From positions 1 through 51,757 of the forward strand of contig ONUF01000011.1 of assembly GCA_900321005.1 (NCBI GenBank): a DNA stretch of 51,757 nt, in the 5' to 3' direction. Both the position numbers and the translations under genes were made by a program. Positions 1-51,757 of this stretch are shown in pieces. The number at the start of each line of letters is the position of its first letter. The stretch's first letter is position 1. This stretch comes from an uncultured Bacteroidales bacterium (GTDB taxonomy: Bacteria > Bacteroidota > Bacteroidia > Bacteroidales > Paludibacteraceae). The notes below the pieces were generated by a model that made no database searches, had not been told where the DNA came from, and saw nothing but the letters and a program-made list of their open reading frames with translations.

Positions 1-98
1 GCTCGCTTGTGAGCGCGTATTGGTAGGCAAGTACGCTAAGGCCGCGTAGGCCGTATACCAGGCTAACTCATACAGAGGAGTTTATCTATGTTTATTTA
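1..98. other. Cassette junction 1: hairpin plus GGCCGCGTAGGCC element
   Basis: Non-coding stretch in front of the first cassette. It opens with a small hairpin (GCTC/GAGC, 1-14) and carries a GGCC-GCGTA-GGCC inverted repeat within 33-52. The same order (GCTCGC hairpin, then AAGGCCGCGT(A/G)GGCC, then the 90-bp front block) recurs at 1032-1082 and 2070-2119. The 5' border lies outside the window. Confidence 0.6.
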
Positions 99-188
99 CT
101 AATAATGTTTTCGGCCTGTTTTCTTACCTCGTTTTCTTGCGCTCCGCGCGTTTTCCTTATTTTTTTACCCAAATATTTGCATATGTCA
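99..188 (+). repeat. Cassette front block, copy A (90 bp, contains promoter)
   Basis: Direct repeat beginning CTAATAATGTTTTCGGC and ending in TTTGCATATGTCA. It matches 1132-1221 at all but 3 of 90 positions by eye, and its first 62 bp match 2161-2222. It holds the -33 half of the promoter of the downstream gene pair, so each full copy brings a promoter to its cassette. Confidence 0.85.
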
Positions 189-207
189 TTTTTTTATTGT
201 ACCTTTG
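176..207 (+). promoter_or_regulatory. Bacteroidetes-type promoter of mntA-hepT
   Basis: -33 element TTTG at 176-179 and -7 element TACCTTTG at 200-207, 20 bp apart. The extended spacer start CATATGTCA recurs at several promoters in this window. It lies 27 bp before the ATG at 235. Confidence 0.75.
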
Positions 208-234
208 CAGCGTCAAAGGTAAAAGGAAAACAAG

Positions 235-540
235 ATGCCAAGTCAGGAAGTAGCAAATATGATCCCGAAGATGCAGCGTTTCTTTGCGTCACAGCCGGTT
301 AATAGAGCCTATCTGTTCGGCTCCTGTTCGCGCGGTGAAGAGACGAAAGATAGCGATGTGGATATATTGGTCGATTTGGATAAGTCCAAACCGATGGGGC
401 TGTTCCAATATGTGACGATGAAGCTGGACTTGCAGGACCTGCTTCAGCGTGAGGTGGATCTGGTGGAGAGCAATGAGTTATTGCCTTTTGCACAAGAATC
501 GGCAAACCGAGATAAGTTCTTAATTTATGAGAGAGCATAA
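235..540 (+). CDS. mntA: MntA-like nucleotidyltransferase antitoxin
   Basis: A 101-aa minimal nucleotidyltransferase. The family signature is visible: LFGSCSRGE followed by DSDVDILVD, i.e. the GS-x10-DxD pattern whose two aspartates bind metal. Proteins of this family (MNT of HEPN/MNT pairs) act as antitoxins; characterised members transfer AMP to a tyrosine near the active site of the partner HEPN RNase. The gene overlaps the next gene (hepT-like) by 14 bp, the usual operon layout. The start at 235 follows GGAAAACAAG, a purine stretch also seen before other genes here; an internal ATG at 259 is possible. It sits inside cassette 1, between front block A and the terminator block at 876. The cell target is inferred from the family only. 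Confidence 0.87.
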   Translation: MPSQEVANMIPKMQRFFASQPVNRAYLFGSCSRGEETKDSDVDILVDLDKSKPMGLFQYVTMKLDLQDLLQREVDLVESNELLPFAQESANRDKFLIYERA

Positions 541-874
541 TAGAGACAAAGAGCGTTTGGCACATATCTTAGACGCTATTAGCGTTATTGAGAATGGTTT
601 GGCAACATATCCCAAGGATGAATTGCTGAATAATCGGCTGTTGTATTATGGTTTGGTGAAGCAAATTGAGATTATTGGCGAAGCGGCAAATATGCTGACG
701 CACGAGTTTCGCGACGCGCACACGGAGGTTGACTGGCGACCGATAGTGGCTATGCGTAATGTGCTCGTGCACGATTACATACATATCAGTAAGGATATGT
801 TATGGGCCACAATCACGCAAGACATCCCGCATCTCAAGGTTTATATCGAACAATTCCATCAGGAATTTGATTAA
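527..874 (+). CDS. hepT: HepT-like HEPN-domain RNase toxin (DUF86)
   Basis: A 115-aa all-helical protein of the HEPN/DUF86 family. Near residues 83-90 it carries RNVLVHDY, the R-x4-H-x-Y motif that forms the RNase active site in HepT and contains the tyrosine that MntA AMPylates. Also typical are the segment around GEAANML and the acidic C-terminal half. Its start overlaps the mntA-like stop by 14 bp, so translation is probably coupled. Expected role: RNA-cleaving toxin held inactive by the upstream nucleotidyltransferase, giving plasmid or island stabilisation or phage defence; that role is inference. No truncation is seen. A perfect terminator hairpin begins 2 bp after the stop codon. Confidence 0.87.
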   Translation: MREHNRDKERLAHILDAISVIENGLATYPKDELLNNRLLYYGLVKQIEIIGEAANMLTHEFRDAHTEVDWRPIVAMRNVLVHDYIHISKDMLWATITQDIPHLKVYIEQFHQEFD

Positions 875-875
875 C

Positions 876-899
876 CAAAGGCAGCTCCGGCTGCCTTTG
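876..899 (+). terminator. Terminator of cassette 1
   Basis: Perfect 10-bp stem CAAAGGCAGC / GCTGCCTTTG with a TCCG loop, directly after the hepT-like stop. The same hairpin (loop TTCG) follows cassette 2 at 1841-1864. Confidence 0.8.
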
Positions 900-961
900 C
901 TGTGTTTATTGGGCCTGGCTCCTTGCGTGAATTAGAAAAAACCATTTTTGATATTTTCTCC
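876..961 (+). repeat. Cassette rear block, copy 1 (86 bp)
   Basis: Starts with the terminator hairpin and runs to GATATTTTCTCC. It matches 1841-1926 at all but 3 of 86 positions by eye. Together with the front block it brackets the toxin-antitoxin-like gene pair. Confidence 0.85.
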
Positions 962-1131
962 ATTAGATGGTATAATTTAGGAATGGAACAACTCGTGTTG
1001 TGAGGGATATCGGATAACTGCACATCTGGATGCTCGCATACAAGTGAGCAGGTATACGGTATACCGCAAGGCCGCGTAGGCCATCATTCTTAATTATAGC
1101 GTCTAATGGTATTTTCTTTATTTTTTTCTAT
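962..1131. other. Cassette junction 2, no gene
   Basis: The 385-bp gap between hepT and the next gene holds the rear block, this junction and front block B. The junction has a GCTCGC...GTGAGC hairpin (1032-1049), a near-perfect palindrome GGTATAC-G-GTATACC (1051-1065) and AAGGCCGCGTAGGCC (1068-1082). No credible ORF is seen on either strand. Confidence 0.6.
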
Positions 1132-1221
1132 CTAATAATGTTTTCGGCTCGTTTTCTTACCCCGTTTTCTTGCGCTCCGCGCGTTTTCCTTATTTTTTTA
1201 CCCAAATATTTGCATATGTCA
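1132..1221 (+). repeat. Cassette front block, copy B (90 bp)
   Basis: Second copy of the block at 99-188, offset by 1033 bp. Differences are CT for TC after GGC and one T to C change. It leads into the promoter of the DUF4160/DUF2442 pair. Confidence 0.85.
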
Positions 1222-1240
1222 AAAAAAAGTAGTAATTTTG
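1209..1240 (+). promoter_or_regulatory. Bacteroidetes-type promoter of cassette 2
   Basis: -33 TTTG at 1209-1212 and -7 TAATTTTG at 1233-1240, 20 bp apart, with the CATATGTCA extension. It ends 19 bp before the ATG at 1260. Confidence 0.75.
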
Positions 1241-1259
1241 CACCGCAAAATTGAAGGAA

Positions 1260-1556
1260 ATGGGACAGTTAGCGTTTATAAAAACATTTATCTTGGTGAC
1301 AATGCCTATAGATATCAACGATAACCGCAGGCATGTACACGTGTTCAAAAAGGGCGGCCGTCACCGTAAGTCTGTCGCTAAAATCTGGATAGAAGCTAAT
1401 GGAGTGAAATGTATCGAAATAGCAGAGTCTGAGTTGAGTGCAAAAGAAAATGCAATGCTAGTAGAGGCAATAGATAAGCATTGGGAGTTAATAAATGAAC
1501 AGATAACGCTGACTTTCCGGGGAGAGAAAACTGAACTTAAGAATATTGGCAAATAA
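1260..1556 (+). CDS. DUF4160-like protein (putative toxin-antitoxin partner)
   Basis: A 98-aa protein. The segment NDNRRHVHVFKKGG followed by AKIWIE and a run on SELSAKENAMLVEAIDKHW fits the DUF4160 pattern (histidine-rich strand, then A-x-I and a helical end), though the first 20 residues are not typical. DUF4160 genes are often found directly before DUF2442 genes and the pair is generally suspected to be a toxin-antitoxin module; no biochemical role is established to my knowledge. I chose ATG 1260 because a TTG at 1251 is the only in-frame start further upstream and lies closer to the promoter. The next gene starts 16 bp after the stop. Family assignment is by eye. Confidence 0.65.
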   Translation: MGQLAFIKTFILVTMPIDINDNRRHVHVFKKGGRHRKSVAKIWIEANGVKCIEIAESELSAKENAMLVEAIDKHWELINEQITLTFRGEKTELKNIGK

Positions 1557-1559
1557 TAT

Positions 1560-1565
1560 AGGAGG
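1560..1565 (+). promoter_or_regulatory. Strong Shine-Dalgarno site before DUF2442
   Basis: AGGAGG, 7 bp before ATG 1573. Canonical sites are rare in this window, so this one decides the start and hints at foreign origin of the cassette. Confidence 0.65.
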
Positions 1566-1572
1566 ATTACTT

Positions 1573-1815
1573 ATGTGCAAGATTCCGAATGTGAAAATTG
1601 GTATTAAAAACATGGACTTTACCTCGCACAGAGGAAAGTTCTCCGTGTCGTTAACCGATGGTCGTGAGATAATTGTTCCGGTATCCATGTTCCCTGATAT
1701 TCAGCAGATGTCGGTGAAACATCGCAACGAATGGATGATCTTGGACGATCAGTATTTCTCCTTTGAGCATATGACGCGCATCTATTCCGTGCTTGATGTC
1801 CTAAAAGCCGCGTAA
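1573..1815 (+). CDS. DUF2442 domain protein
   Basis: An 80-aa protein: a DUF2442-like fold with the motif LTDGREIIVPVSMFP, followed by W-x-I-LDDQYFSFEH and a C-terminal end close to YSVLDVLKAA. The start at 1573 is preceded by AGGAGG (1560-1565), a good Shine-Dalgarno site, which is uncommon in Bacteroidetes and supports this start over the upstream in-frame codon at 1546 that would overlap the preceding gene. DUF2442 proteins are the usual partners of DUF4160 proteins. It is the second gene of cassette 2 and is followed by the repeated terminator block. Function unknown; toxin or antitoxin role is an inference from pairing and context. Confidence 0.75.
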   Translation: MCKIPNVKIGIKNMDFTSHRGKFSVSLTDGREIIVPVSMFPDIQQMSVKHRNEWMILDDQYFSFEHMTRIYSVLDVLKAA

Positions 1816-1840
1816 TTCTTTCAAGAAAGGTATAGCACAC

Positions 1841-1864
1841 CAAAGGCAGCTTCGGCTGCCTTTG
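1841..1864 (+). terminator. Terminator of cassette 2
   Basis: Perfect 10-bp stem CAAAGGCAGC / GCTGCCTTTG with a TTCG tetraloop, 25 bp after the DUF2442 stop. First part of the second rear block. Confidence 0.8.
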
Positions 1865-1926
1865 CTGTGTTTATTGAGCCTGGCTCCTTGCGTGAATTAG
1901 AAAAAACTATTTTTGATATTTTCTCC
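1841..1926 (+). repeat. Cassette rear block, copy 2 (86 bp)
   Basis: Second copy of 876-961. Three substitutions, one in the hairpin loop. After its last shared bases (TTCTCC) the two junctions diverge. Confidence 0.85.
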
Positions 1927-2160
1927 TTTGCCCCCGCAAATATTTTTTGAAAGCGAATGCAATGAGCGATTTTTTTGTGAGGATTGCAAATCCGTATTTT
2001 TGTAAGTACCCGTCCGTACGCTTATCGGAAGCGCACGGGCAAGCGGAGGCTTGTAAGGGTGCGCTGGGAGCTCGCTCACGAGCGCGCACTTGGAAGACTA
2101 CGCTAAGGCCGCGTGGGCCACATGCCCTAAGCGGACAGGGGTACGCGTTTTTGGTTTACT
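1927..2160. other. Cassette junction 3, no gene
   Basis: Part of a 720-bp gene-free stretch between 1815 and 2536. It has a GC-rich segment around 2008-2095 with a GCTCGCTCACGAGC hairpin (2070-2083) and AAGGCCGCGTGGGCC (2105-2119), the same order of elements as in the two earlier junctions. The short ORFs that can be drawn here have no recognisable product. Confidence 0.55.
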
Positions 2161-2222
2161 CTAATAATGTTTTCGGCTCGTTTTCTTACCTCGTTTTCTT
2201 GCGCTCCGCGCGTTTTCCTTAT
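2161..2222 (+). repeat. Cassette front block, orphan copy C (62 bp)
   Basis: Matches the first 62 bp of copies A and B with one or two differences, then stops matching at TTTTCCTTAT. It is not followed by a toxin-antitoxin pair but by the promoter of the giant secreted protein gene. Confidence 0.8.
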
Positions 2223-2281
2223 CCAAAATAATGTGCAAATTCGCGGTTTTACTGACAAAATAAATTTATTTCATAAATTCC

Positions 2282-2312
2282 TTGCATATGTCAAAAACTT
2301 TTCGTATCTTTG
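2282..2312 (+). promoter_or_regulatory. Promoter upstream of the 1825-aa protein gene
   Basis: TTG at 2282-2284 and TATCTTTG at 2305-2312, spacing 20 bp, again with CATATGTCA after the -33 element. It gives a leader of about 215 nt that contains a terminator-like hairpin. Confidence 0.65.
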
Positions 2313-2424
2313 CCGCGGTTTTTGTAATAACCCCTTAAGTCCGACTACTTTATGATAGCTCAAACAACTACATATCAGTATTTTACTACCGGCCTGACAT
2401 CCGTGGTAGGGTGTGATGCGCTAT

Positions 2425-2466
2425 AAGAAACAGAACCATAGTACGGTTTTGTTTCTTTTCGTTTTT
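2425..2466 (+). terminator. Terminator-like hairpin in leader (attenuator or sRNA end)
   Basis: A 13-bp stem AAGAAACAGAACC / GGTTTTGTTTCTT (2425-2437 and 2445-2457, one G-T pair) with a 7-nt loop, followed by TTCGTTTTTT. It lies about 110 nt after the predicted transcription start and 70 bp before the ATG at 2536. No ORF ends just before it, so it either attenuates the downstream gene or ends a short RNA of about 145 nt. Confidence 0.6.
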
Positions 2467-2535
2467 TAAGAACCGAACAAACAAAATAACGAACAATAAT
2501 TAACCTTTTTGTTTAACTTTAAAAATTTTAACATT

Positions 2536-5500
2536 ATGAGAAAACTGAAACTATTTCTCTCCATGTTGATGCTGATAGCATTCAGCGTGGGAAATGTGTG
2601 GGGACTAACGAACACTTACACCAAAATCACTTCTGCAACATCTCTTGATGAATCTGCAGAGTACGTTATTGGTGATGTGGACAATTATGGTTGCCCTACA
2701 AACACAGGTGGTACATCCATTAACACAACTGAAGCAAGTTGGGTGCATTGGAATGCAAAAAATGTAGAAGGCGGCTTCTATTTGTACAATGGTGCTGTAT
2801 ATTTAAAGGTACCCGCGTCTAATGCATGGGGAAGCGGAACATCATCAGATTGTTCTGTGCTAACCGCGAATAGTGAAGGTATCCTGTCTGGAAATGATGG
2901 CACGAACGATAGAATCTTAGTAAAGAACTCCTCTAATGCTTATCTGCGTTGGTACAAGAGCGGTCAAACCAAAGCTTATTTGTATAAAATAGAAGCATCA
3001 TCTTCTACCGCTTGTGCCACTCCGACATTTGATCCGGTAGCCGGTTCTTATGAAGGCACTCAGAATGTAACAATTACTTCAACCGACGGTGCAACTATTT
3101 ATTACACCACAGACGGAAGCACTCCTACGACAAGTTCCAGTGTTTATTCGTCTGCAATTCCTGTTGCAGCAGATATGACCATTAAGGCATTTGCAGTTAA
3201 AAGTGGTTTAGATAATAGTGAGGTAGCTGAAGCTACTTATACGATTACCGAAGGTCCGGATGTAACGCTCAATCTTCTGGATGATGGATGGGGATTCCCA
3301 ACAAGCAAAGTTGTAGATGAAACATCTTATACTAATGGGGATTATACAATCAAGGTTGCAGGAACAACAGGGCAAGGTTTTAGAACTAATGGCACGTATT
3401 TCCTTTTGGGACAAAATGGCGCATACATTGAATTGCCAGAATTTGCAAACCCGATAGAAAAAATTGTGGTATCGGGTAATAGTGGCGGTTCGGCAAGCGT
3501 AACATGGAATATATTTAAAGGCGACGATGCGGTAAGTACAGCGGCTTCTGGATGTAAAAATGATGCATATACATTTAATATTGATCCCGTTGAGGCTAAT
3601 GCCGTATATCGTCTTAAAGTGACTAGTGCTGCTAATCTTCAGATTAAGACTATCAAGATTTTCTTCGGAGCAGCTCCAGCAGTTGCTAAACCGACGATCT
3701 CTGGTGAAGAAAACTTTGTTACTTCTACTACAGTTACGATTTCTCACGCAGATGCTGACGCTATTTACTATACCACGGATGGTTCGAATCCGAAGACCTC
3801 TGGTACAAAACTGACATATTCGTCTCCGTTTAGCGTGAGTGCGGATGGAACAACTACCGTTAAGGCTTATGCTGTTAAAGGTTCGGACGAAAGTGCCGTA
3901 GCAGAGAAAGATTTCACGAAAGTTACCGCTCTGTCAACTATGGCAGAAGTTCAAGCAGAGGCAGCGGCAGAAGAGAAAGCAATCAACGTAGCTATCTCTA
4001 ACTGGGTTGTAACTGCTGTCAGTGGTAGCCAAGTATGGATTACAGACGCAGATAACGAAAAGGGTATTCTGCTTTACAAGTCCGGTCATGGATTTACCGC
4101 GGGCAAGAAACTGAATGGTACAGTTGTCGGCACGAAGATTAAACTCTACAACCTCTATCCGGAATTGACATCTTTGGTTGCTTCGGAAGTAACCGTAACA
4201 GATGCTGATGCAGTTTCTCCGCGTACTACGACTATTGCTGCTTTGACGAGCGGACATCCCGCAGAGCAAGGTACCGTAGTTAAACTGGAAGGTGTAACTT
4301 ATACCTCTTCCGCCCTTTTTGATGGCGTTAACTCGATTGCTGCTGACAACAAGTTCTTTAGTTCGTTGGCATTGGTTGATGGTACGACTTATGACATCAC
4401 TGGTGTAGTTACTTATTACAAAAACGGTGATGATGCAGTTGTTAAGATTGCTCCACGTTCGGCAGCTGATGTAGAGGCACAAACTCCAGTAGTTACTCCG
4501 ACAGCTGCTAACTTGGCGGCTTTGAAGGCCGCAGAGAGAGGCACCTATATCTTGACGCTCACCAATGCAGTTGTTACATACGTAAATGGCAAGAACGCCT
4601 TTATTGAGGATGCAACTGGTGGTGCACTGATCTTCTTCCAAGATCATGGTTTTACTGCAGGTGACTGTCTGAACGGTGATTATCAGGTGGTTACTACTGA
4701 TTATCAAGGTAAGTTTGAAATTACTGCTATTGAACCGCAAGCAGGTGCAGCAACTACTACAGCTGAGATTCCTTTGACGACGGTTTCGATTGCTACGCTC
4801 AATGCAGATTTCGCTGCTTATGAGAGCAAGCGTATTAAGATTGCTGGTGCAAACGTAACAGATGCTATTAGTGGTAGCGACCGCAACGGTGCTATCAATG
4901 ATGGTGCAGCATTGGCAGTTTATGCAGCAGTTGCAAGCACTATCACGCTTACCGCTGATGATAATGTAGATATTATCGGTTATCCGGGCTTCCATAACAC
5001 CGATCAACAATTGAACGTTTGGAGACAAGAGGATATTACCGTTAATGTAAAAGAAGATCCGGAATTGTCTTATGATCCGGCTTCCGAGACGATTGAGGAA
5101 GGCGACGCTTGGTCTGCTCCGACATTGGTTAACCCGCATAGTTTAACTATTGCATCGTACGCATCTAACAATGAGTCCGTAGCAACGGTTACTGGTGAAG
5201 GTGTGATTGCACTTGCAGGAGGACTTGGAACGGCTGTGATTACGGCACACTTCAATGGTGATGCTACATACAATGCTGGAAATGCTACTTATACGATTAC
5301 GGTAGAAGAGGCTGATGCTCGTAATAAAGCCGTAAGTCCGGCTGCGTTTACCACTACAAGCGGAAATTTGAACCCGGCAGACATTACATTTGCTTCTTAC
5401 CAAGGTGGAGCAAGTACTGCACCGACAAATTATAATGATGGAATCCGTTTGTATCAAATTAGTGGTACTAATACCTTTGGTGGCTTCATTACATTAACAG

Positions 5501-8013
5501 CGAAGGCTGGTTGCACGATTGATGAAGTACAGATTACAACGACCAACACCTATGCTACTACCGTTGCGTACAGCGTAGACGGCAATGAGACTCTCTCGGG
5601 ATCTGAAAGCGTTGCAAAATCTGGTTCCTATACAACAGGTACAGGTTTGAATGTATCAAGTGTAAACATTCTCAACGTAGGAACCGGTAGCAGTGGTCGT
5701 TTGGAGATTGCTTCCATCAAGGTTTACTATACTGGTGAACCTGCCGCTATTGACCACTATGAGTTAGGTGGAACATATCAAACGGCATTTATGCAGAATG
5801 AAGACTTCAACCATACAGGTCTGATTGTTTATGCTGTATACGATGCTCTCGGCGAGAATAAGGTGGATATTACTTCTATGTGTACGTTCTCTGAACCGGA
5901 TATGAGTACAACTGGAGCAAAGACTATTGAGATTACTTATAACGAAGCAGTAGTTAAGACGTATGAAATTACCGTTTCTGCTGATTCACGTAAGGTAGCT
6001 AATAGTCCTGCTACATTCACTACTGTTAGCGGTGACATGACGCCGAATGATATTACATTTGCTTCTTATCAAGGTGGCGCAGGTAATCCTCCTGCTAACT
6101 ACAATGACGCTATCCGTTTGTATCAGGCTCCGAGTGCCGATGCTATTGGTGGATTTATCACTTTGAAGGCTAAGAAGGGTTGCACGATTGATCAGGTTAA
6201 GATCACAACTACCAACACCTACGCTACTACTGTTGCTTATAGTGTAGATGGAAATGAGAATCTATTAGGTTCTGAAAGTGTTGCTAAGTCGAGCGATTAT
6301 AGCACACCTTCCGGCTTGAATGTAGAAAGTGTGAATATCGTGAACAAAGGAACCGGTAGCAGCGGACGTTTGGAGATTGCTTCTATCAAGGTTTGGTACA
6401 CAGGTGACGCTCTTGCTGTTGACCACTACATCTTGGGCGGTACTTATGCTACCGAGTTTGAGCAGTTTGGTACGTTTAGCTACGAAGGCTTGACCGTTAC
6501 TGCAGCTTATGATGAGTTAGAGACCATTACTGAGGCAGTTACAGGCTTCACGGTTGAGGCTGATCTGAGCACGGCTGGTGCAAAGAAGGCAAATGTTATG
6601 CTCAACAGCGTTAAGATTGCTGAGTACGACATTACCGTTAATGCTTCCGCAAAAGAGGATCCGGCATTGGCTTACATCCCTGCTTCGGTAATACTTACAT
6701 TTGGTCAAAGTTTGACTGCTCCGACATTCAGCAATGATCACAATGTATCGCCGATTACATATAACTCGGATAAACCGGCTGTGGCTACTGTAGATGCTGA
6801 AGGTAATATCGCTCTTGCAGGTGGCACGGGTGTAGCTGTTATTACGGCTTCCTTCGCAGGTGATGATGACTACATCGAAAGTGAGGCTACATTCACCATC
6901 ACGGTTAACGAGCCCGCAGAGGACTTGACCGGCCCATGGACACTTGCTTCTACCGTAGCTGCCGGTGATAAGATAATTATTGGTGCTACCAAGGATGCAA
7001 ATACCTATGCAATGGGTAAGCAGAATAGCAACAATCGTGCCGCTGTAGCAAGTACGCTTGAGGGAGCAACTCTCACTCCTGGCGCAGCAACTAAGGTATT
7101 TACCCTTGTTGATGCTGGAGAAGGCAAGTTCGCTATCCTAGCTTCTAATGGCAAGTATCTGACTTCTGCTACTTCGGGTTCAAGCAATAACCTCTTGGAG
7201 GCAGATAACTATGACTTGGATAATGCTAAATGGACTATCTCTATTGATGGCGAGGGCATTGCAAGTGTTGTAGCTGCTGCTGGAAGCAAGACGGTAATGC
7301 AATATAATAGTGGAAGTACAATCTTCTCGTGCTACGGTTCTGATTCACAGACAGACATTAACATCTACAAGAAAGATGTACCTGTGAAAGATCTTATCCG
7401 CGGTGGTTTGGGCAATGGTAAGTGGGGAACGCTCTGTCCGGCACAGAATGTAGAGAATGTAGAAGGTGCTGTATTCTATCAGATCTCGTATCTGGAGGAG
7501 AAAGATGGTCTGCCGTTCAACATGTTATTCGACGAGATTGAGGGAACAACCCTTACTGCCGGCAAACCGTACTTCTTCATCGCTAATGCTAATGAGATTC
7601 GCGGTTACAAGACAGGTGCAGTTCTGGATGCTGCCGGTGACGGTGTAAATGGCTTCTATGGCTGGATTGGCGCAACCCCGAAAGAACTTACCGTATGGCA
7701 CGCAGATTATAGCGCAGCCGAGGATAACACCTTCGTTATCCATGGTAATAAGGTTGTTCGTATCAATCAAGAAGGTACTATGCTGCCGAGCGAGCGTTGC
7801 TACATCAACATTAACAGTACCGAGCCGAGCCGTGTCGCAGTTCCTAAATCATCACGCCGTCGTATCTCCATGAGTGTTGCAACTAAGGATGCGGCTCAGG
7901 GATTCGAGAACATCGAGAGCAGTGACGCACCGATGAAGGTAATGATTGAAGGTACGCTGTACATCATCCGTGGTGAGAAAGTATTTGATGCAACCGGACG
8001 TTTGGTAAAATGA
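2536..8013 (+). CDS. Giant secreted multidomain protein (chitobiase-C-like, DUF5689-like, Ig-like modules)
   Basis: 1825 aa. A signal peptide (residues 1-23, ending near VWG) predicts export. Order of modules: N-terminal region 24-155; chitobiase/FN3-like repeat about 160-240 and again 383-460 (YYTTDGS-P-T motif in both); two DUF5689-like regions about 464-650 and 657-840; Ig-like (Big) about 840-925; two near-identical blocks of about 220 aa at 928-1150 and 1151-1370; second Ig-like about 1372-1460; a region on GPWTLA about 1463-1610; a C-terminal module about 1616-1780 shared with the 1034-aa protein; and a tail GFENI...VFDATGRLVK. I start at ATG 2536 because it directly opens the signal peptide; the in-frame TTG at 2509 does not. 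Likely a cell-surface or secreted adhesin or glycan-binding protein; no catalytic motif was seen. Family names are by eye. Confidence 0.8.
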   Translation: MRKLKLFLSMLMLIAFSVGNVWGLTNTYTKITSATSLDESAEYVIGDVDNYGCPTNTGGTSINTTEASWVHWNAKNVEGGFYLYNGAVYLKVPASNAWGSGTSSDCSVLTANSEGILSGNDGTNDRILVKNSSNAYLRWYKSGQTKAYLYKIEASSSTACATPTFDPVAGSYEGTQNVTITSTDGATIYYTTDGSTPTTSSSVYSSAIPVAADMTIKAFAVKSGLDNSEVAEATYTITEGPDVTLNLLDDGWGFPTSKVVDETSYTNGDYTIKVAGTTGQGFRTNGTYFLLGQNGAYIELPEFANPIEKIVVSGNSGGSASVTWNIFKGDDAVSTAASGCKNDAYTFNIDPVEANAVYRLKVTSAANLQIKTIKIFFGAAPAVAKPTISGEENFVTSTTVTISHADADAIYYTTDGSNPKTSGTKLTYSSPFSVSADGTTTVKAYAVKGSDESAVAEKDFTKVTALSTMAEVQAEAAAEEKAINVAISNWVVTAVSGSQVWITDADNEKGILLYKSGHGFTAGKKLNGTVVGTKIKLYNLYPELTSLVASEVTVTDADAVSPRTTTIAALTSGHPAEQGTVVKLEGVTYTSSALFDGVNSIAADNKFFSSLALVDGTTYDITGVVTYYKNGDDAVVKIAPRSAADVEAQTPVVTPTAANLAALKAAERGTYILTLTNAVVTYVNGKNAFIEDATGGALIFFQDHGFTAGDCLNGDYQVVTTDYQGKFEITAIEPQAGAATTTAEIPLTTVSIATLNADFAAYESKRIKIAGANVTDAISGSDRNGAINDGAALAVYAAVASTITLTADDNVDIIGYPGFHNTDQQLNVWRQEDITVNVKEDPELSYDPASETIEEGDAWSAPTLVNPHSLTIASYASNNESVATVTGEGVIALAGGLGTAVITAHFNGDATYNAGNATYTITVEEADARNKAVSPAAFTTTSGNLNPADITFASYQGGASTAPTNYNDGIRLYQISGTNTFGGFITLTAKAGCTIDEVQITTTNTYATTVAYSVDGNETLSGSESVAKSGSYTTGTGLNVSSVNILNVGTGSSGRLEIASIKVYYTGEPAAIDHYELGGTYQTAFMQNEDFNHTGLIVYAVYDALGENKVDITSMCTFSEPDMSTTGAKTIEITYNEAVVKTYEITVSADSRKVANSPATFTTVSGDMTPNDITFASYQGGAGNPPANYNDAIRLYQAPSADAIGGFITLKAKKGCTIDQVKITTTNTYATTVAYSVDGNENLLGSESVAKSSDYSTPSGLNVESVNIVNKGTGSSGRLEIASIKVWYTGDALAVDHYILGGTYATEFEQFGTFSYEGLTVTAAYDELETITEAVTGFTVEADLSTAGAKKANVMLNSVKIAEYDITVNASAKEDPALAYIPASVILTFGQSLTAPTFSNDHNVSPITYNSDKPAVATVDAEGNIALAGGTGVAVITASFAGDDDYIESEATFTITVNEPAEDLTGPWTLASTVAAGDKIIIGATKDANTYAMGKQNSNNRAAVASTLEGATLTPGAATKVFTLVDAGEGKFAILASNGKYLTSATSGSSNNLLEADNYDLDNAKWTISIDGEGIASVVAAAGSKTVMQYNSGSTIFSCYGSDSQTDINIYKKDVPVKDLIRGGLGNGKWGTLCPAQNVENVEGAVFYQISYLEEKDGLPFNMLFDEIEGTTLTAGKPYFFIANANEIRGYKTGAVLDAAGDGVNGFYGWIGATPKELTVWHADYSAAEDNTFVIHGNKVVRINQEGTMLPSERCYININSTEPSRVAVPKSSRRRISMSVATKDAAQGFENIESSDAPMKVMIEGTLYIIRGEKVFDATGRLVK
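5320..6648 (+). repeat. Internal tandem duplication of about 665 bp in the giant gene
   Basis: Two adjacent units (5320-5988, 5989-6648) encode blocks opening with K-A-V/A-x-SPA-FTT-SG and sharing TFASYQGGA, ITTTNTYATTVAYSVDGNE and GTGSSGRLEIASIKV. Protein identity is high, with nucleotide drift, so the duplication is not very recent. Confidence 0.8.
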
Positions 8014-8014
8014 A

Positions 8015-8047
8015 AGGTGAAAAGTGAAAATTGAAAGAGTGAAATCA
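8015..8047 (+). repeat. Degenerate short tandem array after the giant gene
   Basis: Imperfect copies of (G/A)GTGAAAA and ATTGAAAG. Weaker than the other arrays in the window but of the same style and position, directly after a stop codon. Confidence 0.4.
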
Positions 8048-8122
8048 GTGGATTAGCAGGTTCGGGAAACCTGCCTGCTAATCCGCAGAACACAAATTCT
8101 AATTAACGAAAGGAAAATTGTT

Positions 8123-8248
8123 ATGAAAAAGACATATCAAATACCGAGCGTAGAGATGACGCAACTGGCGATGGGTTCCATCGTAATGGCTGGAAGTGGT
8201 AACGTTGATTTAGGCGGAGGTGGCGGAGGCTCCTTCATCCCGGATTAA
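8123..8248 (+). CDS. Short SIVMAGS peptide 1 (41 aa)
   Basis: 41-codon ORF, start preceded by GAAAGGAAAATTGTT. The N-terminal part KKTYQIPSVEMTQLAMG is followed by the core SIVMAGS and a glycine-rich end (GGGGGG, then SFIPD). The second peptide (11974-12105) has the same plan: basic start, P-x-VE, Q, then SIVMAGS, then a Gly-rich or Ser-rich end. It lies about 110 bp after the stop of the giant secreted protein, probably in the same transcript. Small proteins of the type MKK-x-Y-x-P with MLA/MAGS cores are common in Bacteroidales and unassigned in function. It has no signal peptide. It could be a modified-peptide precursor, a secretion partner or a regulator; none is shown. Confidence 0.7.
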   Translation: MKKTYQIPSVEMTQLAMGSIVMAGSGNVDLGGGGGGSFIPD

Positions 8249-8321
8249 CACACACTATCCCTCTCGCCTGTGTGCGCGAACAATATTTAGCGCGTACGCG
8301 TAAGGCGAACATACTCGACAG

Positions 8322-8371
8322 CCCTGCCATCCGGCAGGGTTGTTGGGTTATAGAGGGGCTGAGACCCAACA
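8322..8371. other. Two adjacent hairpins in the intergenic region
   Basis: CCCTGCC / GGCAGGG (8322-8328, 8333-8339) and TGTTGGGT / ACCCAACA (8341-8348, 8364-8371). They lie between peptide 1 and the next promoter and are probably terminators or RNA stability elements. The 297-bp gap 8249-8545 otherwise holds only the 16-bp repeat and a promoter. Confidence 0.5.
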
Positions 8372-8386
8372 GTGACGTCCGTAATG
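8371..8386 (+). repeat. 16-bp direct repeat, copy 1
   Basis: AGTGACGTCCGTAATG, identical to 12125-12140. Each copy lies a short distance after a SIVMAGS peptide gene. Confidence 0.75.
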
Positions 8387-8482
8387 GTCGCGAAGTGGTC
8401 ACGGAAATGACAGCAAAATACCAGCAAAACCCCAGGCAAATACCCCGTAAGGATGCGCAAAATGCATTTTTATGGGCAAATA

Positions 8483-8514
8483 TTTGCATATGTCAAAAAA
8501 AAACAGTAATTTTG
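8483..8514 (+). promoter_or_regulatory. Promoter of the 43-aa ORF
   Basis: TTTG at 8483-8486 and TAATTTTG at 8507-8514, spacing 20 bp, with the CATATGTCAAAAAA extension. It is close to identical to the promoter of cassette 2. Confidence 0.75.
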
Positions 8515-8545
8515 CAGCGCAAAATTGAAAGAAAGGAAAACAACT

Positions 8546-8677
8546 ATGGAAGAGAGTGTGTTTGTGAAGTACAACACAGAGGAAGAACGTATGGAGGCGT
8601 TGCGTCGTATGGTCGGCCTAAGAAAGGTCTTCGAGGCGCGTGTCCGTGAGATTATGGCTAACCATACAGATTTATAA
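8546..8677 (+). CDS. Small hypothetical protein (43 aa)
   Basis: 43 codons with start ATG 8546, preceded by GAAAGGAAAACAACT as before other genes here. The product is highly charged and predicted helical: an acidic start, EEERMEALRRMVGLRKVF, then EARVREIMANHTDL. There is no signal peptide or membrane segment. It has its own well-formed promoter 31 bp upstream, and the leader around it (AAAATTGAAAGAAAGGAAAAC) resembles those of the first cassettes. I do not recognise a family. It might be an antitoxin or a small regulator for the following secreted protein gene; both are guesses. Confidence 0.55.
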   Translation: MEESVFVKYNTEEERMEALRRMVGLRKVFEARVREIMANHTDL

Positions 8678-8813
8678 ATTATTTTGCGTAAGGATCACCC
8701 AATGCATAACGCGGTGCTAAGTAAATACCATGATTTCATAGTAGAGCATAGTCAAAGATAAATCTGCATCCCTTGCAAGCAAAATCAATTAATTAACAAA
8801 TAAGTTTAAGATC

Positions 8814-11800
8814 ATGAAAAAGATTCTTACTCTCTTCACTGCCCTGCTTCTCTTCGGCAGTATGACCGTGAAGGCGGACTACTATGTCGCAGGTACCATG
8901 AACGGTTGGAATGCCGGGGACAACAATTACAAAATGAGCGGCTCAAATCCGTATTCCGTGACCAAACAACTGAATTCTGGCGACTATCAATTCAAAATTA
9001 CCCAAGGGAATTGGGATTGGAGTACCGCAAGTTTCGACAATAGCGCATCCAATGTGACATTGTCTAACGTAGGTGGTAACATAAAATTCACACTGAGCAC
9101 TACATCCGATGTGACTTTCTATTACAGCACCAGCTCCAACAAAGCCTACGTACAAGCAACTCCGGTTGTTGTGCCTTCTTATACTTTCACAAACGGAACC
9201 ACGATTTATTATGATTTTACGGCGTATGGAAGCGGTGTTAATGTGTGTATTAACGGAGGCGAACCGTGGCATGAAAACACATCTGCTATTTTCTGCGAAA
9301 CGCTGAGCAGTGCGTGGGAGGTTACGGCTACCACAAATTTATTCAAGAGTGCACCTAACGGCTGGTCTTACAAAACATGTCCCACTTTGCCGACCGAAGG
9401 CCAAAATATGCTGGTAGGTGATGCGAATGGTGTTGACTGTCATTGGGATACTTATTCAGGTGGGATGCCGGAGCCGACACCGGCTACCATTCAGTTGCAC
9501 AGCAACATTACAAACCCGTCTTGGGAATCTTCTGCTAATTTTGCTCTCGCAGGAAATGAAGAAACTGCCAGTCTGACGCTGACGGGTGTGACCAAAGGCA
9601 ACTATGAGTTTGGTGTTAAGATTGATGGCACTTGGACCTCTAACGGTTCTGCATTTACGCGTGATAATAATTCTCACGCAGTCGTAGCCGGTAGCGGTAA
9701 CTGCACATTCAATGCGGACAGAAACGGTGATTACACTTTCACTTGGACCTATGCAACGAACACCTTGGCGGTTACTTATCCTGCTGTCCCCGCACAGAAT
9801 GTAACATTTAACAGTTTGGCTTCTGAAATCCTCAAGGGGTCAGTAATTAATTTAGCAAATTGTGTTACATCTTCCGGTATTGATGACCCAACTTATCGCT
9901 TCTATATCAAAGAGAAGAACGGTAGTTATGGTGATGCAATCAATGCAAATTATACGTTCAATGCAAATGGCGAATATGTAGTAAAGGTAGAAGCGCTTGA
10001 ATATGGTGAACCGGTTGCCTATGACGAGAGCGCAGTAGTGGTTTATCAATCGTATACTTTTACTAATGGCACTACTATCTATGTGGACTTCAGCGCTATG
10101 ACCGAAGGAACCAAGGGTGTCAATTATCCGAAAGTAAACGAAGTTGGTGTTGATTACGATGGCGCTGGCGCAGGAACGATCAAGACCATTGCCTTTACTG
10201 CCAATGTAACTTGGACCACAATGGCTGAAGCCTTTATCAAGACCGAGAAAAACGGTTGGGCTAATTTACCATTCACCGTTCCCGGAATAGGTGAGAACTG
10301 TGCGGTAGTAGCAGCTGACGGTGCTTCTTACACCTGGGGTACGCATGCCGCACCGGTTGTGACGGTAGAGGCAAAGGGAGAATGGGACGGTTGGACTGAT
10401 GCGTTGGAGTTTGTTCCGGATGGAAGCGGCTTGACGGCTACGGCTACTCTGGCGGGTCTTCCGGCAGGCAACTATGATTTCAAACTCATTGTGGACGGCA
10501 ACTGGCTCAGTAACGCCAATGCATTCCATCGTTTCTGGACATCCGCTGCGGGTATCACGACGGACAATACTTTGAACATGCAACTTCAGGCAGATGCCGA
10601 TGGTGATTATGTCTTCACTTGGACCTATGCGACCAATGCAATAGCGATCACATTCCCCGAAACGCCGAAGACGGGAACCAATGAGGTGAAGTTCTTCCCG
10701 CCGCGTACGGAAGAGCATCCGTGGAATGAGGTTTATGTGTATGCTTGGCGTCGTACGGGCGGTGAAAACGAACAACTTACAGGCGATTGGCCCGGCATAC
10801 CCGCAACCAAAGATGGCGAGTGGTATAAAGCAACCATTGCAAAAGGCGCGTGTGTTGTTTTCAATGACAATAACAACGGCATGCAGAGTTTCGATATAGA
10901 GAATGTCCAAAAGGATGTATGCTACATTGCGAATGAAATTGTGGACGGCGACCCCATTAAGGCGAAATTCTATGAGAGTTGCACCGTCAATTATTTCCTT
11001 ACCTCCGGTGACGAGGCTATCATGGGAGTCGGCAACGCTTGGAAGGCTGATCTCGCTGAGCGTCAATTGAACGGCAGCAATCAAATCACGCTTTCCGATC
11101 TCCCGGCAGGCATCTATGAGTTCAAACTCACAAACGGATCTTGGGCTTGGAGCCTTGGCGGACAGGAGCATCTGAATAGTGCTTGTTCGAGCGCAGCGGT
11201 TACCAGCGGTAACGGCAATGTGAAGTTCAAGATTGAAAGCGCACAGGATGTGACTATTAGTTATAATCCTGCAACGCAAAAGATTTGCCTGAGTGCCGAA
11301 ACAGTACTGCCGTTTGAGGACGTACGTACGGGCTTGACGGCTGATAACTACTACACGGTTTGCTTCAACCGCGAGATGAAGCAGATTCGCGGCGCAAGCT
11401 TATGGTCGTTCATCGGCAGGGACGCTGACTTCGCTTACATTGTACAAGAGAGTGCTCCGTTTGAGGCCGGTAAACCGTATATCTTGTTTGCTGAGTCGGA
11501 GAAGTTGGAGGCTATTCTGGACAGAGAAGTAAGTGAACCTGTTGCGAACGGTGCACTGCACGGAACGTTTACTAACTTGGGACAAGCTGATTTGGATGGC
11601 AAGAAAGCTGCGGCAGACGATAAAGATGTATATCTCGTTATCGGTAATGAGTTACGTCGTGCAACAGGTACTGGTACCGGAGGCAACTCGCTTCCTGCTT
11701 ACCGCGCATACGTGATTGTTGGTGAGATAGCCCCGATTTCTACGCCGAGTCCTGCTCCGGGTAAGAAAGTACGTTCGATGCCGATGCAGAAGTATCAGGC

Positions 11801-11918
11801 ACAAGGCTTCGAGAACATCCAGACTTCGGATAAACCGGTGAAAGTTGTCATCGACGGCGTACTGTACATTCTCCGCGGAGAGAATGTGTATGACGCAACG
11901 GGACGGATGGTAAAGTAA
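8814..11918 (+). CDS. Large secreted protein with starch-binding-like modules
   Basis: 1034 aa. Signal peptide 1-21 (ending VKA). Repeated beta-sandwich modules: about 22-120 (YYVAGTMNGWN start), 223-325, 513-620 and 723-830, each with G-x-Y-x-FK-(I/L) and FTWTYATN-type ends, resembling SusE/SusF or CBM-type sugar-binding folds. Two copies of a YTFTNGTTIY module lie at about 123-215 and 413-505. Residues 623-720 (VYVYAW, then WPG and VVFNDN) resemble the CBM26 starch-binding module. About 830-975 is a module shared with the C-terminal part of the 1825-aa protein (AGKPY, GN, LPAYRAY). The end GFENI...VYDATGRMVK is the shared tail. It is probably a surface or secreted glycan-binding protein; no catalytic residues were recognised. 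No clear promoter was found in the 136-bp gap upstream. Confidence 0.8.
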   Translation: MKKILTLFTALLLFGSMTVKADYYVAGTMNGWNAGDNNYKMSGSNPYSVTKQLNSGDYQFKITQGNWDWSTASFDNSASNVTLSNVGGNIKFTLSTTSDVTFYYSTSSNKAYVQATPVVVPSYTFTNGTTIYYDFTAYGSGVNVCINGGEPWHENTSAIFCETLSSAWEVTATTNLFKSAPNGWSYKTCPTLPTEGQNMLVGDANGVDCHWDTYSGGMPEPTPATIQLHSNITNPSWESSANFALAGNEETASLTLTGVTKGNYEFGVKIDGTWTSNGSAFTRDNNSHAVVAGSGNCTFNADRNGDYTFTWTYATNTLAVTYPAVPAQNVTFNSLASEILKGSVINLANCVTSSGIDDPTYRFYIKEKNGSYGDAINANYTFNANGEYVVKVEALEYGEPVAYDESAVVVYQSYTFTNGTTIYVDFSAMTEGTKGVNYPKVNEVGVDYDGAGAGTIKTIAFTANVTWTTMAEAFIKTEKNGWANLPFTVPGIGENCAVVAADGASYTWGTHAAPVVTVEAKGEWDGWTDALEFVPDGSGLTATATLAGLPAGNYDFKLIVDGNWLSNANAFHRFWTSAAGITTDNTLNMQLQADADGDYVFTWTYATNAIAITFPETPKTGTNEVKFFPPRTEEHPWNEVYVYAWRRTGGENEQLTGDWPGIPATKDGEWYKATIAKGACVVFNDNNNGMQSFDIENVQKDVCYIANEIVDGDPIKAKFYESCTVNYFLTSGDEAIMGVGNAWKADLAERQLNGSNQITLSDLPAGIYEFKLTNGSWAWSLGGQEHLNSACSSAAVTSGNGNVKFKIESAQDVTISYNPATQKICLSAETVLPFEDVRTGLTADNYYTVCFNREMKQIRGASLWSFIGRDADFAYIVQESAPFEAGKPYILFAESEKLEAILDREVSEPVANGALHGTFTNLGQADLDGKKAAADDKDVYLVIGNELRRATGTGTGGNSLPAYRAYVIVGEIAPISTPSPAPGKKVRSMPMQKYQAQGFENIQTSDKPVKVVIDGVLYILRGENVYDATGRMVK

Positions 11919-11919
11919 T

Positions 11920-11959
11920 GAGTTAATGAATTAGAGAGTTAGTGAATTAGTGAATTAAG
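11920..11959 (+). repeat. 8-bp tandem array, 5 units
   Basis: Five units of the pattern GA(A/G)TTA(G/A)T (for example GAATTAGT), starting directly after the stop of the 1034-aa gene and ending before the ribosome-binding region of peptide 2. The same unit type on the other strand makes up the array at 32932-32971. Confidence 0.8.
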
Positions 11960-11973
11960 GAAAGGAAAACATT

Positions 11974-12105
11974 ATGAAAAACAAAGTATATAGCAAGCCT
12001 ATTGTAGAGGCTGTACCAGTTCAAATGAGTTCCATCGTCATGGCCGGAAGTTCTACCCCCGGAATAAGCATCGGCGACCCGATAAGCGGTGGCACGGGAG
12101 GCTAA
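11974..12105 (+). CDS. Short SIVMAGS peptide 2 (43 aa)
   Basis: 43 codons. It begins MKNKVYSKPIVEAVP, then VQMS, the core SIVMAGS, and a Gly/Ser/Pro-rich end finishing GGTGG. It shares core, size, glycine-rich end and position with peptide 1 (8123-8248): both follow a large secreted protein carrying the GFENI...ATGR tail, and both have GGAAAA before the start. There is no signal peptide. Candidate roles are a ribosomally made modified peptide, a cofactor for export of the upstream protein, or a small regulator; the sequence does not decide. Confidence 0.7.
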   Translation: MKNKVYSKPIVEAVPVQMSSIVMAGSSTPGISIGDPISGGTGG

Positions 12106-12124
12106 CGCCGGACAAACATCCTAT

Positions 12125-12140
12125 AGTGACGTCCGTAATG
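12125..12140 (+). repeat. 16-bp direct repeat, copy 2
   Basis: AGTGACGTCCGTAATG, identical to 8371-8386, 20 bp after the stop of peptide 2. Confidence 0.75.
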
Positions 12141-12187
12141 CGAACGACATGCGTTTGAGAGTGGGTGCAAAGACCCGCCTCGCAATA

Positions 12188-12220
12188 ACAAAAGCGACCC
12201 GCAATGCAGGTCGCTTTTGT
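12188..12220. terminator. Bidirectional terminator between peptide 2 and secG
   Basis: Perfect 12-bp stem ACAAAAGCGACC / GGTCGCTTTTGT with a 9-nt loop. T runs on both strands let it end transcription from the left (secreted protein operon) and from secG on the right. Confidence 0.85.
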
Positions 12221-12237
12221 TGTGAATGTGCGTGCGA

Positions 12238-12555
12238 TTACTCAGCCGGCTCAGCGGGGAACTCAGCTGCAGGTTGAGCAGCAGGAGCGTCGTCCACTAC
12301 GATAACCGATTGATCCTCAGCAACAGCCTGACGGCCTTTGCTGAACCCGACAGCAGCGATGCTGAAAACGACAATCAGGGCAACCAGCGTCCAAGTCGTT
12401 TTCTCAAGGAAGTCTGCCGTCTTCGGCGCACCCATCACTTGGTTGCCGCTCGCGAAACCGGCAGCCAATCCACCGCCTTTGCTATTCTGAACCAACACAA
12501 GAAGCGTCAGCAGGATAGCGGCGATAACGATCAGGATAGTTAAAAATACGTACAT
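12238..12555 (-). CDS. secG: SecG, preprotein translocase subunit
   Basis: 105 aa. SecG is the small third subunit of the SecYEG channel in the inner membrane and assists SecA-driven export. Seen here: first membrane helix about 2-22 (many I, L, V), then LVQNSKGGGLAAGFASGNQ with the conserved QxxKGGGL-type loop, then a second helix about 53-72 (WTLVALIVVFSIAAVGF), and a low-complexity Ala/Pro/Glu C-terminal tail common in Bacteroidetes. It has its own promoter at 12617-12648. The upstream genes lptE and the sigma-54 activator form the typical Bacteroidales neighbourhood of secG. Confidence 0.92.
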   Translation of the reverse strand: MYVFLTILIVIAAILLTLLVLVQNSKGGGLAAGFASGNQVMGAPKTADFLEKTTWTLVALIVVFSIAAVGFSKGRQAVAEDQSVIVVDDAPAAQPAAEFPAEPAE

Positions 12556-12616
12556 AGCTATGTTAATTTTAAGTTCTAAATTCTAATTGTTGCCCTTTTG
12601 GCGGCAAAATCGGGTG

Positions 12617-12648
12617 CAAAATTACTACAAATTTTTGATATACGCAAA
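12617..12648 (-). promoter_or_regulatory. Promoter of secG
   Basis: On the minus strand: TTTG (12645-12648), 20 bp, TAATTTTG (12617-12624), with GTATATCA after the -33 element. It lies just downstream of the lptE stop. Confidence 0.7.
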
Positions 12649-12663
12649 TAATTGTGCATTTTT

Positions 12664-13176
12664 TTACCAGCGGGCGACGGTGTCGTTGAAGATATTCTCC
12701 GCAAATTCGGTAATTATCGCCGTGCAGAGTTCGTCTTGGACATCCGTCAGAAGCATGTTCGAGTCATAGGTCTGATACGAAGTATAGGTCTTGTCAAACG
12801 AGTCCTCGGGGTTCACGTTGTTTGTGAAATGGACCGCAATCGTAATGGTCAGTTTGCTCTCCGAAGCGTAGCCGTCGGCGGAGATGGCGCCCTGGGTAAC
12901 GGTATAACCCGTGATTTCGCCTTCTATCTCCAGGTCGCCGCCTTTGCGCAACATCTGCAGACGCGTCTGGCGCTGGAAGAGGTCACGTATGCCTTCCGAG
13001 AGAGCGTTGCTGAGAGTAGGGTTCACGAGCGGGGCATTGTTCGGGAAGTCGGCAACCGAAATGGAGTGCGTCGTCTGGTAGTTGATGTTCGCGCCGTTCA
13101 TTTTATAGCTGATGGAGCAACCGGACAATAACAAGCAAATGACCAGCAAAAATATATATTTTGGATTATAACCCAT
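12664..13176 (-). CDS. lptE: LptE-like outer-membrane LPS-assembly lipoprotein
   Basis: 170 aa. Lipoprotein signal with lipobox LLSGC near residues 17-21, then SISYKMNGANI and the family stretch of short beta strands (LEIEGEITGY, SKLTITIAVHF) ending in NIFNDTVARW. LptE partners LptD in placing lipopolysaccharide in the outer leaflet. I chose ATG 13176 because it opens directly into the hydrophobic signal; the ORF can be drawn to 13233 but those residues are unlike the family. It overlaps the end of the sigma-54 activator gene by 11 bp, so the two are likely translated together. The same gene order is common in Bacteroidales. Confidence 0.85.
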   Translation of the reverse strand: MGYNPKYIFLLVICLLLSGCSISYKMNGANINYQTTHSISVADFPNNAPLVNPTLSNALSEGIRDLFQRQTRLQMLRKGGDLEIEGEITGYTVTQGAISADGYASESKLTITIAVHFTNNVNPEDSFDKTYTSYQTYDSNMLLTDVQDELCTAIITEFAENIFNDTVARW

Positions 13177-14377
13177 ACTCTTTGATTTTGCGATAGAGGG
13201 TTCGTTCGGAGATGCCGAGTTGGGCGGCGGCAACTTTGCGGTTGCCTCCGCAGCGCTCGAGTGCTTCGCGCATCAGTTCTCGGTTGGTGTCCTCGAGACT
13301 GACGCTGACGGGCGCCTGCGGCTTCTCTTCGGGATGTTCATCTTCGACGACTTCGCCGTTTTCCCAGGGCTCGTCGTCAGCAGGCGTCTGGATGACTTTG
13401 CGCGCAGGGGCGATCTCGGTATTCCGGAATTCCGGTATCTCGGTATCCCGATGAGTCAGAAGTGCTTTCAACTCCTCGAGGTCTTTCTTGTTCTGCATCA
13501 CCATATTATAGAGAATGCCGATCTCGTGCGAGTAGTCTTTGGCCTGCTCCAGCGCGGGGTTGCGAAGAACGATGCCTTGCTGGTTTTCCTCCTTCGGCAG
13601 GTATCTGCGCAGCGTGTCAGCGCTGATCTGATGGTCCATCTCAATCACCGCGATCTGTTCCGCGAGGTTTTTGAGTTGGCGAATGTTTCCGCGCCAGTAA
13701 CAGTTCTGCAGCAGCCGCGTCGCGTCTTCGCTCAGCGAGAGAGGCGGCATCTGATAGCGCGTGCAGAAATCCACAGCGAACTTACGGAAGAGCAGGGGAA
13801 TATCCTCTTTGCGCTCGCGCAGTGCGGGTACGCGAATCTCTACGGTGTTGAGGCGGTAGTACAGGTCCTCGCGGAAACGGCCGTCTTCGATAGCCTGCCG
13901 CATGTTGAGGTTCGTCGCTGCCACGACGCGGACATTGGTCTTCCTTACCGTGCTGGAGCCCATGCGCAAGAACTCGCCCGTCTCCAACACACGCAGCAGA
14001 CGCACTTGTGTCTGGAGCGGCAGTTCACCTACTTCGTCGAGGAAGAGCGTACCTCCGTCGGCGATCTCGAAATAACCTTTGTGCTCGGCCTTCGCGTCGG
14101 TGAAAGCGCCTTTCTCATGTCCGAAGAGTTCGGAGTCGATCGTGCCCTCGGGGATAGCGCCGCAGTTCACGGCGAAATACGCACCGTGTTTGCGGGCCGA
14201 GAAAGCATGGATGATCTTCGGGAAATGCTCCTTTCCTACACCGGATTCGCCGGTAATGAGTACACTCAAATCGGTGCGCGCTACCTGCACCGCGACCTCG
14301 ATATCCCGATTGAGCAGCGGACTCTGGCCAATGATGCCGAAACGCTGTTTGATGGCTAATAATTCCTGTTGCGTCAT
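13166..14377 (-). CDS. Sigma-54-interacting transcriptional activator (AAA+, Fis-type HTH)
   Basis: 403 aa. AAA+ domain about 10-245: Walker A GESGVGKE, a GAFTDAKA loop at the position of the sigma-54-contacting GAFTGA loop, Walker B FLDEVGELP, and ATN with R-fingers near REDLYYRL. A Fis-type HTH at the C-terminus (about 365-403, GGNRKVAAAQLGISERTLYRKIKEYG). There is no receiver, PAS or GAF domain in front, so activity is probably set by level or by a partner. ATG 14377 fits the promoter at 14400-14431; the longer ORF start at 14530 would lie upstream of that promoter. Odd points: GAFTDA instead of GAFTGA, and an in-frame 8-bp tandem array at 13412-13451 in the linker before the HTH. Conserved in front of lptE in Bacteroidales. 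Confidence 0.9.
   Translation of the reverse strand: MTQQELLAIKQRFGIIGQSPLLNRDIEVAVQVARTDLSVLITGESGVGKEHFPKIIHAFSARKHGAYFAVNCGAIPEGTIDSELFGHEKGAFTDAKAEHKGYFEIADGGTLFLDEVGELPLQTQVRLLRVLETGEFLRMGSSTVRKTNVRVVAATNLNMRQAIEDGRFREDLYYRLNTVEIRVPALRERKEDIPLLFRKFAVDFCTRYQMPPLSLSEDATRLLQNCYWRGNIRQLKNLAEQIAVIEMDHQISADTLRRYLPKEENQQGIVLRNPALEQAKDYSHEIGILYNMVMQNKKDLEELKALLTHRDTEIPEFRNTEIAPARKVIQTPADDEPWENGEVVEDEHPEEKPQAPVSVSLEDTNRELMREALERCGGNRKVAAAQLGISERTLYRKIKEYGL
13412..13451. repeat. 8-bp tandem array inside the activator gene, 5 units
   Basis: Units such as TATTCCGG, AATTCCGG, TATCTCGG and TATCCCGA in frame, encoding the linker around HRDTEIPEFRNTEI. The unit type is the same as in the intergenic arrays 46048-46079 and 47047-47078. 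Confidence 0.75.
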
Positions 14378-14399
14378 AAAAACCTGACAAAATGTCATG

Positions 14400-14431
14400 C
14401 AAAAGTACTGCTTTTTTATGACATATGCAAA
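14400..14431 (-). promoter_or_regulatory. Promoter of the sigma-54 activator
   Basis: Minus strand: TTTG (14428-14431), 20 bp, TACTTTTG (14400-14407), CATATGTCA extension. It ends 22 bp before ATG 14377 and is divergent from the promoter at 14456-14487. Confidence 0.75.
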
Positions 14432-14455
14432 TATAAACACTTTTTTCTTCGAAAA

Positions 14456-14487
14456 TTTGCGTATATCAAAAAAAAATACTACCTTTG
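14456..14487 (+). promoter_or_regulatory. Promoter of wza-wzc-topB
   Basis: TTTG at 14456-14459, 20 bp, TACCTTTG at 14480-14487. It ends 20 bp before ATG 14508. Confidence 0.75.
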
Positions 14488-14507
14488 CACGCTTATTTTG
14501 AATAACT

Positions 14508-15308
14508 ATGCGTAAATTTTTGCAAATCACTCTTGCGGTTGTGGCAGCTACGCTGATGGCGAGTTGCGTAACCCAGAAACAGATGACCTATGTGTCGAAT
14601 GCGAAACCGGAGATGGAGGACTCGATCAATGCGAAGTTCCAATCGCAGGCGGAATTGACCATTCGTATCGGCGACGCGCTCACGATTTATGTATCGGCGT
14701 TGGACCTCGAGGCGGTCGTGCCGTATAACCTGCCGGCTGTGGTGTTTGCTACGCCGGGAACGACGGCTTTGTCCACGACGCCCGCGCTGCAATACTACAT
14801 CGTCGATGAGAACGGAGACATTGACTTCCCGGTCTTGGGTAAGTTGCATGTAGCGGGATTGAAGCGCAACGAGGTGGAGAACCTGGTAAAGGAGAAACTG
14901 GAGGCTCAGGTGCTCAATCCGCAGGTGCATGCGCATATTGTGAATGCGAAAGTAGCGGTGCTGGGTGAGGTCAACCGTCCCGGAAATGTAGGGATGGCAG
15001 GCGGTCGCCTGACGCTTCTGGAGGCGCTGGCTGCTGCCGGCGACTTGACGCCGTATGGTCGTCGCGACAACGTGCTCGTGACGCGTGAGGTGGACGGTAA
15101 GTTACAGATTGCGCGTCTGAATCTGCGCGATGCGAATATCTTCACTTCGCCGTATTTCTTCCTGCAACAAAACGATGTGGTGTATGTTTCGCCGAACAAA
15201 GTGCGCGTAGTGAACAGTGCGAACACGAGTCTGTGGCTGAGTCTGGTTTCGACCTTGGCGAGTGCCGCGACGGTGGTAGTTACCGTAGTTACCGCAGCGA
15301 GAAAATAA
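14508..15308 (+). CDS. wza: Wza-type polysaccharide export lipoprotein
   Basis: 266 aa. Lipobox LMASC at residues 17-21, so the protein is an outer-membrane lipoprotein. Poly_export domain about 45-130 (LTIRIGDALTIYV, then IDFPVLGKLHVAGL) and a SLBB-type domain about 145-225 (VLGEVNRPGNV, LEALAAAGDLTPYGRRDNVLV). A hydrophobic stretch at 240-262 is a C-terminal membrane helix. Wza forms the outer-membrane exit pore for capsule or exopolysaccharide, together with the following Wzc-like protein, 10 bp downstream. No glycosyltransferase, flippase or polymerase lies in this window, so the export pair is isolated from its usual locus. Confidence 0.88.
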   Translation: MRKFLQITLAVVAATLMASCVTQKQMTYVSNAKPEMEDSINAKFQSQAELTIRIGDALTIYVSALDLEAVVPYNLPAVVFATPGTTALSTTPALQYYIVDENGDIDFPVLGKLHVAGLKRNEVENLVKEKLEAQVLNPQVHAHIVNAKVAVLGEVNRPGNVGMAGGRLTLLEALAAAGDLTPYGRRDNVLVTREVDGKLQIARLNLRDANIFTSPYFFLQQNDVVYVSPNKVRVVNSANTSLWLSLVSTLASAATVVVTVVTAARK

Positions 15309-15318
15309 GAATTAGAGC

Positions 15319-17601
15319 ATGGAACAGAACAACAATAATGAGATCGATGTGCGGAAGATCGTGCGCATCGTTATGGAAAAATGGTACTGGTTCGCGATAA
15401 GCGTAGTTTTCTTCGTGTTGCTGGGTGTTGCGTACTTCCTGCGTAAGTCCCCGCAATGGACGACGGACGCAAGTATCATGATACGTCAGAAAGACGGCGG
15501 CCTGGCTGACCAGCTGGGATCCCTCGCGATGTTTGGTTTAGGCGGTAGCACTGCTGTCGAGGACGAGGTAGTGGTTCTCACATCGCGCGGGTTGATGACG
15601 CAGGCGCTGGATGCACTGAATCTATGGGAGGCATCGTTCGTGAAGGACGGTATCCGCTGGAGCGGGGAGTTCCGGAACCCGGCGCTGACTATTGATTACC
15701 TGGAGTTGAGTGAACGCGGTGAGGAGCGGCCGTTCATTGTGTATGTGAAACCGACGAAGAAAGGTTATAAGGTGCGCGTGAAGAGTGGTTTCTTCCATCG
15801 CTCATCGACGAAGGTAGCGAGTTTGAATGAACCGGTAGAGACGCTCGCCGGTACACTGCTTATTCACCCGAATCGCGAGTTGAGCAGGGACACGACTTAT
15901 CGCGTGATACATAAGCGTCCGGAGTTGGTAGTAGCCGGTTTCCGCAAGATGCTCATGGTGACGCTCCACAAGAAAGAGAGTAATATCATCAATCTCTCGA
16001 TGAAGTCGCCGATGCCGGATCGCGACCGCGCGCTGCTGCATCAACTCATTGAGCAATATAACCTCAACGCGATCGTCGATAAGAACATGCTGGCCTCGAA
16101 TACGGGCGCGTTTATCGAAGAGCGAATGAATATCATCACGGCCGAGTTGAGCGAGGCGGAGAAGACCGTTTCTCAATACAAGGAGAAGAATAAGATTGCG
16201 AATATTGAGACGCAAGCCCGCTTGATCCTGGAGGCCAACAGCGTGGAGCAACAGGCTCTGGCGGAGATCGAGACGCAGTTGAACCTCGTCGATTATATCG
16301 ATGAGTTCATGCATAACGAGTCGAAACAAGGCAGCCTTATTCCGTCCAATATCGGTATTACCGACGCCGCGTTGGGTTCGAGTCTGTCGCAGTATAACTC
16401 CATTATGTTGCAGCGTATGCGTATCCAGCGCACCGCCACGGCGAATAACCCGGTACTGGAGCAGATGGACGCACAGTTAGCCTCGATGCGCCAGAATATC
16501 ATCGCTACCATTGCTTCAGTGCGCGAGAGTCTGCGTATCCGCAAGCGTGACTTGCAGGCGCAGGATTCGAAGTTCAACCGCCAGATTCAAAACGCGCCGG
16601 AGCAGGAGCGCGAGTATGTTCGTATCGTGCGCGACCAGAAGATCAAGGAGCAGCTCTATCTGTTCTTGTACAAGAAACGGGAGGAGAATGCGTTGATGTT
16701 AGCGGCTACGACAATTCCGGCGAAGGTGGTGGATGTCCCGCAATGTGACGTGCGCAGCCGTTCGCCGAAACTGAAGAACCTGTTGGTGCTGTGCTTTATG
16801 TTGGGCCTGATGTTCCCGGCCGCCTTGCTGTATATCTACACGCTCCTGAACGATAAGATTGACGACGTGAAGGACTATGAGCGCCGCGTGAAGGCACCGA
16901 TGTTAGGGGAAATCGTTCAGAACTCCCGTCATGCACATATCGCGATTCGTGAAGGCGAGTCCACTGTCTCGGCGGAACTCTTCCGTCTGATGCGTACGAA
17001 CTTACGCTTCGTCATATCGTCGGAAGTCAAGAGTCCGGTGATCCTCGTCACCTCGTGCATCAACGGCGAAGGAAAATCGTATATCTCGTGCAATATCGCC
17101 CTATCGCTTGCAATCCTCGGAAAGAAGGTGGCGTTGGTGGGCATGGATATCCGTAAGCCGATGATTGCGCAGTATTTCGGATTGTCGCAGAGAGGCCATC
17201 TGACGGATTATCTGGCAGAGCCGAGTGTGACGATAGACGATATCATCGTTCCGAGCGGCGAGCATAAGAACCTCGATCTGCTGCCTTGCGGCACTATCCC
17301 GCCGAACCCGGCCGAGTTGCTGCAGAGCAAGCGCGTTGAGGAGCTGTTTGCGGAGTTGCGTAAGCGCTATGATTATATCATCGTGGATACCGCGCCGTTA
17401 GCGCTCGTGAGCGATACTTATCTGTTAGACCGCATCGCCGATCTGACGATCCTCGTCAGCCGCTTCAAGTACACGCCGATGGAGATGATTGACTACCTCA
17501 ACCGTATTGTCGAGCTAGATCGTATGCATCATGTGGCTTGCGTGCTCAACGGCACGAAGAGCAGTCACACCGGCTACGGGTACGGAGTTCAAGAGAGTTA
17601 A
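15319..17601 (+). CDS. wzc: Wzc-like chain-length regulator with BY-kinase domain
   Basis: 760 aa. Two membrane helices (about 22-42 and 483-503) flank a Wzz-type periplasmic domain with a coiled coil (about 240-420). The C-terminal cytoplasmic BY-kinase domain (about 545-745) has a Walker A-type CINGEGKSY, Walker A' VALVGMDIRKP and Walker B YIIVDTAP. The tail ends GYGYGVQES: only two tyrosines, far fewer than the Tyr-rich tails of many homologues, so autophosphorylation may be limited. It controls polymer length and export with the Wza-like protein, in the inner membrane. It is followed after 2 bp by topB. Confidence 0.9.
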   Translation: MEQNNNNEIDVRKIVRIVMEKWYWFAISVVFFVLLGVAYFLRKSPQWTTDASIMIRQKDGGLADQLGSLAMFGLGGSTAVEDEVVVLTSRGLMTQALDALNLWEASFVKDGIRWSGEFRNPALTIDYLELSERGEERPFIVYVKPTKKGYKVRVKSGFFHRSSTKVASLNEPVETLAGTLLIHPNRELSRDTTYRVIHKRPELVVAGFRKMLMVTLHKKESNIINLSMKSPMPDRDRALLHQLIEQYNLNAIVDKNMLASNTGAFIEERMNIITAELSEAEKTVSQYKEKNKIANIETQARLILEANSVEQQALAEIETQLNLVDYIDEFMHNESKQGSLIPSNIGITDAALGSSLSQYNSIMLQRMRIQRTATANNPVLEQMDAQLASMRQNIIATIASVRESLRIRKRDLQAQDSKFNRQIQNAPEQEREYVRIVRDQKIKEQLYLFLYKKREENALMLAATTIPAKVVDVPQCDVRSRSPKLKNLLVLCFMLGLMFPAALLYIYTLLNDKIDDVKDYERRVKAPMLGEIVQNSRHAHIAIREGESTVSAELFRLMRTNLRFVISSEVKSPVILVTSCINGEGKSYISCNIALSLAILGKKVALVGMDIRKPMIAQYFGLSQRGHLTDYLAEPSVTIDDIIVPSGEHKNLDLLPCGTIPPNPAELLQSKRVEELFAELRKRYDYIIVDTAPLALVSDTYLLDRIADLTILVSRFKYTPMEMIDYLNRIVELDRMHHVACVLNGTKSSHTGYGYGVQES

Positions 17602-17603
17602 TC

Positions 17604-19523
17604 ATGATCGTTTGTGTCGCAGAGAAACCGTCGGTGGGCGAGTATATCGCCCGTGTGCTGGGTGCCAACCAGCGCAAGAACGGTTATTTCGAGGGGAACG
17701 GTTACCAGGTAACCTGGACCTTCGGTCATCTCTGCGCCCTGTTGGATCCGCAGGAATATACGGAGCAGTGGAAAGGATGGAACCTGAGTACGCTGCCGAT
17801 GATTCCTGCGCGATTTGCTATCAAGGTGTCCGGCGACGAAGGCGTGCATAAGCAGTTTAACGTCATCAAGAGTCTGATCGAGCAAGCCGACGAAGTGATC
17901 AACTGCGGCGATGCCGGCCAGGAAGGAGAACTTATCCAGCGCTGGGTCTATCAGCAGGCGGGATGCAAATGTCCGGTGAAGCGTCTGTGGGTCAGTTCGT
18001 TGACCGAAGAGGCGATTCGTGAGGGATTCCAAGCACTCAAAGATCAATCGGAATACCAGCATTTGTACGAAGCGGGCATGATGCGCGCTATCGGTGACTG
18101 GTTGCTCGGCATGAACGCCACGCGCGCGTATACTATAAGGTACGCACGCGGGACAGGCAAGGACCGCCAGGTGTTGTCCGTGGGACGCGTGCAGACACCG
18201 ACGCTCGCGCTTGTGGTGAAGCGGCAGGCAGAGATAGAGAACTTCGTTCCGCGCACCTATTGGGAACTCAAAACGAACTACCGCGATACCTTGTTTAACG
18301 CCCAGATTCCCGTGGAAGAAGGCGAGTACGCCATCACGAGCGAAGAGCAGGGGCAAGCGCTGGTGGATAGCATCAAAGATCTGCCGCTGACCATCACTTC
18401 CGTGGAGAAGAAAAAAGGACTGGAGTTCGCGCCGAAGCTGTACGACCTGACTTCGCTGCAGGTCGATTGCAACAAGAAATACTCTTTCTCTGCCGAGCAG
18501 ACGCTCCAACTCATTCAGTCGCTCTACGAGAAGCGCGTGACGACCTATCCGCGCGTGGATACGACCTATCTGAGCGACGATATCTATCCGAAAATCCCGA
18601 ATACCTTAGCCGGTATCAAAGATTACTATCCGCAAGTCGCGCCGCTCTTAGGCACGAAACTGCCGAAGTCGAAAAAGGTATTCGACAACAAGAAAGTGAC
18701 CGACCACCATGCAATCATTCCGACGGGCATGCGCCCCGAAGAACTGACGGCGGACGAGAAGAAGGTCTATGATCTCGTGGCGCTGCATTTCATCGCGGCG
18801 TTCTATCCGGAGTGCGAGGTGAGCAATACGACCGTGCTGGCGAAAGCCGGCGAGATCGACTTCAAGGTCACCGGCCGCGAGGTCCTCAAGCCGGGTTGGC
18901 GGGCGGTCTTTGAAAAAGAAGAACCGGAAACTCCAGAGAATCCGGATAGCCCGGAATCCGAAGAATCCACCAAGTCCCTTCCGGCTTTCGTGAAAGGCGA
19001 GAGCGGGCCGCACGAGCCACTGCTGAAAGAGAAGACCACCACGCCGCCGAAGTATTATACCGAGGCAACGTTGCTGCGGGCGATGGAAACGGCGGGTAAG
19101 ACGGTCGAGAACGACGAACTGCGCGAGGCAATGAAGGAGAACGGTATCGGTCGCCCGTCCACACGTGCGGCGATCATTGAGAAACTCTACCAGCGCAAGT
19201 ATATCGTGAAGCAAGGCAAGAGCCTGCGCGCGACGGAGACGGGTATCAACCTCATTCATACCATTATCTCTCCGCTGCTGAAATCCGCCGAACTGACGGG
19301 TCTCTGGGAGAAAAAACTGCGCGAGATAGAGCGCGGCGAATACCGGGCGCAGGACTTTCTGACGGAACTGAAAGAGATGACCTCCGGCGTCGTACGCGAT
19401 GTGAAGACGAACAAGGCGGGGATGCTTTGTCCTGTCTGCCGCCAAGGACTCATCATCCGCGGTAACACTCGTTACGGATGCTCCCGTTGGCGTGAAGGAT
19501 GCACCTATGCGGAGCCGTTTTGA
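17604..19523 (+). CDS. topB: DNA topoisomerase III (type IA)
   Basis: 639 aa. Toprim domain at the N-terminus (MIVCVAEKPSVGEYIARVLG; acidic motif CGDAGQEGEL near 101-110). The catalytic tyrosine is Y315 in TTYPRVDTTYLS, the family YPRxD motif. SVGRVQTPTLALVV and ENGIGRPSTRAAIIEKL are further family signatures. A Cys-rich zinc-ribbon piece (MLCPVCRQGLIIRGNTRYGCSRW) ends the protein. ATG 17604 is chosen because MIVCVAEKPS is the family start; the ORF can be drawn to 17538 within wzc. It is co-oriented with wzc with only 2 bp between. A Pro/Glu/Ser-rich segment about 455-475 (18930-18980) may hold a short tandem array. Role: decatenation and recombination intermediates. Confidence 0.93.
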   Translation: MIVCVAEKPSVGEYIARVLGANQRKNGYFEGNGYQVTWTFGHLCALLDPQEYTEQWKGWNLSTLPMIPARFAIKVSGDEGVHKQFNVIKSLIEQADEVINCGDAGQEGELIQRWVYQQAGCKCPVKRLWVSSLTEEAIREGFQALKDQSEYQHLYEAGMMRAIGDWLLGMNATRAYTIRYARGTGKDRQVLSVGRVQTPTLALVVKRQAEIENFVPRTYWELKTNYRDTLFNAQIPVEEGEYAITSEEQGQALVDSIKDLPLTITSVEKKKGLEFAPKLYDLTSLQVDCNKKYSFSAEQTLQLIQSLYEKRVTTYPRVDTTYLSDDIYPKIPNTLAGIKDYYPQVAPLLGTKLPKSKKVFDNKKVTDHHAIIPTGMRPEELTADEKKVYDLVALHFIAAFYPECEVSNTTVLAKAGEIDFKVTGREVLKPGWRAVFEKEEPETPENPDSPESEESTKSLPAFVKGESGPHEPLLKEKTTTPPKYYTEATLLRAMETAGKTVENDELREAMKENGIGRPSTRAAIIEKLYQRKYIVKQGKSLRATETGINLIHTIISPLLKSAELTGLWEKKLREIERGEYRAQDFLTELKEMTSGVVRDVKTNKAGMLCPVCRQGLIIRGNTRYGCSRWREGCTYAEPF

Positions 19524-19632
19524 TTTAAGATTTTTGATTTGATATTTAAGAATTGCAAAGTCGAGTTGGCAAAAATATGCATTTGTGCAATATTTCCGTC
19601 AAAAAATACACATTCATATGTGTTTTTTTTTG

Positions 19633-19640
19633 TACCTTTG
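19633..19640 (+). promoter_or_regulatory. -7 element upstream of susC-like gene
   Basis: TACCTTTG in the 198-bp gap before the SusC-like gene. The -33 region (CATTCA near 19611) lacks TTTG, so the locus may need an activator. Confidence 0.5.
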
Positions 19641-19721
19641 CCGCCGAATTGATACGTATATACGCGCGATAATAAGGAAAAACCAATTTTTTTCATTTAA
19701 CACTAATACAAACAAATCTCT

Positions 19722-22700
19722 ATGAAACTACATTTTAGAGTGTTCCGTACCATGATGCTTTCAGCCTTGCTCTTAGTGGGCATGGCTGCAGAGGCACGTG
19801 TGGTCAGCGGAACGGTAACAGACCCGACGGGCGAGACGATTATCTCAGCCTCCGTGGTTGTGAAGGGTACCACTATCGGTACAGTGACGGATTTCGACGG
19901 TAATTATACCCTCGATGTGCCGGATGACGCTAAGGTGCTTGTTTTCTCCTACATCGGTATGCAGACCCAGGAGTTGAACATTACCGGCGACGTAATGAAC
20001 GTGGTACTCCGCGAGAACAGCGAAGTGCTGGATGAGGTTGTTGTTACCGGTTATGGTACAACCAAGAAGCGCGACCTCGTTACCGCGGTTAGTTCCGTGA
20101 ACGCGGACCAGTTAAAGGACATCCCTGTTGCATCGGCCAGCGAAGCGCTGCAAGGTAAGTTAGCCGGTGTATCGGTAGTTACGACTGAGGGTAGCCCTGA
20201 TGCAGACGTGAAGATCCGAATTCGTGGAGGTACGTCTCTGACGCAGTCGAGTGACCCGCTCTATATCGTGGACGGATTCCAAGTAAGTTCTATTGCTGAT
20301 ATCTCCCCGGCGGATATTCAGTCGATGGACGTATTGAAAGACGCTGCGGCTACTGCTATCTACGGTGCACAAGGTGCAAACGGTGTTATCATCATCACAA
20401 CCAAAGATGCGGATAACAACATGGACGATAAGATGCAGTTCCATTTCGACTATACAGGTTATATGGGTTGGAAGCAGATGTCGAAGAAATACAACATGAT
20501 GAATGTGGACGATTTTATCCTGATGCAGTATGAGTACGCACAATATGCTGCTGGCGGCAAGGCGGCTTCAATACCGTCAAACTTCAACCAGTTTTTTGAT
20601 CCGCTCTATGTAGAGGATAAAACTCGGACAATGACTATTCCTCAAATTCAGGAGTATTGGCATACCCAGAAAGTGACGGACTGGCAAGACGAGACATTTG
20701 GTCATCATGGTCTAAATAGTAACCATAGTTTCACGTTGAGCGGCGGTAACAAAACGGCAAACTTCTCGCTGACCTACAACCGCGTGGATGACGAGGGAAT
20801 CATGTACGGTTCGGATTATAACCGTAATAACATCGCTTTTAAAGCGAAATTCAAACCGGTGAAAGACTTGACGTTGAGTTTTACCGCTCGTTTCTCGAAC
20901 ACCCAAGTGCTTGGTTCTGGTACAAATACTGCGCAAGATGCAGGATCTACGACAGAGAGCCGCGTGCGTAACGCTATTGCTTATTCGCCGATTGAGTTGT
21001 TCGCAAAAGATAACGTGCCGGGCCTCGAGGATTATGAATCTTTCGGATCTCTCTATGACCCGATTACGACGATTAACCATAACTATCGCAACAAGGTAGA
21101 TAACAAATACACCCTCCAGGGCTACCTGAGTTATAAGTTCGCAAAGATGTTTACCTTCAAGACTGAGTTGGGTTATGAAGGACGTTACATCAATCAGGAT
21201 CGTTTCTATGGTCCGACATCTTATTACTCGCGTATGGGAGAGGGTGTTACCTATGCCGGCGGCGCCGGTTACGGTCATGCCGTATCGACTTACGAAAAGG
21301 ATAGCCGTTTCAAGAATACCAATACCTTGGAGTTCAAGAAAAACTGGAAAAACGAGCACGACCTCAGTATTTTGGTCGGTGAAGAGTTGCAAATAATGAA
21401 GGGCGAATTGCGTACGACCAGGGCATTCGGTTTCGATAAGAGTATGACGGGCCCGCAGGTATTTAACTATCTCGGTTTAGCCAAGGCTTATACGGCAAAT
21501 TCGTATGTTAACCCGACGGATAACATGCTGTCGTTCTTCGCTCGTGCGAACTATATTCTCTTCAATCGCTACTACATCACGGCTACGTTCCGTGCTGATG
21601 CTTCTACGCGTTTCGCGAAAGGCAACCAATGGGGCTTCTTCCCCTCGGCAGCCGTTGCTTGGCGTATTATCGACGAGCAGTGGATGGAACCGGCACAAGA
21701 CGTGATGTCTAACTTTAAGCTCCGCCTCTCGTACGGTTCGGTAGGTAACAACAATGTGGATTTGGGTTATCTTCGTTCGGAGTATCTGGCATCGTCGGCA
21801 GCATATAGCGGACTCTTTGATACAAAGATGACAGATGGCGGTGCGGATGTTATTGCGGCGAATAACAAACTTCGCTGGGAGACGACCATCACCCGTGACC
21901 TCGGTATCGACTACGGTTTCTTCAACGAGCGTCTTTCCGGTACCATTGATCTCTATTGGAATACGACCAAGGACCTGATTCTCAAGTATTCGTTGGGCGG
22001 TCTGGGCGGTTATAACTACCAATACCGCAACATCGGTTCGACGGATAATAAGGGTGTCGAGTTCTCGGTCACCGGCGTGATTCTGGATCATAAGGCAAAG
22101 GACTTGAATTATGGCTTGAGCGTGAACTTCAATATCGCGCATAATCACAACAAAGTGGTTGACCTCGGTGGTATGGATGTATACCCCGTAGCCTCGCGTT
22201 GCTTCTCAGGAAACTACGTCAACGCGGATTATGAGTATCTGATTACTCCGGGTTCGAAAGTAGGTGACATCTGGGGTTATGAGACAGACGGTTGGTACAC
22301 TACGGAAGATTTTGCATCGTATAATCCGGCTAACAACCGTTGGTACGATGCGAACGGCAAAGCCATAAGTACCATTCTTGGTTATGCCCAACCGGGTATG
22401 GTGAAACTCGTGGATCGGACCGGTGACGGAAAGGTTGACGATAAAGACCGCAAGGTGTTGGGGAACACGCAAGCGTTGGTACAAGGCGGTTTCGGCTTGA
22501 GTTTCTATATCGGCGGTGAGAAATGGGGTAAGGTGGACCTCAATGCGCAGTTCACGTATAGCGCAGGAAACAAGGTGCTGAACCTTTCTGCGTTGGACTA
22601 CGGAAACGTCACCGACAAATCGAAACTGCGTAATATTACCGCAGACATGGCATACGGTTCTCGTTACTCGCTCTTCACCCAAGAGGGCGGATTTGTCCCG

Positions 22701-23102
22701 GATGGATATAAAGATAATCTAGATGCACAAGGCCGTATAAGTGGTGATGACTATGCTGCCATGGCTGCTATGCTGGCGGCTATGAATGCCGGCGCAAGGA
22801 CGGCAAACCCGATTAGCGACAAGATTGCGTTGACCGACAAATACGTAGAGGATGGTTCGTTCCTGCGTTTGTCTTCGCTGACTATCGGTTACTCTCTCCC
22901 GGAGGTATGGCTGAAGAAAGCGTACATCAAGACGGCTCGTATCTTCTTCTCCGGTTCGAACCTCTTCTGTGCAACGAAGTACTCGGGTGCGGATCCTGAA
23001 GTAGATACTCGCTTGAAGATCAACCCGTTGGCGACCGGCGTGGACTTCTCGGCGTTCCCGAAGAGTTGTGCATTTAACTTCGGTCTTAACCTCTCGTTCT
23101 AA
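19722..23102 (+). CDS. SusC/RagA-type TonB-dependent receptor
   Basis: 1126 aa. Signal peptide 1-25, then a carboxypeptidase-regulatory-like domain (SGTVTDPTGETIISASVVVKG), a TonB-box-like stretch EVLDEVVVTGYGTTKKRDLVTAVS, plug domain about 115-245 (RIRGGTSLTQSSDPLYIVDGFQ), and a beta barrel ending SFAFNFGLNLSF-like at the C-terminus. It imports oligosaccharides across the outer membrane using TonB. The next gene is SusD-like, followed by a PL1 pectate lyase, so the substrate is probably pectin or pectic oligosaccharides. No regulator (HTCS or ECF sigma) lies in this window. Confidence 0.95.
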   Translation: MKLHFRVFRTMMLSALLLVGMAAEARVVSGTVTDPTGETIISASVVVKGTTIGTVTDFDGNYTLDVPDDAKVLVFSYIGMQTQELNITGDVMNVVLRENSEVLDEVVVTGYGTTKKRDLVTAVSSVNADQLKDIPVASASEALQGKLAGVSVVTTEGSPDADVKIRIRGGTSLTQSSDPLYIVDGFQVSSIADISPADIQSMDVLKDAAATAIYGAQGANGVIIITTKDADNNMDDKMQFHFDYTGYMGWKQMSKKYNMMNVDDFILMQYEYAQYAAGGKAASIPSNFNQFFDPLYVEDKTRTMTIPQIQEYWHTQKVTDWQDETFGHHGLNSNHSFTLSGGNKTANFSLTYNRVDDEGIMYGSDYNRNNIAFKAKFKPVKDLTLSFTARFSNTQVLGSGTNTAQDAGSTTESRVRNAIAYSPIELFAKDNVPGLEDYESFGSLYDPITTINHNYRNKVDNKYTLQGYLSYKFAKMFTFKTELGYEGRYINQDRFYGPTSYYSRMGEGVTYAGGAGYGHAVSTYEKDSRFKNTNTLEFKKNWKNEHDLSILVGEELQIMKGELRTTRAFGFDKSMTGPQVFNYLGLAKAYTANSYVNPTDNMLSFFARANYILFNRYYITATFRADASTRFAKGNQWGFFPSAAVAWRIIDEQWMEPAQDVMSNFKLRLSYGSVGNNNVDLGYLRSEYLASSAAYSGLFDTKMTDGGADVIAANNKLRWETTITRDLGIDYGFFNERLSGTIDLYWNTTKDLILKYSLGGLGGYNYQYRNIGSTDNKGVEFSVTGVILDHKAKDLNYGLSVNFNIAHNHNKVVDLGGMDVYPVASRCFSGNYVNADYEYLITPGSKVGDIWGYETDGWYTTEDFASYNPANNRWYDANGKAISTILGYAQPGMVKLVDRTGDGKVDDKDRKVLGNTQALVQGGFGLSFYIGGEKWGKVDLNAQFTYSAGNKVLNLSALDYGNVTDKSKLRNITADMAYGSRYSLFTQEGGFVPDGYKDNLDAQGRISGDDYAAMAAMLAAMNAGARTANPISDKIALTDKYVEDGSFLRLSSLTIGYSLPEVWLKKAYIKTARIFFSGSNLFCATKYSGADPEVDTRLKINPLATGVDFSAFPKSCAFNFGLNLSF

Positions 23103-23135
23103 TCACAGTCACAAAAATCTAACAACAGAAATAAT

Positions 23136-25076
23136 ATGAAAACGTATAAGTATATAGCAATCGCAGCAGTGGCTGTAGCATTTGCCGGCTGTGATTTCTT
23201 TGATTCGAAATCTCCCTCTGCGATGGATGGCGCTGCCGTCTTTTCCAACCCGGATAATGCGGAGTTGGTAATCGCCGGCGTGTATGAACAGTTCGGTCAA
23301 GATAAATCCTATCGTAACCGTCTCGCGTGCGGCTATATGAGCATGAATACCGATACCGAGCATGGTACCAAGAATTCGGGAAAGGCAGAATACAATATTT
23401 ATAGTATGTCGCTCGCAAACGGCGAACTATCTACCTCCACCGGTAAGGACCCGTGGGGCTATCTCAATGCGACCATTGAGAAATGCAACAATATCATTGA
23501 GGGTATTGAGGACTACGGCGACCTGAATGACGAGAAGATGCGCTATCTGCTTGGAGAGGCGCTTTTCCTGCGCTCATTCTGCTATCTCGATATGGTGAAA
23601 CTGTGGGGTGATGTACCCGCACGGTTTGTGTCCATTACGAAAGATCCGAAAGGATTAGAGATGCCGAAATCAGACCGTGTAAATGTACTCAAACAACTCC
23701 GTATAGACCTGAAACGAGCAGCTGAGTTGATGCCGTGGTCGAAGGACTGTCCGGGTACGGCGAAGAATACCACTTGCCGTCCGAGTAAAGCTGCGGCTTT
23801 GGCGCTATTAGCTCGCGTGGACCTGATGTATGCCGGTAAAGGCGTACGTCCTGCGACTTGGCAGGTTGGACCGGAATTCCTTACCGCAGAGAATGCCACA
23901 CTGCGCTCGGAACTGAATACAGAGGTGCTTTGGGCATGCTCGCAGATTCTCAATAACGGCGACGAGCAAAAGAAATTCCAAACAAATTACGAAGATATCT
24001 TCAAGAAAATTTGTGCCGATGTGACCGATTATTACAGTTCGGAGGTGTTCTGGGAGATCCCGTTTGCGGACGGCAGTCGTGGTCAGGTATTACAATATAA
24101 CTGCACCAAGATGAGCGATGCTGTTAGAGGATTAAAAAATAATGAAGGCGGTTCGAGCAACTCGGCTGTAGGTATCGTGCCGACGCTCTATTATGATTTC
24201 GAGGCTACCGATGTCCGTCGCGATGTGACGATGGCGCGTTATATCTGGATGTATGATGATGGCGCCGACTACAACTCCGACCCTGCGAATATTGCTCTTG
24301 CTTTTCCGGAGGTAGACGTGGACGGAGGAGAGAAATTCCTCTATCAGAAAGGCGTAATGATAAATAGCTGGTACGGCAACAAATACCGCGTAGAATGGAT
24401 GACTCGTAAGCGTTCCGGTAATGAAGATGGTATTAACTTCCCTGTTATTCGTTACGCCGACGTACTGTTGATGGCGGCGGAGGCATACATTGGCGGTATC
24501 GGCGGAGATATGCCGAGCGAGACCTATGGAATTGATGGAGCGGAGTGTTTCAATAAGGTTCGTACACGTGCGGGTGTAGGAACGAAAACGCTGAATATGG
24601 CCAATATCCAGGAAGAGCGCAAACTCGAGTTCACCGGCGAGTACATTCGCAAGTGGGACTTGATGAGATGGGGCATTTTGAAAGAGACATTGCTTGCTGC
24701 GCACTCACGTCTGGATGCAATGAACCTGCACGATGGCGAATTTGCTGGTCTTCGTGATACGATCTATATGAAGTATAAATTTGTCGGCGACGAATACAGT
24801 TATGAGCCCGGTATCAAAGGATATGTCATTGACTCCGTATATGGTTTGAATAAAGACGAGAGCGGAATTCCGCCGTATTATAGCAAAGCGAATGGATGGA
24901 TAAAGACCTGTATCTATCAGAGCAAATCCGGCCGTGTATTAGCTCCGGATAGCTATATGCTTTTCGATCGCGAATTCCCGCAGCGCCTCAACGGACGTCA
25001 ACTCTGGCCGATTTTCTCAGTGAATGTAGGTCAGTCGAACGGCGCGCTTTGGAACGACTACGACTACGTTAACTAA
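23136..25076 (+). CDS. SusD/RagB-type outer-membrane glycan-binding lipoprotein
   Basis: 646 aa. Lipobox FAGC near residues 16-19, then SusD fold: TPR-like helices from about 45, including the NCxRAYCYLDM-like stretch LRSFCYLDMVKLWGDVPARF, and the C-terminal RagB domain with FPVIRYADVLLMAAEAY and ERKLEFTGEYIRKWDLMRWG. It caps the SusC-like barrel and binds the sugar chain. It begins 33 bp after the SusC-like stop, as usual for such pairs, and the PL1 gene starts 6 bp after its stop. Confidence 0.94.
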   Translation: MKTYKYIAIAAVAVAFAGCDFFDSKSPSAMDGAAVFSNPDNAELVIAGVYEQFGQDKSYRNRLACGYMSMNTDTEHGTKNSGKAEYNIYSMSLANGELSTSTGKDPWGYLNATIEKCNNIIEGIEDYGDLNDEKMRYLLGEALFLRSFCYLDMVKLWGDVPARFVSITKDPKGLEMPKSDRVNVLKQLRIDLKRAAELMPWSKDCPGTAKNTTCRPSKAAALALLARVDLMYAGKGVRPATWQVGPEFLTAENATLRSELNTEVLWACSQILNNGDEQKKFQTNYEDIFKKICADVTDYYSSEVFWEIPFADGSRGQVLQYNCTKMSDAVRGLKNNEGGSSNSAVGIVPTLYYDFEATDVRRDVTMARYIWMYDDGADYNSDPANIALAFPEVDVDGGEKFLYQKGVMINSWYGNKYRVEWMTRKRSGNEDGINFPVIRYADVLLMAAEAYIGGIGGDMPSETYGIDGAECFNKVRTRAGVGTKTLNMANIQEERKLEFTGEYIRKWDLMRWGILKETLLAAHSRLDAMNLHDGEFAGLRDTIYMKYKFVGDEYSYEPGIKGYVIDSVYGLNKDESGIPPYYSKANGWIKTCIYQSKSGRVLAPDSYMLFDREFPQRLNGRQLWPIFSVNVGQSNGALWNDYDYVN

Positions 25077-25082
25077 TCGTAC

Positions 25083-26588
25083 ATGACGTATTGGAAACAC
25101 ATAGGACTCATTGCTTGCATAGCCTGCGGACTCGCAGGCTGCAAGCCGGGTGAGTCGCCTGATGTGCCAACTATCGATACGAATCCGGAATTGGTAGCGG
25201 CTTGCCATCATATTGAGGGCGGCGGTACCAAAATCACAGGCGGAGACGGCGGCACGGTTTATCGTGTGAGTCGTCTGGACGATGAGATAGATTCGATTAC
25301 AGGACGGCCCATGGCTGGTACGCTGCGGTATGCTATCAATCAGGTAGGCGCGCGTCGCGTGCTATTTACAGTTTCCGGTACAATTCATCTCAAGAGTGCG
25401 TTACGCATCAGCGCGGGGAATATTACAATAGATGGCCAATCTGCTCCAGGTGATGGTATCTGTCTTGCAGATTATCCGCTGATTATTGATGGAGCGAACA
25501 ATGTCATTGTACGTTTCCTGCGCGTTCGTTTGGGCGATGTTAGCAACACGGAGTACGATGCCGTGTCGGCGAATGATGCTACGGGCGTGGTGCTCGACCA
25601 TCTCAGTTGCTCGTGGTCTGTAGACGAATGTGTGAGTTGTTACGGCAATACGAATTTCACGATGCAGTATTGCATTGTTTCGGAGTCGCTCAAAATCTCC
25701 GTGCATGGCAAGGGAAGTCACGGTTACGGGGGGATTTGGGGCGGAACGAACGCTTCGTTCCATCATAACCTGCTCGCGCACCACGATAGTCGTACCCCGC
25801 GCTTCGACCATGACTACGTAAACTCCACGCATATAGGGCCGATTGACTTCGTCAATAATGTGGTCTATAACTGGGGAGGCAACTCTGCATACGGCGGTGA
25901 AGGTTCGACGAACGGCGCTGGTGGACGTCATATCAATTTTGTCAGCAACTACTACAAGCCGGGCAAGGCGACAAAAAATAGCGTGAAAGCTCGCTTGTTG
26001 AATCCGACTACAAAATGCGGTCCTACTGAGAAAGATCCACATGCCGGGTGTACGGGTAAACTTGGCGGTACTGTCGATCCCGGTAAGTTCTATTTAGCAA
26101 ACAATATCATGGATGGATCGTCGTCAGTGACCTTAGATAACTGGTCGGGCGTATATCCCGATGAGGCATCCAAGAAGGAACAATGCAAAGCAACCTCCCG
26201 TTGGATGGAAGGCTTGACGCCCCTTGTGAACGAGCAGACAGCAGAAGCGGCCTATGAGACGGTTCTGGCTAAAGCCGGTTGCTCGCTGCATCGCGATGCT
26301 GTCGATACGCGTATTATAGAAGAAGTTCGCACGGGCACGTACACGTACGAAGGCTCGAAAGGTTCGACGGGCGGATTGATTGATACGCAGTCGGATGTGG
26401 GCGGTTGGCCTGAACTGCAAACAGCAGCCCGAGAAACTGATACGGATTACGACGGAATACCGGATACGTGGGAGAAGAAAAACGGCTTGGATCCGAATAA
26501 TCCCTTAGACGCAAGGCAGATCACGTTGGTCACCGGACATACCAATTTAGATGTCTATCTAAACGATATTGTAGCGCATCTATATTGA
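25083..26588 (+). CDS. Pectate lyase family 1 lipoprotein
   Basis: 501 aa. Lipobox CGLAGC at about 15-20. PL1-type parallel beta-helix: LRYAINQVGARRVLFTVSGTIHL, NVIVRFLRVRLGDV, LDHLSCSWSVDECVS and HHDSRTPRFD (R-x-P-R, the catalytic arginine region in PL1). Near the C-terminus DTDYDGIPDTWEKKNGLDPNNP is a calcium-binding thrombospondin-3-like or dockerin-like motif. It cleaves polygalacturonate by beta-elimination on the cell surface. Starts 6 bp after the SusD-like stop, so it belongs to the same operon. Pectate specificity is a family inference. Confidence 0.88.
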   Translation: MTYWKHIGLIACIACGLAGCKPGESPDVPTIDTNPELVAACHHIEGGGTKITGGDGGTVYRVSRLDDEIDSITGRPMAGTLRYAINQVGARRVLFTVSGTIHLKSALRISAGNITIDGQSAPGDGICLADYPLIIDGANNVIVRFLRVRLGDVSNTEYDAVSANDATGVVLDHLSCSWSVDECVSCYGNTNFTMQYCIVSESLKISVHGKGSHGYGGIWGGTNASFHHNLLAHHDSRTPRFDHDYVNSTHIGPIDFVNNVVYNWGGNSAYGGEGSTNGAGGRHINFVSNYYKPGKATKNSVKARLLNPTTKCGPTEKDPHAGCTGKLGGTVDPGKFYLANNIMDGSSSVTLDNWSGVYPDEASKKEQCKATSRWMEGLTPLVNEQTAEAAYETVLAKAGCSLHRDAVDTRIIEEVRTGTYTYEGSKGSTGGLIDTQSDVGGWPELQTAARETDTDYDGIPDTWEKKNGLDPNNPLDARQITLVTGHTNLDVYLNDIVAHLY

Positions 26589-26636
26589 TAGAAAAATACA
26601 AAACGTCAAAAAATCTACATTTTTCAGCAAATAGTA

Positions 26637-26668
26637 GTTGCCAATATGAAAAAAAAGCAGTACCTTTG
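26637..26668 (+). promoter_or_regulatory. Promoter of the 400-aa secreted protein
   Basis: -33 GTTG (26637-26640), 20 bp, TACCTTTG (26661-26668), about 60 bp before ATG 26732. It separates this gene from the susC-susD-PL1 unit. Confidence 0.6.
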
Positions 26669-26731
26669 CGGCGTATTTGTAAAAGATTTTTACAATCAAC
26701 CCTAATATTAACAATTTAAAACGTAACATTT

Positions 26732-27934
26732 ATGAAGAAATTTTTCCTCTTCGCAGCAGCTGCTATTGCAGCAATGACTGTAAATGCTAAGGTTTACAAC
26801 TTCGCTGGTATCACAGCCGAGCAAATTTCGACTGATGGTACTATTGGTACTTATGTAATGGACGAAGTTGAGATTCCTTCTGTTAGCCAACCTGACGGCG
26901 TTGATATCAATGTAACGCTCGATGGTCAAGAAGGTTTAGTTATCAACTACACCCAAAGTGCAGGTAAATCGAAAGACAACATCTTGAAATTTGCTGCTAA
27001 TTTTATGCAAGCAGATGGTAAGAACGTCATTCTTACTTTCTCTGACGTAAATGTCGGTGACCAAATCAAATTAGTTGTTTCCGCTAAAGGTAGCACAGAT
27101 GCTCAATTCAATGCTTTAGAAGGTGCAAGTGGTGATGACCAAAAAGTTGCTAAGATTAATAATGTGGAGGATTTCGCAACGGTTATATTTACAGCAACCG
27201 CTAGCGATGTTAAGATTAAAGAGATCGGCGGTGGTTTCCGTATTGTAAGCGCAACGATCGAGGCTGCTGGCGATGATCCAGGCGATGACCCGGGTGATAA
27301 TCCTGGTGATGACCCTGTTCCTGGTTCGTTTGTAGGCTTTGATGGCCGTACCGGAGACCTGGGTGCACAGATTGCAGGTGGTTTGTTGGCAGACGAAGTG
27401 AATCTTACACTTAGCGAGACATCGGCCGGCAAGTACTCTTTCAAGAACACAGAGGCAGGTGAAGTATCGTTCTCTTTGGGCGGTGTTATTTTCAAAGGTT
27501 CTGACCAGCAAGCTGGAAAAGATATTTACAAATCCTATGGTACGTATATCCAACCGAACGGTGCAAGACGTTCTGTTATTATTCCGACTGCTGCCGGTGA
27601 GAAAGTGCTGATCGGTGTTCAGGATGCCATTACGTTTGCTGTCGAAGGTGCAGCTGAAGGAGCATCTATTAGTTTCCAAGGTTGGGGAAGTGACAAGGAC
27701 GTCTTGAATACACTGACCGCAACCGGTTCGGAGATTGTTCTTTGGTCTGATGACCGTGCTGAGAGCCCGCAAGCACAGAAATTTAAACTCGGTGTTGTTC
27801 TTCCTGGTGGTACGCAAGGCGTAGAGAACGTATTCGAGGCAGAGAAGGCTGTTAAGTTCATCCACAATGGTCAAGTTGTTGTGAAGAAAGGTAACCGCTT
27901 CTTCAATGTCCTCGGTGCAGAGATTACTCTCTAA
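26732..27934 (+). CDS. Secreted protein of unknown function with Asp-Pro-Gly linker and short C-terminal tail
   Basis: 400 aa. Signal peptide 1-19 (ending VNA). First domain about 20-175, second domain about 205-355, joined by a GDDPGDDPGDNPGDDPVPG linker (about 180-198). The tail GVENVFEAEKAVKFIHNGQVV and GNRFFNVLGAE at the C-terminus resembles the tails of the two large secreted proteins at 2536 and 8814. Both domains look like beta-rich carbohydrate-binding or pectin-associated domains, but no family is recognised. It lies between the PL1 gene and the convergent GH28 gene, so a pectin-related role is inferred. Confidence 0.7.
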   Translation: MKKFFLFAAAAIAAMTVNAKVYNFAGITAEQISTDGTIGTYVMDEVEIPSVSQPDGVDINVTLDGQEGLVINYTQSAGKSKDNILKFAANFMQADGKNVILTFSDVNVGDQIKLVVSAKGSTDAQFNALEGASGDDQKVAKINNVEDFATVIFTATASDVKIKEIGGGFRIVSATIEAAGDDPGDDPGDNPGDDPVPGSFVGFDGRTGDLGAQIAGGLLADEVNLTLSETSAGKYSFKNTEAGEVSFSLGGVIFKGSDQQAGKDIYKSYGTYIQPNGARRSVIIPTAAGEKVLIGVQDAITFAVEGAAEGASISFQGWGSDKDVLNTLTATGSEIVLWSDDRAESPQAQKFKLGVVLPGGTQGVENVFEAEKAVKFIHNGQVVVKKGNRFFNVLGAEITL

Positions 27935-27994
27935 TAGTGAGGATTAGAACAGGACCATCACGGGACCATCTCCCGAGAACCTTACAATTAGAAC

Positions 27995-28024
27995 AAAATA
28001 GGCTCGCGCTTGCGAGCCTATTTT
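27995..28024. terminator. Bidirectional terminator between secreted protein and GH28 genes
   Basis: 13-bp perfect stem AAAATAGGCTCGC / GCGAGCCTATTTT with a GCTT loop, located between two convergent genes (ending at 27934 and 28088). Confidence 0.9.
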
Positions 28025-28029
28025 AGTGT

Positions 28030-28073
28030 CGGTCCGTTCTCGGTCCGTTTTCGATCCATTCTCGGTCCATTCT
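28030..28073. repeat. 11-bp tandem array, 4 units
   Basis: Units CGGTCCGTTCT, CGGTCCGTTTT, CGATCCATTCT and CGGTCCATTCT, followed by a partial unit. It sits between the terminator and the GH28 stop codon. Longer unit than the 7-8-bp arrays elsewhere. Confidence 0.8.
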
Positions 28074-28087
28074 CGGAAGATAAGACC

Positions 28088-29584
28088 TTACTCAAGCGCT
28101 TTACCGTTCCACTTGATGTCCGAACTATGCTTGATCGTGTTTTCTCTCTGCGGACTCATCGTGCAGTTCTGGAAAGTGATCTTCTCAGCGTAGTCGATAC
28201 TCATGCCTTCGCGGGTCCCATACCACTTTATGCCGTCGAAAAGCAGATCATGTACCGGCAGCGCCTTCAGACCGGTGATGTCCACCGCTCTCGCTGAGTT
28301 GACGCAGGTGATATTGCGGAAAGTGAAATTGCTCCACTCGGGGAAGAACTTACTCTTATCGTCGTTATCCGTAGCACCGCGACCGCCCGCTGCACGGTCT
28401 GCATAACCCGACTCAAAGTAGAAGTCCGCTTCGCGGATATTTTTCATCACGATATTGATGCAATAGATATTGTCGCACCAACCGCCACGACCCGGAGCCG
28501 ACTTGAAACGGCAACCGATATCTGTACCGTCGAACATACAATCTTTCACGATGATACGCTGCATGCCGCCGCTGTATTCCGAACCGATGACGAAACCGCC
28601 GTGCGCACGATAAACGGTATCATTGCAGATAAGGAAGTCGCGTTGTGGACCGGCATCGACGCCTTTCTGACCCGCGCCGCCTTTCATACACAGACCGTCA
28701 TCGCCGCAGTTTACATTACATCCGGCGATGAGCGCCACCTGTACGTTACCCGGATCGATAGCGTCACCGTTCTGTGCCCACCACGGGCAATCAATCGTCA
28801 CATTCTCAATAATCAGGTTCTGGATACGCGTCGGCACGAGGTGCAGTTTCGGACTGTTACGAATCGTCACACCTTCAATCACTACATTCTTCGAATCGAT
28901 GATATTGACCAGCGTCGGACGCATCTTCTCTTGTGCCTCCGGCGTAGCGGCGATATTAGGAATACCAAGTTCCGGATTCAGGTTGAACGGGAACCATGTG
29001 TGATAACCTTCGTTGCCGTCAGGTTTAAGAGTACCGCCTAACGCAATCGCTTCATCCCAAACATCCTTTAAACCGCCATCACGCACCACTTTCTTCTCTT
29101 TGATAGGACGCCAGATAAAGCCCTGACCGTCAATCACACCCTTACCGGTAATACCTACGTTCTCCAGTTTCGAACCGCGGATAAGCGCGTTGCACTTCTG
29201 GCTTCCGTCACGCGGATTATTTTCCTGTACGTACAGCTCCTTATTCTCGCTAAAGAGCAACGTAGCGCCTTTGCTCAGGTGCAAGTCGATGTTACTTTGC
29301 AGTACGATCGGACCGGTTTTCCACACGCCGCGCGGAACGATGACGTGTCCGCCGCCTTGCTTGCTCAGCTCCTGGATGGCTTTGTTAATTGCCTCGCCGC
29401 AATCGGTCTTACCGTCAGGCACCGCGCCATACTGGGCGATGTTCACCGCCGTAGCAGGGAACTTCACCTCCTGCACATGCTCGATCTCAATAGGCAGATC
29501 GACGTAGTACTTGTCATACTTACTTTGCGCGCTCATACTCAGCGCCGCGCCCAAAAAGAGGGCAGAGAGTAGAATCTTTTTCAT
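28088..29584 (-). CDS. GH28 polygalacturonase, secreted
   Basis: 498 aa. Signal peptide 1-19 (ending MSAQ). GH28 beta-helix: N-terminal FPATAVNIAQYGAVPDGKTD, then IENVTIDCPWWAQNGDAID, CGDDGLCMKGG and HGGFVIGSE, and GCRFKSAPGRGG; these fit the NTD, DD, GHG and RIK motif positions (catalytic aspartates in NGDAID and CGDD). It hydrolyses galacturonan chains in the periplasm or outside the cell. Convergent with the susC locus and next to it, so part of a pectin utilisation locus by content. The gene upstream on the same strand (FAD oxidoreductase) is 56 bp away. Confidence 0.92.
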   Translation of the reverse strand: MKKILLSALFLGAALSMSAQSKYDKYYVDLPIEIEHVQEVKFPATAVNIAQYGAVPDGKTDCGEAINKAIQELSKQGGGHVIVPRGVWKTGPIVLQSNIDLHLSKGATLLFSENKELYVQENNPRDGSQKCNALIRGSKLENVGITGKGVIDGQGFIWRPIKEKKVVRDGGLKDVWDEAIALGGTLKPDGNEGYHTWFPFNLNPELGIPNIAATPEAQEKMRPTLVNIIDSKNVVIEGVTIRNSPKLHLVPTRIQNLIIENVTIDCPWWAQNGDAIDPGNVQVALIAGCNVNCGDDGLCMKGGAGQKGVDAGPQRDFLICNDTVYRAHGGFVIGSEYSGGMQRIIVKDCMFDGTDIGCRFKSAPGRGGWCDNIYCINIVMKNIREADFYFESGYADRAAGGRGATDNDDKSKFFPEWSNFTFRNITCVNSARAVDITGLKALPVHDLLFDGIKWYGTREGMSIDYAEKITFQNCTMSPQRENTIKHSSDIKWNGKALE

Positions 29585-29603
29585 AAGAATATATTTTTAA
29601 AAA

Positions 29604-29638
29604 TCTGATAGCTGACTTCTGAATACTGAATTTTCAAT
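29604..29638. repeat. 7-bp tandem array between GH28 and oxidoreductase genes, 5 units
   Basis: Units TCTGATA, GCTGACT, TCTGAAT, ACTGAAT, TTTCAAT. It fills most of the 56-bp gap. The same unit type occurs in frame inside the neighbouring oxidoreductase gene at 30308-30342 and 31130-31164. Confidence 0.75.
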
Positions 29639-29640
29639 AA

Positions 29641-31167
29641 TCATGCCAATTCGGCAATCTTCAGCGCCGCATTGATGCCGTCGAGGGCGGAACTGGTGAT
29701 ACCGCCGGCATATCCTGCTCCTTCGCCGCAAGGGTAGAGCAGAGGCGTACTCACCGATTGCAGCGTTTCCGAATCTCTCGGGATACGCACCGCACTGCTG
29801 CTGCGGCTCTCTACACCCACAATCACCGCTTCGTTCGTCAAAAAGCCCGGGTACTTGCGGTCAAAATCCCGAAAACCATGCTGCAAGCGCGGACCGATAT
29901 GCGCCGGTAACCACTGGTCTAACCGACTTGCCACAATGCCAGGCAGATAACTGCATGCCGGCAGGTCTTTCGATGCTCGACCTTCTACGAAGTCTTTTAA
30001 ACGTTGTGCAGGTGCCTGTGCCTGCGGACCACCATGCTCAAACGCTAAGCGTTCTAATGTCTCCTGAAACTCCAATCCCCGCAGCGGATCCGCTCCTTCT
30101 ATATCCTCCGGATTGATCTGCACAACCATGCCGCTGTTCGCGAAAGGACTATTTCGATGACTCGCACTCATTCCGTTCACAACGCACGTACCTTCGCTGC
30201 TTCCCGCCGGAACAATATGTCCGCCGGGGCACATACAGAACGAATAGACGCCGCGTCCATCGACTTGCGTCACGAGACTATACGAGGCGTTGCCGACATA
30301 ATCAATAACTGATGGCTGATTACTGATGGCTGACGGCTGAAGATGATACATTAGCTTATTAATCAGTGCCTGCGGATGTTCCGCACGCACGCCCATCGCG
30401 AAACCTTTTGTCTCCAGCGCAACACCTTCTTCCGCCAACATCCGATACGTGTCGTGCGCCGAATGACCGATTGCCAGTATGATTGGCAAATTTGTGATTT
30501 GTGATTTGTGATTGGTGATTTGAGAGAGACTTTCTATTTTCGTTTCAAAATGTATCTTGCCGCCTTTCTCAAGAATCGTCTCTCGCATCCGCTTGATGAT
30601 TCCCGGCAGTTTGTCGCTTCCGATATGCGCGTGAGCTTCGTAGAGCACCGTGTCGGGCGCACCGAAATAATGGAATAGTTCCATCACCCGCTGCATGTTG
30701 CCGCGTTTCTTGGAGCGTGAGAAGAGTTTGCCGTCTGAGAAGGTTCCCGCTCCGCCTTCGCCGAAGCAGTAGTTCGATTCGGGATTCAGTCCCTCGTTCC
30801 GATTTAGCAGTGCGATATCTTTCTTCCGCTCGCTCACCTCCTTGCCGCGTTCGTAGATAATCGGTTTGATGCCGTGCTCCAACAGCGTCAGCGCCGCAAA
30901 GAGTCCTGCCGGACCTGCACCGATGATGATTGCCGAGCGCTTAGCTTTATGGACATCCAGAAAGACCGGCGGTTCATACAACGGTATCGGTGCATCTTTG
31001 GCAATCGGTTGTCCTTTCTCGTCGGTTAATATAGTAAGATGCACGCGCAACTCTCGCTGCCGTGCATCTACTGAACGTTTCACTACCCGCCAATGTTGCT
31101 CCGCTTCGTGCGCCTCACGCGGGGAAAATATATAGCTCTCAGCTTTCAGCATTCCGCTTTCAGCCAT
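29641..31167 (-). CDS. FAD-dependent oxidoreductase (COG2509-like)
   Basis: 508 aa. FAD-binding GxGxxG motif in IIIGAGPAGLFAALTLLEHG (about 76-95), the family segments SNYCFGEGGAGTFSDGKLFSRSKKRG and HAHIGSDKLPGIIKRMRETI, and the C-terminal CGEGAGYAGGITSSALDGI (FAD-contact). It resembles putative dehydrogenases found in many bacteria; the substrate is unknown. The start codon overlaps the recA stop by one base (TAATG). Three in-frame 7-bp tandem arrays lie in this gene (30308-30342, 30490-30524, 31130-31164); the last supplies residues 2 to about 13 of the N-terminus, which therefore look unlike other family members. Confidence 0.88.
   Translation of the reverse strand: MAESGMLKAESYIFSPREAHEAEQHWRVVKRSVDARQRELRVHLTILTDEKGQPIAKDAPIPLYEPPVFLDVHKAKRSAIIIGAGPAGLFAALTLLEHGIKPIIYERGKEVSERKKDIALLNRNEGLNPESNYCFGEGGAGTFSDGKLFSRSKKRGNMQRVMELFHYFGAPDTVLYEAHAHIGSDKLPGIIKRMRETILEKGGKIHFETKIESLSQITNHKSQITNLPIILAIGHSAHDTYRMLAEEGVALETKGFAMGVRAEHPQALINKLMYHLQPSAISNQPSVIDYVGNASYSLVTQVDGRGVYSFCMCPGGHIVPAGSSEGTCVVNGMSASHRNSPFANSGMVVQINPEDIEGADPLRGLEFQETLERLAFEHGGPQAQAPAQRLKDFVEGRASKDLPACSYLPGIVASRLDQWLPAHIGPRLQHGFRDFDRKYPGFLTNEAVIVGVESRSSSAVRIPRDSETLQSVSTPLLYPCGEGAGYAGGITSSALDGINAALKIAELA
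30308..30342. repeat. 7-bp tandem array inside the oxidoreductase gene, 5 units
   Basis: Units ACTGATG, GCTGATT, ACTGATG, GCTGACG, GCTGAAG in frame; encodes the stretch LQPSAISNQPSVIDY on the minus strand. Confidence 0.8.
30490..30524. repeat. 7-bp tandem array inside the oxidoreductase gene, 5 units
   Basis: Units ATTTGTG x3, ATTGGTG, ATTTGAG in frame, encoding SQITNHKSQITN. The reverse complement matches the intergenic array 33817-33844 at nearly every position. Confidence 0.85.
31130..31164. repeat. 7-bp tandem array at the start of the oxidoreductase gene, 5 units
   Basis: Minus strand, directly after the ATG: GCTGAAA, GCGGAAT, GCTGAAA, GCTGAGA, GCTATAT, encoding AESGMLKAESYI. Confidence 0.75.
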
Positions 31168-32210
31168 TAGCCTTTCGCCAACTTGGCCAGTACGACTTCC
31201 AGACCCAATTCTTTTACCTTCTCGGTCACCTTAGCTTCCAGTTCGTCGCAGAGGTCGGGGTTGTCAGCCAGCACTGCCTTCACATTGTCGCGTCCTTGAC
31301 CCAGTTTGGTATCGCCGTAACTGAAGAACGAACCGCTCTTCTTGATGATCTCGGTAGCCACCGCAAAGTCCAGAATCTCACCTACGCGGGAGATACCTTC
31401 GTTGAACATCAGGTCGAACTCCGCTTTCTTGAACGGAGGAGCCACTTTGTTCTTCACTACCTTTACGCGCACCTGGTTACCCTTGATCTGCTCGCCGTCC
31501 TTGATCTGACCCGTACGACGGATGTCGAGACGAACCGAAGCGTAGAACTTCAGCGCGTTACCGCCGGTCGTCGTCTCGGGGTTACCGAACATCACGCCGA
31601 TCTTCTCGCGCAACTGGTTGATGAAGATGACGGTTGTGCCGGTCTTATTCACCGACGCAGTCATCTTACGCAGCGCCTGACTCATCAGACGTGCCTGCAA
31701 ACCGACTTTGTTATCACCCATCTCACCGGCGATCTCCGCCTTTGGCGTCAGTGCTGCGACAGAGTCGATGACAATCAGGTCCACAGCGGCCGAACGAATC
31801 AACTCATCGGCGATATCGAGCGCTTGCTCACCGCTGTCCGGTTGGGCAATCAGCAGATCGTTGATGTTCACACCCAGTTTCTCGGCATAGAAGCGGTCGA
31901 ACGCATGCTCCGCATCAATGATAGCAGCGATACCGCCGGCTTTCTGCACCTCCGCCATCGCGTGGATAGCCAAGGTGGTCTTACCGGACGACTCCGGACC
32001 GTAGATCTCAATGATACGTCCCTTCGGATAACCGCCTACACCTAACGCGAGGTTCAAACCGATACTGCCGGTCGGAATAACGGCTACGTTCTCGATATTC
32101 TCGTCGCCTAACTTCATGATAGCGCCCTTGCCGAAGTTCTTGTCAATCTTCGCCATCGCTGCCTGCAGCGCTTTCAGCTTCTCTGCAGAGGGTTGCTTGT
32201 TTTCTGCCAT
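31167..32210 (-). CDS. recA: RecA recombinase
   Basis: 347 aa. Walker [11 protein letters not shown] at about 70-79, Walker [11 protein letters not shown], loop L1/L2 region ([43 protein letters not shown]). It forms filaments on single-stranded DNA, exchanges strands and triggers SOS-type cleavage of repressors. The length and sequence are typical. A Bacteroidetes-type promoter is at 32271-32302. The following oxidoreductase gene is coupled by a TAATG overlap. An 8-bp array lies in the 5' leader (32245-32268). Confidence 0.98.
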
Positions 32211-32244
32211 AATATAGTAGTTTTAATCGTTTCGAAATAACGTT

Positions 32245-32268
32245 ATACCGATATGTCGGTATATCGAG
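32245..32268. repeat. 8-bp tandem array in the recA leader, 3 units
   Basis: ATACCGAT, ATGTCGGT, ATATCGAG. The unit type is that of 47047-47078; the first two units also form a hairpin (ATACCGA / TCGGTAT). Confidence 0.6.
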
Positions 32269-32270
32269 CG

Positions 32271-32302
32271 CAAAATTACAAAAAAAAAAGCACATACACA
32301 AG
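32271..32302 (-). promoter_or_regulatory. Promoter of recA
   Basis: -7 TAATTTTG (minus, 32271-32278), and CTTG about 20 bp upstream (32299-32302) instead of TTTG. It overlaps the loop and T-tract of the nth terminator hairpin. Confidence 0.6.
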
Positions 32303-32310
32303 TATGTGCT
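32279..32310 (-). terminator. Terminator of nth
   Basis: 9-bp stem AGCACATAC / GTATGTGCT (32289-32297, 32302-32310), ACAA loop, followed on the minus strand by a run of T. Its last base is also the first base of the nth stop codon. It ends the tRNA-Gln-rplY-pth-nth operon and overlaps the recA promoter. Confidence 0.85.
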
Positions 32311-32945
32311 CACTTTTTGTGAAAAAATCTGCAAAATTCTTTGAGTCCGCACCGTTCGCATTGCGGTTTGCGCGCCTGGCAGACATAGCGGCCGTGAAGC
32401 AGTAACCAATGGTGCGCCTTAGGAATGATGTCCGCGGGAATGTATTGGACGAGCGCTTTCTCCGTCTGTAGCGGGTTCTTGCTGTTGGTGGTGAGTCCGA
32501 GTCGTTCGCTGACGCGGAAAATGTGCGTATCGACCGCCATCGTCGGTTGGTTCCATATCACCGCGCACACCACATTCGCGGTCTTGCGTCCTACGCCTTG
32601 CAGCGTCTGCAGATCGTCGATATTATCGGGCACAATGCCGTCATACACTTCCACAAGCCGTTTCGCCATCGCGACCAAGTGTTCCGCTTTGGAACGCGGG
32701 TAACTGACAGATTTTATGTATTCAAACACCTCATCGCTCGTCGCTTGTGCTAATGCTTCCGGTGTAGGAAAAGCCTCGAAGAGCGCCGGCGTTACCATAT
32801 TGACGCGTTTGTCGGTGCATTGCGCCGAGAGCATCACGGCTATGAGACACTGAAAGGAGTTGAGAAATTGCAACTCACTCTCCGCAACCGGCATGTTGGT
32901 CTCAAACCAACCGAGAATATTTTTATAGCGTTCACTAACTCTCAT
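32310..32945 (-). CDS. nth: Endonuclease III
   Basis: 211 aa. Helix-hairpin-helix motif LQTLQGVGRKTANVV and catalytic Asp region VDTHIFRVSERLGL; the lysine that attacks the base lies in the helix-hairpin-helix (GVGRKT). C-terminal cysteine cluster CQARKPQCERCGLKEFC binds a 4Fe-4S cluster. It excises oxidised pyrimidines and nicks at abasic sites. Its start codon (32943-32945) lies inside the 8-bp array 32932-32971, whose units therefore encode its first residues MRVSER. Confidence 0.95.
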   Translation of the reverse strand: MRVSERYKNILGWFETNMPVAESELQFLNSFQCLIAVMLSAQCTDKRVNMVTPALFEAFPTPEALAQATSDEVFEYIKSVSYPRSKAEHLVAMAKRLVEVYDGIVPDNIDDLQTLQGVGRKTANVVCAVIWNQPTMAVDTHIFRVSERLGLTTNSKNPLQTEKALVQYIPADIIPKAHHWLLLHGRYVCQARKPQCERCGLKEFCRFFHKK

Positions 32946-32971
32946 TCACTAACTCACTCATTCACTAATTC
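32932..32971. repeat. 8-bp tandem array at the nth/DUF4924 junction, 5 units
   Basis: Plus-strand units TCACTAAC, TCTCATTC, ACTAACTC, ACTCATTC, ACTAATTC. It contains both the DUF4924 stop (32954-32956) and the nth start codon. Confidence 0.8.
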
Positions 32972-33409
32972 CTTATACGTTTTGCTCAAAAACGTAAGCA
33001 CTTGCGTCGCGCGTTGCTGCACATCCGCGGTTTCGGGCGTAATCTCTTTTTTCTGCAGACGCAGCATCATAATCTGGTAGAGCAGCACGAAGCATGCCTC
33101 GATATCACTCATCGTCGGACGGTCAGTCTTGGCTTTCAGCAGGTTGAGCGCAGGCCGCAGACGAATCATCGCCGCGCGGTATAGCGCATCTTCGTCCAGT
33201 AACTGCGCGTGCAGTTCTTCCACTTCGCTCAGCGCATTGTTCGCCAACGCCAAGTGACCACCCTCAACAATGCCTTCGCGGTGCATCATCTCATTCAGGT
33301 CATGCAACTCCGGTGTAGCCTCTGCATTCTGCGGAAAAGCACGCAGGTAGTCCTCCATCTGCCAAAGATAGAGAATATATTCGGCGATATTGTCTTTCTT
33401 ACTCCTCAT
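32954..33409 (-). CDS. DUF4924 family protein
   Basis: 151 aa. Helical protein with W-Q-MEDYLRAF near the N-terminus and SDIEACFVLLYQIMMLRLQKKEITPET in the C-terminal half, matching the DUF4924 family found in Bacteroidetes; function unknown. ATG 33409 overlaps the end of the S4-domain gene by 11 bp; the alternative start upstream is a TTG. The last residues (ELVNE and stop) are encoded by the 8-bp array. Part of the tRNA-Gln to nth operon. Confidence 0.8.
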   Translation of the reverse strand: MRSKKDNIAEYILYLWQMEDYLRAFPQNAEATPELHDLNEMMHREGIVEGGHLALANNALSEVEELHAQLLDEDALYRAAMIRLRPALNLLKAKTDRPTMSDIEACFVLLYQIMMLRLQKKEITPETADVQQRATQVLTFLSKTYKELVNE

Positions 33410-33815
33410 CTTCGTCGTCAAAATCTATCTCATCCAAGTAGTTGTCACTCATAAAGACCTCTATCTCGCGGCGGTCTTTCTTCGTCGGACGCCCCATGCC
33501 TCTGTCTCGCCCGCCATTACCGGCCATGCGCGCCAGTTCGAGTATCTCGAGTTGCTGCGGACTCGTCTCATCCCGCATGTATTCCGGCACAAGTTTGGCA
33601 CCGAGTCGGTTCTCTGTCAGTTGCAGCACGCGGTAGGTGTACGTCACGGGGCCTTTGCGCACATGGAACACATCGCCCACTTTGAACGTACGGCTGGGTT
33701 TGAGTTGCACGCCGTTCATGGAAATTCGCCCGTTCTTGCAAGCGTCTGCAGCGATTGAGCGGGTCTTGTAGATCCGCATTGCCCACAGATATTTGTCAAC
33801 TCTGACCTCAGACAT
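33399..33815 (-). CDS. hslR: S4-domain RNA-binding protein (Hsp15-like)
   Basis: 138 aa. S4 domain at the N-terminus (VRVDKYLWAMRIYKTRSIAADACKNGRISMNG), then a basic stretch and a long acidic tail (DNYLDEIDFDDEDEE). Hsp15 binds 50S subunits stuck with peptidyl-tRNA, which fits the pth neighbour. The 30-bp gap to pth is almost filled by the 7-bp array 33817-33844. Confidence 0.85.
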   Translation of the reverse strand: MSEVRVDKYLWAMRIYKTRSIAADACKNGRISMNGVQLKPSRTFKVGDVFHVRKGPVTYTYRVLQLTENRLGAKLVPEYMRDETSPQQLEILELARMAGNGGRDRGMGRPTKKDRREIEVFMSDNYLDEIDFDDEDEE

Positions 33816-33816
33816 A

Positions 33817-33844
33817 AATCACCAATTACAAATCACAAATTTTA
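33817..33844. repeat. 7-bp tandem array in the hslR-pth gap, 4 units
   Basis: Units AATCACC, AATTACA, AATCACA, AATTTTA. It fills the whole 30-bp gap and matches the coding array 30490-30524 (reverse complement). Confidence 0.8.
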
Positions 33845-33845
33845 A

Positions 33846-34412
33846 TCATTTATGATTAAATAGATTCATTGTGCGGTCGATACCTTGGAGACAGAAAGAG
33901 GGAATGATTTCCGTCGTCACTTTCAGACGCTCGTCAATGTTCTTCTTCTCCTCCTCGGTCCACTCGCCCAGCACGAAGTTAATCTGCGTGCCGCGCGTGT
34001 ACTCGTTTCCGATACCGAAGCGCACGCGGGCGTAGTTCTCTGTGCCCAACACGGATTGAATATTGCCCAAGCCGTTATGTCCGCCGTTGGAGCCCTGCTT
34101 GCGAATACGAATCGTTCCGAAGGGCAGGTTGAGGTCATCCACCAGCACGAGCATATTCTCCACGGGAATCTTCTCCTGCTGCAACCAATACCGCACGGCG
34201 TTGCCGCTGAGGTTCATGTAGGTCGACGGCTTCAGCAATACCAACTCGGCGTTCTTCACGCGACATTTGGCGACAAACCCGTACCGCTTGTCTTCCCAGC
34301 TAACGTTTTTCGACGCCGCAAACGCATCGATCATCATAAAACCGATGTTATGTCGCGTGCCGGCGTACTCGTCGCCGATATTACCTAGCCCAACTATTAG
34401 AAACTTTGCCAT
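33846..34412 (-). CDS. pth: Peptidyl-tRNA hydrolase
   Basis: 188 aa. Family start [26 protein letters not shown] with catalytic His in TRHNIGF (His near 20), [12 protein letters not shown] (Asn-like binding), [31 protein letters not shown]. It frees tRNA from peptidyl-tRNA that drops off ribosomes. Downstream of rplY with a terminator-like hairpin in the gap. Confidence 0.96.
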
Positions 34413-34424
34413 CTTCTTAAAAAT

Positions 34425-34454
34425 TAAGGGCGGGCGTAAACCGCCTCGCCCTTA
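34425..34454 (-). terminator. Terminator-like hairpin between rplY and pth
   Basis: Nested stem AAGGGCG / CGCCCTT with inner GGCG / CGCC (34426-34453), followed on the minus strand by AATTTTTAAG. Probably partial termination after rplY. Confidence 0.65.
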
Positions 34455-34458
34455 TCCG

Positions 34459-34486
34459 ATAACCGTTAACCGATAACCGTTAACCG
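34459..34486. repeat. 7-bp tandem array between rplY and pth, 4 units
   Basis: Units ATAACCG, TTAACCG, ATAACCG, TTAACCG, directly before the rplY stop. Confidence 0.8.
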
Positions 34487-34489
34487 TTA

Positions 34490-35047
34490 TTACGCTTGTT
34501 TGCTCTGGCGGGTTGCCTTCACCTCTGCTACGCAAGCGTCTGCAGGGTTAACGAACTTCAGGCCTTCTACCTTCACATCCTCAACAGCAATCTTCTTACC
34601 CAGACCAAGCTCGGTAACGTCGATGTTGATACGATCGGGGAATGCGGTGTAGATACCCTGAACTTTCAGTTTGCGCATAGCCTGAACCAACTTACCACCG
34701 GCTTTAACACCCTCTGCGAGACCGTTCAACTGAACAGGGATCTCAACTACTACCGGCTTCTTCTCATCTACTGCGAGGAAGTCAATGTGCAGGGTCTTGC
34801 CGTCGATCGGATGGAACTGCAGCTCCTTCACGATAGCTTTGGTCTTGGTGTCACCTACGGTGAGGTCAACGATCTGGGTGTCCGGGCTGTAGATCAGTTT
34901 GCGAACGTCAGCAGCTGCTACCGTAAAGGTGCAACTCAAACCACAACCGTAAATGTTGCAAGGAATCAATTCCTCTGCGCGGAAAGCCTTAGCGGCCTTC
35001 TTGCCGTACTCGCTACGCGGAGTACCTACCAATGCGAATTCTTTCAT
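34490..35047 (-). CDS. rplY: 50S ribosomal protein L25/Ctc
   Basis: 185 aa, the long Ctc-type form. N-terminal L25 domain (GTPRSEYGKKAAKAFRAEELIPCNIYG) binds 5S rRNA; the C-terminal TL5-like domain (EIPVQLNGLAEGVKAGGKLVQAMRKLKVQG) follows from about 95. It is preceded by tRNA-Gln with the shared promoter at 35252-35283. The order rplY-pth is widely conserved. Confidence 0.95.
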   Translation of the reverse strand: MKEFALVGTPRSEYGKKAAKAFRAEELIPCNIYGCGLSCTFTVAAADVRKLIYSPDTQIVDLTVGDTKTKAIVKELQFHPIDGKTLHIDFLAVDEKKPVVVEIPVQLNGLAEGVKAGGKLVQAMRKLKVQGIYTAFPDRINIDVTELGLGKKIAVEDVKVEGLKFVNPADACVAEVKATRQSKQA

Positions 35048-35097
35048 TTGAATAAAATTGTTTTTGTGTTACTTAATACCGTGTATTCCATCACACG

Positions 35098-35133
35098 TCG
35101 GCCATTCGCCATTCGGCCATTGGCCTTTAGCCA
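35098..35133. repeat. 7-bp tandem array between tRNA-Gln and rplY
   Basis: Units TCGGCCA, TTCGCCA, TTCGGCCA (8 bp), TTGGCCT, TTAGCCA. It lies in the gap between the tRNA gene and rplY. Confidence 0.7.
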
Positions 35134-35159
35134 TTATAAAGGCTGCAACCGCAGCCTTG

Positions 35160-35230
35160 TTGTCCACCGAGGAGTCGAACCTCGCTTCTCGGAACCAAAA
35201 TCCGGTGTAATACCGATATACGAGTGGACA
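35160..35230 (-). tRNA. tRNA-Gln (anticodon UUG)
   Basis: Read on the minus strand: acceptor TGTCCAC / GTGGACA, D-loop with CGGT, anticodon loop TTTTGGT (anticodon TTG), T-stem CGAGG / CCTCG with loop TTCGACT. CCA is not encoded. Odd: D-stem T-T and anticodon-stem C27-A43 mismatches. It is the first gene of the rplY-pth operon. Confidence 0.9.
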
Positions 35231-35251
35231 ATGCTTTTGAAAAAGCGGGTG

Positions 35252-35283
35252 CAAAATTACTACAAAAAAATCAAATACGCAAA
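35252..35283 (-). promoter_or_regulatory. Promoter of the tRNA-Gln-rplY-pth-nth operon
   Basis: Minus strand: TTTG (35280-35283), 20 bp, TAATTTTG (35252-35259). It ends 21 bp before the tRNA gene. Confidence 0.75.
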
Positions 35284-35369
35284 TATTTTGTCAAAAAAAA
35301 TAAGTTTGCTCGCAAAAATCAGTTGTTTTAGGCAAAATATTTGCTGTTTGCACGTTAGTGCGAACGTAA

Positions 35370-35403
35370 TTTCGGCGGGAACCCGCTTGCGGGAGGGCCG
35401 AAA
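35370..35403 (-). terminator. Hairpin after tyrS, probable terminator
   Basis: Nested stem TTTCGGC / GCCGAAA with inner CCCGC / GCGGG, 11 bp after the tyrS stop. The T run is weak. Confidence 0.6.
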
Positions 35404-35413
35404 GTACAACATT

Positions 35414-36715
35414 TTATTTTGCTACAACAAGGTAGTAGTTTTTCTTCCCTTTTTGGAAAAGCAAGTACTTGTTATTGAGCAACGCGGCGTCGGTGATCGG
35501 AGTTGCCGGGTCGGTCAGTTTCTCTTTGTTCATCGAGAAACCGTTCGCCTGAATCATCTTGCGTGCCTCGCCCTTGGACGGGAAGATAGCCGTCTTCTCT
35601 GCCAGCAGGTCCAACGGACCGATACCGGCTTTCAACTCATCCAGGCTGATCTCGTATGTCTCTACGCCTTCGAACACTTGCAGGAATGTCTCTTCGTCCA
35701 ATGCGCGCAGCGCGTCCGCGGTCGCGTTTCCGAATAATATATTCGTAGCTTCCACCGCCTTGTTATAATCTTCCTCGCTATGTACCATGCAGGTCACCTC
35801 TTTGGCCAACCGTTTCTGCAACACGCGCAGGTGCGGCGCCTCTTCGTGCTCCGTAATCAGCGCCTCGATCTCTTCGCGGCTGAGGCTCGTGAAGATCTTG
35901 ATATAGCGTTTCGCATCGTCGTCGCTCACATTCATCCAGAACTGGAAGAACTTGTACGGACTCGTGTATTGGCGGCTCAGCCATACATTGCCGCTCTCGG
36001 TCTTGCCGAACTTACCGCCGTCGGCTTTCGTGATGAGCGGACAGGTAAGTGCGAAGGCTTCGTTACCCGTGATTTTCTTGATGAGCTCCGTGCCCGTGGT
36101 GATATTGCCCCATTGGTCCGAACCGCCCATCTGCAGTTTGCAGTTCTTGTGCTCGTTCAGATAGACGAAGTCATACCCCTGCAGCAACTGATACGTGAAC
36201 TCCGTGAACGACATACCCTGACTGAACTCGCCGTTGAAGCGTTTCTTCACGGAGTCTTTCGCCATCATGTAGTTGACGGTGATCAGTTTGCCGATGTTGC
36301 GCGCGAAATCAAGGAAGGTATAGTCCTTCATCCAGTCGTAGTTGTTCACCAGCTCGGCTGCGTTCGGTTCGTTGCTGTTGAAATCCAGAAAGTGCTCCAA
36401 CTGCTCGCGGATGCACTGTACGTTATGACGTAGCGTCTCCTCCGTCAGCAGGTTACGCTCTGCGCTCTTACCGCTCGGGTCACCGATCATGCCGGTCGCA
36501 CCGCCCACCAGCGCGATGGGCTTATGGCCGCAGGCCTGCAGGTGACGCAGCATCATGATGCCGCACAAGTGACCGATATGCAGACTGTCCGCCGTCGGGT
36601 CGATACCCACATACGCGGTCGTCACTTCCTTCATTAACTGCTCCTCCGTACCCGGCATGATGTCCTGCAACATACCCCTCCAACGGAGTTCTTCAACAAA
36701 ATTCTTCGTGATCAT
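35414..36715 (-). CDS. tyrS: Tyrosyl-tRNA synthetase
   Basis: 433 aa. Class I motifs: HIGH-type [13 protein letters not shown] (about 41-53) and the KMSKS-like [12 protein letters not shown] (about 236), with [12 protein letters not shown] upstream. A C-terminal S4-type RNA-binding part ends at [12 protein letters not shown]. It charges tRNA-Tyr. Own promoter at 36741-36772; the stop of the TamB-Omp85 fusion gene lies 74 bp upstream. Confidence 0.97.
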
Positions 36716-36740
36716 CTATCTGATTTTTCAAATTAGCGTG

Positions 36741-36772
36741 CAAAAGTACTGCTTTTTTTTGACATACGCAAA
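36741..36772 (-). promoter_or_regulatory. Promoter of tyrS
   Basis: Minus strand: TTTG (36769-36772), 20 bp, TACTTTTG (36741-36748), with GTATGTCA after the -33 element. Confidence 0.75.
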
Positions 36773-36788
36773 TAAAAACGCAAAAATC

Positions 36789-39700
36789 TTAGAACGGGTA
36801 ACCGATACCAAAGTTCACGCGGATGGCATCAAGCGCGGAGGGAATGTTGAAGTAGGTGTTGATCGGCTGTGTGGGGTCGGGTTTGCCGTCCTTGTCATAA
36901 CGGAAGGTTTGGTATGGCGCGTGGATACCAACGCCGATGTCGAGTCGGACAACGAGTCCGTCTATGTCAAGACGCAGGCCGGCGCCGGTACCGAGTGCAA
37001 TCTGTTTGGCAAACTCGGGGCTACTGAGGATGCCGTCATACAAAGGCTGGTTGGCGTGCAGATAGGAGAGGTACTCTTCATGACCGATTGCCTTGAAGAT
37101 GGCGTTGAACGAGTACCAGTTCCATACGTTACCGGCGTCCACGAAAGCGGCTCCGAAGAGTTTCCATACAATCGGGAAGCGGAACTCGAAATTCGCCTCC
37201 AGTTTGATGTCTCCGGCGTGGAAGAAACTCTGGTTGTATTTGGAGGAATAGAAGTTTCCGGGTCCGTATGCATATGGCGAAGCGGCACGCAGACTAAGCG
37301 GTCCTCCTGTATGGAAGGCTTCGGAGAGGGGTGCGAAAAGGGAGTTGCCAAGCGGGATATTCGCGCCGGCAAACAGGCGCGTAGCGATACAAATCTTATC
37401 CGTGAAATTGAACTTGTTGCGCAGTTCGAAGGTGAGTTTGACAAATTGGTTGAAGGTGATATTTCCCAAGGGTTTGTCCTTGTCGTTCCATTTATATCCG
37501 AAGAGGCAGTAAAGGGCGTTGATGAGGTTTCCGGACTCCTTCACGCCGAGGTCAAGGAAACTGTTCACGGCGCGCTTGGAGCGATAGTCATCATAGATGA
37601 AATGGTAGCTGATAGATGGCACAAACTCATCTCCTGCAATGACTTGAATCAGTTCCGGGTACTCGGCCGCTTTGCCCGTCAGACTGTCTGTCTCCGCTTT
37701 CATCTTCACTACCGAGAGCGAGAACGGCGTGAAAGCATGCGTGATATACGGGCTGTTGGCTGAGCGAATAAAATAGGAGAACGATCCGGAGATTTTATGT
37801 ACGCCGTACCCGCCGGCGATGTTCTCATACTGATAGCCGAGCATATACCGCGTGTCGCCCTCCGGGATATTGTCACCTGTCCAATGCAGGTATGGAAAGA
37901 CGAGCGAAGCGTTGAGACCGAGTTTGTAGGTGTCGGTCTTTCTCGGATCGCCCGGATGTCTGTTACGCAATGCCCAGTAATACGCGCCGTTGCCCTTGAG
38001 TGTAAAACTCTCGCCCTTGCCGAGCACGTTCTTGATGGTTGATTTGAGCGTCAGGTCCGGACCAATACTGTTGTTCGAGCGGTAGGCTACTCCGGCGTCG
38101 GCGGAGAGTCCGTAGGTACGTGTGATACTATCGCCGCGGAAGAGTTCTTGCCGACGCCAATCTTTGATGGCCCGCACGGCGAGACCGGACTTATAGAGTT
38201 CGCCTTCCAGCACGTTGTTATAGTCGCGTTGCGAGAAGAGACGCAGCGAGACACCTCCGTCTTTGGTTAACTTGTAGTCGGCGGTGAAATTGGTGAACAT
38301 ACCTTTGGCGTCGTTGAGCTCAGGGTTATCCGTGAGGGTTGAACCCAAGGTGATGCGCAGTTTGTCTTTGAAGAATGACTTGCTGATAGATATGTTCATG
38401 TCGTTGGTCTTGCCGGAAGCGTGCTCTGTCTGCCCGCTGCTGAAGTCAATGTCCACTACTTTGCCGAGTTTGGAATTGGCCATCGCCGCATTGATACGGC
38501 TGTTGATGATAGACGAGAGCGCATACCCGTTGCGTTGCGCCGCTACGTTGCTCTCACCTACATACATGCCTGTCGCTAACAAGGTGGCTGCCAGTCCCTC
38601 GCGCGTGCCCTCGTCGAGCGAAGCCAGTTCGCGTGTGATAGTCTCATCATCCGGGGCTTCAAGGAAGAAACCGATACTCTGCAGACCAATCGAATCAATC
38701 TCTCCGTTCACTCGCACGCCGGTGATGAAGTCCACGCGTCGTGTCTCTTCCCCTTCTGACTCAACATCTGCTTTTACTTTCTGCGAAGCAGAGACATGGA
38801 GTTGTGTATGGCCTACGGGTCCGTGGAAGGCGATATGACTTCCGGAATCCACATGGAACGGCATGATAGGGTATGCCTTGGGTGAGTAACGTACAAAGCC
38901 GTCATCTACGTTGATGCGTCCGCTGAGGGAGAGCGGGTCGGCTTCAGCCATGTGGTAATGAATACCGGCTGTGCCGTACGGCTTGACCTGCGCAAGGTTC
39001 TTCTTATCAATCTGGTACGTGATGTCCGTCACAGGCAACAGCGTTACATGGATGTCCGCTCTGATACTATCCATCGGACCGGAGACCTGACCGCGGATAT
39101 CCGTGGCTAACTTGCCATAGACGGGAATAGGACCGCCTTGTGGTAAGTTCACCGGCGCAAAACTGTCTGCAGCGAGCGTGATATTCAAGCGCATCTTATC
39201 AAGGTCGAGCCCGCCGGATAGCGCGATAAACGTGCTATCCGCTCCATAGATCGGCAGACCGTTCAGATTCATATGGTTATGAACCATGGTGATAGGTGTC
39301 TCGCCGAGACGGACCCCCACTTGGTAAGGCTTGTATTCCGCCGCTATGCCGCGCGGTTGTACCTCGGCGGAGATATCCGGCTTATGCGGCAGTCCGTCCA
39401 CCGAAGCGTTTGCTCGTACAGCTCCGCGAAGCTCTATGTCCGTGAGCGTCACGAAACTATTAATGAGAGCAAGCGGAATGTCCTCTGTATGAACGTCCGC
39501 GCGCAGCGCATTCGCAACCGTCTCCGAAGGAGACAGACGCAAGTCTATCGTATGGTCGCCCAAGGCTATATCCTCGTAGTACAGACTGTCAAGCGTCAGT
39601 TTTCCGTCGCCGTGCAGGCTGTTTCCCTTACGCATGATGTCCATACGGACTGCCGCGTCGGTACAAAGCCCTTCGAAATTCATCGCGCCGTCCGTGAGAC

Positions 39701-41357
39701 GGGTGTCGGCTGCGAGTGTCGCATTTGTGAGCCCTTCCGCCATACGAAGATCCAACGAAGCCTTCACTGCCGGCAGGTCGAGTTTGGTAAAGGCCAAAGT
39801 GACAGGCGAAAGAGAAAAACTCGTCCGGAGCGAGTCGAAACGAAGCGAGACGGCCACCTTTCGGAAATCCAAACCCGCACTGTCGATGATGGCTTGTATC
39901 GGACTGCCTTTTCGCAGCGTGACATCGGCCTTGATGGCCGGTATTTTCCAGCGGATCGTATCCAATACGGTGAGGTCCTCTAATGAAGTGAGTGCATGTA
40001 TAACCGCCGAGTCAGTCACTGTCTGAACGAGCGGCTGAATCTTATCTATCAAACTCATTAGCGGCATGGGCGAACGGATGTCTGCTTTCACGCCGGGCAT
40101 GGTAAGCGCGAGCGAAGTGACACTGTCGGTTGCACCCTTGAACGTGGTATGAGAGAGGTCATACGGACCGTAAATCGCTTCGTCGAGATGTGTTTCTACG
40201 CGCGATACCATAGGCCGTTTGGGGTTGACACCTCGTCCCTGAGCTTCGATGTCTCCGGCGAGAACGACCCGTGTGGAGTCCTGCAGGAAAGGCGAGAGGT
40301 TGACGCGCTCGATATGTACCGACGCATCGTAGATCTCATCGTCGATATCGTAACTCGCCCGCAGGTTCGCTTTGCTACCTTGATATTCCGCGTCACCGGT
40401 TACCTCTATACGCATCGTCGCGAGGTTCATCTCGGTCGCATAGAGGTCGGCTTTCGCGCCGATATCATCCGAACGAACATGCAGACCGTCCGAAGTGATC
40501 AGGTTGTTGTTCAGTAGCACGTTTGCATTGCCGTAAATCGTGTCTGCCGGTATGCGAACTTGATTCAAGCCGAAACAAAAACCACCTACATGCAATCGCC
40601 GTGCCTCATAGTGGTTGGCTCCTACATCGACCAGAGCCTCCGTGGATAAGTGACTAGTGCGAATGTCCAGATTCAACGGCGTCATCGCATAATGGATGTT
40701 CCGTAACTCGCCATCTGGTATGTCAAAGGCCAGTAGTAGCGGTGTTGTATCCAATGCCGCAGTATCCGGAGAAGAAGTGCTGCGCAGATCAATAGCTACA
40801 TCGGCATCATAGATGCGCAGCCCGTGCAGCGGGTATTTGCCTTTGGCAATAAGAATCTCCGGACTCGACACTTCCAAGTTGTTCACGATAGCATCGACAC
40901 CTACGGTCTCAATCAGACTATCCGAATGGAAGGTGGCTTGGTCGAGTCGGAGTCGCTCAACGATAATGGGAATAGATGTAAAATCCTGAATCCTGACTTC
41001 TGATGTCTGAAGGCTTCCTTTTAGTCTAAGTGCGCGCGTATAAATTAAGGTGTCTTGTCCGCGATGACCGACAAAGAGACTGTCGATAGCTACCTCTACA
41101 GGCAGATCCTCTTGCCCTCTGTAGGCGCGGTATAGTACCATCGGCGAATGATGGAAAGGCGAGAGGTATATGCCGCCCAAGTCAATGTCAAAATCCGTTT
41201 TTTCTTGGGCAATAGCGATGCCTTTATGCAGAATCTTTGTGCGAAGGGTAGGCGTATAAATCGCCGTTGCTACCGCAATCAGTAGCAACAGCACGATACC
41301 CGACACTACGCCAACGAGCGCAAGCGGAACCTTCCACCAAAGACTCTTTGGGCTCAC
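36789..41357 (-). CDS. TamB-like protein fused to an Omp85-type outer-membrane barrel
   Basis: 1522 aa. Membrane anchor helix at about 9-33, then a TamB/AsmA-like beta-helical region of about 1030 residues (repeated D/G-x-strand units such as IEVTGDAEYQGSKANLRASYD), ending in a TamB-like C-terminal block about 905-1068 (SSIINSRINAAMANSKLGKVVDIDFSS, then KDKLRITLGSTLTDNP, TNFTADYKLTKDGGVSLRLFSQRD). From about 1080 a barrel follows, with GGPLSLRAASPYAYGPG, GDIKLEANFEFRFPIVWKLFGAAFVDAGNVW and ALGTGAGLRLDIDGLVVRLDIGVGIHAPYQT, ending YPF: the signature of Bacteroidetes TamL/BamA barrels. No POTRA domains lie between. The start is GTG directly after the upstream stop. Expected role: lipid or protein traffic between the membranes. 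An in-frame 7-bp array lies at 40983-41010. Confidence 0.82.
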   Translation of the reverse strand: MSPKSLWWKVPLALVGVVSGIVLLLLIAVATAIYTPTLRTKILHKGIAIAQEKTDFDIDLGGIYLSPFHHSPMVLYRAYRGQEDLPVEVAIDSLFVGHRGQDTLIYTRALRLKGSLQTSEVRIQDFTSIPIIVERLRLDQATFHSDSLIETVGVDAIVNNLEVSSPEILIAKGKYPLHGLRIYDADVAIDLRSTSSPDTAALDTTPLLLAFDIPDGELRNIHYAMTPLNLDIRTSHLSTEALVDVGANHYEARRLHVGGFCFGLNQVRIPADTIYGNANVLLNNNLITSDGLHVRSDDIGAKADLYATEMNLATMRIEVTGDAEYQGSKANLRASYDIDDEIYDASVHIERVNLSPFLQDSTRVVLAGDIEAQGRGVNPKRPMVSRVETHLDEAIYGPYDLSHTTFKGATDSVTSLALTMPGVKADIRSPMPLMSLIDKIQPLVQTVTDSAVIHALTSLEDLTVLDTIRWKIPAIKADVTLRKGSPIQAIIDSAGLDFRKVAVSLRFDSLRTSFSLSPVTLAFTKLDLPAVKASLDLRMAEGLTNATLAADTRLTDGAMNFEGLCTDAAVRMDIMRKGNSLHGDGKLTLDSLYYEDIALGDHTIDLRLSPSETVANALRADVHTEDIPLALINSFVTLTDIELRGAVRANASVDGLPHKPDISAEVQPRGIAAEYKPYQVGVRLGETPITMVHNHMNLNGLPIYGADSTFIALSGGLDLDKMRLNITLAADSFAPVNLPQGGPIPVYGKLATDIRGQVSGPMDSIRADIHVTLLPVTDITYQIDKKNLAQVKPYGTAGIHYHMAEADPLSLSGRINVDDGFVRYSPKAYPIMPFHVDSGSHIAFHGPVGHTQLHVSASQKVKADVESEGEETRRVDFITGVRVNGEIDSIGLQSIGFFLEAPDDETITRELASLDEGTREGLAATLLATGMYVGESNVAAQRNGYALSSIINSRINAAMANSKLGKVVDIDFSSGQTEHASGKTNDMNISISKSFFKDKLRITLGSTLTDNPELNDAKGMFTNFTADYKLTKDGGVSLRLFSQRDYNNVLEGELYKSGLAVRAIKDWRRQELFRGDSITRTYGLSADAGVAYRSNNSIGPDLTLKSTIKNVLGKGESFTLKGNGAYYWALRNRHPGDPRKTDTYKLGLNASLVFPYLHWTGDNIPEGDTRYMLGYQYENIAGGYGVHKISGSFSYFIRSANSPYITHAFTPFSLSVVKMKAETDSLTGKAAEYPELIQVIAGDEFVPSISYHFIYDDYRSKRAVNSFLDLGVKESGNLINALYCLFGYKWNDKDKPLGNITFNQFVKLTFELRNKFNFTDKICIATRLFAGANIPLGNSLFAPLSEAFHTGGPLSLRAASPYAYGPGNFYSSKYNQSFFHAGDIKLEANFEFRFPIVWKLFGAAFVDAGNVWNWYSFNAIFKAIGHEEYLSYLHANQPLYDGILSSPEFAKQIALGTGAGLRLDIDGLVVRLDIGVGIHAPYQTFRYDKDGKPDPTQPINTYFNIPSALDAIRVNFGIGYPF
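40983..41010. repeat. 7-bp tandem array inside the TamB-like gene, 4 units
   Basis: Units ATCCTGA, ATCCTGA, CTTCTGA, TGTCTGA in frame, encoding part of SLQTSEVRIQDF. The NNNCTGA/NNNTCAG theme recurs at 47580-47614 and 29604-29638. Confidence 0.65.
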
Positions 41358-42197
41358 TTAGAAACTCTTCTGGATACCGAATTTCAGACCATACAGTCCG
41401 GGCGTAAACTGGTTTGCCAGCAAGTTACGCAATTTACCCGAGAAGATAATAATGTCATTGCTATACTCGTTGGGACCATTGGCGTACAAGCGGGTGGTTC
41501 CGCTGTAGCCGAAACTCATGATGGAGAAGAATACTTGGAATGTACTTCTCCGATTGAACTGGTAGGTGATCACCGGCGATACCTGTACGCCGTATGTCAC
41601 ACTATACTTGAGTCCGTCGAACTCGGTGTCTGTGACATCCCCTGTTACCACGCGCGGGAACTCCATTCCCGTATAGAGGTGCGCCTCCAGCCAGATACCT
41701 ACTTTGTCGTTAAACAGCGTCTTCAACCGGTAGCGCACATAAGGCGTTACAGACCACGAACCGTGCATCACGCGCAGGTCTTCCGTGAAGGTCTTTTCAT
41801 TCAGATTCGCATCCAAACCGGCACGCGAATAACTCGACCATATGTCTTGGAACGAACCTCCTACCCGCAAACCCAGATAGACACGCTCTTTCAGTTTCCA
41901 ACCTATCTCCGGCTCCAGGGCGATGGACCAACCGTTTTCCTTTGTGTTACGATTCGAGTCGTGATGCCAATAGATGTCAAAATTATATCCGTAGTACAAC
42001 TTCTGTTTCCACAGCGGAATGGGTTTCTCCGGCACTTCTGCGGACACACTGTCTGCCGGCGTTTGCGTCTCACCCACTACGGTCACTACACCGCCTACAC
42101 CTGTTGCCAGGGGGTCACTCTCGCTCTGGGCCGTCGCGGTGGTAACACTGAGTACCACTGCGGCAATCAATAAAGTAATCTTATGCATGTTTTTCAT
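41358..42197 (-). CDS. Outer-membrane beta-barrel protein, uncharacterised
   Basis: 279 aa. Signal peptide ends near TATAQ (about 24), then a Ser/Pro-rich linker and about 220 residues of alternating aromatic/polar strands (WSIALEPEIGWKLKERVYLGLRVGG, FQVFFSIMSFGYSG) ending in a final GLKFGIQKSF with C-terminal F, typical of an outer-membrane barrel. Family not identified. Start may be 42197 or the ATG at 42188. It overlaps the antiporter gene by 17 bp and its stop is directly followed by the GTG of the TamB-Omp85 gene, so the three are probably one operon. Confidence 0.7.
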   Translation of the reverse strand: MKNMHKITLLIAAVVLSVTTATAQSESDPLATGVGGVVTVVGETQTPADSVSAEVPEKPIPLWKQKLYYGYNFDIYWHHDSNRNTKENGWSIALEPEIGWKLKERVYLGLRVGGSFQDIWSSYSRAGLDANLNEKTFTEDLRVMHGSWSVTPYVRYRLKTLFNDKVGIWLEAHLYTGMEFPRVVTGDVTDTEFDGLKYSVTYGVQVSPVITYQFNRRSTFQVFFSIMSFGYSGTTRLYANGPNEYSNDIIIFSGKLRNLLANQFTPGLYGLKFGIQKSF

Positions 42198-43563
42198 CTT
42201 TTGTATCGGTTTCTACTTTCGTGTCGTTTTCACTCATGTTGGTGAAGAAAAGGTTGACGACGCGCTTGGTGATAACGGTTTTGCGCAAAGCATGCTGTAC
42301 GCGCTCTTTGTGGGCCTGGAACTTGTCCTCGGAAGAACTCGAAGACTTCTGCTCCGCCTGTTCAACCACTTGCTCGCGCGTATCAATCTTTGTCTTCAAG
42401 CGCGGCGAAGCGTGCTTATAGAGGAAGTTATAGCAAGGTACGGTAGCCTTCATGATATACGGCGTGAGGAAAGTGGTCAACACCGAAGCCGCTACGATAA
42501 TCGGATAAATAGCCGGATCGGTCACGCCGAGTTTGCTTCCCAAGGCCGCGATGATGAACGAGAACTCACCGATCTGCACGAACGAGAAACCTGTGGACAT
42601 GGAGTCTTTCATCGTCTCGCCGCCCCACCAGCAACCGAGTGTGCCGAAAACGATCATACCGATGATGATAACCACTGACACAAAGAGGATGGACGGCCAG
42701 TATTCTGCCAACGACGCGGGGTTGATCATCATACCTACCGAGACAAAGAAGATCGCGGCAAACACATTCTTCAGCGGCGCCATCAAGTGCTCAATACGGT
42801 GCGCCTCCAAGGTCTCTGCGAGTACCATACCCATCACAAATGCACCGAGGGCACTACTGAATCCGGCTTCTTCTGCCGTCAACACCATACCCAGACACAG
42901 GCCCAGCGCCAAGATGATAAGCGTCTCGTCATTCAGATACGGGCGTACCTTGCGAAGCAGCGTCGGAATAATGAGAATACCCACTACAAACCAAACGACC
43001 AGCGTGATGGCCAGTACGCCTACTTTCTTCAGCAATTCCACGCCCTCAAAACTGTTCTTCACCGCGATGCTGGACAGCAATACCAACAGCACTACGGCTA
43101 CAATATCTTCGAGAATAAGAATACCGGTTGCACCCTTCACAAACCGCGCTTTACTCAGCCCCGCCTCGTCAATCGCTTTCATCACGATAGTCGTACTGGA
43201 CATACAGAGCATCGCGGCCAAGAAGAGCGAGTTCATGTTGTCTAACAGCGCAAAACGCCCTACGCCGTAGCCCAAGACGAGCATACCCACAATGATGGTC
43301 GCTGCGCCGACGAGGGCTGTTTTCCCGCTCTCAAACAGATTCTTGAGACGAAACTCCAAACCGATGCAGAACAGCACAAACAGCACGCCGATGTTGCCCC
43401 ATGCTTCCACATTCTCCGGGTTGACGAGGTTATGCCCCAACAGGTTCGGACCTACTAATACGCCGGCCACAATGTATCCCAGCACAACCGGCTGCTTCAA
43501 CAACTTGAATAGCAGACTCACTACGCCCGCCGTGATCATCAAGATGTATAAATCATGTACCAT
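42181..43563 (-). CDS. CPA2-family cation:proton antiporter
   Basis: 460 aa. About 12 hydrophobic segments in the order of KefB/CPA2 exchangers, with GYIVAGVLVGPNLLG (first helices), MCMSSTTIVMKAIDEAGL, LILEDIVAVVLL (conserved acidic residues E/D of the ion site) and SSALGAFVMGMVLAETL. The C-terminal 80 residues are cytoplasmic and charged, without a TrkA-N (nucleotide-binding) domain. It exchanges K+ or Na+ for H+ across the inner membrane; the ion is not deducible. First gene of the operon with the barrel protein and TamB-Omp85 fusion. Confidence 0.88.
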   Translation of the reverse strand: MVHDLYILMITAGVVSLLFKLLKQPVVLGYIVAGVLVGPNLLGHNLVNPENVEAWGNIGVLFVLFCIGLEFRLKNLFESGKTALVGAATIIVGMLVLGYGVGRFALLDNMNSLFLAAMLCMSSTTIVMKAIDEAGLSKARFVKGATGILILEDIVAVVLLVLLSSIAVKNSFEGVELLKKVGVLAITLVVWFVVGILIIPTLLRKVRPYLNDETLIILALGLCLGMVLTAEEAGFSSALGAFVMGMVLAETLEAHRIEHLMAPLKNVFAAIFFVSVGMMINPASLAEYWPSILFVSVVIIIGMIVFGTLGCWWGGETMKDSMSTGFSFVQIGEFSFIIAALGSKLGVTDPAIYPIIVAASVLTTFLTPYIMKATVPCYNFLYKHASPRLKTKIDTREQVVEQAEQKSSSSSEDKFQAHKERVQHALRKTVITKRVVNLFFTNMSENDTKVETDTKDEKHA

Positions 43564-43621
43564 ATGAATAGAAAATGTTGTATTTTTATTTTTTAATCTT
43601 TTTTTCTTACAAAAAATGAGT

Positions 43622-43638
43622 TTGGCACGGTATTTGAT
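43622..43638 (+). promoter_or_regulatory. Sigma-54-like promoter in the gap upstream of the antiporter
   Basis: TTGGCACGGTATTTGAT: the -24 GG (43624-43625) and the -12 position (43636-43637) are 10 nt apart as required, with GA instead of GC at -12. It faces right; no ORF follows, but a terminator lies 70-100 bp downstream. Confidence 0.5.
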
Positions 43639-43648
43639 TTAATGTAAG

Positions 43649-43736
43649 TAAGTAAGATATTCCGCCGGGATCTACCGGCAATAAATAGAGATTGTTTGTT
43701 ATAGTGAAAAGGTTCGTCGGGAGACGAGCCTTTTTT
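43649..43736 (+). ncRNA. Candidate small RNA (about 88 nt) in the antiporter upstream gap
   Basis: Predicted from the sigma-54-like promoter at 43622-43638 to the terminator at 43707-43736. It contains a hairpin GCCGG / CCGGC (43663-43678 region), an AU-rich single-stranded part, and the terminator hairpin. No ORF. It is hypothetical until transcripts are seen. Confidence 0.35.
43707..43736. terminator. Terminator hairpin after the 438-aa exported protein gene
   Basis: 12-bp stem AAAAGGTTCGTC / GACGAGCCTTTT with GGGA loop and T run on the plus strand (43731-43736). On the minus strand it ends the 43739-48671 unit; on the plus strand it could end the candidate small RNA. Confidence 0.8.
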
Positions 43737-43738
43737 GT

Positions 43739-45055
43739 TTACTCTGTGATCTTGCGGTATTTCCCTTCTATGAGCAGCATACCCGGGAGGATCTCTCCGC
43801 CGGATACCTTGGTGAAAGTGGTATAGGGCAGCGTGGCGCCGTCGGCTTCTTCGAGCACGGCGTTATAGCGATTATCCCAGATACAGTCTTTCTTGGCTTT
43901 GACGGTCGCGACGTACTTATAGGTGGTCTTTCCTGTCTCCGGATCAAGTATGCGTTGTACCACTTGGAACTTCGACCCGTCCGCAATACCTTCTTTCATT
44001 CCGATCTTTGCAGCATAACCTTCGATACGTCCGCGTGAATCCGTGAGCACGCTGTAAACGGGCGTCTTGACTTTGAAATCTTCGTACTGCTTCGCGAGCG
44101 CGACAATATTCTTATCTATGGAGCGCGCGCATATCGTGCGCACGAGCTCCGTGCGCGAGTACTGACCTTTGAGCACGGATTTCTTGTCGAACTCATACTG
44201 ATGCGCTACGTATTTGAGGCGATAAGTTGTTTTGTCTGCCAGAAAATTCTGCACTTTCTCCGGATTCGGAGTACCGGTATAATGGAACTGATAGAAGATG
44301 GCCGCGATAGAATCATTCCACTCGAGTTGGTAGAGGTATGAGTGCGTCTTGACCTTGAATCCTGTAAAACTGTCGGCTATCTCCCCTGCGGTTTGCGCCA
44401 ATTCTCTTCCGGCCTTTCCGCCGGTGAAGGCATCGAACAGGCTGCCTATCACGCCTACCGCCGCTTTGGCGGCTGCGGCTTCCTGCTCGGCGGTGACGTA
44501 GGTGATATCATTGACGAGCACGAACGTGTTCTGCAGCAGTTCTTCGCCGGCATCGGAGAGCGTAGCGAGTCCGCGGGTCGTCTGCAGCGCCAAGGCCACA
44601 TCGACATCGTTGGCGTTATACTGACCGCGGGTCTGAATCAGCTCGGTGTTGAAGGTCGCGTCCTCGGCGGAAGTGCCGTTAAACCCGAACCATTTGGCGA
44701 CCATCTTCTTGCCTATCTCCGCGTCATTGAGCAGTTGCTCGGTATAGCGCGCATTGGCTTGCAGTTCCGCTGCAGAGAGTTGGTGACCGTAGGTCGCTTT
44801 GTAATAACCCGATTCGCGTTGCAAACCATGCACGGTACTGTTGTCGATGACGCGTGCGCCCTCAATGGTATGGTCGTCGTACTTGTCGGGGATAGGCAGA
44901 GAATCGAAAGCTTTGAAGATCTCCGGTCCAAACTCATCCTCCGGGTGATAGACCAATACCGTCGCAAGCGAGTTGCGGCGATATGCCATATCGCTCTGAG
45001 CCTGCGCGGCAATGACCGCACAGACACAGAGCAATGTGATGATGGTTTGTTTCAC
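43739..45055 (-). CDS. Exported protein of unknown function (438 aa)
   Basis: 438 aa from a GTG start at 45055, chosen because it opens directly into the signal peptide KQTIITLLCVCAVIAAQAQ; the ORF can be drawn to 45199 but those residues overlap the upstream gene and are not signal-like. The mature part begins SDMAYRRNSLATVLVYHPEDEFG, contains an Ala-rich helix (TAEQEAAAAKAAVGVIG), and ends with short beta-rich repeats (EGIADGSKFQVVQRILDPETGKTTYKYVATVKAKKDCIWDNRY). I do not recognise the family. It is the last gene of a six-gene cluster for exported proteins. Confidence 0.7.
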   Translation of the reverse strand: MKQTIITLLCVCAVIAAQAQSDMAYRRNSLATVLVYHPEDEFGPEIFKAFDSLPIPDKYDDHTIEGARVIDNSTVHGLQRESGYYKATYGHQLSAAELQANARYTEQLLNDAEIGKKMVAKWFGFNGTSAEDATFNTELIQTRGQYNANDVDVALALQTTRGLATLSDAGEELLQNTFVLVNDITYVTAEQEAAAAKAAVGVIGSLFDAFTGGKAGRELAQTAGEIADSFTGFKVKTHSYLYQLEWNDSIAAIFYQFHYTGTPNPEKVQNFLADKTTYRLKYVAHQYEFDKKSVLKGQYSRTELVRTICARSIDKNIVALAKQYEDFKVKTPVYSVLTDSRGRIEGYAAKIGMKEGIADGSKFQVVQRILDPETGKTTYKYVATVKAKKDCIWDNRYNAVLEEADGATLPYTTFTKVSGGEILPGMLLIEGKYRKITE

Positions 45056-45089
45056 AAACGTTGAGGAGTTTATAGTTGCTTGCGCAAAT

Positions 45090-46025
45090 TTAGTAGCCAC
45101 GGATGAAATCGATATTGACCTCTTTGTTCGGTTGATGTTCTCCGTAAGCCACACCAACGGCGCGGGCTGCTTCGATACGTTGTTTCTCCAGATCGACACC
45201 GTCTTGGTAGATCTTCATCTCGAATTTCCAATCGTCCAGCACTTTGCCCTTGATCTCTTTGTACAACGCCATAGCCTCGTCGTAGCAACCGGCATCCGGT
45301 TGAATCTTGGCGAGGAACTCGCCTGCTGCGGTAGCGCCATCAGCATTCTGGTGCGCTGCCCAAGCCTGACGAGCTGCAGCGAGGTTGATGTTGCACTCGT
45401 TATTGATAAACTGCTGGTAGATCTCCAGACCTGCTGCAAGGGCGGCATCGTAGTGCTTGCTCTGCTGCGGGATGAGACTTATCTGGAACAATGCCTCGTC
45501 GTATTTCTTCTGCTTTGCCAGGAACTGCGCCTTCTTGATCAGCGTCTCGCCCTCATGGTCATAGTAACCGATGATTTTCTCTTTGCCGTCCTGAACAAAC
45601 TGCGCGATCTGCGGACTCTGGAGCGGCATGCGGCTGATGGCGTTGAGGTAGCACTTGTTCTCGGTCTCACCCAAACCGCGTACGGTGAAGGAAGTCGAAG
45701 CGAAAACCGTCTTGGCGAACGCGTCCACGATATACAGATTCATCTCCATCTTCTCGGCAATCTTGGCGGGAGGGCCGGCGATGATATCTTTGTCAAGCGG
45801 AGTCGTGGTGACGGTGAGTACAAACTGCCCCGTGTAGTCGATGCCTGCAATACCGTTGCGGGTCAGCAGTTGCGTCAACTTGTTCTCTATCATGGCTTTC
45901 GCGCCTTCGGGGAAGTTCTCCGAGTTATCGGCTGCGTACACAGAGATCGGTAGAAACTCCGTCTCGGCAGCAAACATAGTTGCGCTCATGAGCGCCGCTA
46001 TGCATATCGTTAGAAAGTTCTTCAT
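45090..46025 (-). CDS. Exported protein of unknown function (311 aa)
   Basis: 311 aa. Start ATG 46025 begins at the signal peptide MKNFLTICIAALMSATMFA. N-terminal domain about 22-125 (ISVYAADNSENFPEGAKAMIENKLTQLLTRNGIAGID...TVTTTPLDKDI), then a helical part about 150-250 with TPR-like LIKKAQFLAKQKKYDEALFQISLIPQQSKHYDAAL. This resembles exported Bacteroidetes proteins with a small alpha/beta domain (LPP20/CsgG-like appearance) but no firm family can be named. Gap to the DUF6175-like gene upstream holds the array 46048-46079. Confidence 0.7.
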   Translation of the reverse strand: MKNFLTICIAALMSATMFAAETEFLPISVYAADNSENFPEGAKAMIENKLTQLLTRNGIAGIDYTGQFVLTVTTTPLDKDIIAGPPAKIAEKMEMNLYIVDAFAKTVFASTSFTVRGLGETENKCYLNAISRMPLQSPQIAQFVQDGKEKIIGYYDHEGETLIKKAQFLAKQKKYDEALFQISLIPQQSKHYDAALAAGLEIYQQFINNECNINLAAARQAWAAHQNADGATAAGEFLAKIQPDAGCYDEAMALYKEIKGKVLDDWKFEMKIYQDGVDLEKQRIEAARAVGVAYGEHQPNKEVNIDFIRGY

Positions 46026-46047
46026 AATAGTTATATTTTTTTTTCGA

Positions 46048-46079
46048 AATCCCGGTATCCCGGAATCTCGGAATACCGA
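46048..46079. repeat. 8-bp tandem array between two exported protein genes, 4 units
   Basis: Units AATCCCGG, TATCCCGG, AATCTCGG, AATACCGA. It makes up most of the 56-bp gap; same type as the coding array 13412-13451. Confidence 0.8.
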
Positions 46080-46081
46080 GT

Positions 46082-47032
46082 TTATTTCTCCCCGAGAATA
46101 ATCACCGCGCGGCCAAGACCTTTGACAAGTACTTTGCACGGGATATTATACGGTTCTTTTTTCAGCATCTTGGCCAGACCTTTCGCAAAGCCGTTGGCGT
46201 CGATAGCGCGTCCGCGCTCGTCATAGACAGGGATGCGCACTTGCGTGAAGTTCGCTACGTTCTCGCTGGAGTACTGGCGGGAGAAACGACCCTGAACGGT
46301 GTTGATCTGCAACCAGTTCTCGATGATATCCACCAACTCTTCGCCGTCAAACTCGGTCTCCAGGTCTACGCCGGCTGCGTTGTTGGCAAAGACCTTGATG
46401 TCCAAAGTGATCTCGCGGCCGATAGTCTGCATTTCCGTGAAATGGTCCATGAGGCGGTTTACGAAGTTATCCATGTTCGCTACGATAGCCTCTTCGAGCA
46501 GTACATCTACGTCTGCCGAGAACGATTGTGCACCTGTCCCGGCTGCAGCGCCGATGGACTTACTCGTGTATGCGTCGCGTGCCTCGAGGATATAGGCGAT
46601 TGAGTGCTTCGGGCCGAAGTCTTTGACTTCCCAACTGAGCTCCAGGATGATGTCGCATTTCGCTACGCGGGCTACTTCGTCCAGCGGACTCTCTGCCAGT
46701 TCATTACCGGCTTTGCTCATCGTCATATTGTCCTCCATGCGGCGTTGCTCGAGGTTCTTGATGGTCTGCTCCAGACTCTGCAACGGGAACTGACGCTCCG
46801 CCATCAGGTCGTTCAACTTGGCTATCGCGAGTTTGAGGCCCATGTTCTCCTGCAGCGCCTGCTTGTAGTTCGGCACTTTGGCGGTGATACCCATGTTCTC
46901 TACCTCAGTGTAATAGCCGTTATTGATGCACCATACATCCGACGGGATGACCATCAACTCGGGTTTCTTAATCTGCGCGCTCGCTACCAGCGCTACCAGC
47001 GCCAATGCGAGGGAAAAGATGTATTTCTTCAT
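46082..47032 (-). CDS. DUF6175-like exported protein
   Basis: 316 aa. Signal peptide 1-19 (ending ASAQ). Family-type pattern: KPELMVIPSDVWC, NYKQALQENMGLKLAIAKLNDLMAERQFPLQSLEQTIK, ESPLDEVARVAKCDIILELSW, EEAIVANMDNFVNRLMDHF, and the end GLGRAVIILGEK. It fits my memory of Bacteroides DUF6175 proteins, which are of unknown function. Member of a six-gene cluster of exported proteins. Confidence 0.7.
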   Translation of the reverse strand: MKKYIFSLALALVALVASAQIKKPELMVIPSDVWCINNGYYTEVENMGITAKVPNYKQALQENMGLKLAIAKLNDLMAERQFPLQSLEQTIKNLEQRRMEDNMTMSKAGNELAESPLDEVARVAKCDIILELSWEVKDFGPKHSIAYILEARDAYTSKSIGAAAGTGAQSFSADVDVLLEEAIVANMDNFVNRLMDHFTEMQTIGREITLDIKVFANNAAGVDLETEFDGEELVDIIENWLQINTVQGRFSRQYSSENVANFTQVRIPVYDERGRAIDANGFAKGLAKMLKKEPYNIPCKVLVKGLGRAVIILGEK

Positions 47033-47046
47033 AATTATTTTTCGTT

Positions 47047-47078
47047 ATACCGATATACCGGAATCCCGATATACCGAG
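47047..47078. repeat. 8-bp tandem array, 4 units
   Basis: Units ATACCGAT, ATACCGGA, ATCCCGAT, ATACCGAG in the 51-bp gap between the DUF6175-like gene and the lipoprotein gene. Confidence 0.8.
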
Positions 47079-47083
47079 GTTAA

Positions 47084-47575
47084 TTAATAACGTCCCTCCA
47101 TCGGTATGATGCCATCTTCTTGCAGTTTCTTCTTCAGTCCTGCGCGATCGACCGTTACCGTCACGGACTCAACCATTTGGCGGCCGTCACGCTGGTAGCG
47201 GGTTGAACCGACACGTTTGTCCTTGAGGCTGGCGAATTGTGTCCACGCGCCTTTGTCTGCGAAGAAAGCATTGAAATAGTCCTCGTGTTTCTCGCGTGCG
47301 TTCTTGTCGAAGCATAGCGGTTTTAGATCCGAGATACCGTTACTACCGGCTTTGACACCATCGAAAATCACTTCCTCTACGGCTTTGCGTTGACCGTCCG
47401 TGAAAGCAAGCACCGCATCTTTGGCGCGCACTTGTACGCGGATGACATAACTGCCGTCGTAGTTGGCACTCAGTACTTCACTCGGCTTCTCATAATAAGC
47501 CTGCGAGCGCTTGGAGCCGCATCCTGCGAAAACGATCGCAGCGAAAGCGGCTATGAATAATGAAAAACGTTTCAT
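47084..47575 (-). CDS. Lipoprotein of unknown function (163 aa)
   Basis: 163 aa. Lipobox FAGC near residues 16-19. Mature part with YVIRVQVRAKD, AVEEVIFDGVK, HEDYFNAFFADKGAWTQFASL and DRAGLKKKLQEDGII, which line up with the next gene (47610-48107: RKNAVHGVIFKG, YKEYFDSFFANGGEFQKYASI, RKDDLRKALEAAGII), so the two are paralogues. No function is known. Confidence 0.75.
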   Translation of the reverse strand: MKRFSLFIAAFAAIVFAGCGSKRSQAYYEKPSEVLSANYDGSYVIRVQVRAKDAVLAFTDGQRKAVEEVIFDGVKAGSNGISDLKPLCFDKNAREKHEDYFNAFFADKGAWTQFASLKDKRVGSTRYQRDGRQMVESVTVTVDRAGLKKKLQEDGIIPMEGRY

Positions 47576-47579
47576 AAGT

Positions 47580-47614
47580 ATTCAGTTTTCAGTTATCAGT
47601 ATTCAGTTTTCAGA
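47580..47614. repeat. 7-bp tandem array in the gap between two paralogues, 5 units
   Basis: Units ATTCAGT, TTTCAGT, TATCAGT, ATTCAGT, TTTCAGA. It fills the whole 34-bp gap and includes the stop codon (47610-47612) of the upstream gene. Confidence 0.85.
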
Positions 47615-48107
47615 ATCCACTATTGAGTCCTCTGATGATACCGGCTGCTTCGAGCGCTTTGCGCAAATCGTCCTTGCGAACGCTGACAATTTTGCCCACT
47701 TTGTATTCGCGACCCACTTTGACTATCTCGGTCGAACCTTCCATGATAGACGCGTATTTCTGGAACTCACCGCCGTTGGCAAAGAAGCTGTCGAAATACT
47801 CCTTGTACTGCATTTCTGCGCCCGGGGTAGCAACCATCGGACGTTGCGACACGCAACCCTGACCACCGCCGTAGCCCTTGAAGATCACACCGTGAACGGC
47901 ATTCTTGCGGCATTGGTTCTCAGCTACCGAAGCTTTCTTACTATACGTCCATACCTTGACCAGGTAGGTGCCTTGAATGGCATTGCCTGCGCACTCAATC
48001 TCATAGCGGAACTGATTCGTGTCTTTGTCCGCTTGTTTCTGGCGAAGACCGGCGAAGGCCGGCACGCAAAGTGCTACTGCGAGTAGCGAAAAAAGGAATT
48101 TTCTCAT
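47610..48107 (-). CDS. Exported protein, paralogue of the lipoprotein at 47084 (165 aa)
   Basis: 165 aa. Start ATG 48107 opens into the signal peptide MRKFLFSLLAVALCVPAFA (no lipobox). The paralogue comparison with 47084-47575 covers most of the mature part. It lies after an exported small barrel-type gene at 48177, from which it is separated by a perfect hairpin (48123-48164). No family name is recognised. Confidence 0.75.
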   Translation of the reverse strand: MRKFLFSLLAVALCVPAFAGLRQKQADKDTNQFRYEIECAGNAIQGTYLVKVWTYSKKASVAENQCRKNAVHGVIFKGYGGGQGCVSQRPMVATPGAEMQYKEYFDSFFANGGEFQKYASIMEGSTEIVKVGREYKVGKIVSVRKDDLRKALEAAGIIRGLNSGF

Positions 48108-48122
48108 AGGTGCAATTTTTTC

Positions 48123-48164
48123 CAAAAAACGCGTACACCGTTTCTCCGGCACACGCGTTTTTTG
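48123..48164. terminator. Perfect hairpin between 48177 and 48107 genes
   Basis: 12-bp stem CAAAAAACGCGT / ACGCGTTTTTTG with an 18-nt loop. It ends 16 bp before the ATG at 48107, so there is no room for a promoter after it; it is probably an attenuator or processing site. Confidence 0.7.
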
Positions 48165-48176
48165 AAGAGTTAGTAA

Positions 48177-48671
48177 TTAAAATTTGTAGCGTACACCGAG
48201 TTGGAGACCGCCCCAAAGGCCCGGGATGTTGAATCCGATACCGTTGTTACCGGCAACGCCGATCGACGGACGCCAATCCAACGACAGCTGGAACGGGAAC
48301 CAGAAGTCATACTCGATACCGATATGACCTGCTACGCCGGCATACCATGTGCCCGGGATCTCGCCCGTCGGGAATACGAATCCGCCTGAACCGCCGACAC
48401 CCATGTACCAGTGCCATTCGCCCTTGTTGTTCCAAGGAACAGGAGCGTTGAACGGATCAATCCAATCATAGGTAACATGACCACCGACACCGACACCGCT
48501 GTTAATAGGCAGGATGACATTGGCAGCCAAATCCAACATGTTACTCTCTCCAAAACCGTGCTGGTACGAGAACGAAGACCAGGGACCTAAGTTAACACCG
48601 ATTGCACGGGGTTGTGCATATGCTACAAGGCTTGTTACAGCCAAAACAGCAATTAAAAGAATTTTTTTCAT
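48177..48671 (-). CDS. Small outer-membrane barrel-like protein (164 aa)
   Basis: 164 aa from ATG 48671 (MKKILLIAVLAVTS, signal peptide to YAQ). Mature part rich in glycine and aromatic residues with alternating strands (GVGVGGHVTYDW, GEWHWYMGVGGSGGFVF, GHIGIEYDFWFPFQLSLDWRPS) and a C-terminal F, typical of a small porin-like barrel. Its start is 40 bp after the stop of the GGGtGRT gene with no clear promoter between them, so it may be part of that transcript. Confidence 0.65.
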   Translation of the reverse strand: MKKILLIAVLAVTSLVAYAQPRAIGVNLGPWSSFSYQHGFGESNMLDLAANVILPINSGVGVGGHVTYDWIDPFNAPVPWNNKGEWHWYMGVGGSGGFVFPTGEIPGTWYAGVAGHIGIEYDFWFPFQLSLDWRPSIGVAGNNGIGFNIPGLWGGLQLGVRYKF

Positions 48672-48711
48672 CTCAATTTTCAACCTTAATTCTATTAATT
48701 AATTATTTTTT

Positions 48712-49722
48712 TTACTTGTTCAGCGCGAGCGCTACATTCACCGCGCAAGCGACAGTACAACCTACCATCGGGTTGTTACCGATGCCGAGGAAGCCCATCA
48801 TCTCTACGTGTGCCGGAACGGAGCTCGAACCTGCGAACTGAGCGTCGCTGTGCATACGACCGAGCGTATCCGTCATACCGTAGGAAGCAGGACCTGCAGC
48901 CATGTTATCCGGGTGCAACGTACGACCTGTACCACCGCCGGAAGCTACGCTGAAGTACGGCTTGCCGGCGAGGATACGCTCTTTCTTGTACGTACCTGCT
49001 ACCGGGTGTTGGAAACGGGTCGGGTTGGTAGAGTTACCGGTGATGGAAACATCCACGTTCTCGTGCCAAAGAATAGCCACACCTTCGCGAACATCGTCTG
49101 CACCGTAGCAGTTCACTTTCGCACGCGGGCCGTCGCTGTACGCTTTCTTGCGAACGATCTTCAACTCGCCCGTGAAATAGTCGAACTCGGTCTGTACATA
49201 GGTGAATCCGTTGATACGGCTGATGATCATAGCTGCGTCTTTGCCCAGACCGTTGAGGATGCAGCGAAGCGGGTTCTTACGAACTTTGTTCGCCATCTCA
49301 GCAATCTTGATAGCGCCCTCAGCAGCTGCGAAACTCTCGTGACCTGCCAGGAAAGCAAAGCACTGGGTCTCCTCGCGGAGCAGACGTGCTGCCAAGTTAC
49401 CGTGACCGATACCTACCTTGCGGTCGTCAGCTACAGAACCCGGGATACAGAAAGCTTGCAGACCGATACCGATAGCCTCGGCAGCGTCAGCGGCGTTCTT
49501 GCAACCTTTCTTCAGCGCGATAGCCGTACCTACTACATACGCCCATTTGGCGTTCTCAAAACAAATACGTTGGGTCTCCTCGCATGTCATATAAGGATCG
49601 AGGCCGTATTGCTCGCAAATCTGGTTAGCCTCCTCAATAGAAGCGATACCGTTAGCGTTCAGAGCGGCGAGAATCTGTTTCTCGCGGCGGTCTTGCGACT
49701 CAAATTTTACTTCACGAATCAT
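48712..49722 (-). CDS. GGGtGRT protein
   Basis: 336 aa. It carries the family signature near residues 258-266 (SGGGTGRTLHPDN, the GGGtGRT motif), and GHGNLAARLLREETQCFAFLAGHESFAAAEGAIK. The family is usually found directly after a NifU-like scaffold, as here (12-bp gap to 49735). The molecular role is not established; iron-sulfur metabolism is inferred from the neighbour. Confidence 0.88.
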   Translation of the reverse strand: MIREVKFESQDRREKQILAALNANGIASIEEANQICEQYGLDPYMTCEETQRICFENAKWAYVVGTAIALKKGCKNAADAAEAIGIGLQAFCIPGSVADDRKVGIGHGNLAARLLREETQCFAFLAGHESFAAAEGAIKIAEMANKVRKNPLRCILNGLGKDAAMIISRINGFTYVQTEFDYFTGELKIVRKKAYSDGPRAKVNCYGADDVREGVAILWHENVDVSITGNSTNPTRFQHPVAGTYKKERILAGKPYFSVASGGGTGRTLHPDNMAAGPASYGMTDTLGRMHSDAQFAGSSSVPAHVEMMGFLGIGNNPMVGCTVACAVNVALALNK

Positions 49723-49734
49723 AACGTCTCCTCC

Positions 49735-50436
49735 TTAGTTTTTGCGTGGATCAATCGATTTAACTGCACCTTGCTCTTTGGTCGTGCGGCCGTATGTACC
49801 GGTAACGGACTTGAGTGCCTCGTCTGCCGGAACACCCTTCTTGATGGCGTCCATGAACTTACCCATGTGCACATACTCGTATCCGCAAACCTCATTGTCC
49901 TCATCGAGGAACTCCTTGGTGATGTAACCTTCGGTGAGCTGCAGGTAACGAACGCCTTTAGCCTTGGTGGAGTAGAGTGTACCGCACTGGCTGACGAGTC
50001 CCTTGCCGAGGTCCTCAAGACCAGCACCGATGGTCAGACCGCCCTCCGAGAACGCACTCTGCGTACGACCGTAAACGATCTGCAGGAACAACTCGCGCAT
50101 TGCCGTGTTGATAGCGTCGCAAACGAGGTCGGTGTTCAGCGCCTCCAGAATCGTCTTGCCCGGCAGGATCTCAGCAGCCATAGCAGCGGAGTGCGTCATA
50201 CCCGAGCAACCGATGGTCTCAACGAGAGCCTCTTCGATGATGCCGTCTTTTACATTCAAGCTGAGTTTGCAGCAACCCTGTTGCGGTGCACACCAGCCGA
50301 TACCGTGCGTCATACCAGAGATGTCTTTGATCTCCGTAGCCTTTACCCATTTGCCCTCTTCGGGAATAGGCGCCGGTCCATGCTTCGGACCCTTAGCCAC
50401 TACGCACATTTCTTGTACTTCTTTCGAATAAATCAT
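49735..50436 (-). CDS. NifU-like iron-sulfur cluster assembly scaffold
   Basis: 233 aa. NifU-N/IscU-like fold with cysteines in HGIGWCAPQQGCCKL, ETIGCSGMTHSAA and NTDLVCDAINTAM (the cluster-binding triad positions plausible), then a C-terminal extension typical of the GGGtGRT-linked group. It assembles 2Fe-2S clusters for transfer. Promoter at 50594-50625 gives a leader of about 150 nt. Confidence 0.85.
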   Translation of the reverse strand: MIYSKEVQEMCVVAKGPKHGPAPIPEEGKWVKATEIKDISGMTHGIGWCAPQQGCCKLSLNVKDGIIEEALVETIGCSGMTHSAAMAAEILPGKTILEALNTDLVCDAINTAMRELFLQIVYGRTQSAFSEGGLTIGAGLEDLGKGLVSQCGTLYSTKAKGVRYLQLTEGYITKEFLDEDNEVCGYEYVHMGKFMDAIKKGVPADEALKSVTGTYGRTTKEQGAVKSIDPRKN

Positions 50437-50544
50437 GTGTTTAAAATATTGTTTGTTAGTATTTTTTTGTTTCTTACCCGTTTTATATTAGTGTATTGTT
50501 TATTTGCCTCTTTGTCGTTATATTTGGCGGGCTTTGTTCGTTAG

Positions 50545-50561
50545 GTCGGATATTATCCGAC
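50545..50561. repeat. REP-like hairpin 1
   Basis: GTCGGAT-ATT-ATCCGAC, preceded by TTTGTTCGTTAG. It lies in the 150-nt leader of the scaffold gene. Confidence 0.6.
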
Positions 50562-50593
50562 GTTTATTCTCCGTGCCGCACCTTTTGCGACTG

Positions 50594-50625
50594 CAAAAGT
50601 ACTACTTTTTTTTTATATATGCAAA
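50594..50625 (-). promoter_or_regulatory. Promoter of the NifU-like scaffold and GGGtGRT genes
   Basis: Minus strand: TTTG (50622-50625), 20 bp, TACTTTTG (50594-50601). The extended -33 element reads TTTGCATATA. Confidence 0.75.
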
Positions 50626-50665
50626 TTTTTTGCAAAAAAATCGGAATTGTGTCGATTTTTAACGA

Positions 50666-50744
50666 GGATTGGAGTCCGTTAGTACTGTTAGGTTTCCCCT
50701 ATACAGGGAAACTAACGTACGTACTAAGGACGTCGTTCCAATCC
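50666..50744. repeat. Long nested hairpin 1
   Basis: Outer stem GGATTGGA / TCCAATCC, middle GTCCGTTAGTAC / GTACTAAGGAC (one bulge), inner GTTAGGTTTCCC / GGGAAACTAAC (one bulge), 7-nt loop. Length 79 nt. Confidence 0.75.
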
Positions 50745-50919
50745 CGTTAACCTTCGCTTCTTTGTTGGACTTGCGGTGTAGGCGGATGCCCACTTGGCGG
50801 CGTAGTTGTCCCCCTCTGCGTGCGGACATTCGCCCCTCGCGTCCGTCGTTTTCTCTTGTTTTTTCTGTTTTTGTCCCGTGCTCGCGGCGTTAGACGCGAG
50901 TCCATCTTCGTCTATTAGC

Positions 50920-50936
50920 CCGGCATCTCATGCCGG
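50920..50936. repeat. REP-like hairpin 2
   Basis: CCGGCAT-CTC-ATGCCGG, preceded by CGTCTATTAGC. Confidence 0.6.
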
Positions 50937-50954
50937 TTTTGCTTTGTCCGTTAT

Positions 50955-50971
50955 GCCGATTAGTAATCGGC
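50955..50971. repeat. REP-like hairpin 3
   Basis: GCCGATT-AGT-AATCGGC, preceded by TTTGTCCGTTAT. Confidence 0.6.
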
Positions 50972-50994
50972 GGAATGTTTTTGCAGGTTACACC

Positions 50995-51048
50995 GGCCTC
51001 TTAGTAGGTCTAATATTATTACATATATTAGACTACTCTACTAAGGCC
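50995..51048. repeat. Long nested hairpin 2
   Basis: GGCC...TTAGTAG pairs with CTACTAA...GGCC (2-nt bulge), then GTCTAATAT / ATATTAGAC, 8-nt loop. Its TTAGTAG/CTACTAAGG part resembles the middle stem of long hairpin 1. Confidence 0.7.
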
Positions 51049-51088
51049 TTACCGTTCACCGCAACTTTGGCCTGTCTATGTCCGTTTT

Positions 51089-51105
51089 GCCGGATGTCAT
51101 CCGGC
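51089..51105. repeat. REP-like hairpin 4
   Basis: GCCGGAT-GTC-ATCCGGC, preceded by TATGTCCGTTTT. It overlaps the stop codon of the 141-aa gene. Confidence 0.6.
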
Positions 51106-51522
51106 GGCCTGTTTCCTCTCTTTCAGCAATACCATCCGTACGAACACGGGAAACATCCCGTAAACGACCTTCTTGACCCGCCCTTCATTCAGAAACGCGT
51201 CGCACCCGCCCTTAAACTGCGCATTCCATCGTTCCCGCAACTCCGCGTACCTCGGATGGTTCTTGTCCTTCACGATCGCACTTGCCTCGCGGCAAACCGC
51301 CTGCCAAATCCCCGCTTGCCGTTCTTCCGCCGCCGACCTCGGACTTCGCTTGTAGTCTCGCTTGCGTAAACGGTAAAACTCTTGCGGCCCCATCGCGATA
51401 ATACGCCCCGAGTCATCGCGGTAACTCTTGATGCGCATTACCATGTTCGAACTGTTCGCTCCTCGTCCGCTTACCTTTCCTCGCAGGATATCCAACCCCG
51501 CACTTAAAATTGCTTGTGACAT
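51097..51522 (-). CDS. Hypothetical protein (141 aa)
   Basis: 141 aa, mostly helical and strongly basic. The start SQAILSAGLDILRGKVSGRG and the stretch YKRSPRSAAEERQAGIWQAVCREASAIVKDKNHPRYAELRERWNAQFKGG could suggest a DNA- or RNA-binding or phage-type protein; the pattern of G-K-V-x-G followed by an R-rich middle recalls small Bacteroidetes phage-related proteins (DUF6266-like) only loosely. No signal peptide. The last codons overlap a REP-like hairpin (51089-51105). No promoter was recognised upstream. Family unknown. Confidence 0.5.
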   Translation of the reverse strand: MSQAILSAGLDILRGKVSGRGANSSNMVMRIKSYRDDSGRIIAMGPQEFYRLRKRDYKRSPRSAAEERQAGIWQAVCREASAIVKDKNHPRYAELRERWNAQFKGGCDAFLNEGRVKKVVYGMFPVFVRMVLLKERKQAAG

Positions 51523-51659
51523 ATCTATACGTTTTTAGCTTATTTTATGCTTATAATTATTGACTATCTTTTATCTAATCTTTAGTGATTATTTAATGAT
51601 ATATTAACTGTTACTTGGTGATTTAGCGTATCATCGGCGTATCACGTATGTACTGACCC
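51523..51659. other. AT-rich gap before the insertion sequence end
   Basis: No gene or clear promoter. TGTACTGACCC occurs at 51649-51659 and again from 51660, as a tandem duplicate at the element border. Confidence 0.4.
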
Positions 51660-51757
51660 TGTACTGACCCCAATTTTTTGGACACTTTAATTGATTAATT
51701 ATGAGAAAGAAAGTGCCCTTAGTGGTCAAAATGGAAGCGTTAAAATTGCTTCAATCG
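51660..51757 (+). mobile_element. Possible left end of an IS3-type insertion sequence (partial)
   Basis: The sequence TGTACTGACCCC and AATTTTTTGGACAC at 51660-51685 resembles terminal inverted repeats of IS150-group IS3 elements, and an ORF with a basic start begins 16 bp later. The element continues beyond the window; the right end cannot be seen. Confidence 0.45.
51701..51757 (+). CDS. Partial ORF, possible IS3 transposase OrfA
   Basis: Only 19 codons are in the window (MRKKVPLVVKMEALKLLQS). The basic start followed by KMEALKLLQ fits the first helix of helix-turn-helix OrfA proteins of IS3 elements, and its position behind the terminal repeat agrees. The assignment is tentative. Confidence 0.4.
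   Translation, partial: MRKKVPLVVKMEALKLLQS

Follow-up and report, generated by a model that had tools for sequence, protein, structure and literature searches.

Can the TamB groove and the Omp85-type barrel of a TAM be made as one polypeptide and, if so, what would such a protein do in the envelope of its host? This question is raised by a 1522-aa open reading frame from an uncultured member of the Bacteroidales (Paludibacteraceae; GCA_900321005.1), located in a 51,757-nt stretch of DNA (ONUF01000011.1; hereafter, the window). The genome is 2.12 Mb in size and 78% complete, and the window is its contig C24. An earlier note, made from the sequence alone, had described the frame as an inner-membrane anchor and TamB-like body followed, from about residue 1080, by a TamL-type barrel lacking POTRA domains, and had proposed that it may act as a simplified bridge for lipid or protein transport.

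Architecture of the Fusion Gene

The frame is intact and free of stops, in agreement with the single chain that had been claimed. Its parts, and the gene directly upstream, are as follows:

36789..41357, minus strand: TamB-TamL fusion gene, 1522 aa, GTG start (Pfam and NCBIfam matches, no stops)
41196..41333, minus strand: residues 9-54, N-terminal helix, predicted inner-membrane signal anchor plus extension, hydrophobic at ~9-35 (model and alignment)
38658..41195, minus strand: residues 55-900, TamB/AsmA-like beta-groove (model strands, Foldseek, and Pfam TamB at 806-1045)
38160..38657, minus strand: residues 901-1066, TamB C-terminal domain, helices and then six beta-strands (alignment with six separate TamB2 C-termini, and DSSP; right-hand limit, 1066, taken from the alignment)
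38118..38159, minus strand: residues 1067-1080, join (limits from the alignment)
36792..38117, minus strand: residues 1081-1522, TamL-type Omp85 barrel without POTRA domains (loop motif GGPLSLRA; C-terminus ..IGYPF)
41358..42197, minus strand: small probable outer-membrane beta-barrel gene, 279 aa, directly upstream of the fusion

Profile searches place both domains in this one protein, rather than TamB or a barrel by itself. The TamB-like body is recognized by Pfam TamB (PF04357) at residues 806-1045 (E 1.2e-14, 54.8 bits vs. a cut-off of 22.4), and Pfam Omp85 (PF01103) matches residues 1303-1519 (E 2.9e-11, 43.9 bits vs. a cut-off of 24). The NCBIfam TamL profile (NF052279) aligns residues 1081-1522 with profile positions 335-747 of 747 (E 1.7e-88), and thus begins where the earlier note had placed the start of the barrel; its score of 297.9 bits is under the curated cut-off of 400, with the N-terminal part of the profile unmatched. 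The first ~335 positions of TamL, comprising the lipoprotein signal and the POTRA domains, have no counterpart in the fusion. The lack of POTRA domains is borne out by the Pfam search, which returned no POTRA match in the fusion up to E 1 and, with the same library, detected POTRA in all four separate proteins scanned (the genome's own TamL and three separate TamL2). The barrel itself has the 16 strands and the L6 arginine motif of a C-terminal Omp85 barrel, and the TamB half has no free, beta-signal-like C-terminus at beta6, where the chain continues into the barrel. A six-frame PF04357 search of the genome listed only its separate TamB and not the fusion, perhaps a loss in a loose first pass.

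Structure models are available for the two halves. The N-terminal model (m02416515c256, residues 2-560) is strand-rich, with a mean pLDDT of 83.2, and has a long helix at residues 9-54; a hydrophobic N-terminal stretch is conserved in the alignment of fusions, and the inner-membrane anchor is accordingly retained as a prediction. Foldseek searches with the groove model gave as best PDB match 9xdc_B ("TamAB hybrid barrel state", E 8.9e-5) and as second 9xdd_B ("TamAB in non-hybrid barrel state", E 5.3e-4), both with low TM-scores; from the model and these matches, the TamB half has a beta-taco groove. The C-terminal model (mdbff2ecb3655, residues 500-1522) is of moderate quality (mean pLDDT 72.7, pTM 0.47) and weak at the TamB strands and the last barrel strands, with pLDDT below 50 over most of residues 930-987 and 1009-1022. 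DSSP of this model gives six TamB strands (969-979, 982-995, 1000-1009, 1023-1029, 1036-1045, and 1054-1073), of which one shows amphipathic alternation at p < 0.05. When solved structures were searched by sequence, the C-terminal alignment gave only weak matches to BamA and TamA (E 0.31-0.74). The overall architecture, i.e., anchor, groove, TamB C-terminal domain, short join, and TamL2-type barrel, is well supported.

The Join and the Hybrid Barrel

Relative to six separate TamB2-TamL2 pairs, the fusion aligns with TamB2 through the last strand, beta6 (..YNNVLEGELYKSGLAVRA..), and with TamL2 from the first barrel strand, beta1 (..YGLSADAGVAYRSNNSIGP..); the TamB2 tail, the stop, and the signal and POTRA region of TamL2 are missing between them. 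By their order in the alignment, beta6 and beta1 are therefore sequence neighbors across the join, and only residues 1074-1075 separate the two strands in the model.

In the cryo-EM structure of the Escherichia coli TamAB complex, beta1 of TamA pairs with the last strand of TamB, whose C-terminal domain is composed of two helices and six strands (PMC12800296). As read from the alignment, the join of the fusion falls between exactly these two pairing strands. Disulfide pairs between TamA and TamB have been described at 267/1258 and 269/1256 (PMC12800296), and because these give equal sums, we read the register as antiparallel, with the last TamB residue opposite TamA residue ~266. This would put the TamB C-terminus beside the start of TamA strand 1, so that a short turn could link them, and a join at this position means that the fusion would fit the hybrid barrel with little strain. 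In E. coli, TamB strands 3-6 fold within the TamA lumen and TamA beta16 has no TamB contact (PMC12800296), making a 22-strand membrane barrel one of several possible arrangements. For Flavobacterium johnsoniae, TamL-TamB has been predicted as a 22-strand hybrid, in a model that sets TamB against the last TamL strand (PMC12045153).

The E. coli complex further has three interfaces between POTRA domains and TamB; deletion of POTRA 2 is lethal, and deletion of POTRA 1 or 3 is harmful (PMC12800296). Since the POTRA domains bind TamB in E. coli and yet are gone from the fusion, we infer that the covalent linkage may have taken over their docking role.

The join could instead be a processing site, the fusion being a precursor that is cut there to release a two-protein TAM without POTRA domains. 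Its length is variable, ranging from 11 to 26 residues among 81 sequences, as cleavage might allow, but it is exactly 14 residues in 68 of these; no signal peptide or lipobox was seen by eye at the join in ten aligned fusions, and a freed barrel would lack both a lipid anchor and the POTRA domains that hold TamB. We regard such processing as improbable.

Distribution and Conservation

Of 358 genomes in the family, 119 (the window's own included) carry the fusion; they are distributed over four of 33 genera (E ≤ 1e-40). Within the genus of the window, 57 of 90 genomes carry it (own genome not counted; best E below 1e-120), and it was not found in the other 33, many of which are incomplete; among same-genus genomes with completeness of 90% or more and contamination of 5% or less, the proportion is 21/34. 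A scan of contigs from named genomes retained 80 of 137 relatives, each matched from residue 1-47 to residue 1522. These are labeled Paludibacteraceae, Bacteroidales, or Bacteroidia and, where a source is stated, come from the guts of ruminants or other herbivores. Two length classes (short, 28/80; long, 52/80; L057-L136) are set apart by an insertion in the groove near residue ~404, and there are two copies in a few genomes: UBA1180 (L062 and L128, one short and one long), G166, and G246.

In two wider samples, no further fused form was listed. Among 80 family genomes from 24 other genera (sampled outside the window's genus by taking roughly one genome in two and omitting known carriers), 75 matched and no fused frame was listed. 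A phylum-wide draw of 395 genomes gave matches in 116 at E ≤ 1e-15; among the matches listed there was no independent fusion and, the window's genome aside, the barrel matches sit in separate frames of 751-913 aa.

No stop or frameshift occurs near residue 1070, the point at which the earlier note had allowed that its reading might fail. One frame crosses the join in all 80 named relatives and is full length in 78 (the join-spanning frame lacks the N-terminal end in L119 and the C-terminal end in L130); occasional copies are interrupted, by a contig end or by a stop or frame break (e.g., G024, G076, G089, and G194). Both halves are under purifying selection, with dN < dS on either side of the join in the eight pairs computed, although some of these are near-identical and uninformative; between the window's copy and L058, dN and dS are 0.12 and 0.88 for the TamB half and 0.028 and 0.633 for the barrel. 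A chimeric assembly, or a stop lost between adjacent tamB2 and tamL2 genes, might be entertained given that these genes overlap in six relatives, but a lost stop would have left the lipoprotein signal and POTRA domains in frame, and the absence of both argues against it. Together with the frame spanning the join in every named contig, the 119 carriers in four genera, and selection on both sides, this leaves a negligible chance of an assembly or frameshift artefact, which we reject.

Conservation also bears on what the barrel does. The mean majority-residue frequency is 0.846 in the barrel, 0.685 at residues 34-403, and 0.828 in the late groove (773-900), and only the helical stretch at 901-965 exceeds the barrel (0.898). 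It could be argued that the TamB groove works as a lipid bridge and that the fused barrel is simply a fixed docking point in the outer membrane, without insertase activity. The POTRA domains, TamB-binding in E. coli, are indeed missing, and the Dma anti-sigma factors (PMC13088901) show that an inner-membrane protein can carry a C-terminal barrel; these differ from the fusion in having a disordered tether and an anti-sigma domain, with no groove mentioned in the available description. However, the conservation of the barrel is greater than a passive anchor would appear to need, and the barrel keeps both the GG..S(L/M)R-type loop motif and the ..GYPF end; we therefore consider an anchoring role alone unlikely.

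Relation to TamB2-TamL2 Gene Pairs

Adjacent, overlapping tamB- and tamL-like genes occur at six further loci from Bacteroidales (L045-L050). We compared both halves of the fusion with such pairs, for which the names TamB2 and TamL2 rest on gene arrangement and on the published description (PMC12045153), the F. johnsoniae sequences themselves being outside the trees. In the barrel tree, 15 sampled fusions form one clade (SH-aLRT 100), sister (98) to 10 TamL2 encoded beside a TamB2. The other 14 of the 24 linked TamL2, among them those of the fusion's own family, lie away from the fusions, and the 26 unlinked or unknown sequences, including the genome's own TamL, are also placed elsewhere. In the TamB tree, the fusion half groups with six TamB2 (100), and 14 canonical TamBs, including the genome's own copy, form a separate clade (100); the remaining eight of 14 linked TamB2, including the family's own, fall on the far side with canonical TamB. 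Long fusion stems (1.53 and 2.52) call for caution, and the exact sister group is not firm. By these trees, the adjacent-gene pairs do not form one clade; they split into two or more groups, one of which the fusion joins.

The barrel loop motif provides a further comparison. Among the 15 fusions it reads RA in 12 and RS in 3; RAF occurs in 23 of the 24 linked TamL2 (L046 was missed by the search pattern) and in six further unlinked or unknown sequences. In the 20-member clade of the genome's own TamL, it is RGW in 17 (own TamL included) and RAW in one, with two missed by the pattern. The motif thus agrees with the trees in placing the fusion with an adjacent-gene TamB2-TamL2 pair, and this lineage is, from sequence comparison, well supported. 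Descent from the separate TamL2 of the fusion's own family (genus g77 type) is disfavored by a corrected AU test (p 0.011), in which the group was named after the tree had been seen; because of this choice and the long fusion branch, horizontal transfer is not claimed.

Other TAM and Omp85 Genes in the Same Genome

The genome encodes, in addition to the fusion, a separate TamB (1538 aa, contig C40), a separate TamL (726 aa, contig C38) with a lipobox-like N-terminus, and BamA (869 aa, contig C8). Its TamL matches NF052279 at 629.6 bits over nearly the full model (629.6-775.6 bits for this protein and two separate TamL2, likewise over nearly the full model) and is 29% identical to the fusion over part of the barrel. 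The same two families as in the fusion (NF052279 and PF04357) are hence also present as separate genes, and the fusion is an additional paralogue, an extra machine. If the "simplified" bridge of the earlier note is taken as a stripped-down TAM standing in for the cell's own, that reading must be given up: replacement is rejected for this genome, in which separate TamB and TamL are kept.

A fourth Omp85-family frame is found beside an RND efflux operon on contig C40 (L037 105-1244) and matches NF047779 at 194.1 bits, slightly under the cut-off of 200.

The Probable Small Barrel Gene Upstream

The stop codon of the 279-aa upstream gene touches the start codon of the fusion. Its product has a signal-peptide-like start and a C-terminal F; PF13568 (OMP_b-brl_2) matches weakly in six of 16 members of its family and not in the window's own copy, and a sequence search against solved structures gave nothing meaningful. 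With tblastn, 61 of the 80 named loci have a homologue (60 by profile), many of these loci being incomplete. Among genus-mates at least 90% complete (all such carriers, with 14 non-carriers from the same-genus scan and four from the family scan), it occurs in 19 of 22 fusion carriers vs. one of 18 non-carriers (Fisher p 4.1e-7, ignoring shared ancestry), and in carriers G007, G068, G082, and G090 the two genes are on different contigs. The link between small gene and fusion is strong but not absolute: carriers G012, G048, and G050 are without it, RND efflux genes take its place immediately before the fusion in G050 and G362, and G172 has the small gene (L200 1878-2951) with no fusion in the 9 kb fetched.

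These data allow the reading that the fusion is devoted to the assembly of a single client, the small barrel protein. The touching codons, the frequency of the homologue across loci, and its co-occurrence with the fusion, including in carriers with the genes on different contigs, are all in its favor; against it, the statistical test does not account for shared ancestry, both genes occur without each other in the genomes just named, and the small protein could equally be a subunit. We judge exclusive service to this one client somewhat unlikely, and treat the small protein as a candidate partner or substrate of the fusion.

Two further arrangements were observed. Directly upstream of the fusion in G362, a 1517-aa frame combines an AcrB-type RND pump with a TolC-like OEP domain (L204 1222-5775, plus strand; L203 2-3775, plus strand), and may reflect either a genuine fusion of pump and channel or the loss of a stop; in G050 (L201), the RND pump and OEP are two overlapping genes. 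Elsewhere in the window (19722-26588, plus strand), a pair comprising a TonB-dependent receptor and a SusD-like protein precedes a weak match to pectate lyase, in what is probably a polysaccharide-utilisation locus.

A Proposed Covalent Trans-Envelope Machine

We consider it fairly probable that the gene is a fusion of the second Bacteroidales TAM pair (TamB2 and TamL2) and works as a covalent, POTRA-independent, trans-envelope accessory machine. In separate TAMs, TamB beta6 would pair with barrel beta1 at the lateral gate while the POTRA domains hold TamB. With beta6 and beta1 as covalent neighbors, the hybrid state would become intramolecular, and the POTRA docking platform could be dispensed with, although the harm done by POTRA deletions in E. 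coli speaks against this. The anchor would sit in the inner membrane and the groove would cross the periplasm, with a barrel of 16 strands, plus up to six from TamB, in the outer membrane; the duct so made would have a fixed 1:1 stoichiometry. Most likely, the groove would conduct phospholipid to the outer membrane, the machine would handle a few outer-membrane proteins, or both, the small protein encoded upstream being a possible example of a narrow client set. The separate TamB, TamL, and BAM of the cell would remain in place, with the machine as an accessory.

Membrane insertion at both ends, the beta6-beta1 pairing, and the cargo are what we infer here, together with any closed 22-strand barrel. 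By analogy with known systems, the cargo is probably lipid, outer-membrane proteins, or both, and the bridge for lipid or protein transport suggested in the earlier note is plausible from homology. A point against lipid cargo is the judgment that F. johnsoniae TamL most probably has no part in lipid transport. Mutants of F. johnsoniae tamB2 or tamL2 have wild-type growth in two media, and both genes can be deleted together (PMC12045153); such dispensability is in line with the patchy distribution of the fusion.

A more specific form of this reading, which we put forward tentatively as a possibility, is a one-piece duct in which the six TamB strands and 16 TamL strands form a continuous 22-strand outer-membrane barrel on an inner-membrane-anchored lipid groove, locked in the hybrid-barrel state, POTRA-independent, and accompanied by its own small outer-membrane partner.

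Comparison With Known Systems and Significance

The nearest described system is the TamB2-TamL2 operon of F. johnsoniae (Fjoh_1899/Fjoh_1900), which, like the fusion, is present beside canonical TamB and TamL; it consists of two genes, with TamL2 a lipoprotein bearing three POTRA domains, whereas the fusion is one gene with neither feature (PMC12045153). E. coli TamAB (PDB 9xdc/9xdd) shares the TamB anchor, the groove, and the two-helix, six-strand C-terminal domain, but as described is non-covalent, has a second, non-hybrid state, and has three POTRA domains in contact with TamB (PMC12800296). In the BAM-TAM hybrid of Borrelia, six C-terminal TamB strands are likewise predicted to complete an Omp85 barrel via beta1, but the barrel is that of a BamA with five POTRA domains and the genes are separate (PMC13382580). 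Omp85 proteins without POTRA domains, as in the fusion barrel, have already been described ("noNterm"; PMC4104836). No TamB-Omp85 fusion appeared among the titles and abstract openings listed from the open-licence literature, and the words "fusion" and "fused" have no occurrences in the main texts of PMC12045153, PMC4494059, PMC12800296, and PMC13382580.

By gene-fusion logic, the gene ties TamB2 and TamL2 into one functional unit. It adds a second design, besides Dma, in which an inner-membrane helix and an outer-membrane barrel are on one chain, and it offers a single-chain TAM of fixed stoichiometry for structural work. With the pairing strands welded and the POTRA platform discarded, the role of the POTRA domains becomes directly testable, and the fusion is a natural test of whether the TamA/TamL-TamB hybrid barrel is a working or a passing state. 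If the 22-strand, one-piece duct were true, these gut Bacteroidales would possess an Omp85 machine locked in a state that E. coli TamAB enters only part-time.
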